Assembly (NCBI GenBank): GCA_001630475.1
Contig: KV419475.1
Location: forward strand, 1-46,134
From: Sistotremastrum niveocremeum HHB9708
Taxonomy: Eukaryota > Basidiomycota > Agaricomycetes > Sistotremastrales > Sistotremastraceae
Reading direction: 5' to 3'
Length of the DNA: 46,134 bases
The stretch's first letter is position 1. Each line of letters opens with the position of its first letter. The notes beneath the pieces are model-generated. The model had not been told where the DNA came from and searched no databases. It saw only the letters and a list, made by a program, of their open reading frames with translations. This document shows, piece by piece, positions 1 through 46,134 of the stretch. A program made the translations under genes and the position numbers.

Positions 1-3000
1 ATGGAAGACGTGGAGGAAGAAGTAGACGTGGGAGACGTTGAAGAAGGGGTGAATCTTGCTGAGTCTGCGGTACGGCATAGCTCCGCGAGAGAAGGTATAA
101 CTCAAAGCGTGAGTCTCACATTCGCGTCTCGGATAAATATCTCAACAATTGGGGCATCCTAGAATACCTTTCTATCGTCCAAGATCGAGAAAGACGTCGG
201 TATTGAAAAGGAAAAGGTGGAAGAAGAGCAAAATGAAGAAGAGATCGAAGACTTGGAAGAAGAGGAAAACATTGAAGATGTGGAAGGCGGGGTGCATCAT
301 ATTGAGTCTGCGCAACACCAGAGCTCCGAGCCCCTTGATTCTGCCCCACAGACAGCAGTCCTTGTGAGCGCAGGAAGTGTGTGTACAGGGCTTTTGACTA
401 ATCTTTTTTTTATTGCAGGCACATCGGCTCGCAGAGAATGAGACTACGAGCGTCGTGCCGAGTCGACTCAATGACGATTATGTTGATGACACTGCCGATA
501 ACGACTTCCAAGGCGTACGGCTGATCTTTTTCTCAGCCCTCCATTAGACTAATATTGGTCTTCTCAGCCGGCACATTTTGCTGACCTATACGAAGTCGAA
601 GATCTTCGTAACCATGCCCCCATGGACACGTTGTTGACCCCGACGAGCGCGAAAAATCGAGTGCATCTGCCTGGCTCTGTAGTCACCCCAGCCGTGGAGA
701 TATATGTGCGCAACCTCCATTTCCTTTCAATCCAAGACTGAAAGACTGATGAACACTAGCAGACGGATACATCAATGGGTGGTGGCATTCCGATACCCAA
801 TGCGAATACAGAGCCGATTAACAAACCTCGGAGATTCCTCACACTCGCCGAGAAATTGAAGAGGCACAGGCATAGAGTCTCGATCAAGACCCAACTGACC
901 TCGGCAGACGCATTTCGACATGCCAAAGACGCTCGTCGCAAAAAGCTAGCTCGCATCTCATCTCGTGCTATTCGGAGCGAAGATCCCGCCCTTCAACATG
1001 AGGCTCCCGCTCGTCAAAGTAAAGCTTCGGATACCATGGACACGGAGTCTGTTGACCCGCCTCTGCCTGAGCGTGCATCTCCGATCAACTCCCTCATCTT
1101 ATTCCCTTTCGAAGGCGTTCCTGAACTCAATTCCCATGCACAGAAAGAAATCGCAATGGATGAGACAGTGCGAGACTTTTGGACCTGATGCGTATCAATA
1201 CCTAACCTTTATTTTAGGGAAGTTATATTCTGTCTGACATTCGGGACGTACTCGTCCAATCTCCCGTGGATGATGAGCAACCTGTGCGCGAGTCGGTAGG
1301 ATCCATTATTATCTGCCTTGCGTTAGGCCTGAGCAGACTTGTAACAGTCATCCGAGGACGAACCTGGAGAATCTATCGGGGCTCGCTTAGCGAGAAAACG
1401 TCAATTTCCAACGGTGGAGCTTAATCAAAGACGAGCTTTATTTCACACTGCAGTCAAAGACATCCAACGGCCGAGTGTCTCTCCCTTTCCAAGCGTCTCG
1501 CCCCCGAACGTAAGAATGCATGGCTTTCTTTACGTCTCAGCGTTTGATCTGTGTCTCAGTCAATTCAGGTGATGGATTGGAAGGCAGATACCAATATCAT
1601 TCCGCAACCCGCCCCCGCCGCCGAGGAGCTTGTGACACCAGTAGTCAATCGATCGCCTTCTGTAATTGAATGTTACAGGCTGATTTCATCTTGCAAGCTC
1701 ATTTCATCGATAGGCGTCATCCTCACAAGAACCCCTTCCTCCGAGACATCCCCGTTTCATCGATCTGTTGCAACCCTCTCGAAAGCGCAAATCCACGCCG
1801 TCTCGCAAGTCATCTTGGCTCGATAACGCCGTCTATGAGCCTGATCAAACCCCTGACTCTTCCGTTCGCATCAATAATGGTCTATCTCAAGGCTCTAGTC
1901 CTTCTCAAACAGCTCTGGTAGAAGGGCCGCTCCTTAACGTTGTCTCAGATGCGATGGAATCGCATACGCCTGCGTCAAACTCTTCGGCCTACACAGCATC
2001 TGTTGATCAGATTCCACAAGATTATAACATGAATGACGAGACGCCATTTTTCGACAACAGTGCTCCTCATTTCAATGACGTATGGAGCCTTTCAAACCGC
2101 TGGCTCAGTCGCTGATGGATTGCAGGTTCAGGAACCAGCAGCGCAAGAACCAGAAGATCAAGGACCGGAAGCATCGGCACCAGACATGCAAGAACCAGAA
2201 GAGGCAAGGTTTCAAGAACCAGAGCTGCGAGAACCAGAAAGGCAAGAATCGACATCGCGCAATCTCCAATCACAGAAATCAGTCCAGCAAGAAGAAGAAC
2301 TTCGACAGGCAGCCATATCACCAAATAACCCCCCTCCTCAAGGTTCGCTTCCGATAGACCTCGGGGTACCTGTTCTGAATGATATTTGGCCGCAGAGTCC
2401 CTCCCAAGATTGGCTGAACAGACGAGCTCCTCGTTCGCCCGAGACGAACTGCCTTCGTCATCGTCATCGTCCCGTCCGCCGCGCAAGGCAAGTTGCCTGT
2501 CTCATTTTTTCCCGCTTACTGATGTATGCACAGGTGGTTTATGCCACCAGGGAAGCTCTCAATGAAGCTACAGAACTCATCCAAGGCGACATTCACGCCC
2601 TGGGCGAGCGCACAGGCCAGATCCTGTCCCTCATGCAACAGCATATCGTCGCGCAGCCCATGCAATCTCATCCTGGCGACACAAGCTCAGTTACTGAGCC
2701 TAGCCCGCCGCGTTCACGGGCTGTTCCCGTTCCCCGAGCAGAGGAGACAAATAGTCTAGCGGTATGGGCCCCAAACATCTGACACCCCGTCTTCCATGTT
2801 GATCACTCGTATAGGCAAAATCGCGAGATGTCATGGCTTCTCTCCTAGGCCAAGAAAATTCTTATGATGAGCTACCTCCTCCAGTCACTCAAGCGACCCT
2901 CGCCGCGTTCGAGCGGGCCGAAGTCAGAGGGCCAACATGTGAAAAATTCGTTCTGGATTATCAAGGTGGCCGATCCAGTCATTGGAATCGCATGGCCTTG

Positions 3001-3839
3001 CTTGAGTTTCTAGCGAAATTCAAGGAGGTTCACCCGACGCTCTGCGACACTAAGAACCAGGTCACTGCTATCACGCGACAGTACTGGGTGCGAATCGACT
3101 CGATGATGAAGAAATGCCGCGACTCGCACGTAAATAACAATTCTCGGAACTCCCGGGCTCAGCGACGGAGAAATGTGAGTTCGTTTCTGTTTAGCGACTT
3201 GAAGTACTTGACTAGATCTACTTCTCAGCTTGCAGAACAGCGAAGGGCAGCTGCATCTTTCGTGGCGGATCAAGGCCGAATCGAAGAAATGAAGCCCATT
3301 GTAAACCTTTTCGATAAATATGGTAACGAACTGGTTTCTGGCGACGAGTCTGACCACGAGTTTCCCGCCAAAGAACGTCCGAAACATCGCTACAAGATCG
3401 TGAGGCTGGCGTGGCGCTCAGAAGATCTTACACGGATGTCGCGGTTCCTGGATCAAGTCCATTGCGCAAACAAATTCAATGAAGATGGGCGTAGTAAACG
3501 TGGTTCAGCAAGCCGTAACAGGGTTCCCTCTCGCCTCGTAAACAAGTCTCCCCCTCCCCGCGGTCTGGCAGACGAAGTCACCGCCGCAGTTGCAGAGAGC
3601 CATCGTTCTGTGACCTTGGCTGCCACTACATCAACTCAAGATGGCACAATGTCAATGAAATTGAGTCTGACAGAGGGAATGCAAGAGTGCGGTCGTTTCG
3701 GCTATCCTTATCATGTGTATTAACAAAGCCTTTAAACAGATTCCTACAAAGCCTCCAGTCCAGACGAACTTCTCAGGGGTCATCAGCTCCAGTCGAGGGT
3801 ACGGAAGAAGAAGGAGGCGAAGAAAGACCTTGGGTCTGA
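1..3839 (+). CDS. Large multi-exon protein of unknown function (5' end outside window)
   Basis: I do not recognise this gene. Consecutive exons stay in one frame with GT..AG introns. Exons: 1-108, 163-363, 419-514, 568-705, 763-1167, 1218-1295, 1348-1509, 1560-1661, 1714-2079, 2126-2761, 2815-3174, 3229-3686 and 3740-3839, ending in TGA; about 1,069 residues. An optional 42-bp intron near 2482-2535 keeps the frame. The N-terminus is very acidic (runs of E and D). A middle part holds QEPE-type repeats. The C-terminal third is a folded-looking, basic region (LLEFLAKFKEVHP, RQYWVRIDSM, LAWRSEDLTRMSRFLDQVH) with an acidic tail ending EERPWV. Proteins with a similar WRSEDLT-like C-terminal region are, from memory, numerous in agaricomycetes. 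The ATG at base 1 is probably an internal methionine, because the frame is open to the window edge. Confidence 0.6.
2126..2260 (+). repeat. Degenerate QEP(E) codon repeat inside the large gene
   Basis: About ten imperfect copies of CAAGAACCAGAA-like units encode QEPAAQEPEDQGPEA...QEPEEARFQEPELREPERQE. The unit is 3-5 codons and irregular. It is in frame with the flanking exon, so it is a low-complexity segment of the protein and not a noncoding satellite. Confidence 0.7.
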
Positions 3840-4014
3840 ATTATCTAGTGTTGCTTCCATGGGACTTTGCATGCAGTGGACTATACATAACATATATTGA
3901 TAACAGTATTTTGAGCAGGCTTTATATATTATATCGCTCATATGATTCATAGATACCAGCTTCAGCAGTCTCCGAACTCTCCACGGCATTCGGATTGATG
4001 CTTGGAGATCAAAT

Positions 4015-4913
4015 CTAAACCACTCCCAGACTTGCAGGGACAAATCCTCCTCCGTTCTCGCCGCGATGTTCTGAATGCCGACCGCGTACGCGTGGAGCGG
4101 CATATGTGCATTCATGGTTTCCAAAGATGCATCGTCTGAACACAACCTAAGTTGGAATTCACAGTAGAGTCAAAGAAAAACGTACAGGCAGCCCCGGCTG
4201 TCACCCACTTCGCAGCGCTTTTTTGCAGCTCTGCATGAAGTACACGCCACTTTGCCGCGCGGCTCTGAGCGTATTCGCGTCCGGTTGGAACCTCTTTTTT
4301 TTTGGCCATAATTTTTGATATTGGCAGGCGCATGCGATGCTGGACGATAAGGATCTTGGAAATCGTCGTGCCCGCAATCGGCCGTTTGTAACACCAGGTG
4401 ATGGTGATGAGGGTCGTATGTTGAGTCCGAGGAGCTATCCTGCGACTCAGATTCAGAGTCATCCCATGGTTCCATGGGATTGCTGTCCGAGAAAGACCAT
4501 GATACGGTCTGCGTATCTTGCTTGTCGTCGATTGGTACAGTATGACTGTAGGAAGAGCCTCCATTCAAGGAGTCCTGTGTAGCCAACGTAAAAAGGTCTT
4601 CTGACACCGACGTCCAATGCTGAGATGGCCCATAGTCAGGGAACGGAGGTTCCCAGTCAGGCATGCGTATGAGAGGGGCTGTCCATTCTGCGGACTCGAA
4701 GTTTAGGGGAGAGAAGTCCGTGGAAGGAGCTGGCGCTTCTGGGCGATCTATGTGTGAGAAGGGAAGTATTGGTACAGGTCGGAGGGGAATAGGATGGGAC
4801 AGAGGGATCTGGTTATCCACCCGGTTGTCGGGACAGCGCGGTGTTTCGGAGCCAAAAGAGACGACCATGGTCGAGTTATCTCGACTTGAATCAAAATGCT
4901 CCATGTTCCGCAC
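4015..4913 (-). CDS. Small Zn2Cys6 (fungal C6) transcription factor with C-terminal zinc cluster
   Basis: Exon 1 is 4913-4186 and exon 2 is 4135-4015, split by a 50-bp intron (GTACGT...TTCAG) placed inside the zinc cluster; 282 residues. Splicing gives CTSCRAAKKRC at residues 224-234 and then GCLRCIFGNHEC, i.e. C-x2-C-x6-C-x7-C-x2-C-x6-C, the exact spacing of the Gal4-type binuclear cluster that binds DNA in the nucleus. The intron end is chosen by this motif: the nearer AG at 4147 would keep only five cysteines. Residues 1-220 are rich in S, P, D and E (an EPWDDSESESQDSSSD stretch) and could act as a transactivation segment. No middle-homology domain or coiled coil follows the cluster, only a short basic tail. 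An internal ATG at 4904 is an alternative start. It converges with the gene ending at 3839. Confidence 0.8.
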
Positions 4914-4917
4914 CTAA

Positions 4918-6946
4918 TTTGGAACAGAGCTTGTCGGGAGACAAGGACTAGTAGTGAGAACTGAGGGCCAATGTTCGTGGTCGTGTCCTGACCTATGGCG
5001 GATTTCAATATCCTTTTTGGGTGACTGCTATATATGGTTTACTTAGCCGCTTACGATACATATGGGGCACCGAAGCAAGCGTCACAAAGTTAGCCGCAAT
5101 GTACTGCTACTTCATGATCTGGATCACTGCAGTATGGATGGGAAGCTGAATTGATGCTTGCCATGGCGGACACCTCCATGCTCTCGAGCGTACTCTCGTT
5201 TCCTCCGATTCCACACTATCTGGCGTCCATGGACCAGCATGGTCGCGAAAACAAGAGCGGCGCAAAATTCCAATATCGTCGACAATGTCTTGAATTTCGT
5301 TAACACCAGTACGTGATATGTATGCTGAATGCAGCATCAGACTTATCGTACCGCATCACAGGTTTGACAAAGGCCCGCGTCCACGGCACATTATGTATAC
5401 TATATTTTGACGGCATCCACTATTCTATGCATCGAACCCATCAACATTCACTGGAGCGCGATTACAGACGAGGGGAGCTGAGGGACAGATCTATTGCACC
5501 GCCATGAAAGGTGTGAGTGTGATTTAAGCAACTTAAAATCCCATACATGTATACAGCTAGAGCCGTCCTCCAAAAAATTATCGTTGTGAGCGTGTCGTCC
5601 ACTTGTAATTGACCACTTTCTCTCAAAGAGAACACAGGGACGCACATATCGTAATCCCACCTCGACAGCCCTGCATCCTTGTCAGGATCAAGTCACCCGA
5701 CCTCCTGAGGCCCGCCGGAGTGGCCGCTCTGCACGATATGCACGAACGCCCGATAGATCTCGCGCTCTCACCTTGAGTCTAAATGACACCTTTCGACTAC
5801 CGCTCTTACATATCCTTGGAAATTTTGCCGGTTCTGAAAGTGAGACATTTGAAGAGGACTGGATGCTGAACTGAGCAGGATGCGACTCAACAATGAGAGC
5901 GCTGTGGCGACATCTCTGGTCACCATGGCATGCATTGATTATGGATCCTGATTTGCCATGCCCGCAGGCCTCGCACCAGCAGTGCCGTCAATTTCTTTCC
6001 CAAATGAGCAATGCCTATATTGTGGTTCGTCATGAAACCCTCCTGGCCTCTGCTTCGGTTAATCCAACGCAGTCATATCACTCATATGACCGAGCTCTGA
6101 ATCCGCCATGCCTGTCAGGGCTAGCCGTTGGCCCGTTGCAGGGAGTAACTGCATGGAGACACCTTTCTCAGTCCATCTGCGTTACTAGCCAGCAGTATTG
6201 TTATTGTCTTCGTTGTACTGTAGTGGGTATCGCGAATAGATTCCATGATCAAGTCCATGACTAGAAAGCCTCGGCTCCGCCGAGCTAAACCTTGCTCGCT
6301 TGTAAGAGTCAGAGGATCAGGCATCATAATTAGTGTGCTATCTACAACCTTTCACAATTCCCAGATTCAAAGTCCGGAGGCTTTCGAATCATTGTTTTGG
6401 AACGATACTGCATCATTCACTCCAGACCAGAATATATTCTACATCTACATCTACCGTCGGAGTGTTGTCCAGTCGTCATTCATTTGAGCACCGCTGCGCG
6501 CTGCTCAAATGCCTGACGGTCCTGGGTCCTGGTGTTGGGGCTCGGTTATTATTGGGTGGACCCAAAGTAATATTTATCAAATGAGGAGGTTTCAGAGGTG
6601 AATATGAGCGTGGACGATTGCGACGCAGGAATAATTTATTTTAAATAATATTTGTACATAATACATCGGAGATAGAAGCGCTAATAGCCGGTTGGTCAGG
6701 AACTGGAGCCATTGTGGTCCGGCCAGTAACAACCTTGCAAGCAAGGTAATCTTCAGCTGCATCACAGCCTCGGCACGCTATTCCGAGTCTCGGCAACGAC
6801 TCGTACCGAACCGTATCATGGTCTACGACTCTACGCAGCCCGAGCGATGAACCAGAAAACAAGACCAACGCCAGAATCGGCAGGTCTTGAAACCCAACTT
6901 AACAACAGAGCCTTTGTTCTTCTTGCCCGATTTCGCATGCTACGCC
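4918..6946. other. Intergenic stretch, no supportable gene
   Basis: Short ORFs on both strands (for example 5107-5337 minus, 5893-6264 plus) show no recognisable domain and no splice-linked continuity. A frame open from 6887 leads into the next gene and may be its 5' leader. A TATA-rich patch lies at 6628-6660. I see nothing else here. Confidence 0.4.
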
Positions 6947-7863
6947 ATGCCAACCATGGGCCGGAAGACCCTGACAATCAGAGTCTTAAGTATCGACCGT
7001 AAGTCTCTTCCTCTGGTGACACTCATGCCTGGCCTCCTGTTCACCGTGAAATTCCCAGTCAGTCACAAGCAAGTAGGCTTGCCTCCTTACTCCATTCAAG
7101 CTTCCTCTGGCTCTTTCGTCAAACACGAAGAGAGACTCGTTCCGGATAAGCTACATGAGGCGTATGTCAACCGTTCTTTCCACTGAAATGCATCCTCATA
7201 TGCCCATGCTTTTTCTGCTCTCAGTGCAGCTCCAATCCAAACCATTCCCGAACCCATCCCCGAGAACATCCCCGGACACATCCCTGGAGAGTTGTCTACA
7301 TCAGTGCCCAACCCTATCGTTCAATCAGACGAGATCACAACCGCAGTAGAACGTGGAGAAACAGCACTGGGGGACAATAATCGGCCTCAGGTGCCCTCCA
7401 ATCGTCACAGCAAGACTTCCCGACGGTACATATCCCGTCTTCATCATCATCTATATATATTGTCTCATCATCCTGATGCAGCAGCCGAGGGGCATCAGCG
7501 CGAGAGCTGGTAGAAGAAGCGAAGCCTCAGAAGAAGTCCAGAAAGATGATCAATGTCGATACTCTACTCACATGGTGGGAGCTCGCTGGCGATCGAGCTC
7601 CTGAACCTCCGAAGATCGATCCTGGCCAGTTGAATGTCGCCGACATATATATGTATACTCACAAACCACGTGGGCCGGCGGTTCTTCATTTCTGGGTTGT
7701 TGTCCAGGACTCTAAGGGAGTTCGGTCTTGGCAAAAGACGGAGTTGTGTGCAGAGCATCCTATAGATCCGAAAAGGAGGCTGAAACTTCAGGGATCCGGA
7801 AAGCCTTATTGGACCACTCTCGGGACTATCCAGAATCATCCCAAGACGTTTTCGTTCGAATAG
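6947..7863 (+). CDS. Four-exon hypothetical protein (245 aa)
   Basis: Exons 6947-6998, 7059-7161, 7225-7425 and 7482-7863 join in phase to give 245 residues with no internal stop; each intron is 56-63 bp with GT..AG ends. I do not recognise the product. The N-terminal half is proline-rich, with a short repeated motif (IPEPIPENIPGHIPGE), and the middle is basic (RHSKTSRRRSRG, KPQKKSRK). The last exon encodes a conserved-looking block: VDTLLTWWELAGD, DIYMYTHKPRGPAVLHFWVVVQD and GKPYWTTLGTIQNHPKTFSFE. The frame is also open upstream to an ATG at 6887, which would add 20 residues. The gene converges on the minus-strand gene that ends at 8096. Confidence 0.55.
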
Positions 7864-8095
7864 TACTTCGAGTTGTGTTTTACGATGTGCTCAATAAGAT
7901 TCTTCGTCAACATTCGCGAGCTGCAAAAGCATCGGGCTAGTTATGCACTGATTCCACAAACAGGGGAAATTTCTCAAGATTTCCAGGGATATTTTGTACG
8001 ACATGTTGCTCAGGAGGGGACGGGGGACGCGTAGCGGTGCAGAAGACCCAGTAATCTCTATAATCAACAAGCTATTGGCAACAACGTTAACGTGC

Positions 8096-9596
8096 TCATT
8101 CATAATGCCACTCCATGCCTTCCAAAGCCATCGCACTATAATAGGAGCCCGATGACTCACTGATCCCGACGTCGGATTTCCTTCCGAAGGCAATGACTAC
8201 AATGACGGCCATAGCAAGGATATTCACGATGATCAGGGCCACGAAGTGGGCACGGCTCAGAGATACCACTTTCGGCGAGACCTTTGCATGACACTTTTTA
8301 GCATCGGTCCTCAGGCAATGAAGAAAGTCGTACTCTGCAAAGACTCGTGGGGATCTTCCGTTTAGCTAATTTCGCGGAGAGCTCACCGACCACTCGCTCC
8401 ATTTCTGTAGTCAAGGCGATAAATTCCGCAGAGAACGTTGGCGTATATCCTTGAGATAAAGACTCGCGAATATCAAGGACTGTACCGTGAATTCTATCCA
8501 GGGCTTCCGGAGCCGCAAGGCGAATAGTGGCCTCTGAGGTTTGAGAGTGTATCTGACGATATCAATGTAGATTCGTCGATAGTTATAATGTCCGACAGCA
8601 CTCACAACACTGGACAACTTCGCTGTCTGCGTGGAAGAATTCTCTTGTGTCCCAGTCGGAAGTGCGTCGCTGGTCTTCTTCGCAAAGACTTCGGCCAGCT
8701 GTGAAAGGCGATGTGCTAAACTGATCTGGCTCATCAAAATCGCCGAGACGTCGTCCTCTAAAGGTCCAAGCCTCCGGCACGAGTGCAATTGGCTGCAATC
8801 ATGGGACATAGTCGTAGAGGACACGGCATGTAGGGATGGGAGTGCGACCTTCAGCATCTCTTGGATTTCAGACATTCCCGACTGGAGGGAGTCAATCTGG
8901 CTCGATGGGACAGCACTGGCTACGGAAAAGAGGTCAGCTTTCGGCAGCATTGCTGGGTGAAGGACTGACAAGCAGAATGAGATGGTGTGTGCAGAAGAGG
9001 AACTGAACAGGTTATTGCCTCCAGCAACGCTATGATGTGTTTCTACAATCGTCAGCTTCCGATTATCGGCGATTCTGGGAATCACTTACATCATGCTTGA
9101 CCAGATCATCTATTCCCTTCGATATTCGTGTGAGAATGCGCCCCGAGGTCGTCTGTATATCGATATTCTCAAGCTTTACATAGAAGGACTCTTGGAGGTT
9201 GATAATGTCCATGCAAAGCTTGTGGAGATCCACGGAAGTGCGGCTCAAGTCCTTCTCCATGGTATTGAGGCGGTTATCCAGATGGTCGTGGAAGTCGCTC
9301 GACAGTTGACTCGTATCTTGCATCCTGAGGTCCCAGCGGGTTTCAATGTAGGTCCTGATATCGCGTATGGCGGAGAGGATGCTGCCATGGACTTGTTCGT
9401 CGTCTTTGACCGTATTCAATATAGTCTGAACGTTCAGAACGAGTTCCTTGAAGGACGAAGCTAGCTCTTCTGGCGTCGTGGATATGTTGGGCTCTGAGGC
9501 AGGGGTGAAATCATGGTGAGAAGATTCCGAAGTCGATAAACTCCCGAGTGACGCCAGCGCATCGGCGTGAAAATGAGATTCGTCGGGGGCGTCCAT
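8096..9596 (-). CDS. Coiled-coil protein with C-terminal transmembrane anchor (about 434 aa)
   Basis: Exons 9596-9090, 9042-9009, 8964-8606, 8552-8387 and 8334-8096 join in phase to 434 residues. The N-terminal two thirds are hydrophilic with long predicted helices in heptad-like pattern (LVLNVQTILNTVKDDEQ, HDHLDNRLNTMEKDLSR, MSEIQEMLKVALPSLHAV, RIHGTVLDIRESLSQG). Near the C-terminus one hydrophobic helix, AHFVALIIVNILAMAVIVVIAF, is followed by GRK and a short tail, so a single-pass anchor with the coiled-coil part cytosolic is likely. No enzyme motif is visible. The 34-nt second exon uses a weaker GTTCAG donor and is the least certain junction. The ORF is open upstream to 9845, but the ATG at 9596 begins the well-behaved sequence. 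Its start is divergent from the transposase gene at 9925. Confidence 0.6.
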
Positions 9597-9915
9597 GTTG
9601 ATAAGAATGTGGGCGATTTCTGTCAACTTGAACGCATCAAGTCGCTGTTTTCTGCCTGGCAACGACCAGCTATCTGCCGTCCTCCGAGATCCAATTGAGA
9701 ACAAGACTTGTATTGATATGATTGAAGTCTGCCATTCTAGCAGGTCGAACCACGTGGCCGTCGGTCTCGTGCCCGAAGCGTTCCGATCGTAACGTTGTGA
9801 CCCTAGCGCGCGTGGTGCCATCTTGAGCTGCGGAAATTCCTCCATCTAGTATAAGGCATATTCTAGCATAATGCGATAAATCTTTTCTATCTTCGTCTCT
9901 GTTTCTGCAGGCTTC

Positions 9916-12900
9916 CACTACGGAATGTCTCAACCCTTTGTGCGGTCGCCTCGCCTTGACAGACTGCTACGCGGTCGCGACCGCGTTGCCCATCTACAGC
10001 AAGAATTCGAGGACTTGCGTGCCGCATTCCACCATGACGCTGCCCTTGTCTTCGTTCAGCCATCAGATCCTGATGCACCATCTCCCTCTACTAGCTCTAT
10101 CGCACTATCCGAAACCCACGTACGAGCTCGAGAACAAGTGACGGGCAAGCTCCAGCTACAGGATACGCATCCATTCAACGTCAACTTCCATTCTTATGAG
10201 CAGAAACTCGTCCACATTCTCCTTGCTCTAGATGACATTTCCCATCACTTTAAAGAAGAGCTCACGATTGCAAAACGGGACAAGGTTGTGGCACAAGTTG
10301 AAGCCGAATGGATAAGGCTAGACGGTATTCGCAAAGAAGAATGGAGGAGGCAAACGCGACTCCGTCGAGAACTCGGCTCTGATTTGACCCGCCGAGATAA
10401 GATGAAGGTCTGCACGTTTGATACAGGTATTCAAATTTCCCATAGATCAATTTTGATCTTTCTCATCGTGCGTACCCAGCAAAATACTTGCATCATAGGG
10501 ACAGAAGGCCCAGTGATCCTGCCATCCTCGCCGCCTATCTACTGGCGGCTATCAAGTACCTCAACAACAACGATTCGCAAGCAGACTCAGGTCTGACCCT
10601 CGCGTTCGCAGACGTCATGCTGCAGCTCAGCAAGAGTACAAGCTCTCAAAAGACGAAGCCGAAGCTGCACGCCGAGCTTCCGGCTGACATTCGCTCTGTT
10701 CTGAAATCGTTAGATCTTGAGCCAGAGTTGATATCATATCTCTGTTGCCCTAAATGCTACAAACTGCACTCGCCAGATCGGAACAATTTGAGCAAGGAAG
10801 AGCCGCAAGTCTGTGAAGGCGTGGAATTGGGAGGCGACCGGTGTGGTACTGCTTTGGAAAAACCCAGAGTTGTGATCGACAAACTCCACCTTATTCCGCG
10901 CAGGACCTTTCACTATCACAGTCTACGACACCACATCGCGCGGCTTCTTTGTCGTCCGGGTTTCGAAACCCTGCTTGACGGTGATCCTTTCTCAAAACCC
11001 AACGATGGGAAGCTCAGAGATATCTGGGATGGCTCTGCTCTGCGGACTCTCAATGGACCCGACGGAAAACTCTTTTTCGGCGAGAAGCCAGAAGGAGAAA
11101 TCCGCCTGGCGTTTGACATTAGTGTCGACGGCTTCAATCCATATGGATCCAAAGAGGCAGGGAAACAAGTATCTGTTGGCGCCATATATATGGTCTGTTT
11201 AAATCTACCATATGAGGAACGATACCAACGAGACAATATGTTTCTCATCGGACTCATTCCAGGACCCGGGGAGCCGTCTCTCGATCAGATTAACCATCTT
11301 CTTGAGCCGCTCATAAACGATCTCCTCCTATTCTGGGAGCATGGCGTGCACTATAACCAGACCGCGATGTACCCTAAAGGTCGATTAGTACGCAGCGTTC
11401 TTGGTCCTGCCGTATGTGATATGGTGGCCTCACATCAAGTCGGCGGCTTCTCGTCTCATTCAGGAACACACTTTTGCCCTTCTTGTTTCCTACGCCTCGA
11501 GAATATCAATAACCTTGACATGAAGCGTTGGCCAAAACGTGACGACATTTCTCATCGTCTGATGGCTGAAGAGTGGAGAACAGCGAGTTCTGCAAAAGAC
11601 CGAAAAGAGTTGTGGGAGCAGAATGGTATCCGTGATACGCCGCTGCTTCGTCTCCCCTACTGGAAACCGACATCTTGGGTGCTCTTATGCACAATGCATG
11701 CATTCTTCTTGAACAATTTTAAACGGCACTGCCGGGTCGTTTGGGGCATGGATATCAAGTCAAAGGATGGTGATGGGCTTATGCCCGACCCCAATGACTT
11801 TGAGCAGGCTCCAACAAAGGCTCAGATTGCGAAAGGATGGCGAACCCTTCGATATTCCAAAGACAGCGCAGTTCAAAGGCTACCACGAAAACTTTTGATG
11901 TGGTTATGCTCAGAAATACGGCAGATTCCTGAACAACGTGAACGCAAAAAGAAAAGGCTATCGGCGATTTTGTTATCTTATGTGAGGTCGCGTTGTATCT
12001 GCCGTGTTGCCTTACTGATGTACATCCATCTCAGCGAAAGACATTGAACTGGCCAATGTCGCGTCACGATGAGGAACCCATTGACGACGAAGACGACGAA
12101 GACGACGAAGAGCAGCCATCGCCAGCAGAAGTACACTACGCCACAGTCGTTTATCAGTGGGAGCACTCGAAGAAGGGGATCAAATCGCTGAATGCAAGAA
12201 CCTTGCGAGAACTGTGCCGCCTGAAATTAGATGCGAGCGCCATCATTGGACTGAAAAGACTGACTGCGAAAGAGATGATTGGACTCTTGGATTCTGAAGT
12301 GAGCTCTTTTATTATATATCACTCCTTTCACACGTCTCTGACGTTCGTTAGCGTTACGCTTCTGGAATCGCCCATCAGGATGGGCGTGTGAAAATTCGTG
12401 ATGTAGAAAAGTGCAAGGAGGCTCGTGCTGCTAAAGCCAAAGATACCAAAGTGCTTGGCCAAAATGTCTTAACCGCTGTTCGTGATGACATAGCCAGGAC
12501 AAAATTGCCTTCTTGGATATCCCCAGCACCGAACAACCTTGGAAGCGCTGCTGCTGGCAAGCTCTCTGCAGATCAGTGGCGAATAACGTGCTCAGTCCAT
12601 CTTGTTGTTACCCTTGTCAGGCTTTGGGGCAGCCGACCAGCATCAGACCGGCACGCAAAAATGCTGAATAATTTCATGGATTTAGTCACAGCCACCAAAT
12701 TAGGCACTGCGCGAGAACTGTCCGAGTCGCGTATCCAGGAATTCGAGAACCATATGGTTCGCTACTTGCGAGAGATGCTCAACCTTTTCCCTCATGTTGG
12801 TGTAACCCCTAGCCAACACAATTCCCTTCACCTCCCTTCAATGTTTCGAAATTTTGGTCCCGCACACGGATTTAGTGCGTGGCATTACGAAAGGTGGAAC

Positions 12901-13748
12901 CATCTCCTTCAAGAGATCAAGACCAATGGTAGATTCGGTACGTGATGTAACAAGCTCTCCATTTCTTCTATTGAACCATCCAGCAGGTGATATTGAGCTT
13001 ACAATGATCACGAAATTTTGCATGATGCAAGAACTACGATACAAACTGCGTTCTCCGGGCTATTTGCCACCCTCTCTCGAAGTTCTGGGTGATTTTCTCC
13101 TGAAGCATTTTGACGGAGATCGCAGAGGAACCCGACTGAACAACGCGTTGGCCCTCTCTACTGGCAGGAGTTTCCTTCCTGGAGAGCCAAGCTCTGGATA
13201 TCTGCTAGAGAAGCTTGCAAGGCTTTTGCGGACAAAACATCCTGCACAATTCACACGCGATCAACGCATTTCGTGTGTCAATTACTCCGCACTGGAATAC
13301 CGGGGTTCTACCTACAATACAGCAAAAAGAAACCCTTCAAACGCGATCATTGCTTTTGGGAAGGGGCTGCCGGGAGATTGGAGGGTTGGTAAAATTGAAG
13401 CAATATTTGAGGTTGAAAGACACGCTCCCCCAACGATTTTCTTGGCTCTGCATCAGTTTTCAGAATTGACAGCTGATCAGCAGATGCATGACCATTATCG
13501 ACAATTCCCGTATGCTGGAGGGCGAATAGTCCTGAATGCATTGGAACCGCAGCTTACCTTGATTACGGGGAAGGATATCATTGCCCATTGCGCCATGACT
13601 CCCAAGGTGTCCGAGAGTATAACTGAACCCCACTGGCATGCCCTGCCACTTGATCGAGTACGTCATGACTTGCATATTATATGGGAATTCTGATTAACAT
13701 CATCTGCTAATGTAGGATTAAACAGCACATCAAGAGCACGCTGTAGTG
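9916..13748 (+). mobile_element. Candidate boundaries of the CACTA-like element
   Basis: CACTAC begins at 9916 and GTAGTG ends at 13748, bracketing the transposase gene; both are flanked by the same 3 bp, TTC (9913-9915 and 13749-13751). CACTA elements end in CACTA..TAGTG and make 3-bp duplications, so the layout fits. The ends match clearly for only about 6 bp, and the ATG would lie 9 bp inside the left end with no room for a promoter. The boundaries may be chance and the true ends further out. Confidence 0.25.
9925..13721 (+). CDS. Tnp2-type (CACTA/Plavaka-like) transposase
   Basis: Six exons (9925-10426, 10480-11981, 12035-12298, 12352-12937, 12987-13657, 13716-13721) join in phase to 1,176 residues without a stop. 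Diagnostic Transposase_21 (Tnp2) blocks are present: FDISVDGFNPYGSKEAGKQ, VCLNLPYEERY, then LIGLIPGPGEPSLDQINHLL with PLINDLLLFWEHGV, and a zinc knuckle-like HSGTHFCPSCFLR. Another CCPKCYKLH block comes earlier. The C-terminal half has the SAWHYERWNHLLQEIKTNG and HWHALPLDR segments usual for the fungal proteins. An acidic EDDEDDEDDE run sits near the exon 3 start. The product would cut and paste its own element in the nucleus. At the position where Tnp2 proteins carry LDxMH, this copy reads LLCTMH, so the expected aspartate is missing and activity is doubtful. Otherwise the frame is intact, which suggests a young copy. Confidence 0.85.
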
Positions 13749-13982
13749 TTCTTCGTTGATGTAATAGATAATGAATTGTATGATCTTCACGGAAAACAGT
13801 GCCCCGAGGTTCAATGCATCCGCCGTGCTTACAGTGTAAGAAGACGGAGGACGAATCGTGATATCCCAATCTCGTTATGTCGGCCTTGTTACCTGGCCGA
13901 ATTAAAATTGCATGACCCGGCCAGCTCTGATATTATTCCCGAGAGAAGCATGTTTGGGGCATCAGGAGCGGAATCATATTAA
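13746..13982 (+). other. Unassigned ORF just downstream of the transposase
   Basis: The frame is open from directly after the transposase stop at 13721 to 13982 and encodes VVFFVDVIDNELYDLHGKQ, then CIRRAYSVRRRRTNRD and a cysteine pair (LCRPCYLAEL). No domain is recognised. It may be an old C-terminal extension of the transposase now cut off by the TAA, a separate small gene, or chance. Confidence 0.25.
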
Positions 13983-14019
13983 CTCGGGATATAACAACTG
14001 TAACTAGCGCGTACATATG

Positions 14020-15590
14020 CTAACGCTTGCCAACCCAGTGATCAACATAACGCGCCACCTTCGAATCGCCAGTATATGTTTGAAGGTGGCTGAGAATCTG
14101 GGGTACCCGGCCCAGAATGATCCCTAAAACAAGGATGGCCAACCCGAGAAACGTGCGTGAAAGATGATGGAGCCCTACACTGTGGGGTGAGCTTCTACTC
14201 TCCAAGGGGGAGAACGGCGAACCTCCTCTGGGCCCATCCCACTCCACCTCTATCGCAGGTGCATCCGTGACTTCCTTCACCGGGCGCCAAATAGAGATGT
14301 GACATCCCAGCTGACGATTATACGCCCCTGCAGCAACAATGAAGCATTCTTGGCAGTATCCCTAATAAAGGGAGAAGTGAGAAGTGGAAGCATGCAAAGG
14401 CGCAAGCGAACACGGACAGCGAGTGATGTTATTGCTCCCTGAATGGCTTGTGTATGTTCAGACAAAAGAGCTAGTTCAGGCATTCAATACTGAACACTCA
14501 CTTGCTTTGCCGAAGCTTTGCAGGAACTCGCCTGACTCAGCGTTCCACAAGCATATCTCACCATCAATGAAACCACCAATGCACGCTTTCCCGCCGTGTA
14601 CGAAGACAGCCTGGGCACTAGCGGGAACGGAAACATCGTTCCCACGTTGGAGCGTCTGATGACGGTGATCAATGGCGAGAAGCGAGTACTTTAAATAAGA
14701 ACGTCTGGCGTTCGATATGATGACAGATGTTTGGTCGGGGGAGAGGGAGAGAGATGAACTATGCTTGGACTTAGTGCACGTCAAAAGTATCGCACCGAGC
14801 TCACCACGGTTGAGGAATGTTGAAAACCGTCGTCATACGCCTCTCCTTGGCATCCCACAAGCTCACGAAAGAAATGTGTGAATGTATTACCCAACTGGCG
14901 GAGCACATAACTCACGAGACTCCGTGATGACGGCGAGCGATTAACAATCCATGAAAAGATTGATTTTGTAGCCAATGAACGGATGTGATCTCGACGGGTT
15001 CATTAGAGAGTCCTGACTCGAATGCATGGACTTGGAATTCATATTTGCAACTCCATGCTGCTAACCGGCAAAATTAATGAGAATGTGCCTCTGCTTGGCA
15101 AGGAGAATACGGTCTCACCTTGTTTATCAGACTTATCAGACGTCCAGATACTGACAGTATGGTTACCGGCCACCGCGAGATCTCCGGACGAAAAATCCAT
15201 GTATCGGGCAGGTTCTGTGGAGAGTCCTGCAAAGCCTTCCAATGTCATGAATTCCTAGTCCGCGCATGCGAGAATCAGCAAATTTCAATCGTCGATGTCG
15301 GCACGCTATCATACCTGATCTGAGCGGAGGGATATCAAAGCGCCATCTCTCAGACCACACAACAACTCAAAGGGGCGACCACCATGATGATCAATCCATA
15401 AAAGCGACAGAGGCTCAGCGTTCGTGCTAATCTCGTGGATGTCGTTATCCTTGAGGGTCCACAGACAGATCACGTTGCAAGTTTGAAGGCCAGCTAACTG
15501 AAGCCCATCTGGTCGAAAGTTCATGGCATGAATGGGGACGTTGGTGACCGTGGGGTTCTTCAGCACCACGTCGAGGGTATAAGAGAGCAT
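14020..15590 (-). CDS. WD40-repeat protein with C-terminal membrane anchor (413 aa)
   Basis: Exons 15590-15315, 15254-15119, 15060-14916, 14861-14805, 14758-14502, a 29-nt exon near 14441-14413 and 14361-14020 join in phase to 413 residues. Successive blades end in IW/LW-type strands: NVICLWTLKDND, HTVSIWTSDKSD, HHGVSLWDAKER, GEICLWNAESGE and CHISIWRPV. The pattern of roughly 45-residue units fits a WD40 beta-propeller, a scaffold for protein binding rather than an enzyme. After the last blade come about 30 polar residues and then a hydrophobic helix (TFLGLAILVLGIILGRVPQIL, residues about 370-390), so the propeller is probably held at a membrane, facing the cytosol. The ATG at 15590 follows a TATAAAG-like box about 30 bp upstream. 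An F-box gene lies upstream on the same strand; joint function is possible but unproven. Confidence 0.75.
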
Positions 15591-16407
15591 TGAGGTCTTC
15601 AGACATCCGGCTTCAGTTCTTTATATGATAAGCGCGAGAGTTTTCTGAATGGTTTCGAGGGGGTCGCATCTCAGTTGGGGGACAATAAGAGAGCAGCAAT
15701 TGTTTCCAACAGCGGTTGAGACGCAAAACTACGGCTTGTCAAATCCAGGAATTTCCAGCATGTCCTCATAGTTTCTCTGTCCCATCCCGAGTTGGCTATC
15801 TCTTTCTTCGCAGTGATGTCCCTCGCATCGTGCCATAGCCAGTAATTGACCATATTTTCTGTCGTCCTTGATCAGTCTCTATTTACCAGTATTCTGTAAA
15901 GCGATACCTGAATTCATTTGGGTGCGTGAAAAAAAGAATAAAATATTGTTGAGCACCCATGATGATAGTGGACGGTCGTGAATGAACTCGCTGGCGTCGA
16001 ACGGTCCGTTTTGAGGAAAATGCTCTAAGCGGGAAGAGCGCCTCCTCCCGCTATTGTGGCATCTTTGGCTTTCATCTGTTATAGTAACTCCGTGCCTGGA
16101 CACGGTCGGAAGACCGGAGACATGCTACCTGACTGCAACAAAAGCCTTGACAAAAGCATTTATCAATATTCATTCTCTAGAAGCGCGCTCGCCTCTCGCG
16201 GAAGCTCGAAATGTATAATTTTAATAGAGATCTTCCCATGAGTTGGAGAGCGCCCTTGTGTTATTGAAACCATCCTTTCGTGATACGGTACTGATACCGA
16301 CACCAAAGTCCAGGTGTGAAGCAACTTCAATCAAGCAACCGAACATAGTGTGTAAGGCAGTATCGAGTCACGTCGGTGTACGAAAGTAGGCTCTTTGACT
16401 TAATAAA
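15591..16407. other. Intergenic region between WD40 and F-box genes
   Basis: Nothing supportable beyond short open frames. A TATA-like motif sits near 15617 on the minus strand ahead of the WD40 gene start. The remainder should hold the 3' end of the F-box transcript. Confidence 0.4.
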
Positions 16408-18293
16408 CTATCCCATCCTCCATAGTTTGATGAGTTTGCGGTTGGGTCCTGCGTCAAGCTGAGGTTCCGGAACCTCGTCGTCGTCTTCGAGATGAGGGTG
16501 GATGTTACCCTACTCATGAAAGCCACCTCATCAGTAAAAAGAAATAAGCAACGTTCGAAACAATGTACCTGAAGTGCTAATATGTAATTTTGGTCCAGGA
16601 AGCAATCTCCAAAGTGCCCCATTGCTTGTATAGCTTTGACGTTCATTTTCAGCCGCTTGATAGGTGGGTTGGGCGCTTCAAAGTCAAGCAGGAATTCAGA
16701 TTCAGCACTCGTGCATATAGGTGCCGGACGACCCAAAGGCCTCCCCTCCGCGGCTGCCCCCGAGTCGTCAAAGACCGTGGTAAGGTGACGCTCAGCCCCA
16801 TGTCGAGCATTCCAATCAAACTCGTTGAAGATGATCCGTTGGCCATGCATTCGTCTACATCACGTGAGTAATTGTAAATCAAGAAGACGAAAAGGGAAAG
16901 ATCACTCAAGAGAATACTCTGCAAATCCAACGACTGGGTCGTCTGACTCCAAGACAGCCACCTCACTTTGGGCCCATCGGGACCACGGGTAGAGAGGAAT
17001 TTTGTCCCGCGCAGGGGGCGGGTCGATGCAAATTTCAGTGAGGAGGCGAAAGATCCCTGAAGTCTTGAATACAAGAATGAATGCGAGTTCGTCGCAAATT
17101 TCGCCTTCGAGGAGCCTCTCGCACGGGTACCCAATGAGAAGCAGTCCCTTCTCCGGAGAAGTAATAAATGGTGCGGTAGAGCTAGACCCTCCTAAGCGGG
17201 GAGCTTCAAGACAAATTTCTTCCCGACGCAGTCTAAAGACTTCGTCATTCTCTCTTCTGTGCGGAGGGAGAAGAAGATAAGCGATACAAGTGGCCGATTT
17301 GTCCATGTAATACAGCTCGAGGCGTATCTCAGGGGGCACATGGATATTGATACTGATCCAGAGACTTGGAGACAAGAATGCAAATCCGCTGCTATTCCGG
17401 CATACCTGGAGTCTCAGTCAGTGACAGCATCTGCATATAAGAATGACATTCGATGACGTACCCACACGAGGCAACCCATTTGCCAATTCCACACCGCGAC
17501 CGACAGCTCGTCTGGAGTCTGAACGGCTACCAGATTACCAGCTAGTTGAAAGTCTTCCGGACCGGATAGACCCGAGAGCATCTTCAGACATGGTTTTCTT
17601 GCTCGAGGATGAGATTTCTGTGTGAAGAGGGTAGTGAAATTCAGAAAGAATCTTGTAACACAAACGAGAGTTATTAGATCAATTGTCAGGAGGTAGGGAG
17701 GTTTAAATACCCAGAATCAGGATCCAAATTACGGTTTAAGACAACAAGAAGATCTTGCGTAGGATCTATTGCCAGTGCTATGATGTTCGTCCAGCTTCTA
17801 GAACTGACCAACACGTCTTGAACGGGACCATCTCCGCTGGGCAGCTCCAGAACACCGACGCAGGAGGTACCAGGACTTGGTCCTGCAACGACTCGGGCGA
17901 AAACACCCCCTATCAAAGAGCAAGGGCCTGGGGAAAACGGAATAGAAATTGTCTCGACAGATATGGGATCGAACCCTCTCCAGCGTCGTCTCCTATCAAG
18001 CAATTTCTCAAGCTTTACTAGAGTAGTGAGCGTTGAGAAGCCATCAATCAGTCCGTCGCGTTCAAGTTCGCGCTGATAGGTCCATAGCATTGAATTTTTC
18101 AATAGGTCTCGTAATCTCCTGCAGACCTGACATATAACGCGTTTCATCGCGGCTATCAATATCACTGGAACGAAATGGCTCCACATACCAGCATGCAGTT
18201 GAGCAAGTCTCGACATCCAATGACTGGGTTTTCAACGACATGGAAAAATATCTCAGTAGGTAGACCAAGCAGACCGCAGGGCCTTAGGTACAT
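16408..18293 (-). CDS. F-box protein with WD-like C-terminal body (532 aa)
   Basis: Six exons (18293-18189, 18126-17711, 17651-17462, 17405-16906, 16854-16569, 16509-16408) splice in phase to 532 residues. Residues 9-47 form an F-box: LGLPTEIFFHVVENPVIG, RDLLNCMLV and CRRLRDLLKNS, where the first intron splits the LV/CRR part. F-box proteins bind Skp1 and give target specificity to SCF ubiquitin ligases. The next part (YQRELERDGLIDG, KLLDRRRRWRGFDP) is the usual agaricomycete continuation. Beta-rich segments follow with propeller-like strands (GNLVAVQTPDELSVAVWNWQ, FAFLSPSLWISI, ELAFILVFKTSGIFRLLTEI). The C-terminus is short and charged (LEDDDEVPEPQLDAGPNRK). No substrate can be named. Such genes are greatly expanded in mushrooms. 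Confidence 0.8.
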
Positions 18294-20760
18294 TGATGAT
18301 GGTCGCAAATGATGTTGAAGTGCAGGGCAGGGCAGAAGTCGCGTTGCTCGTTCGGACCAGTACGTAATTGGTGCTTATTCAGCGAGCATGGTGATCATCC
18401 AAATTCAGCGAGCGCACGTTTCTCACGTGGCAAAGGTTCATGCTTCGCCAGCGTACTGATCATGAAGGCCCCTAGCATCTCAAGAGAGGCTTCAGTTTCA
18501 TCAAACCATTTGTTCATCAAAATTGTGAACCTGCGTCGACGGTCACTCATACGCACTGGATTAAGGTACACAATTTCTCCGAGTTGAAGTATCCGATACA
18601 CGAAGTGATACACGGAAGATTATGGACTGCGCGACTAGATAGTTTCAGAAAGTTTTATTTAGATACTCGACATGCATATAAGGACTACTAGTTAGCTATG
18701 TATTTAATGCCGCTCACCAACATGAAGTACCATGTCTGAATTTGTGGCACTTCCATGGAACGACCCGTGTTGCTCCTAGGCCTGCTGGAGTAGTTCATTC
18801 GCCCCAAACGTGATCCAACGACAATCGAACGCTTCGGAGGTATTGGGGATACAATCGATTCTCATATTTGAGATGAGAATCTAGCTGCAATGGGGACTGG
18901 GAGAGTGAAATCAAAATTACATGGTCATAAGGAGAGCGACTGCTCAAAACTTTAAATTAACATGCCAGCCATTCCCACAGTGGGGCTGCGCAAGTCAGCC
19001 AGCGATATATTTCGGAATGATCGTGGATGGTCGAAGGGCTTCTAGTGACCCTCCACACCTGAATGGGCTGACAAGAAGGTTCATGAGCATCCCAGTCATC
19101 AGCGCGGCACAGCCCCTCTAGTGAGACGCTTAGTACAATCAAGTAGTACGATCAGATGAGTCAAGCTGTTGCTTACGCAGTATTGGGCTAACAGGCAGGT
19201 TTTGCATGGGGACAATTGCCTTAATGTCTAGAAACAATGGTCGCAACGGCACTTGGTGTATCTCGGACCAGGGAGACGGCGGGAACTATGAGGTGAGACT
19301 TCTGGGGCATCGGAGGTAGCGAACAGAGGTGAAAATGTCGGACGAGCAAGCCATGATATATCGATAGGAATGCACGAGCGGGATTTCGGTGAATTAGATA
19401 CGGTGACCCGCGGGCCCAATCACTTTCCTGAACTGACAGCATGGACCGGACCAGTACTACATCCAGTGACCCTCCCAGTGCCATGAGCAAGATCGTGCAG
19501 TAACCTTGACATCTTTTGAGGCGAAAGAAGCGTGCGTACTCACCATACTTTTGGATGCGTCCAAAAAAAGTCATCCTGCACGTCAATGGCGATGGTAGTA
19601 GCATGGTCTCGGTAGCAGCATGGTCCAGGTGTTAACATTGGATCGCCATGGCCCTGCTTTTCCTCGAAGATTCCAGGGTCAGAACTCAAAACAAAGCTTT
19701 AAAACTGCAGTCTTAATCATTGCTTCGTGCCGCGGTTTATTGGCTTGGATCCACTGCGAGATAAGTGCCAGATGAGAAGCCGTTGAATCATAGCGTTTCT
19801 TGTCAGTAAATGCGGCGAACAACATAATATAAGATGCGTTGACAGTTAACAGCAATGATGGGGCGTTCAATGGATCCCCCGAGTTAATTAAGCGTACTGC
19901 GACAGAGTGTAGTATGGGATAGGGAAAACGACACGGACTACGGTTACTAGTATGTCTGATGGACCACGGGTGACCGGTGAGCTTCCCGATTTAAATTGCC
20001 AGAATCCATCGAGCACCAGAGGTTACATAGATATGGGATCCCTGATGTAAAGAAACCTGTCGTTGAACAGCTGCATTGTTCGTGAGTCTTGCTCAAGTTC
20101 GGTGTCCATAGGCAGTTCATTCGGACTGGGCTCGATTCGGCGTTGCGCCTGGCCTCACAGGAGTCAAGCTCATGGAGCTGCTGGGTAAAACGAGCAGCAT
20201 CTAACTATCCTGAATATCCTGCAAAGATGATTAATATTAATGTCATCCGCACGCCTGAAAATGGTACGGCGAAAAGTCGAGTTCGCACAGACCATGCTTG
20301 GTGATCGAGAATTAGAACTCCGCTGGACCATGGTTTAAGTAATATATGTCTGAGGGCGACGGAGAACTCCGCCCTGCTCTGCGGAGACACTCCCACCACC
20401 ACCGATACATGTGTCGATGCAAAAACGCAGTTTGGGATTCTCATGTCCTGAACCGACGTTTTCAATGGCAATATCTCTCCAGGTCAGGGGTGCCACTGCA
20501 CCTCGAATTTTTCCTCAAATCTGAATCTTATCAGTGGAACAGATCTCGAGCTGACACCAACCTGTATTGGTTGAGATGAGAAGGAGAAATCAGAAGAGCA
20601 GCACGAAGAAAGAAATGAAAGACATCAGAGAGGTGGTAGAGGATGTGAGGTTGGGGAGCAAGATCAAGAAATGAGAACCAAATTGACGAGTTTTATGCTC
20701 TCCATGCACCAGAGCTCGTCTCAGCTGTTGGTACGCCATCAAGATAATGACACACACTCA
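18294..20760. other. Gene-poor region with unassigned minus-strand open frames
   Basis: Minus-strand frames at 18395-18613 (RRRRFTILMNKWFDETEASLE), 19221-19604 (GYCTILLMALGGSLDVVLV) and 20205-20471 (VRMTLILIIFAGYSG) have some hydrophobic, coding-like stretches, but I could not splice them into one protein or assign a family. They might be the remains of a membrane protein gene. No RNA gene or repeat was seen. Confidence 0.25.
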
Positions 20761-20855
20761 TCCTCACATTTATCAACAGATAACTTACTTTCGTAGCATA
20801 CTCATCCCCCTCTATCTTGCCACGTTCATCCAGTTGCCATTCTTGACAATATTCC

Positions 20856-21475
20856 GTGACAGTGGTTCTCAATCTTGGAGACGCAAGTGTTGGCCGACCT
20901 GGACGACGCCTGTTGTCGGCGCCTCCGCGTCGTCGTGTAACTACACTTTTGTCATGCTCCTACACTCCGTGGTATTACTACTGTGCACATTCGGCTTACA
21001 CGTCAGAGCTTCTTCCTCCCCCGATTCCGTTGGGCTCATCTATCCGGGGGCTCCAGCAGTTGTAGGCACCAGCACCAGTACTTCACTTACAAGGTACGAT
21101 TATCACTTTTTCCGCGTAGCATGGCTTATATCGAACCCACAGAGCCAAAATACACCCGTTTTCTACCATATCATTCAGCGATGGAGCCCATGAATGTAGA
21201 GATCGAGGTTGGCGCGGATACAGACGGGTAGAGCCTGCGGGCGCTTTAGATTTTGACCCGATAAATGTCGAAATCGAGGGCGGAGGCATTGTGGAAGCCA
21301 TGGATATCGATGACGAACACGACGATGAGGACGTAGTGATGGATATTGAAGACGAAGACGAAATCATGGATATTGATCAGGAGGATGAAGGGGCAGTCAC
21401 AGACATGATTGTTGAGATGGGTGATGTGGCTAATCAGGGAATCGACGATATGCGTGTCTGCGAGAACTGGTACGT
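20856..21475 (+). pseudogene. Possible broken gene for an acidic protein
   Basis: The plus strand encodes a run ending MEPMNVEIEVGADTDG with a stop at 21230. One base over, the frame continues VEPAGALDFDPINVEIEGGG and then a strongly acidic tract (AMDIDDEHDDED, VMDIEDEDEIMDIDQEDE) to about 21475. NVEIE appears on both sides of the break, which suggests one gene with a frameshift. An intron cannot explain the change of frame because the distance is too short. No known domain is visible; a real start was not found. Confidence 0.3.
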
Positions 21476-21479
21476 ATTC

Positions 21480-24400
21480 TCATGGTCATATGCGTATTCG
21501 TCGTATCTGATGTATTGTATTTCAGTGCTACCCTCACCTTCCTCGCCGTTGCTCTGGCCATGCATCCCTTCCCTTCTTCCTCGTCGTTTTCTCTTCTGTT
21601 AGGAGCTGGGTTCGATGTTCCTCAGTGCAGTGCTCATATTTTCAAAACAATTGAACTTGCATCTGCGTAGAATTGTCGCATGATTAAACACATTTCTTTC
21701 TTCGCTTCAGATTGTGCCACGACAAAAGCAGATTCCATTATGTCATTCTCTCAAGGTTCGAATGCACGAAAGAGCCTTCCGTGCCAAGCACCGCAGTCGT
21801 CCTTCTTGAAGCGTAGCAAGTCCCATGCACGCGCATGGGGGGAATACTGTTGCCATCGGTTGGTCAATACGACAGCGATCTGAGGCCCAAGGATTCCTGT
21901 TTTTGAGTCTGACCATCTTCGTCTGTCGCTGTGATAGATCCCACATCGAAAGGATTGATGTACAACTCGTATAGCTTCCATTTCAAAGCTCGAATGTTTC
22001 TAGAACAGGTACTACCGTACACATACAATTTCGGCCAACGTGCAATAAGCATAATATCTGGGTTCAGTAGGGACCCGTTCTGTACAGAAAGAAGGGAAGC
22101 CAAGAATCAATACCTGAGACGAATCAACACATACAATGCATTCAGAAGAACGTCTTCGTCTGGTTCTCACTCGCCAACTGAGTTGGTGATCTACTAGCAC
22201 TCAGCAAGTTCTCAACTGCGCGTTGAGAAAACAGCGAAGCTTGAGATCCGGACGCGACAGAGAGAGACCAAGAGTTTGCTGAAAATCTAAGGCATGAATG
22301 GCTGATAGGAATGGTCGACTTGTGGCCATTGTCGGGGACGTCACGATTCGCCGAGCTCTCGTGTTTGAGGGAGGAGGTGTCTTGAAGAGGCATGGTCAAC
22401 CACCTTTCAAAGCCGTCATGAATCTCAGTATGGATCAAAACCAACTTCAGATCCGGGAGGGGTTACTCTCAAGATAGCGTCGCCGACAGCAATCAAGTTG
22501 ATGGGGATTCAATCAAGTAATTGGTGACACTTGACGAAGTGGCAAGGAGCTAGGGGACAATGAGACAAACACTTGGATCTGTTATAGGGGACGATGCTCA
22601 CACAGTTTGACATTGGTGTATTGAGCAGTGGCATCAGCGTTGCTATCCTCGAGAGCATCCGCGATTTGGAACATGTACTCGGGAACGGAGTTGACACCCT
22701 TAATCTGGGAGATGAAGTTCGATGAAGGAGCGGACATCGGCAAGAGACTTTGGGCGGGCTGCGAAATCCCATCCGCCGCAGACGAATTGGACTGACATCG
22801 ATGAGTCAACATTCTGCCATGAAGGTTCCCAACAAGGACACCAAGTACTTGAGAGCGAAGACTAGTCACGGCAATCACGGCCATACGTGCAAGCACGCTC
22901 CTCTCTTGGCTCTGGCTGTGGATCCGCTATTGACAAAGCAAACTCTACATGTATGACACCGAAAAGCTGCGTGGCGAAAATGAAGTTGCTGATCAAGTGC
23001 ATAGGATTTTACACCGTGATGATGCAGTCGAAAAACAGACTCACGCTACAGAGGCTTTCAATGATCGTGGAGCTAGCCAATCGGTACGTGATTCTGGTTG
23101 TGTAGCCTTCACTGATCTCATTGCATACGATGGATAGTGTCGAACTTCGTGAGCCTAAAGTCCGTTGACAGATCATCGAATGTCCGCGACATTCCAATCC
23201 TTTGCCTCCGCCTGCAGCATCGTCCTTGCCTTCTCAACTCGAGCAATCCTCATCTCTAACCTTCAAGCGGAGGAAAGCCAATTCACTCAAGCATGATGCA
23301 ATCATTGACTCCAAATGAAGGGCGGATAAGTGGAAATGCACCCTTGCGAAGTCAACGATAAATAGTCGGACCATGCTTGTCCATGGCAGGCAGCGTTGAT
23401 CTGGCATAAACAGCAGTGGATGCAGATGCCATGTCGAAGTTATTCATGATACCAATGGCACGCTCCGTTTATCGACATCAAACAGGACTCGTGTCTCAGA
23501 CGGATGTCCAATTTGCAAAAATAAAATAAAATAGAGATAAGCGCTTTGACCGTCAACTTGAGTATACGACGAGCACCACATTTTGTCAGGGATTGGGACA
23601 GGCAGAAGCCGGGAACTACGAGTGTCTTGACTGTTGCCCTTGAGAAGTACAGCGAAAAGCACAGCATGCACCAATGACATTCCCCGGAAGTGGAGCATGG
23701 TGCAGCATGGTCATATAAAAAACCATTATTCTCGAAGAGGGAGAATGTGATTCGACGGGAGAGATGATGCACTATGGAGATCACTTTTGACAGCATGGTA
23801 GGCGCGAATAAATCCCGAATCAAGACATCGGTACACAGGGATGAAGGAAGACCATGGAACACTGCATCGGAAGCATGATAAAAAACACAAGTGCTGCAAA
23901 CGCCGAACACATGCAGCTGCCGGTATTCTCAGTGCCTCGAATTGGTTTGAAAGATGATGTCCATGCTGTCAGTTTGATTGCGTTTTGAATTGATGATTGT
24001 CGAATCCGAACCATGGTCCACCGTTGCAAAATACCATCGCCACCACCATGGTTTGAGACGACACCCTGCTTCAAACCCGCATATGAGCAGTGACCCTTCA
24101 GCAGGCCAACCAGAGTGAGAACACGTCATGAACGAGGAGTCGTAAGTAGCCTGCTCACCGTGCCACCTCTGTTGGGACCAATTCGTCCCGGATCATACGT
24201 GCAGACAAATCCACATCACCATCGTATCGAACGTCCAGATCAGTCGAACAAGTCCAATCCAAAGGCTTTTCGTACCCATATCTGCCCTGGCATGAGACCA
24301 TCACAAGTATCGAACGACACGCATCCTTACCTCCTGCCGAGGCCGAACGCCCCTCCGTCACTTCATCAGCTTTCGACTTGAGGATTCTATAGCATATAGG

Positions 24401-24550
24401 ACAGCTTAAGACTCTACAAGCTTAAGGTGAGATGGACTGACCCGATAACGTAGCGCGATGCTACCCCCCGATTGAGAACCGTAGCTTCTTTTCGAGTCCT
24501 TTTCCATTACGTCGATTCTCTCTCGAATCTAGCACGGTGAATCAGAATGT
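21480..24550. other. Region without a supportable gene
   Basis: A minus-strand stretch at 22605-22800 reads like protein (SAPSSNFISQIKGV, PEYMFQIADALEDSNADATA) but ends within a few codons in every splice arrangement I tried, so it may be a relic. Other frames (21680-21883, 22142-22444, 23440-23910, 24115-24381) look random. No repeats or RNA genes were recognised. Confidence 0.3.
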
Positions 24551-24559
24551 AGTTATAGG

Positions 24560-24823
24560 CAAAGAAAGGGTCGTACCTCTGCAGTGATACCAGCGATAAG
24601 GCTCATCGACTGGAGTTCCTCAGCTCGCGGCAGAGAAGAGACGACGTTTTCTTCGACTTAGCGGCCCTGTTCGGCTTCAATCCGGTGGATGCTGAGAAGG
24701 CATGCCCTGAAGCTGAAGGTATACGTTCCGGCTCCCAGAGATGTGTTTCGTTTCCCCAGGTCGAGGCCGACGTTGACGCCGTTGAGGAGCATATGGAGCG
24801 GATTTCGGATTTCGGATGAGGAC
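24560..24823 (+). other. Possible exon fragment without a start codon
   Basis: An open plus frame follows a good acceptor (CTCTGCAG) near 24581 and encodes CSDTSDKAHRLEFLSSRQ, then RRDDVFFDLAALFGFNPVDAE and VEADVDAVEEHMERISDFG before TGA at about 24818. Its composition is more protein-like than the neighbouring frames. It lacks an ATG and a partner exon. It overlaps in another frame the ORF that continues into the 45-bp repeat. Confidence 0.25.
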
Positions 24824-24829
24824 GATTCT

Positions 24830-24943
24830 GAATATTCTGGCGGCGATTATTCTAAATATTCTGGTGTTGATTCTGAATATTCTGGTGGCGATTATTCTAA
24901 ATATTCTGGTGTTGATTCTGAATATTCTGGCGGAGATTATGCT
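24830..24943 (+). repeat. 45-bp tandem repeat, 2.5 copies
   Basis: Units begin at 24830, 24875 and 24920 with a strict 45-bp period; the first two differ by one base in the part compared. Each unit is built from smaller AATATTCTGG-like pieces. In the frame 24689-24958 it encodes EYSGGDYSKYSGVDS twice, plus a partial copy and a stop. The multiple of three keeps the frame, but I cannot tell whether the ORF is expressed. A/T-rich relatives (TATTCTCCGG, AGAATAAAC) are scattered to about 25150. Confidence 0.85.
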
Positions 24944-24959
24944 AGAGGAATATACTGAA

Positions 24960-25694
24960 CGCTCGGAGAAATAAAATCAAAATATGCTTTGGCATAATCT
25001 TCCGGGGAATATTCACAATAAACTCCAGCCTATTCTCCGGCCTAATCGGGCGACGCTTATTCAGAATCTAGACCTCCATATTCTGTCCGTAATCTCCGTG
25101 ATATTCTTCGACCTAAATTCAGAATAAACTTGACATTTTCTTTGAATAATCCGCGGGGATTACCGTGACTTGCGTCCTGTGGGAGCAGCCAAACTGGTTA
25201 GCCCGGATTTGGACGACAACACAGGACATGTCTTGGAGAAGTTTTTCCGCACAAGAAAATCAGGACATTATTGAGCATCCAGTTCAAAGTATGAAAATTG
25301 GTCGACAAGAAGATTGAGGCGGAGATGGGTGAGTTTCAAAGTTGACAGGCAAGGGTTGAAAGATCTGGTCGGCTCTAAGCTCCGAGATCGCCGTAGCTCG
25401 TCAGCATGACTCAGTTCATTTCGGTAACTCCGCTCCGGCTCCGACCCTGATTGACTATCGCTCTCCGACTCCGACGCGCTCTGCTTTTTGTCTCACCCTC
25501 ACCTCCTCGCTCGACATTGAACGCAGCATGAACCCAATCGAACTTCAGCAATTTTTTCGCTGGTAAAGGTCCACCAAGAGAGCTCTCAAAGGAAGACCTA
25601 CTTGGCCGTCGACCAAGCAGACCTCGGTGAGTCGCGCGCGCTTCAGCGTCGCTCTCGTAGTGCCACCTTGTTAAACACGCGTTGACCACGTTGT
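24960..25694. other. Upstream region of the polymerase gene
   Basis: No gene is supported. The first part holds scattered TATTC/GAATA motifs related to the tandem repeat. From about 25425 to 25475 there is a CTCCG-rich patch with units such as CTCCGGCTCCGAC and CTCCGACTCCGAC, which may be promoter sequence for the gene starting at 25695. Confidence 0.35.
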
Positions 25695-28600
25695 ATGCGC
25701 AGTAGAAAGAGGATGTCGTCTCAAGTCGACGAGATAGGGCAGACCGACGCGGACCCACTCAGGAAAAAGCGCGTTTCAGAGTCACCCACAGGCTCTCCAG
25801 TCGCGGTTCCGATAGATGAAGGCAGAGCATCTCCTCAAGCCTCCTCTTCTGGCATCAATCGAGTCTGCTCTCCGAAGACACTCAATAAAGAGGCTACCGT
25901 CATTGTCGATGATCCCCCGAATGTGTCCAGGGAAGCGTCAGTTACCGTTATCACGAACGAACGAGCTACGTTCCGAAGACCACGACCTATTACGATGAGC
26001 AAGAGTCTTCCCGAACCTAGAGATGTCTTCGGGACTGCGCCTCTATACCTCGAAGACGCTTCTTCGCCTCCGATCCTCACAACCGCCGCAAGTACATCGT
26101 GCATCGACTCTCTAACCTCCACGCTTCCCAAAGCAAAAGGCAAAGGGAAAGCGAAACCACCCAAACCACCCAAGCCACCCACTCAAAAAGAAATCAAAGC
26201 AGCCAAAGCCGCAAAACTCGCTGCCGAAAAGAAAATGTCACCAGTTCAATATGCCGCTACTCTCCCTGATAAATGGGGAGAGCACGTCTCCAAACTTCCT
26301 CGGAATAAATTATATCTAAGTGGTAAATGTATACTTTATGTATGGAATGAACCGTCTGGATCGATGCAAGGAACGCGCAACAAGATGGATATCGTATGTT
26401 CCCTTCTTCTTCATCGCTCTCTCGGAGCTGGCGCAAGCAAATTACTCAACGTATCAAACCCTCTCTTCAAACAGCTCTACAAGGCGGGCGCGAGGCTTAT
26501 GACCGAATACGACCCTGAACGGGTGACTCATATTGTTGCAAGTTTGGACACGCAAAAAAACGTACTTCAAATGTGCGGAATTCGGAAGGTCACTGAACTG
26601 CCTGTTCATATCAAGACTGTCACCTGGGAATGGATTGTGCATCAAATTCAAGGAATCAATCATACTGAAATTTACTATGAACCGTTCATCAGTCGAATGA
26701 AGCAGGTGTCGCAGGCTGCGAAAGGAGAGGCGGCGAAGGATGATGCTTCTTCGAGCGCCAAACCTTCATACCTGTGAGAATTACGCTTTCATTCGATGTC
26801 TGAGGGGATATTGAAGTTGTTATACCCTCAGAGAAACATCAGCTCGTAAACGGGAAGAGACTGACGATGAAGGCAGTCCCAAGAAGAAGGCGAAGCATGG
26901 ACCAGGGTTTCAACCTCTTCAGCCGCCATCCCTGGATGCCTCTTCGTCTTCAAACTTTGACCCTCTAGCAGAGTTCTACGAACAAGCAAAGCTGATGGAT
27001 GAGTTTGAGGTACGAAGACAGCCCTCCTTGAGGAATAAGCATGCTCACATCCTACAGGTCGAAGAAGATGAGGAAAAGCCTCAGGCTGTGACTCCGTCAG
27101 AGGCTAGTGAAGGTTCGAAGACTGTGAGCGGTGTATGTTCTTCAAATAACAAAGATGATCTCATTATTGATATCGCTCGCAGCGTTGGCAATGTGACGGT
27201 GCTCCGGTCAATTCTGGAGCATGTCCGAACCAAGACATCGTAGACAAGGTAACTCATCCCCTGCTTTCCATGAATCTCTCTGAAACTCCAGTCCAGCTCT
27301 TGGAACTTCGCGAGATCCATTCCGCCCGTCAAGGCTCAGACGATATGTGGCGTACCTTCAGCTACCGAAAATGTGCGCTCTGACCAAAGATATTCTTCCC
27401 ATTCTTTATCCTCGCTCACATTCATTAAAAGCTATTGCGAACATCAAAGCTTTCCCGAAGCGGATAGAAAGCTACTCGGATGCCCGTTCGATCAAGGGGG
27501 TTGGTGACAAAACCGCACTCAAAGTTCGTCATCCCGTCATCCTCTTGACCATTCTGAGGGACTGATTTATTGATCAGATCATGGAAATCGTTCAGACGGG
27601 AGAATTGGAGAGATTGAAACATGCGCGGACGGACGATATTGTCGTTGCGCAGCTGTTTCAAGGCATTTATGGCGTTGGTATGTAATTTGCTTCTCAGACA
27701 TTCTTCGTCTCGCTGATATGGGTAACAGGTCCTGCTACGGCATTCAGCTGGTACAGTCAAGGATTGCGGACATTAGAGGACGTGAAGAATGGCAAAAATG
27801 GAGTTTCGTTATCACTCGTACAAGAAGTACGCATCTATTAGATATCATTCCTTTCTACACAGCTGATCATTCCCCAGATCGGACTCAAATTTTACGACGG
27901 TAAGAATCTCATGCGCTTCTTGCATCATACAGAGCGCTGATGTCGCTTCTAGACATCAACGACCGTATGCCAAGGAGCGAGGCAGCGGAGATCTTTTGCA
28001 AGATCCGTCAGATAGGTGAGGCTTGCCTCAACTACATCCATCGCAGGTGTTGATCTCCGAGTAGCGCTCACGATCGACGCAAAACTCTACATGGAGATCA
28101 TGGGGAGTTTTCGACGTGGAAAAGCCACCTGTGGGGATATCGATATCCTGCTGACGCGACCTACGGATGACGGAAAGACTCATCATGGTGAGCTGTCCCT
28201 TCTTTAGTATCGAGTAATCGGGAGCTGAATGCTGAGGATGAATTGAAGATGTTATGCGCGTTCTTCTGAGGAGACTTCACGAAGAGGAGATATTGACTTA
28301 CGATCTCGCTACACCTGACGATCTTGACGATCTCGAAGCTACGTATAGGGGGCTTTGTCAGGTTGATACGGCTCCTGGGAGGAGACAACGGCGAATCGGT
28401 ACGGCTTCCGATAGTGGATATTCGGCGAGCTATACTGATGGTTGGTAGATATCTTATCTGTCCCGTATGGATCTCTCGGCGGTGCCTTGCTCTATTACAC
28501 GGTGTGTCCTCCCTCCTCGCCTGCTGGTCAGAATGGTCACTGACGACCGCTATCTAGGGCGATGATATAGTGAGCTGCCTGTGTTCCGAGCTCGTACAAT

Positions 28601-28881
28601 GTACTCACCGCGATGATATAGTTTAATCGCTCCATGAGACTGAAAGCATCGCACATGGGTTACTCGCTCAACCAAAGAGGATTATACAAAGGCGTCGTTC
28701 GTGATCCTAGAGATAGGAATAAGAAGCTCAGTCCTGGGACGCTGATGGATGGGCTATCGGAGAAAGAGATCTTCGATATCTTAGGTGCGGATCCCAGTAA
28801 TCATTGTCGGTGGTTCATTGGGATTGACCGTCGTCCGAAGGTGTGCCATGGCAAGAACCGCACCAACGGGTGCGAAGTTGA
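25695..28881 (+). CDS. DNA polymerase lambda-type family X polymerase (BRCT + lyase + polymerase)
   Basis: Seventeen exons join in phase to 766 residues; all borders are GT..AG. An N-terminal basic, disordered part precedes a BRCT domain at about residues 200-300 (LYLSGKCILYV, VTHIVASLDTQKNV, VTWEWIVHQI). A linker precedes the 8-kDa domain (DMWRTFSYRKSIANIKAF, SIKGVGDKTALK), where K492 aligns with the Schiff-base lysine of the dRP lyase. The HhH YGVGPATAFSWYSQG and the YD.INDRMPR block follow. In the palm, GSFRRGKATCGDID supplies D611 and D613, and RRIDILSVPYG supplies D678, so all three metal-binding aspartates are present. YYTGDDIFNRSMR and the terminal LGVPWQEPHQR match the family. It fills short gaps in base excision repair and end joining in the nucleus. 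A second ATG at 25713 is a plausible start. The 48-bp intron at 27010-27057 could be retained in frame. Confidence 0.92.
28559..28621 (+). repeat. 12-bp direct repeat flanking a polymerase intron
   Basis: GCGATGATATAG occurs at 28559-28570 and again at 28610-28621. The intron runs 28570-28621 (52 bp): its donor G is the last base of copy one and its acceptor AG ends copy two. The exon before it is a 12-nt microexon, 28558-28569, encoding GDDI. Confidence 0.85.
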
Positions 28882-29030
28882 GTTAGAAAGACGAGTCAAG
28901 TACGTTGACTACAGTCGGTGATGGTAGTTTATCATACGATCACGGGTCCGAATACGGGAACACCCGGCCCTGCTCCAAGCAGGACAGCGATTCTTGCCGG
29001 ACGCTGCACATGCTTTACGAGAAGTTTGTT

Positions 29031-30676
29031 TCATTGAATACGTATCAGCCAACTGAGTACATCGAGATTACCTAATGCAAATAAAAATACAGAAAATGCA
29101 ACAAAAGTACAACGAGCCGATATGAGATCGTAAAGAGAACATAGGATGAAAACGTACGGTGCATACGAGCTTCCCCGGCCATATGGTACATGGCTGCCCA
29201 TCTAGCAGCGCGCTCGAAGATTGGACCAGGTGCCTCATGAAGAATGCAAAGAGCAGCGCGTGCCTCTTCGTCATCTGGCAGATACGTCGTCGTGATCTTC
29301 CAATCCTCCCGGTACTCCCAAAGATCCGACACCTCATATCGGACCCACGCAACGATCAAAATCGTAATGCACATCACAGGCATAGCGAGGGTTCCCGCGA
29401 TAGGAGCAAACGCGAATCGCAAGCCCTCATCCATGATAGGAATCCAAACGAGCGTGATCAGATGTGTGACCAACCAAGAGCATAGTACAGCAGTGTAATA
29501 AGGCTTCGAGAAGCTTGGGATGAGCGATTTAGCTGGGACGAGAACTCCAGGACTGAGTTCTGGGTCGTTTTCGGGGAGAAGAGCGACGGCGAGGCTTTGT
29601 GCAAGTAATGAGCCTTTCTCGGGATGATCTTGGATCCAGTTGTTGAAATCGTAACGATAGCAGAGGGCGATCAGGGGACCTTGGAGGATGCTCCATAACA
29701 TTGAGATTACCCAGCCGCCCCATTTGAGGGAGTTGTGGGCCCACCATTCTGGGCGTTCCGAGATGATTGGGGATGCGTATTGGATGTAGGGCGAGCGGGG
29801 TTGTTGGGAGGGGAGACGGAAGAAGAGCATGAGGCCGCAGACGATGTATATTGTCGACTACATTGACAATAATGAGTTGCAGATCTTTCAGTGAATCCAA
29901 GTCACTTACAAGTGTCATGCAGAATTTGATAGACCGTTTCATGGTCATCCTCGGGAAAGGATTCAGGTTGATCATGTAAACGGTGGAAATGGTCAGGAGA
30001 ACGATGGCCATTCCGTTGTCAAATAATAGAGCAGCCAAGCTTATGAAGGCAGACGAGAACATCAAAGACCAGACGAGTAATCGCCCGTGATCTTGTAGGT
30101 AGTCGGTTGGCACTTCACAGATTTTCACATCTGACATGAATTAGGAAAGTGTCCTGATTATTGAGTAATTCACATACCACCGTCTAAATCCCGGCGACAC
30201 ATGAAGCGCACCCAAGTGAATTCGCGATATATGGTCTGTGGCCGAATATTAATGAGCGCGGTTCAGAAATAAGAGTTAGAAAATTGTTGACCATAAAGAA
30301 GGCCACGGCCAGCACCCCTCCTAAAAACACTCCGAACCACGAGTCGATTACAACGCCAGGAATTAGGATGCCCATCCGAGGAAGATTAATGAGCACTAGC
30401 ATCACCACGCCGACAACGACGGTGATTGCTAGAGACGCTCTTTGCTCCCATTTCCTTCTGTCGCGCTCTTCAACAGATCTAATCTGCACCAACACCGGAG
30501 TCTCCTGCACTGCAAGCCAGTTCTGCAATCCAATATCCTTGCGTCAGGGAAAGCTTTGATATAAAGGTTTATGCAAGGCTCACCCTCAAGGAGGTTGGAC
30601 TAACGAGCGCATACGCGACCAGTGCTGGCAGAAAATAGGAATAATAAACCGAGAACGTCTCTAGAAAATTGGCCAT
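29031..30676 (-). CDS. Signal peptide peptidase-like membrane protein lacking catalytic aspartates (about 447 aa)
   Basis: Exons starting at ATG 30676 join through short introns to about 447 residues with many hydrophobic helices. The C-terminal half follows the A22B (signal peptide peptidase) order. A helix ends PLIALCYRYD (cf. PGIFIALLLRFD). Then come KPYYTAVLCSWLVTHLITL, FAPIAGTLAMPVMCI (in place of QPALLYLVPACI) and VRYEVSDLWEYRED (cf. KGEVTEMFSYEE). Fifteen residues before the D of RYD, where the family has the aspartate of GLGD, this protein has W256. No YD motif is visible in the preceding helix (residues about 190-215), and PAL is API. I infer a catalytically dead member in the ER or another endomembrane. 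It is paralogous to the gene at 42121-44131. No PH domain follows; the tail is short. The similarity rests on motifs read by eye. Confidence 0.6.
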
Positions 30677-31424
30677 AGCGACGACGCTCGTATGGATGGT
30701 GAGCTGGGAGAGTAGTCCGAGGTCCTAACTGCCCCATGTCGTGTACTCTTCAAGGCATTCAAATCCATGGCGGTCTTTGCTGGAGATGGCTTGTCGGCAT
30801 CGCCCATTTCTCCGATCTCCCTATCGGCTCTTCCGAATGAATTGCCTGTTGCAGGAAGGAGCAAGATCAATACGTGGTAGCATTTGCCCTATTTATCCGA
30901 GTCGACGGAAGAGAATATCGCTTCTGTCTGGAACGTTGTACAAGAAACGTTCATTCGGGGTGGAAGAGAGTAAAACAACATTGCAAAACATATATTATTG
31001 ATTATCGCTACAAGCTGGATACTGGGGATAAAGACGATCGAAACCGGAGTGATAAGTTTAGAGTAGATTGACTATAAGCAAACGCCGAACGATGCCAAGG
31101 ACATCAGCGACCCGGCATGACTGTACAACGGACGCTGCGACGGGTCATGCAGACCTGCCATATTTTTCCGACACAGCACGTGGCCAGCCGAGGCATGGTG
31201 ATGTACATATGACCGCGGAATAAACTCGCAGCCTGGACGAAGATGGAGTAAAGAATCCTTGGCGGAGGATGGCACCATAATCAGAGAGAAACATAAATCC
31301 AGGAGATGCTGGACTCTGGAGGACACAGATATGGACGATAGGACGTCAAGCAAGTCGGTATTGGATTGCCGTCTCACTGGCGGGACGTTTGATTCGTCTC
31401 GTATCGTGCAGCTTCCAGATCGCG
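30677..31424. other. Intergenic region
   Basis: Contains the 5' side of the pseudo-peptidase gene and the 3' side of the DUF6534 gene. Short plus-strand frames here (30741-31001, 31259-31516) have no support as genes. Confidence 0.4.
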
Positions 31425-33462
31425 CTAGTGCAGTGTCAACGAGACTATATAATCAGAGTCGCTTGAGTAACATACCTCGTCAATATACGTTTCAACCGTC
31501 CGTTCAATGTGAATGAAAGGTCCTGGTGTCTCGTAAGCAGGATCCCGCTACAAACAATATGATGAGCATGAAGCATCCAAATTCAAAAAGGAGACGAAGA
31601 TACATACTCTTGTCTTCACGATAGCATTGGCGGGGATGATAGGTCTTTCGGTCGCCTCGGTATGTTTACTAAACACAGAATTTGACTGATCCATGCTATC
31701 AGATGATGCAGTTGATCCTAAATCTAATCGACGTGAAGCAGTCTTCTCCCGCGAAATGTTGAAAACTTCTGGTGCTTCAGTGAATTCGGCTAACTGAGAC
31801 CGCAGCCTGGTACGTGTGTTGAGCCTGAGCGATCGAGTTAATAGATGTAGCCTTTCAGAGCACAAAGGACGTACGAGGTCAAGATGGCGTTGGCATACAC
31901 TGCACTCTACGTTAGAAGGGGACTATAGAGCTTCAAAAGTGGCTCACATTCAATGGTTATCTCGAAGACTCCGAAGAAGGCCAAATTATTTGGTTTGCCC
32001 AGGAACTATGGGACACAACATTAGCGTCAGATATTCAGTGAGAACCATCTACACTCACCATAGACACAACGATCGCATCACCAATCCTGCACAGATAAGC
32101 TTTGACTGCGGAAGTGGAAGTGTGCGCAATACATACGCAGTCGTGATACCGTTGTTAATGGTATAGACGATAAGTGTCGATATAAGTGTATCAGTCCTAA
32201 CGAGAGTCAGTTCCTTGTCACTTGCTTAAAAGTGGGGGTCACACTTTTTGTACCCTGTACGACAATGGTGCAAGTAATAGCAAAGTGATGACGTAATCAT
32301 TAGATCGCCAGAAACGCTCAACACCAGAGCGGCAGTCGCCAATGCCTGCGCATTCGTTAAAGACAGCTTCTGATAGTATAAGAGGGTGACCACCGACCTT
32401 GGTGCGCGGGCTGCCTGTTAGATCTGTCCAGTACTGTGCGTGGAAGCTGAGAAGAAATCAGCTTATGGCCGTGTTCCACCACACATGTACGCACCATCTT
32501 GCAGTGAATTCTAAAGAAGAGCGGATGAATGTGAAGGTCGATACAGGCCCATATGAGGTAAGACGTACCCATGAGAACAGCTGGACACTGAGATCAGTAA
32601 ATGTCACTTCACAGCAACGAGTCTACATACCGACGTGAGCAAGCTCTATGAGAAGCTTCGGAAAGGTGACTGGTCGGAATGCAGAACTGCTACAAGACGT
32701 CGAAGAAGCTCACGATAGCCCCACAGAGAATCTTGTTCTTGCCGCTCACTGAGTACGATCTATGAGCATAGACGAATATTGAAATAGAAGGATAGCGCAC
32801 GCTTCCAAATCCTGCTTAAGAAGTACAAGTGGTAGATGCATTCTGCTGCACACTGAAGTTGAATGTTAACCTTAGACGCAGCTGACTTCGAGCGGATAGA
32901 GTCGTACTGTCACAGGAATAGTCGCCTTAAAAAGAACGAAGAACGTTAGCTCCCTGAACATCTTGATCTTAATATAGACATACCAATGTAGTCCTAGATG
33001 CAGCCCCGTTGAAGATGTGTTAAAGCAAAGGATGACGAGACGAACCAAACAGGTACAAATAACTCCCCGTAGCTCCCGAACTCCACGACGAAATAATGAT
33101 ACATAAAGTGCCAGCAAAGAGAGATGTGGAAAGCCGAAAGAAGCCTGAGGGGATCATGAAGCGGCGTTACTGAAGGCGCACGAGAACACTCCTTACATGA
33201 CGGCGGTAACCTGTGATGTCTCTTTAGCATCGACCAGACATAGTCTCAACCAAGCGAACCATGAATTTCGTGTGCCAGGGGTCTTTCGGGAAGGTACGAA
33301 AATATGTGATCCCCTGGAAGGACGTGAGGCCATAGAGACTAAGAGAAGATTGTAAGGAACATTCATGTCGAGGGCAAAGAACTCCTACCTTGAGGATATA
33401 AATATACATATCATGACCACACCCTCTCCATAAGTCGCAGGGTTCAGCGCAGAAATGGCCAT
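31425..33462 (-). CDS. DUF6534-family multi-pass membrane protein
   Basis: The family order can be followed through several minus-strand exons from ATG 33462. These are MAISALNPATYGEGVVMICI then LYGLTSFQGITYFRTFPKDP (spliced), VETMLLSAFHISLCWHFMYHYF, FGSYGELFVPVWF, SGKNKILCGAIVSFF, and RTDTLISTLIVYTINNGIT (about 32190-32130). FLGKPNNLAFFGVFEITIE and VYANAILTSLNTRTRLRSQ follow, then a hydrophilic tail to the stop at 31425. These match the seven-helix DUF6534 (often next to DUF6533) proteins of agaricomycetes, whose function is unknown. The N- and C-terminal parts are intact. The middle (32230-32900) has stops that I could not fully bridge with introns, so it may be partly degraded. It belongs to the membrane-gene cluster 29-46 kb. 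Confidence 0.6.
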
Positions 33463-34751
33463 GTCTCCTGGCGGTGAAGGCCTGAAAGGCGATCCAAAGA
33501 GGTCCGAGGATTGAGAGATCAATCAGACCCAAGGAGCCTCTTGATATAGGAGACGATGGAGAGGTTGGTCACGAAGTCATGAGATTTAGCCGTTCGATCA
33601 TGCTTCTTGTAAGTGATGTGCCTTGATCATGATGATGGCGTACGAGCTACTCTTTTCGATCAAATGACACGCGGAATGCAGTGATGCTGACGCGGAAGCA
33701 TTTGCACAAGCGACATGTCTGATGATGTCGCTTAGAGGTTGAGAGAGCAGGATGAATGAGTGAAGGCGTGTGACCAGAAGTGAAAGTCCAGCACGTTAAT
33801 CGTTTAAGCAGTCCGATGTAGGACAATTATGTCGGTAGGTAGAGTAGTGCGCTCGAACAACTTGAAGGCAAGCCTAGGCCGGACGGGGCTACGATCTGGC
33901 AGCGTGCCACACTTCCACGTCCGGAGAGTTTTGATTGATGGAGGTGGAGCTGGTCAGGCGGCGAGTTGAATAAGGCTTTCTGATAACGCAGCACTTGAGA
34001 CGGCCGAAATTCAACAAGACACCAGGATGGTGAAGACTATGCCCTGCCTTGCATCGTCCTACGACTGGCCTGGTTTGATTTAATTATACATTCGAGTAAG
34101 ATAGGGAGCTGCAAGTTGCTTACAGAATGAGATTGAACCAATTCACGAGTGCATCACCATCTTACACATCATCTGATGGCTGCAAATGCTAAGGCGCGCG
34201 GTCTGATCGTCTAGGCTGAAGCTAAAGAGGGCAGCTTTAACCGCTATTGGACATTGACATTGCAACAGTTGGTCTCTCCGTCTGTGTCAAGTAGAGATAC
34301 GCTTTCGGTTTATAGTGCCCCAGATGGCCATCGTCATTCCGAAGTGCAGTGGCATTGGGAGAAGCGAGTTGGCTGTCTTGTTTTCTAAGAGGGCAGCTGA
34401 TTTTCGACATCAGTCGTCTGCTTGATTATAAGTTGTCGATCTGGCAATGTGTGCTGCTGGGATATGGGCCTGAGCGACGGATTGTTCGTTTCAAGAAGCT
34501 GGCCGCGGCGGCCGACTTGTCTTATCTCCGATTTACTTCCGTGCAGCACTTGTTTGGTGTTGTTGTCAAGCACGGTTAAAATAACCCGTATCGCCACGTC
34601 TGTCACTTTCTGAACAATTTCCCTTGCAATGTCCTGCGAAATCCCTCTGGAATAATTTGACAAGCACGATCTCTGTCATTAAATCGACATCCTGTTGGCT
34701 TTACACTGGGACTTCGACTTCAACTGGAATTACTCGTAACGTTATCATATG
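33463..34751. other. Intergenic stretch, no supportable gene
   Basis: Open frames here (34349-34579 plus and 34385-34663 minus) overlap each other on opposite strands, have no domain and no splice partners. A GC-rich GGCCGCGGCGGCC palindrome lies near 34502. Nothing else was seen. Confidence 0.4.
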
Positions 34752-36254
34752 CTATTCTACGAAGATCGTGGTGGAAAGGCAAGATTGCGTTGAGAGACTA
34801 ATCTCATCACCAATCTGTTTGGTGTGCGAATCTCGAATTACTCCCCAAGCTCGAAGAATATCCTGACGTAAGCTATCAGCTTGGTATATGACTTGGAGAG
34901 ACCATACCACTGGCGTACCCTTTGGGTGGCAAAAACCATGAAATTTATCAAAGGCACTATATGACTTTGTCACTCTGACTGCGCGAGCAATCATAGTCTA
35001 CTCACGAGTTGCCACATGCGTTGAATACGCGAGGGCCATCCCATCCCGTTCTCGACCGGTGAATGCAGCGGTGTACAGCGTACAGCTACAATATATGCAG
35101 TTACTTTGAACACAAACTGGGCTGGAGAACATACCCTACGATCTCCAATATCGTAAAGGTCAAGATACGAAGAAAAAGTGCTCTGTTGCATGAAGCATCG
35201 AGGCCAATCCTGTCAGCTGCTTTTCTCCTGCGCCAGTAGATTCTCCCGAACAGGACTTTTCATGCGAGTTAGATTGCTGGATAATCATGATTGATCTGGA
35301 AGGTTCTTACTCTGGATCACAAACATTCCAGCTGCTCCGATCATCATTTCAACGTACAAAACCAATCCTCCAGCACTATCGACAGCGTAGCATCCTCAAT
35401 GATCCACCGACAGTTGTAGAAAATCCCAGCACTCACAAAGTTCCATCATAATAAATGCAGAAGAAAGCGTCGGGGTTTCGAAAGAGGTGTTGAGGAGATC
35501 GAATGCCATCCTGGAAGGCCAACAGAATGCATGTATCACAAGCCGAGAAGATCAGACAGTGAACGTGAAAACGCACCATGACAGTGATGAGAAGATAGAG
35601 GAGAAAGGTCAGGAATGAAAAGCTCAAAAACTATTGGAGAAGATGCAGCGTGATTGGAGTAAAAAACACTTGATGCAGGTCACATACGAAAAATGTCCTG
35701 AGTGTGGTATTTTTTCCCTTGATATTGCCTTTAACTGCGCAACGCCAAGACTACAGTACCAAGTTATCAGTGACACTGCAGAATGTTCAAATACAAGTAG
35801 GCTCACTTCGAAAACGAAAGCAAAGGCGCTTATTATGAACCTGTGAAGCTATGACGATCACTAGTGAATTCCTGAGCCTAGAATAATGCATACGCCGAGT
35901 CGAGGCCACGCTTGAGTGCCGCTTGAGCAAGACAAGTGGCCTGATCAAGTTGGACATCCATCCACTTCCCCGTAAACAACCTGACGAATGTCAGAGATGT
36001 CATGGTTCCTCAGATAGTAGAACAAAGCATCGCGTCTCTGCCACTTACAGGATCAAATGTACAGAGGCTTCTAGAATAAGGACCAGTAATAAATTGTAAA
36101 CGACCGGAAGTCGAGGGGTAATAGTCTTGGATATGCATAAAGTGAGAAGCAACGCGATCAAACCTGCTTGGCCAGCAAGCATGAAGGCAAACCATGTCAA
36201 TTGCCAGGCTTTCGCTCCGGACCCAAGAGATGTGGTTACATAGGTTTGAGTCAT
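34752..36254 (-). CDS. 7TM (GPCR-like) protein, copy 1 of tandem pair
   Basis: Exons from ATG 36254 follow the same plan as the copy at 36847-38320. TM1 is WQLTWFAFMLAGQAGLIALL and TM2 is RLPVVYNLLLVLILEASVHL. A SWRCAVKG loop follows, then TM4 FLTFLLYLLITVM, then DGIRSPQHLFRNPDAFFCIYYD, and TM5 GGLVLYVEMMIGAAGMFVIQ. The third inner loop is basic, RIYWRRRKAADRIGLDASCN. Next is TM6 LFLRILTFTILEIV, then CTLYTAAFTGRERDGMALAY. The C-terminal RQDILRAWG segment ends STQSCLSTTIFVE. Seven helices and a basic loop between helices 5 and 6 suggest a GPCR-like topology, but no classic receptor motif is visible and no ligand can be named. The exon encoding TM7, near 34890-35020, is hard to join, so this copy could carry a lesion there. 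It is strongly similar to its neighbour at the DNA level. Confidence 0.6.
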
Positions 36255-36846
36255 GCTATCGAGAGAGCGGAGGGTACAATCGGTGACCCGGATGAAACTC
36301 CACTGCAGTCACTTCACCACAAGAAGGTGCCACTCGGGATCAGAGGACAGAAAACATCTCAGAAGGTCGGAGATGCTGTGGTGCTACTGGTAACCATATC
36401 CTCTTCAAAACGATACATAGATGAAATGTCTGGCTACTGTTGTGCTCAGCGAAGTAGTATTGATGGTGGATAGACCCAATTCGGCGAAAGTCCGACTCGT
36501 TCCGACTCGGCCGCCCTCTTTGAACTGCCGGCGGATCACTATCGATCACTTGTCATAGCACATCCGAGGTTGGCCTAGTCGAGCATACTCGTGGCTGTAA
36601 GACTTGAGAGAAGGCCCTGATGCCAATATTTCAATCTCCCTTGACGACAGCCTGTCCGAGTCAATGCCATAGTCAGGTCCACGACTCGAGCTCATAGCTT
36701 GGCTCGTAGAGATACGAGAATGCCACTGACAGATAAGTTGCTCCAATGTCTGATACCCGCAAGTATAATCATGAGCTTCTGCCTCGAGCCCCTGAGTAGA
36801 GCCGGAAATCAGAGATAGTATCCGTCCGATTCTTCGGTTATAGACC

Positions 36847-38320
36847 TTATGGTACAAAGATAGTAGTGGATAGACCAGATTGGGTCGAGTGCGTAGTATC
36901 ATCAACGTACTTCCTACTATTTGATTCTGGTATCAAACCCCATGCTTGAAGAATATCCTGCCGCGGAAGTGTCAAGCTCAAGATCAGTGTTACAGAAAGC
37001 CTGTACTAGTACCTTCTGAGTGGCGAAAACAAGGAAATTCACAAACGGCACTAGATGACTTTGTCACTCGGATCAATCAACAATACATATACTACTTACC
37101 AATAGATACGTATGTCGAGTACGCGTGGGCCATCGCATCCTGCTCTCGACCGGTGAACGCCGCAGTGTAAAGGGTACAGCTACTGCTAGTCAGTTTATTG
37201 GGACAGAGATAAATCTGAAACGTACCCTACAATCTCCAATATGGTGAACGTCAATATGCGAAGAAAAAGCGGGCCGTTGCATGAGGCGTCAAGTCCAATC
37301 TTGTCGGCTGCTTGTCTCCTGCGGTGATAAATCCTGCCAAACAAAACTGTTGGTCTCCATCAGAGGCGCTTCATGTGCCTTGAACGAATCAGAAATATCT
37401 AACTCTGGATTATAAACATTCCAAAAGCTCCAACCATCATTTCGACATAAAGAACCAAGCCTCCGGTACTGTTCAAATGAACATCGCGATGTTCATGATT
37501 CAAATAAGATAGTGCTCACAAGGTTCCATCAAAGTAAGTGCAGAAGAATGATTCGGGATTTCGGAAAAGGTGTTGGGGAGACCGGATCCCATCCTATAGG
37601 CAATGCAACTTGTCTAAGTCGAGAAGGCAATATGATTTAGTTAAGACGCACCATGACAGTGATGAGAAGATAGAGGAGAAATGTCAAGTAAGGAAGGCCG
37701 AGTGCCTAGAAGAGCACAGATGTGTGAGGCAACGAAGTTCATGTGCGTGGTGTTTCGTCTCACATACAATGCAGATCCTTAGCGCTCCATTTTTAGCACG
37801 CTCGCTACCTCTGACTGCACGACGCCAAGACTATGAAACCTTTAGTGATGCTCTACGTTGTTGATGGAAAATCTGAATGACTTCAAACACGAAGGCAAAT
37901 GCGCTGATGATAAACCTGCAAAGTTGTTGCGATCAGAACAGTGTCTGCTGTGATGCTGGAGGTTCATACGCTGAGTCGATTGCACGAACGAGAGCAGCCT
38001 GAGAGAGGCAAGCGACCTGATCAATCGTGTCATTCATATACTGTCCCGTAAAGAGCCTGATGGACGTGTGAGACGTTCTTCACATTCTTCAAGGACCGAA
38101 TCACTTACAAGAGCGAATGGACAGCTGACTCAAGGATGAGAATGATATATAAGTTGTAAAGCACGGGAAGTCGAGGTTCAAGAGATTTGGATATACACGA
38201 CGTGAGGAGCAAAGCAATCAGTCCTGCTTGCCCAGCAAGCATGAATGTGAACCATGTCAATTGCCATGCTTTGGCTCCCGTTCCAAGAGACGTGCTCACA
38301 TCAGCTTGAATCACTGGCAT
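36847..38320 (-). CDS. 7TM (GPCR-like) protein, copy 2 of tandem pair
   Basis: Exons from ATG 38320 join in phase. TM1 is LTWFTFMLAGQAGLIALLLT and TM2 LPVLYNLYIILILESAVHSL. Then come LFTGQYMNDTIDQVACLSQA, TM3 RFIISAFAFVFEV, SWRRAVRGSERAKNGALRIC, TM4 LPYLTFLLYLLITVM, DGIRSPQHLFRNPESFFCTY, and TM5 GGLVLYVEMMVGAFGMFIIQ. A basic loop follows (ILFGRIYHRRRQAADKIGLD), TM6 LFLRILTFTILEIV, CTLYTAAFTGREQDAMAHAY, and TM7 VSIVPFVNFLVFATQ. The tail is RQDILQAWGLIPESN...STQSGLSTTIFVP with stop 36847-36849. It is about 330 residues and reads as a complete gene. It is probably a plasma- or endomembrane 7TM protein of a fungal lineage-specific family. Function is unknown; a receptor role is inference from topology only. 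Confidence 0.7.
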
Positions 38321-38967
38321 GTTAGCGAGGGAGTGGAAGCGAGAGCGAGTCGGTGACCGCTCTCAAACGTGATCGAGAATTCCTCGTCGGACTCTAGTCA
38401 TTTGAGTGCAACAACCAGCGTCAGCGTCAGCCAGATTGACCAGTGTGTAACAAGGGCCAACACTAAACTAACTCGAATTACCGTTCGAGTTGTGCTACTG
38501 CACTGATCACCGTATTGGCAGAGAAATCGTCCAAGCGACAGAGTGCTACATTTCCGAGTCGTGTCCAAATTAAACTGCCGTCAGTAAGGCTGGTCCATGT
38601 AACGAAGGAGGTAGCGAAGTAGCGTTGATCATGGATTCGGACCTAGTCGGCGATTTTCGGCTACCATCTAACAGACTAGTCTTTGAACTGGCGGGAGAAA
38701 CACCGATCATTTGATCCGCTAGAGCATCAGTCACATCAAGTAACTCGACAGTAGGGGTGGTACCGCTTGCAGGGCCCGCGGCTGTGAAGAATTGGGGGGA
38801 TTATCGATTCAATTATTTCTCGTTTCCACTCGCTGATTGGCTTTCCGCAGTCTAGTGTCGAAGTTCGCAACACCTTAGTTCGGCGAACGCCGGGAGTACT
38901 AGTAGCTTTACCTGCCTGGCCCGATCACTCGAGGTTTTCTGATCGTCGAGCAAAGCAAATTCCACAT
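38321..38967. other. Intergenic region between 7TM copies
   Basis: No gene. A stretch near 38672-38715 (CTTTGAACTGGCGGGAG, then CCGATCATTTGATC) resembles one at 36519-36551 upstream of the other copy, so the tandem duplication included promoter sequence. Confidence 0.45.
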
Positions 38968-41421
38968 TTATACATTATGGTTAATAGTTGACTCGGTATC
39001 AAAACATCTAGCTGCGAAGACTGGAGACGAGACATAAGTGGTTTCACCATGTTCAACCGGGTCAGAACTAATGGGAAGTTTACGACCGAACCAGATCGAT
39101 AGTATGTCCTAACATCAATGTTAATTTCTGGGAAGATCTACTGCCGAGGATTTACCTCTTGGGTGGAGAAAACAAGAAAGACAATGAGAGGGACTAAGTT
39201 GAAAATCAGACCGAATCCTTTCGGACGGAGAAAACGGAGTGAAGTACCGGATACCAGATAGAACGAGAAAAGATAGTGTATAGCTGTTTGTATTTTCCCA
39301 TTGAACGAGGTGCTGTGAAGAGAGAGGCTAGGCCACGAGTTAGAGATCAATGGTTGAGAGCAGTGGTTACGTACCCAATGACTTCCATTGTTGTGAAGAA
39401 CGTGATGCGGACGAAGAGCGATCGATTGATTCGAGTCTGTAAACCCAGATTGGGGAGAACCCGCCTCCTCCTCCAGAAAATGGTGCAAAACCAGACTAAT
39501 GAAGTTGTCGTCTGTCTAAATCAAGACGCTAGAATACGAAGAAGTTATCAGTACGTCCAAGTATGGTTCAGTGAAACCTCACAATCGATCGTCTATGTAT
39601 GTGCAAAAGAACGTGTCTCGGTTTCGGAAAATTCTATCGGGGTTTTTCATCCCCAACTAACGGGAACAGGATCTGAGTTAAGAACACTCGGGAATAATTG
39701 GATATGTACCACCATGACCGCAATAAAATAAGCAAATAGATGAACATACGGAACCCCCAAACACTACACTGCCAGAAGTTCCAGTGTTCAAAAAGAATCC
39801 TGGAGCTCCAGGAGAGTTTAAGTATTTGTGCCAGAATTACTGAAAGGTTCCTTTCGTTTTGGTTATTCGAAAAAATGAAAATAAATGTCGGACTTCATTC
39901 GGGCATGGTTCGATTTGGTTTGACGCGTCTCGGCAGTGTCGGCAGCCCCTTCCAACATTGGCGGACATTGGCGGACATTCGGAAACGTTGTTGTCCTTTG
40001 CTCCTTTGTCTTCTCCGTCCATCATCCTCGTCCGTCACTGTGCCCTCAAACCACCTCCCTTTCTCTGCGACCGTCTTCAAGCCAGTTCCAATCTATCATC
40101 CCGCGCTCACAACTAGCTTCCATCTACCGGTGCTCCTCATCGAACCGTTCATCAGCTTTGGTCCAGTAATGGAACAGACGTGGCACCAAGCATGACGTGA
40201 GACGGCAACTCGAAAGAACACTTGTCAATGAGATTCTCAAGATCGCACTTCAACATTCCCTCAAGTTCTTCTCGTAGATCTCATGATTTCTGGCAGCTGG
40301 TTTCAACGTCTCATGTACTACTGGCTCCGACTCTCCGAGGACTGTGTGGCTTTTGTGATCTGACCTCCCATCTCTCTCTCTGTTTGATCTCGGAACGTCA
40401 CATTCTTTCGGTCATTCCTAACCATCCTTTGCTTTGCCTTCGAGGCATCTTGCTCTCCTCTTTCCCTCAATCCCGTTCCTCACAGTGCTGATTTGTTCAG
40501 CAAGCTGGTTCTACAGTACTTCTAATACTGGTAGCAATATGTACAGTACAGTGGCTGTAGAACGAGCAATAGTAATGTTTTTGAACCACCCAAATCTTGC
40601 GCAGAGCAATCCAAATCGGGGAATGGATATAAGAAATTGGGAACGGATCTGGATTATTCGCGGGAAGAGAAACCCAAAATCAACATTCTTAAAATATCCT
40701 TTGATCGAGAATGTTTGAAATAATTCGGTTGGAAGTATTCTTTTTGAATCCTGCCGGAACTCATAAAATATACCTCGCGCGAGGATTCTTTTTTAACACT
40801 GGAACCTCTGCCTGTGTAGAATAGTTACCAGTAATTGTAGAGTGAGTGAGTCGAGGACGTACAATCCAATGCCGTAGACGTGGATTTTTGGGTTGGCTTC
40901 GTCCACGAACGGCACAACGCCAAGACTTGTCAAAATATCAGAACACTGTTCCTTGACGTTCCGAAATAATCGACCTCAAAGACCAAGAAGAACGTAGATA
41001 AAATAAACCTGCTCTTGGTGAGCTCGTGCTTTTAGTATATGAAGGAGGAGAAGTTGACTCACGCGGCGTCGAGCCCGTGCTTGAGAGCGGCCTGAGCTAA
41101 GCAGGTTACCGAATCTATCGCGGGATTCATATATTCTCCCGTGTAGAGTCTGCTTCCCCAAACGGGTATGAATAAAATCAAGAATAATAAGAAAAGGGAT
41201 CCCTCTCACAGGATCAAATAGACGTGCGTATCGAGATACGTGATAAATAGAAGATTATAGAGAACGGGAAGTCGAGGAACTAGAGTGTTGGAGGTAAACA
41301 TCGTGAAGAGCAAGACCATTATCCCAGTTTGGCCAAGAATTATCAAGGTAAACCATGTCAATTGCAAGGCTCTGGGATTCGATCCCAGCTGTAATGGACC
41401 AGTCGTATTCGTGTAGGTCAT
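38968..41421 (-). CDS. 7TM (GPCR-like) protein with a transposon in one intron
   Basis: Same exon plan as the two copies to its left. TM1 is LTWFTLIILGQTGIMVLLFT and TM2 LPVLYNLLFITYLDTHVYL. Then LYTGEYMNPAIDSVTCLAQA with ALKHGLDAA, TM3 RFILSTFFLVFE, SWRCAVRGRSQPKNPRLRHW, TM4 CLGVPYVHLFAYFIAVM, and MKNPDRIFRNRDTFFCTYID. TM7 is FNLVPLIVFLVFSTQ, followed by EDILSIWFGRKLP and a longer tail ending at 38968. The TM5-TM6 exons (39150-39560) were read less completely. The intron 40862-39764 is 1,099 bp instead of about 50 bp because it holds an inverted-repeat element. The start chosen is the ATG at 41421; another in-frame ATG at 41475 exists. It is more diverged than the tandem pair. Confidence 0.65.
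39767..40816. mobile_element. Nonautonomous TIR transposon (1,050 bp) with TA target duplication
   Basis: The ends form an inverted repeat. Including the TA and one flanking base on each side, 39764-39801 pairs with 40782-40819 at 34 of 38 positions; the shared cores are GTTCCAGTGTT and AAAAAGAATCCT. Direct TA dinucleotides lie at 39765-39766 and 40817-40818, so the element itself is 39767-40816. TA duplication and CAC..GTG ends suggest a Tc1/mariner-like element. Inside I find no transposase; a third, inverted relative of the terminal core lies at about 40731-40761, and a GGCGGACATT-type unit repeats at 39955-39980. Removing it leaves a 47-bp intron of normal size. Confidence 0.85.
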
Positions 41422-41475
41422 GACCGCCCGGAGTCGTGAAAAGCTGGCATCAGAGGATCGACCCGAAAACAGCAT

Positions 41476-42120
41476 AGGAGACCTGTTATACTGTTATTGC
41501 GTTGGGAACAGAGAAGCCAAGAGTGAGGCCATAACGGCGATCAGGAGACTCCAGGCTGGTTGATGTGCAGGAGATAATCGAGCAGGGCACAACTTGATGG
41601 CTGTGAGAGTGAACTTGACTCATGTTTCCCGGAAGGGGACCCGAAAAGAATTTGGCGAAGAGACCCGGAATGGTGCATGAGTTCGACAGCCTCGAAGTGC
41701 TTTATATTTGCTACAGTCGCGTCTGCTGTAATGCTATCTTTCCAAGTGAATTAAGACCAGAAAAGACGTGAGCTATTTAATTGGGCCAGGGGGCCAGGGT
41801 ATTAGAGAATAGGTAGAGCGACGCGTTTACGGTGTTGAATTGGACAGGTTCAAGGTTTCGTATCTCCGAGATCACCGATGTACGGTTCCTATATACCAAC
41901 TCTTCTCTCTGTATCGACATCAAATCAAAAATTCTTGATCATTAGCAGAGCCATGGTATGATGTTGCGAGGACGACCGTAAATTTAACGATATTCTGAGC
42001 GGGGATGCGGAGTGATATCCAGGTGGATTTCAGAGACGCGACGGTGAGAACAAGTATGGTACAGTAAGGGAAGGTCGGCGTTATTATACAATTTAATCCG
42101 AGACTGATCTAATGACAATC
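41476..42120. other. Intergenic region between the 7TM gene and the PH-domain gene
   Basis: No open frame with support. It should hold the 5' region of the 7TM gene and the 3' end of the gene stopping at 42121. Confidence 0.4.
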
Positions 42121-44131
42121 TTAAAGCGAACTCTCGGATTCATCAAAGTTGAGCGGAAGTGGCGGCAATTGATATCTCCCAATCAGATCTTGAATGGCGC
42201 ACTGCCATGCTTTCAAAGAAGCCTCGTCATCAAATAACAGCCTGAAAGGCCCCGCACTCGGTGCTTCCGGATGAATACTCAAGCTGAGCTCGTCCGAGGT
42301 CGAAGTATCAGAGACACTCTTGATGTGTCTGATGTAGATTCTGCCTTTGACTTCGAGTGTGCCCTTCCTTCCGCAAGTTCGACAATTTGATCCCGTTGCA
42401 GAAGGACCGGAAGGTTGTGCGCATTCAGTCACGCACAGAATAGCTTCTTGGAAGAGATATACAGAGAATTTCCGGACGACGGGAGGCTGGGAGACGAAAA
42501 GCTTGTCGAATTTGTGAAGGGGGCCAAGTTCTGAGATTGGTTGACCATGACAATCAAGGATGCATTTTGCTAGTTCCTCAGCCTGAGAGACACCCGTTGG
42601 TACAGACTGAAGCACAGAAGTGCTGGTGGTGGATTCAGAGTTCGTCAATTCCTCAAGGGAAGTCGAAAGCGTAGGCGAGGATGACGTGGGAGACTCAGAC
42701 TTCTCCTCACCCGCCTCGGGCTTTTCTTCCACAATGACGACTTCCACCTTCCAAGTCTCCCTGTAATTCCAGACGGTTTTACTCTCCCCTCGTCGCCAAG
42801 ATTGGAGGAAGAACCCAATCAAAATACAAGGGACGGAAGCCAGTGCACCGATTGGTGCAAAATATGCTTCAGACCCTTCTCCGATGAGAAGGGTGATGCC
42901 AATGACGGATAGAGTCTGCGCGAAGAGAGCACAGCTCAAAGCAGTCTTGAAATATGTCTTGGGATAGGCGAAGCCGAGACGTGAGCCGGACGGGACAAGG
43001 ACGCCGCGGTGGATGGCTGGGATGTATCGTCTCTTCGGTACGTTTATGATTTTGAGCTTGGACTGAATGTTGGACTGCTCGAGCTCAGGGTTGTTACTGG
43101 CCCAGATTGTGTAATCGAGGCGAAGGGCCATCGTCACAAGCACGCCCGGCAGGATGGCCCAGATGGCCGGTCTGAACATCTCATTATAGAAGACATCCGC
43201 CGTGCGAGGGATGGGAGCGTCTTCTTTGGGTGATAGAAAGATTAGCTTCATGAGAGGGGAGATCGCAAATGCTCCGATCGTCTGCAGTCGTACAATTAGT
43301 GAGTGCAAACACATCATTAATCCAAAGACTCACAGAAAGAACGACTACCTTAGCAGCAACCCATTTCATAACCATCGACGATCCATAACTAGCCCGGGAT
43401 GCAATATACACCATGCTCACGGAGATCGCGAACTTGAAGACTCCGATGTCATGGTGTGCACCGATGAGCACAGAGACGGCTAGAAGAAGGACAATGAACA
43501 AAGCCCTTTTCTGTTGTTTCGCCAGCCCCCGTCGGATCGCACGTAGTCGGATCGCTATAAATCACAAGTCAGTCATTCTGATGACACCAAAGAACGCATG
43601 ATTCGAAAGTGCACCTCCCGACGGTAGAGCCACAGCGACATATAGGGAAAGTTCATTTTCATATCTGAGCATCTGCATGTCAGGTTTTAGCATCCGTTCA
43701 CCTCGAAATAGTTACAAGAACGCACATAACACAGGCCGAACAACGCCAGCGTGTTGAGCACAGCCATGCTGGCGCATTCGTTCACTCTGTCGCCGACGAC
43801 AGAGATATCGTAGTAATTGGATACGACGCTCCCGAGGAAGAGAAACAAGCAGAAAATGAGCCCAAATCGCTTGAATCTCCTCAAATACTGCTCGAATTTG
43901 GCCTTCTGCGCGGTTGTGAGCGCTTTGATGGGAACCTTCTTCGCCGCAACCCAGAACTAAGAAGACACGGTTAGCATATGTTTAGGTCCACACGTCGTGA
44001 GAGATCGCAAGAGACCAGTCACTCACTTTCAAAGACCCATGGGCGGCCAACAAGTAACCTGCAAAGATAGCTGCTATGTTTGGGCCGTAGTCACCAAAAG
44101 CATGTCCTAATTGTCGGAACATCTCGTCCAT
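42121..44131 (-). CDS. Signal peptide peptidase-like pseudoprotease fused to a Cdc24-like PH domain (591 aa)
   Basis: Exons 44131-44027, 43956-43726, 43672-43615, 43554-43334 and 43281-42121 join in phase to 591 residues. About nine hydrophobic helices occupy residues 15-365. The A22B order is visible. SPLMKLIFLSP matches APIKLVFP, and PGVLVTMALRLD (250-261) matches PGIFIALLLRFD. TYFKTALSCALFAQTLSVIG follows, then YFAPIGALASVPCIL in place of QPALLYLVPACI, and RRGESKTVWNYRE in place of KGEVTEMFSYEE. The aspartate of GLGD is W246 and PAL is API; no YD is seen in the preceding helix. An S/T/E-rich linker (390-440) leads to a PH-like fold at about 457-572: KFDKLFVS, FSVYLFQEAILCVTE, VKGRIYIRHIKSV, FRLLFDDEASLKAWQCAIQD. 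PH domains bind phosphoinositides or proteins on the cytosolic face. I infer a catalytically dead membrane protein. Confidence 0.65.
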
Positions 44132-44971
44132 AGCTGTCAGTGTTGTACTCGCTGTCAATGAGTCGATACTGATGAGTGGCTGCTATCAGTGTTGGCCTGT
44201 TGAGGGCCTGCTGCCGTCGCCGCCAGGGCTTGCGTGGGCAGCCGCTTGATTACGTGATCACGAATATTTGGTTCCGTCACGACAAATTCTGCGAATTCCG
44301 ATTTGATTCCGGATCCGACTATGATCGAGTTGATCGAGCTTTATTCCAATTTGAGTCACTGGGCAAGGCATACTGCATTAAAATCCAGGGCAGGGAATCC
44401 ACGTGGGTTACTATAGAAAGTAATTGTGAGTTGGTCACTAGTACTAGTAGCGAATCTAACGACAGTTGAATCAAGAGTGGAAGTTCTGGTATCATGGAAA
44501 CAAACCCACAGCCAGCGCTGCAACGGAGCCTCGAAAGTCAAACCGAACCATTACAGGTATAGCTGTGTATCATCCTATCTGTGGGAACCCTCGGAGATTT
44601 TTTTTTTACTCCTGATACTAGTGATCTGTCTGACGAGTAAAACCGAGAACAGGATTCAACTGGAACGTTCGAACACTCCGTTACGTACCTTACCATCATG
44701 TCAAGATTTAAACTAGACGCGCTCCGTCGCTCAACTTCTGACAGTCAATGATGGATTGAACTCGCTGACGACGCAGTGAGTGATCATGATGACTGACTCC
44801 GATGCCATGAAACTGATCGATTTCATTTGGCGCTTGTTCCGCATCTAGGGACCCTTCATATCGACCCGACCCCTGAGTCACACGGCCCAGTAAATCCTTT
44901 AAAATGCCTGAGCCATGGAACGACAACGGGCCGTTCGTCCATCTTACTAGCTTGTCCGACGCGCTGGCCGT
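44132..44971. other. Divergent promoter region
   Basis: 840 bp between the starts of the PH-domain gene (minus) and the last 7TM gene (plus). Open frames such as 44176-44469 have no domain. A poly-T tract lies at 44599-44608. The two genes could share regulation from here. Confidence 0.4.
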
Positions 44972-46134
44972 ATGTTTACTACTAATCCTCTGACGACTGA
45001 GCTTGTTTCTGGAATCCTTCGCACCAGAGATGAATCAAACACTGTCTTGACAGTATGCTTGATTATGCTATTATTCGCGCAAATAGGTCTTGCCTTTCTT
45101 CTTTTGACTATGGTCGTCGCCAAAGTTCGCCGTGTTCCGGCTTTTTATAACTTTATCTTCATCGTTTGGGTCGGAACTCTCGTAAACCTGTTACTGTAAG
45201 CTGATTTCTTCCATCACTTATTTGTTACCTTTTTTTAATTCCACTTGTCCAGCTTCTACACTGGTCAGTATCGTGCAGACGATGTCCGACTAGGAGTTTG
45301 TGCCGCTCAAGCGGTATTGAAGCACGGCGTAGACCCCGCGTATAGATGAAGCCACTATTTCTCAGCGATACGTGACGTTCAAACTTGATCTAGAGCTGTG
45401 TCTGCGCTTTCCCTTCTCGCTTTAGAGGTGTGTCTCAAGGCTAGAGTGTTTTTGGCACCGTCTTATATTAATCTCAGTCCTGGAGACTCGCCAGTCGTGG
45501 AACCGTTGACTCGAGACCCTCCAGGGCTTGGATAATTCTGGTAAGACCCTCCGTATCTCGGTTGAGCTTTCCACAACTTGACCCACTACAGACAATTGCG
45601 ATCCCTTATATACTCTTCGTCGTCTACGCAACAATAGCTATTATCGTCGGTTCCAGCAATCCTTTATCCAGGTACAATAACACCTGACATTCCATTGGCA
45701 TAGCTTATCAACGGCGACCCACAAAACGTATATCGCGTTCCCAACTCGTTCTACTGCACTTTCCGCAACCCCATGTTGTAGGTTGCCAGGGGTTCACGCT
45801 GCTTCCGCACTCACACTCAGGCTAAGCGGTCTCATTCAAGCTGCGGAATTAGATGGCCTGGTGCTTCTCTCGTTATTTTTTGAAGGTCACTCTTCTTCTT
45901 TGGGAATAACATTTCTTAACCCATTCACAGTCAAAACTGGCCTTCTCTATCGGAAAATGAGCAAGGCCGTAGAAAGATTCAAACTGAACGCTGACAACAG
46001 CCTCAATTTCTCTATTTACATTCGCCTGGCAGTCTTTACTACGGAAACATATAGCGTTCATGTTCGGAAACTCGGATGCCTTGAAACCCCGACTGTTCGG
46101 CAGCTCCGGCAGCCACAACGGCATCAACGGCACC
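44972..46134 (+). CDS. Divergent 7TM (GPCR-like) protein, 3' end outside window
   Basis: Exons beginning 44972-45195 and 45253 onward keep the plan of the other three 7TM genes on the opposite strand. TM1 is LIMLLFAQIGLAFLLLTMVV and TM2 VPAFYNFIFIVWVGTLVNLL. Then LFYTGQYRADDVRLGVCAAQ with AVLKHGVDP, TM3 AVSALSLLALE, SWRLASRGTVDSRPSRAWII, TM4 IPYILFVVYATIAIIVGSSN, and GDPQNVYRVPNSFYCTFRNP. A TM5 exon is near 45790-45883 (LDGLVLLSLFFE). The basic loop is LLYRKMSKAVERFKLNADN and TM6 NFSIYIRLAVFTTETY. Shared landmarks with the others are YTGQY/YTGEY, CxxQAxLxxGxD, SWR...RG and FxCT. It is the most diverged copy. The 32-bp intron around 45674-45705 is unusually short and may be mis-modelled. The gene continues past 46134. 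Confidence 0.6.

What the first reader, a model, noticed from the sequence alone, without database searches (positions are those of the whole stretch)
42121..44131. Presenilin-fold pseudoprotease with the catalytic Asp replaced by Trp
In this protein, and in its paralog at 29031-30676, the segment matching TM7 of signal peptide peptidases keeps the downstream P-G and (R)xD landmarks. The aspartate of GLGD is nonetheless tryptophan (W246 here, W256 in the paralog), PAL is API, and no YD motif is visible. The same unusual substitution in two diverged paralogs argues for a conserved, selected pseudoenzyme clade, not decay. Dead intramembrane proteases are well known among rhomboids (iRhoms, derlins); I know of no described fungal equivalent in the aspartyl group.
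Basis: partly seen in the sequence, partly recalled or inferred. Interest (0 to 1): 0.8.

Follow-up and report, generated by a model that had tools for sequence, protein, structure and literature searches.

The report
Family of dead signal-peptide-peptidase-like proteins
This fungal gene and nine relatives in the same genome look like copies of a membrane-embedded protein-cutting enzyme that have lost the parts needed to cut but were kept anyway, one of them with an added signalling-type domain, which suggests they now hold or guide other proteins instead of cutting them.

Summary
The gene at 42121-44131 (minus strand) has five exons and 591 codons. Its TM7-TM9 part aligns with signal peptide peptidase (PF04258). 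Trp246 falls on profile position 200, the GxGD aspartate, as does Trp256 of the paralog at 29031-30676. Six seeded searches of this genome gave ten paralogs and no more; each was modelled with four introns of phases 0,0,1,0. One intact canonical SPP is also present. None of the ten has Asp at the GxGD column (W in 5, A in 2, G, C, I). PAL is gone in 10 of 10, and the segment placed as TM6 has no YD. Conservation is strongest in TM1, the TM7-TM8 loop and the C-terminal tail.

Best reading: a maintained, non-proteolytic SPP-derived family that binds clients or partners without cutting. Loss of catalytic residues is shown; function is inferred. Weaknesses: 4 of 10 members hit PF04258, one at its cut-off; homology over TM1-TM6 is not shown; structure prediction failed (pLDDT 36); no family member from another species could be found in the collections held.

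The parts
44027..44131 (-). Gene A exon 1, start codon and TM1 (MDEMF...GSLK)
   Evidence: splice model, GT/AG, phase 0; TM1 columns are the best conserved TM of the family
43726..43956 (-). Gene A exon 2, 231 nt (TM2-TM3)
   Evidence: hydropathy
43615..43672 (-). Gene A exon 3, 58 nt, ends in phase 1 (58 nt in 8 of 10 family models)
43334..43554 (-). Gene A exon 4, 221 nt (TM4-TM5, start of TM6)
42121..43281 (-). Gene A exon 5: rest of TM6, TM7-TM9, linker, PH_10 domain, stop; one uninterrupted frame of 386 aa
43159..43161 (-). Codon of Trp246 at the position of the catalytic Asp of GxGD
   Evidence: sequence; PF04258 position 200
43114..43122 (-). R259-L260-D261 (R-x-D at the end of TM7; R and D invariant in 10 of 10)
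42193..42531 (-). PH_10 (PF15411) domain fused to the SPP-like part
30584..30676 (-). Gene B (paralog) exon 1, TM1
30292..30522 (-). Gene B exon 2 (3' end uncertain: weak donor GTCAAC; another model ends at 30307)
30178..30235 (-). Gene B exon 3, 58 nt
29910..30130 (-). Gene B exon 4
29072..29857 (-). Gene B exon 5 (rest of TM6, TM7-TM9).
   Evidence: the fifth intron is read by eye
29693..29695 (-). Codon of Trp256 at the GxGD Asp position of gene B

Best explanation
Genes A (42121-44131) and B (29031-30676) belong to a family of ten multi-pass membrane proteins in this fungal genome. They derive from signal peptide peptidase (family A22B) and have lost the catalytic residues, so they should not work as intramembrane aspartyl proteases. 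The most likely mechanism, by analogy with iRhoms and Derlins, is that the membrane part still binds transmembrane helices or signal-anchor-like clients. Its conserved, probably cytosolic face would recruit partners: R-x-D at the end of TM7, an insertion of 31-37 residues in the TM7-TM8 loop with a consensus G-V-x-I-P...P-x-F-x-K-x-Y-F, and a C-terminal Y-x-E-x-W. Gene A adds a PH_10 domain on this side, which would tie the complex to phosphoinositides or signalling partners. Shown: loss of the GxGD Asp and PAL, number of paralogs found, PH fusion. Likely but weaker: loss of YD. Inferred: fold over TM1-TM6, topology, client binding, partner recruitment.
For: PF04258 matches A, B, C45 and C34a in one register starting 2-3 residues after the lost Asp, with position 200 shown to be that Asp. 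The family profile against SPP plus SPPL2a gives HHalign Prob 81%, single-comparison E 1.2e-5, score 43.8, in the same register; 60 block-shuffled versions reach at most 23.6. Against SPP alone the score is 38.3 (Prob 49%, TM8-TM9 and tail only), with at most 22.3 in 60 block shuffles and 20.5 in 60 full shuffles. The residue 15 before the Asp of R-x-D is W,W,W,W,W,A,A,G,C,I, against D in canonical SPP. PAL is lost in 10 of 10. The TM6 window has no acidic residue in 9 of 10, one at the edge in C34a. Introns of phases 0,0,1,0 in 10 of 10 models, and a 58-nt exon 3 in 8 of 10 (models partly guided by one another). dN/dS about 0.26 for C52a-C52b. An intact canonical SPP with YD, GLGD and QPAL is on C2, so normal SPP function is covered elsewhere. 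Mean conservation is highest in TM1, the tail and the TM7-TM8 loop, lowest around TM4, TM6 and loop 8-9. Human SPP with its GxGD Asp mutated (D265A) was the positive control for signal-peptide binding in a pull-down (PMC13252537, a preprint, figure-legend passage), so an Asp-less SPP can still bind.
Against: Six of ten members do not match PF04258 even at E 10, and A itself reaches only E 0.0035, below the curated cut-off. A single-sequence search with canonical SPP at E 10 finds none of the ten, and none of the six seeds finds the canonical SPP. The HHalign probabilities are modest (39-81%) and their E-values are for one comparison, not a database search. Similarity is shown only for TM7-TM9 and the tail; TM6 is placed by weak alignment and helix counting. 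The AlphaFold2 model was worthless (mean pLDDT 36). Hydropathy counts give 4 to 9 segments, 7 for A. C34b is the weakest member and has four acidic residues around the TM7 site. No evidence of expression, client binding or localisation. TM2-TM6 are poorly conserved, which does not speak for a conserved client groove.
Confidence: 0.57

Rival explanations
1. They act mainly on the canonical SPP, as dominant-negative or regulatory partners that form mixed dimers with it, as dead homologs of other proteases can do.
For: Human SPP is dimeric, with TM2-TM5 closest to the dimer interface (PMC13252537, passages). One intact SPP is in the genome.
Against: TM2-TM5 are among the less conserved parts of the family (mean top-residue share 0.33-0.37), which is not what a conserved interface with one partner would give. 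Ten diverged copies for one SPP is a lot.
Confidence: 0.12
2. Still a protease, with the catalytic pair moved to other residues (for example the invariant Asp of R-x-D).
For: R259 and D261 are invariant in 10 of 10.
Against: R-x-D is also kept in canonical SPP beside GLGD, so it has another role there. No acidic residue inside the TM6 window of 9 of 10, and PAL is lost. Mutating either Asp almost completely abolishes activity in SPP/SPPL (PMC7768045, passages).
Confidence: 0.04
3. An unrelated multi-pass membrane family whose TM7-TM9 resembles SPP by chance.
For: Only 4 of 10 members reach PF04258; no shown similarity over TM1-TM6; canonical SPP does not find them directly; modest HHalign probabilities; no useful fold prediction.
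Against: Four members align in one register; the family profile scores far above shuffled controls against SPP and against SPP plus SPPL2a. R-x-D, FxKPYF, the TM9 proline and the (R)GE...Y tail come in the same order.
Confidence: 0.18
4. Pseudogenes or relaxed, decaying copies.
For: Very high divergence (13-23% identity to A), and one member (C34b) with a poorly hydrophobic TM7.
Against: Ten open frames with the same intron phases in the models; neutral drift of the A coding sequence to only 0.1 changes per site leaves 0 of 200 simulated copies open; dN/dS about 0.26 in the closest pair.
Confidence: 0.05

Closest known systems
Signal peptide peptidase / SPP-like proteases (MEROPS A22B, Pfam PF04258)
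   Same: R-x-D at the end of TM7, the F-x-K-P-Y-F start of TM8, the TM9 proline, the (R)GE...Y tail; probable 9-TM layout.
   Different: No GxGD Asp or PAL in any of ten members and no YD where TM6 is placed; 31-37 more residues in the TM7-TM8 loop; a Y-x-E-x-W tail; a PH domain in gene A.
Rhomboid pseudoproteases (iRhoms, Derlins, Dsc2)
   Same: Dead relatives of an intramembrane protease kept as separate groups; proposed here to bind TM clients without cutting.
   Different: Rhomboids are serine proteases of another fold; here the parent is an aspartyl protease. iRhom function is known from experiment (PMC3149277, start of abstract), only inferred here.
SPPL2c
   Same: Once regarded as a pseudogene and pseudoprotease of the GxGD family (PMC7768045, passage).
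   Different: It was later shown to be expressed and to have substrates; it is not a precedent for a truly dead member.
PH_10 proteins: a RING-PH gene on C11 and a RhoGEF-PH_10 gene on C2 of this genome
   Same: Gene A's PH region is 44% identical over query residues 212-391 to C11.
   Different: These look like soluble signalling proteins; gene A carries the domain on a multi-pass membrane protein. The C11 RING is a below-cut-off Pfam hit and its vWA stretch was read by eye. The Ste5 layout (RING-H2, PH, VWA) is from PMC10584130 passages; the Far1 and CDC24 layouts are recalled.

Membership tests
SPP/SPPL intramembrane aspartyl protease (A22B) | Sequence match to PF04258 above the curated cut-off | tested here: inconclusive
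   Gene B at the cut-off (23.8 as single exon, 23.3 against 23.3 spliced); gene A 17.4 bits; 4 of 10 members match at all.
SPP/SPPL intramembrane aspartyl protease (A22B) | GxGD aspartate in TM7 | tested here: not met
   W246 in A, W256 in B; no Asp at that column in 10 of 10.
SPP/SPPL intramembrane aspartyl protease (A22B) | YD aspartate in TM6 | tested here: not met
   No acidic residue in the TM6 window of A or B; 9 of 10 overall, one edge Glu in C34a. Placement of TM6 is itself by weak alignment.
SPP/SPPL intramembrane aspartyl protease (A22B) | PAL (QPALLY) motif in TM9 | tested here: not met
   Absent in 10 of 10.
SPP/SPPL intramembrane aspartyl protease (A22B) | Nine TM segments, presenilin-type fold | tested here: inconclusive
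   Hydropathy count 7 in A, 9 in B (the last perhaps intronic), 4-9 in the family, 10 in the approximate canonical SPP model; AlphaFold2 pLDDT 36.
SPP/SPPL intramembrane aspartyl protease (A22B) | Proteolytic activity | not testable with these tools
   Needs a cleavage assay.
Non-peptidase homolog (pseudoprotease) of A22B | Homology to A22B beyond chance | tested here: met
   TM7-TM9 and tail only: PF04258 hits in one register, HHalign score 43.8 against at most 23.6 in 60 shuffles.
Non-peptidase homolog (pseudoprotease) of A22B | Catalytic residues lost while the gene is maintained | tested here: met
   Residues lost; open frames and intron phases; dN/dS 0.26 in one pair. No expression data.
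iRhom/Derlin-like function (works like) | Binds TM clients without cleaving and steers their fate | not testable with these tools
   Inference only.
PH_10 domain protein | Match to PF15411 above cut-off | tested here: met
   68.6 bits against 27.5.

The most novel reading that the evidence does not exclude
A diversified fungal family of non-cutting presenilin-fold proteins that work as membrane client receptors. In gene A the PH_10 domain links client capture to phosphoinositide or mating/polarity-type signalling, giving the aspartyl intramembrane proteases a counterpart of the iRhoms.
Probability: 0.15. Interest if true: 0.85.

Novelty: new variant of a known kind. Interest (0 to 1): 0.62.

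Why it matters
Dead members are well known among rhomboids and have taught much about how membrane proteins are recognised without being cut. In my literature searches (listings, with passages from a few papers) I saw no described group of dead SPP/presenilin proteins. If these ten proteins are such a group, they separate helix binding from cutting in the family that includes gamma-secretase, and would offer naturally inactive scaffolds for asking what the fold does beyond catalysis. The PH fusion gives a handle on the pathway involved.

Tried and rejected
Structure prediction of the exon 5 parts of A and B gave pLDDT 36 and was not used for any fold search.

Profile search of the PDB with the family gave one chance match (E 0.73); gene B alone gave none. 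Scans of viral contigs and of the bacterial and archaeal contigs found no relative of the canonical SPP (34, 36), of B (79, 80) or, in viral contigs only, of A (81). These collections are not meant to hold fungi, so this says little. NCBIfam had no match.

My first placement of YD, on the 'VYxxN...SMK' segment in exon 4, was dropped: alignment with canonical SPP and helix counting put that segment in TM5 and TM6 at the exon 4/5 junction. A first joint alignment left the YD column unaligned, and a global HHalign put TM6 and TM7 out of register.

The idea that the Trp is the conserved hallmark was rejected: 5 of 10 only. The trees are poorly supported; the Trp members need 2-3 changes on them, with one origin not excluded.

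Full report
What is there. Gene A runs on the minus strand from 44131 to 42121 with exons 44131-44027, 43956-43726, 43672-43615, 43554-43334 and 43281-42121. It encodes 591 aa, with Trp at 246. Gene B starts at 30676 and has Trp at 256. My five-exon model of B ends at 29072. The second intron of B has a weak donor and its position is uncertain.

Is it SPP-like? A hmmscan of the ten family proteins gave PF04258 for A (E 0.0035), B (5.7e-5), C45 (2.3e-4) and C34a (0.012). The other six did not match at E 10 (HMMER's filters drop most weak matches). Only B is at the cut-off. In A, B and C45 the match begins at profile position 202, two residues after the Trp; in C34a at 203, three residues after the corresponding Cys. 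A fragment of this genome's canonical SPP that begins at the GLGD Asp aligns from 200, and one that begins at the YD Asp from 144. The Trp therefore sits on the catalytic position. HHalign of the family profile with canonical SPP gave score 38.3, Prob 49%, over TM8-TM9 and the tail only; 60 block shuffles reached at most 22.3, 60 full shuffles 20.5, and the reversed sequence 15.4. Without A and B it gave Prob 39%, E 3.1e-4. With human SPPL2a added to the canonical side it gave score 43.8, Prob 81%, E 1.2e-5, now from the P-G of TM7 on and in the same register as Pfam; 60 column-block shuffles of that pair reached at most 23.6. These E-values are for a single comparison. A search with the canonical SPP alone at E 10 found none of the ten. 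The homology is thus good for TM7-TM9 and the tail, and not shown by sequence for TM1-TM6.

The family. Six seeds were used: A and B at E 0.1 and C52b, C34a, C40a, C34b at E 1. Together they give ten loci: two on C82, two on C40, three on C52, two on C34, one on C45. B and C34a return all ten; A, C52b and C40a return nine, missing C34b; C34b returns five. Apart from these there was the PH domain of C11 (seed A) and one hit at E 0.109 (seed C34a), taken as noise. The search scores only its best candidates, so ten is a lower bound. All ten were modelled with four introns of phases 0,0,1,0, and exon 3 is 58 nt in 8 of 10. The models were guided by one another and some splice sites are weak, so this agreement is partly by construction. 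One canonical SPP with IYDIWW, GLGD and QPALLY lies on C2.

The active site. The residue 15 before the Asp of R-x-D is D in canonical SPP and W, W, W, W, W, A, A, G, C, I in A, B, C45, C40a, C40b, C52a, C52b, C52c, C34a, C34b. C34b is doubtful: it has four acidic residues close by, the alignment leaves a gap there, and it is the weakest member. PAL is lost in 10 of 10. The window taken as TM6 has no acidic residue in 9 of 10; in C34a one lies at the edge. The placement of TM6 comes from alignment with SPP and helix counting. At the hydropathy threshold used the count was 7 for A, 9 for B, 4 to 9 over the family and 10 for the approximate SPP model. Mutation of either Asp abolishes or almost abolishes activity in SPP/SPPL (PMC7366577 and PMC7768045, passages). 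In human SPP D219A and L319A are severe (PMC13252537, a preprint, passages).

Selection. In all 45 pairs codon position 2 differs least, and position 3 most, with one tie. dN/dS is 0.48/1.83 for C52a-C52b, the only pair computed. Simulated neutral drift at 0.1 changes per site leaves 0 of 200 copies of gene A's frame open. Mean share of the commonest residue is 0.58 in TM1, 0.50 in the tail, 0.48 in the TM7-TM8 loop, 0.47 at the start of and in TM8, 0.44 in TM7 and 0.29-0.40 elsewhere. Columns at 70% or more are thickest in TM1, the TM7-TM8 loop and the tail, scattered elsewhere, and absent from TM4, TM5 and TM6. G131, R259, D261, P302, Y315, E380 and W382 are invariant. From the Asp of R-x-D to the Lys (or its equivalent) of the K-x-Y-F motif is 46-52 residues against 15 in canonical SPP. 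With SPP's topology (recalled; a passage of PMC13026331, puts the TM6-TM7 loop in the lumen) the TM7-TM8 loop and the tail face the cytosol.

The PH domain. Gene A ends in a PH_10 domain (68.6 bits against a cut-off of 27.5) in the same exon and frame as TM7-TM9. PH_10 was found at three places in the genome: C11, C2 and gene A. The C11 protein is 44% identical to A over query residues 212-391. It has a weak RING match (E 0.0018, below cut-off) and a vWA-like stretch that I read by eye. RING-H2, PH and VWA is the layout of Ste5 (PMC10584130, passages). The C2 one lies beside a RhoGEF match on the same strand, as in CDC24 (recalled). No other family member showed a convincing second Pfam domain, where tails were trimmed and so not all scanned.

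Mechanism. Shown: catalytic residues are gone at GxGD and PAL, and the genes look maintained. Inferred: binding of membrane clients or partners without cutting, with a cytosolic face as the conserved working surface. Support from elsewhere: SPP D265A served as the positive control for signal-peptide binding (PMC13252537, figure legend). [quoted passage not shown]

Literature. Searches gave listings (two found no paper); I read passages of five papers and none in full. I saw no description of a dead SPP/presenilin group. SPPL2c was once called a pseudoprotease and later shown to have substrates. The basidiomycete yeast Phaffia rhodozyma was reported to have one SPP and no further detectable paralog, so the family may not be general in basidiomycetes, or may be too diverged for that search. 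UniProt and MEROPS could not be searched here.

Changes on checking. The confidence of the main reading was lowered slightly (0.60 to 0.57) and that of chance resemblance raised (0.15 to 0.18), because the HHalign probabilities are modest and the E-values are for single comparisons; the loop insertion was recounted as 31-37 residues.

Noticed in passing
window 34915-41493: Repeated blocks (two or three copies, 61-86% identical) that look like tandem copies of another small-exon membrane protein gene; three frames share a stretch like QLTWFTFMLAGQAGLIALLLT...RLPVLYNL.
   Followed up: no
window 10446-12047 (+): Open frame matching Transposase_21 (tnp2, E 8e-14), a transposon.
   Followed up: no
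window 24824-24958: Short repeats with a 45-nt unit, GATTCTGAATATTCTGG....
   Followed up: no
L028 (G000:C11:83000-89000): Gene with a weak RING match, PH_10 and a vWA-like stretch, resembling the Ste5 layout; its PH is the closest found in the genome to gene A's.
   Followed up: partly
G000:C52:146530-150713 and G000:C40:31149-33355: Clusters of three and two genes of the same pseudo-SPP family on one strand each, suggesting growth by local duplication.
   Followed up: partly
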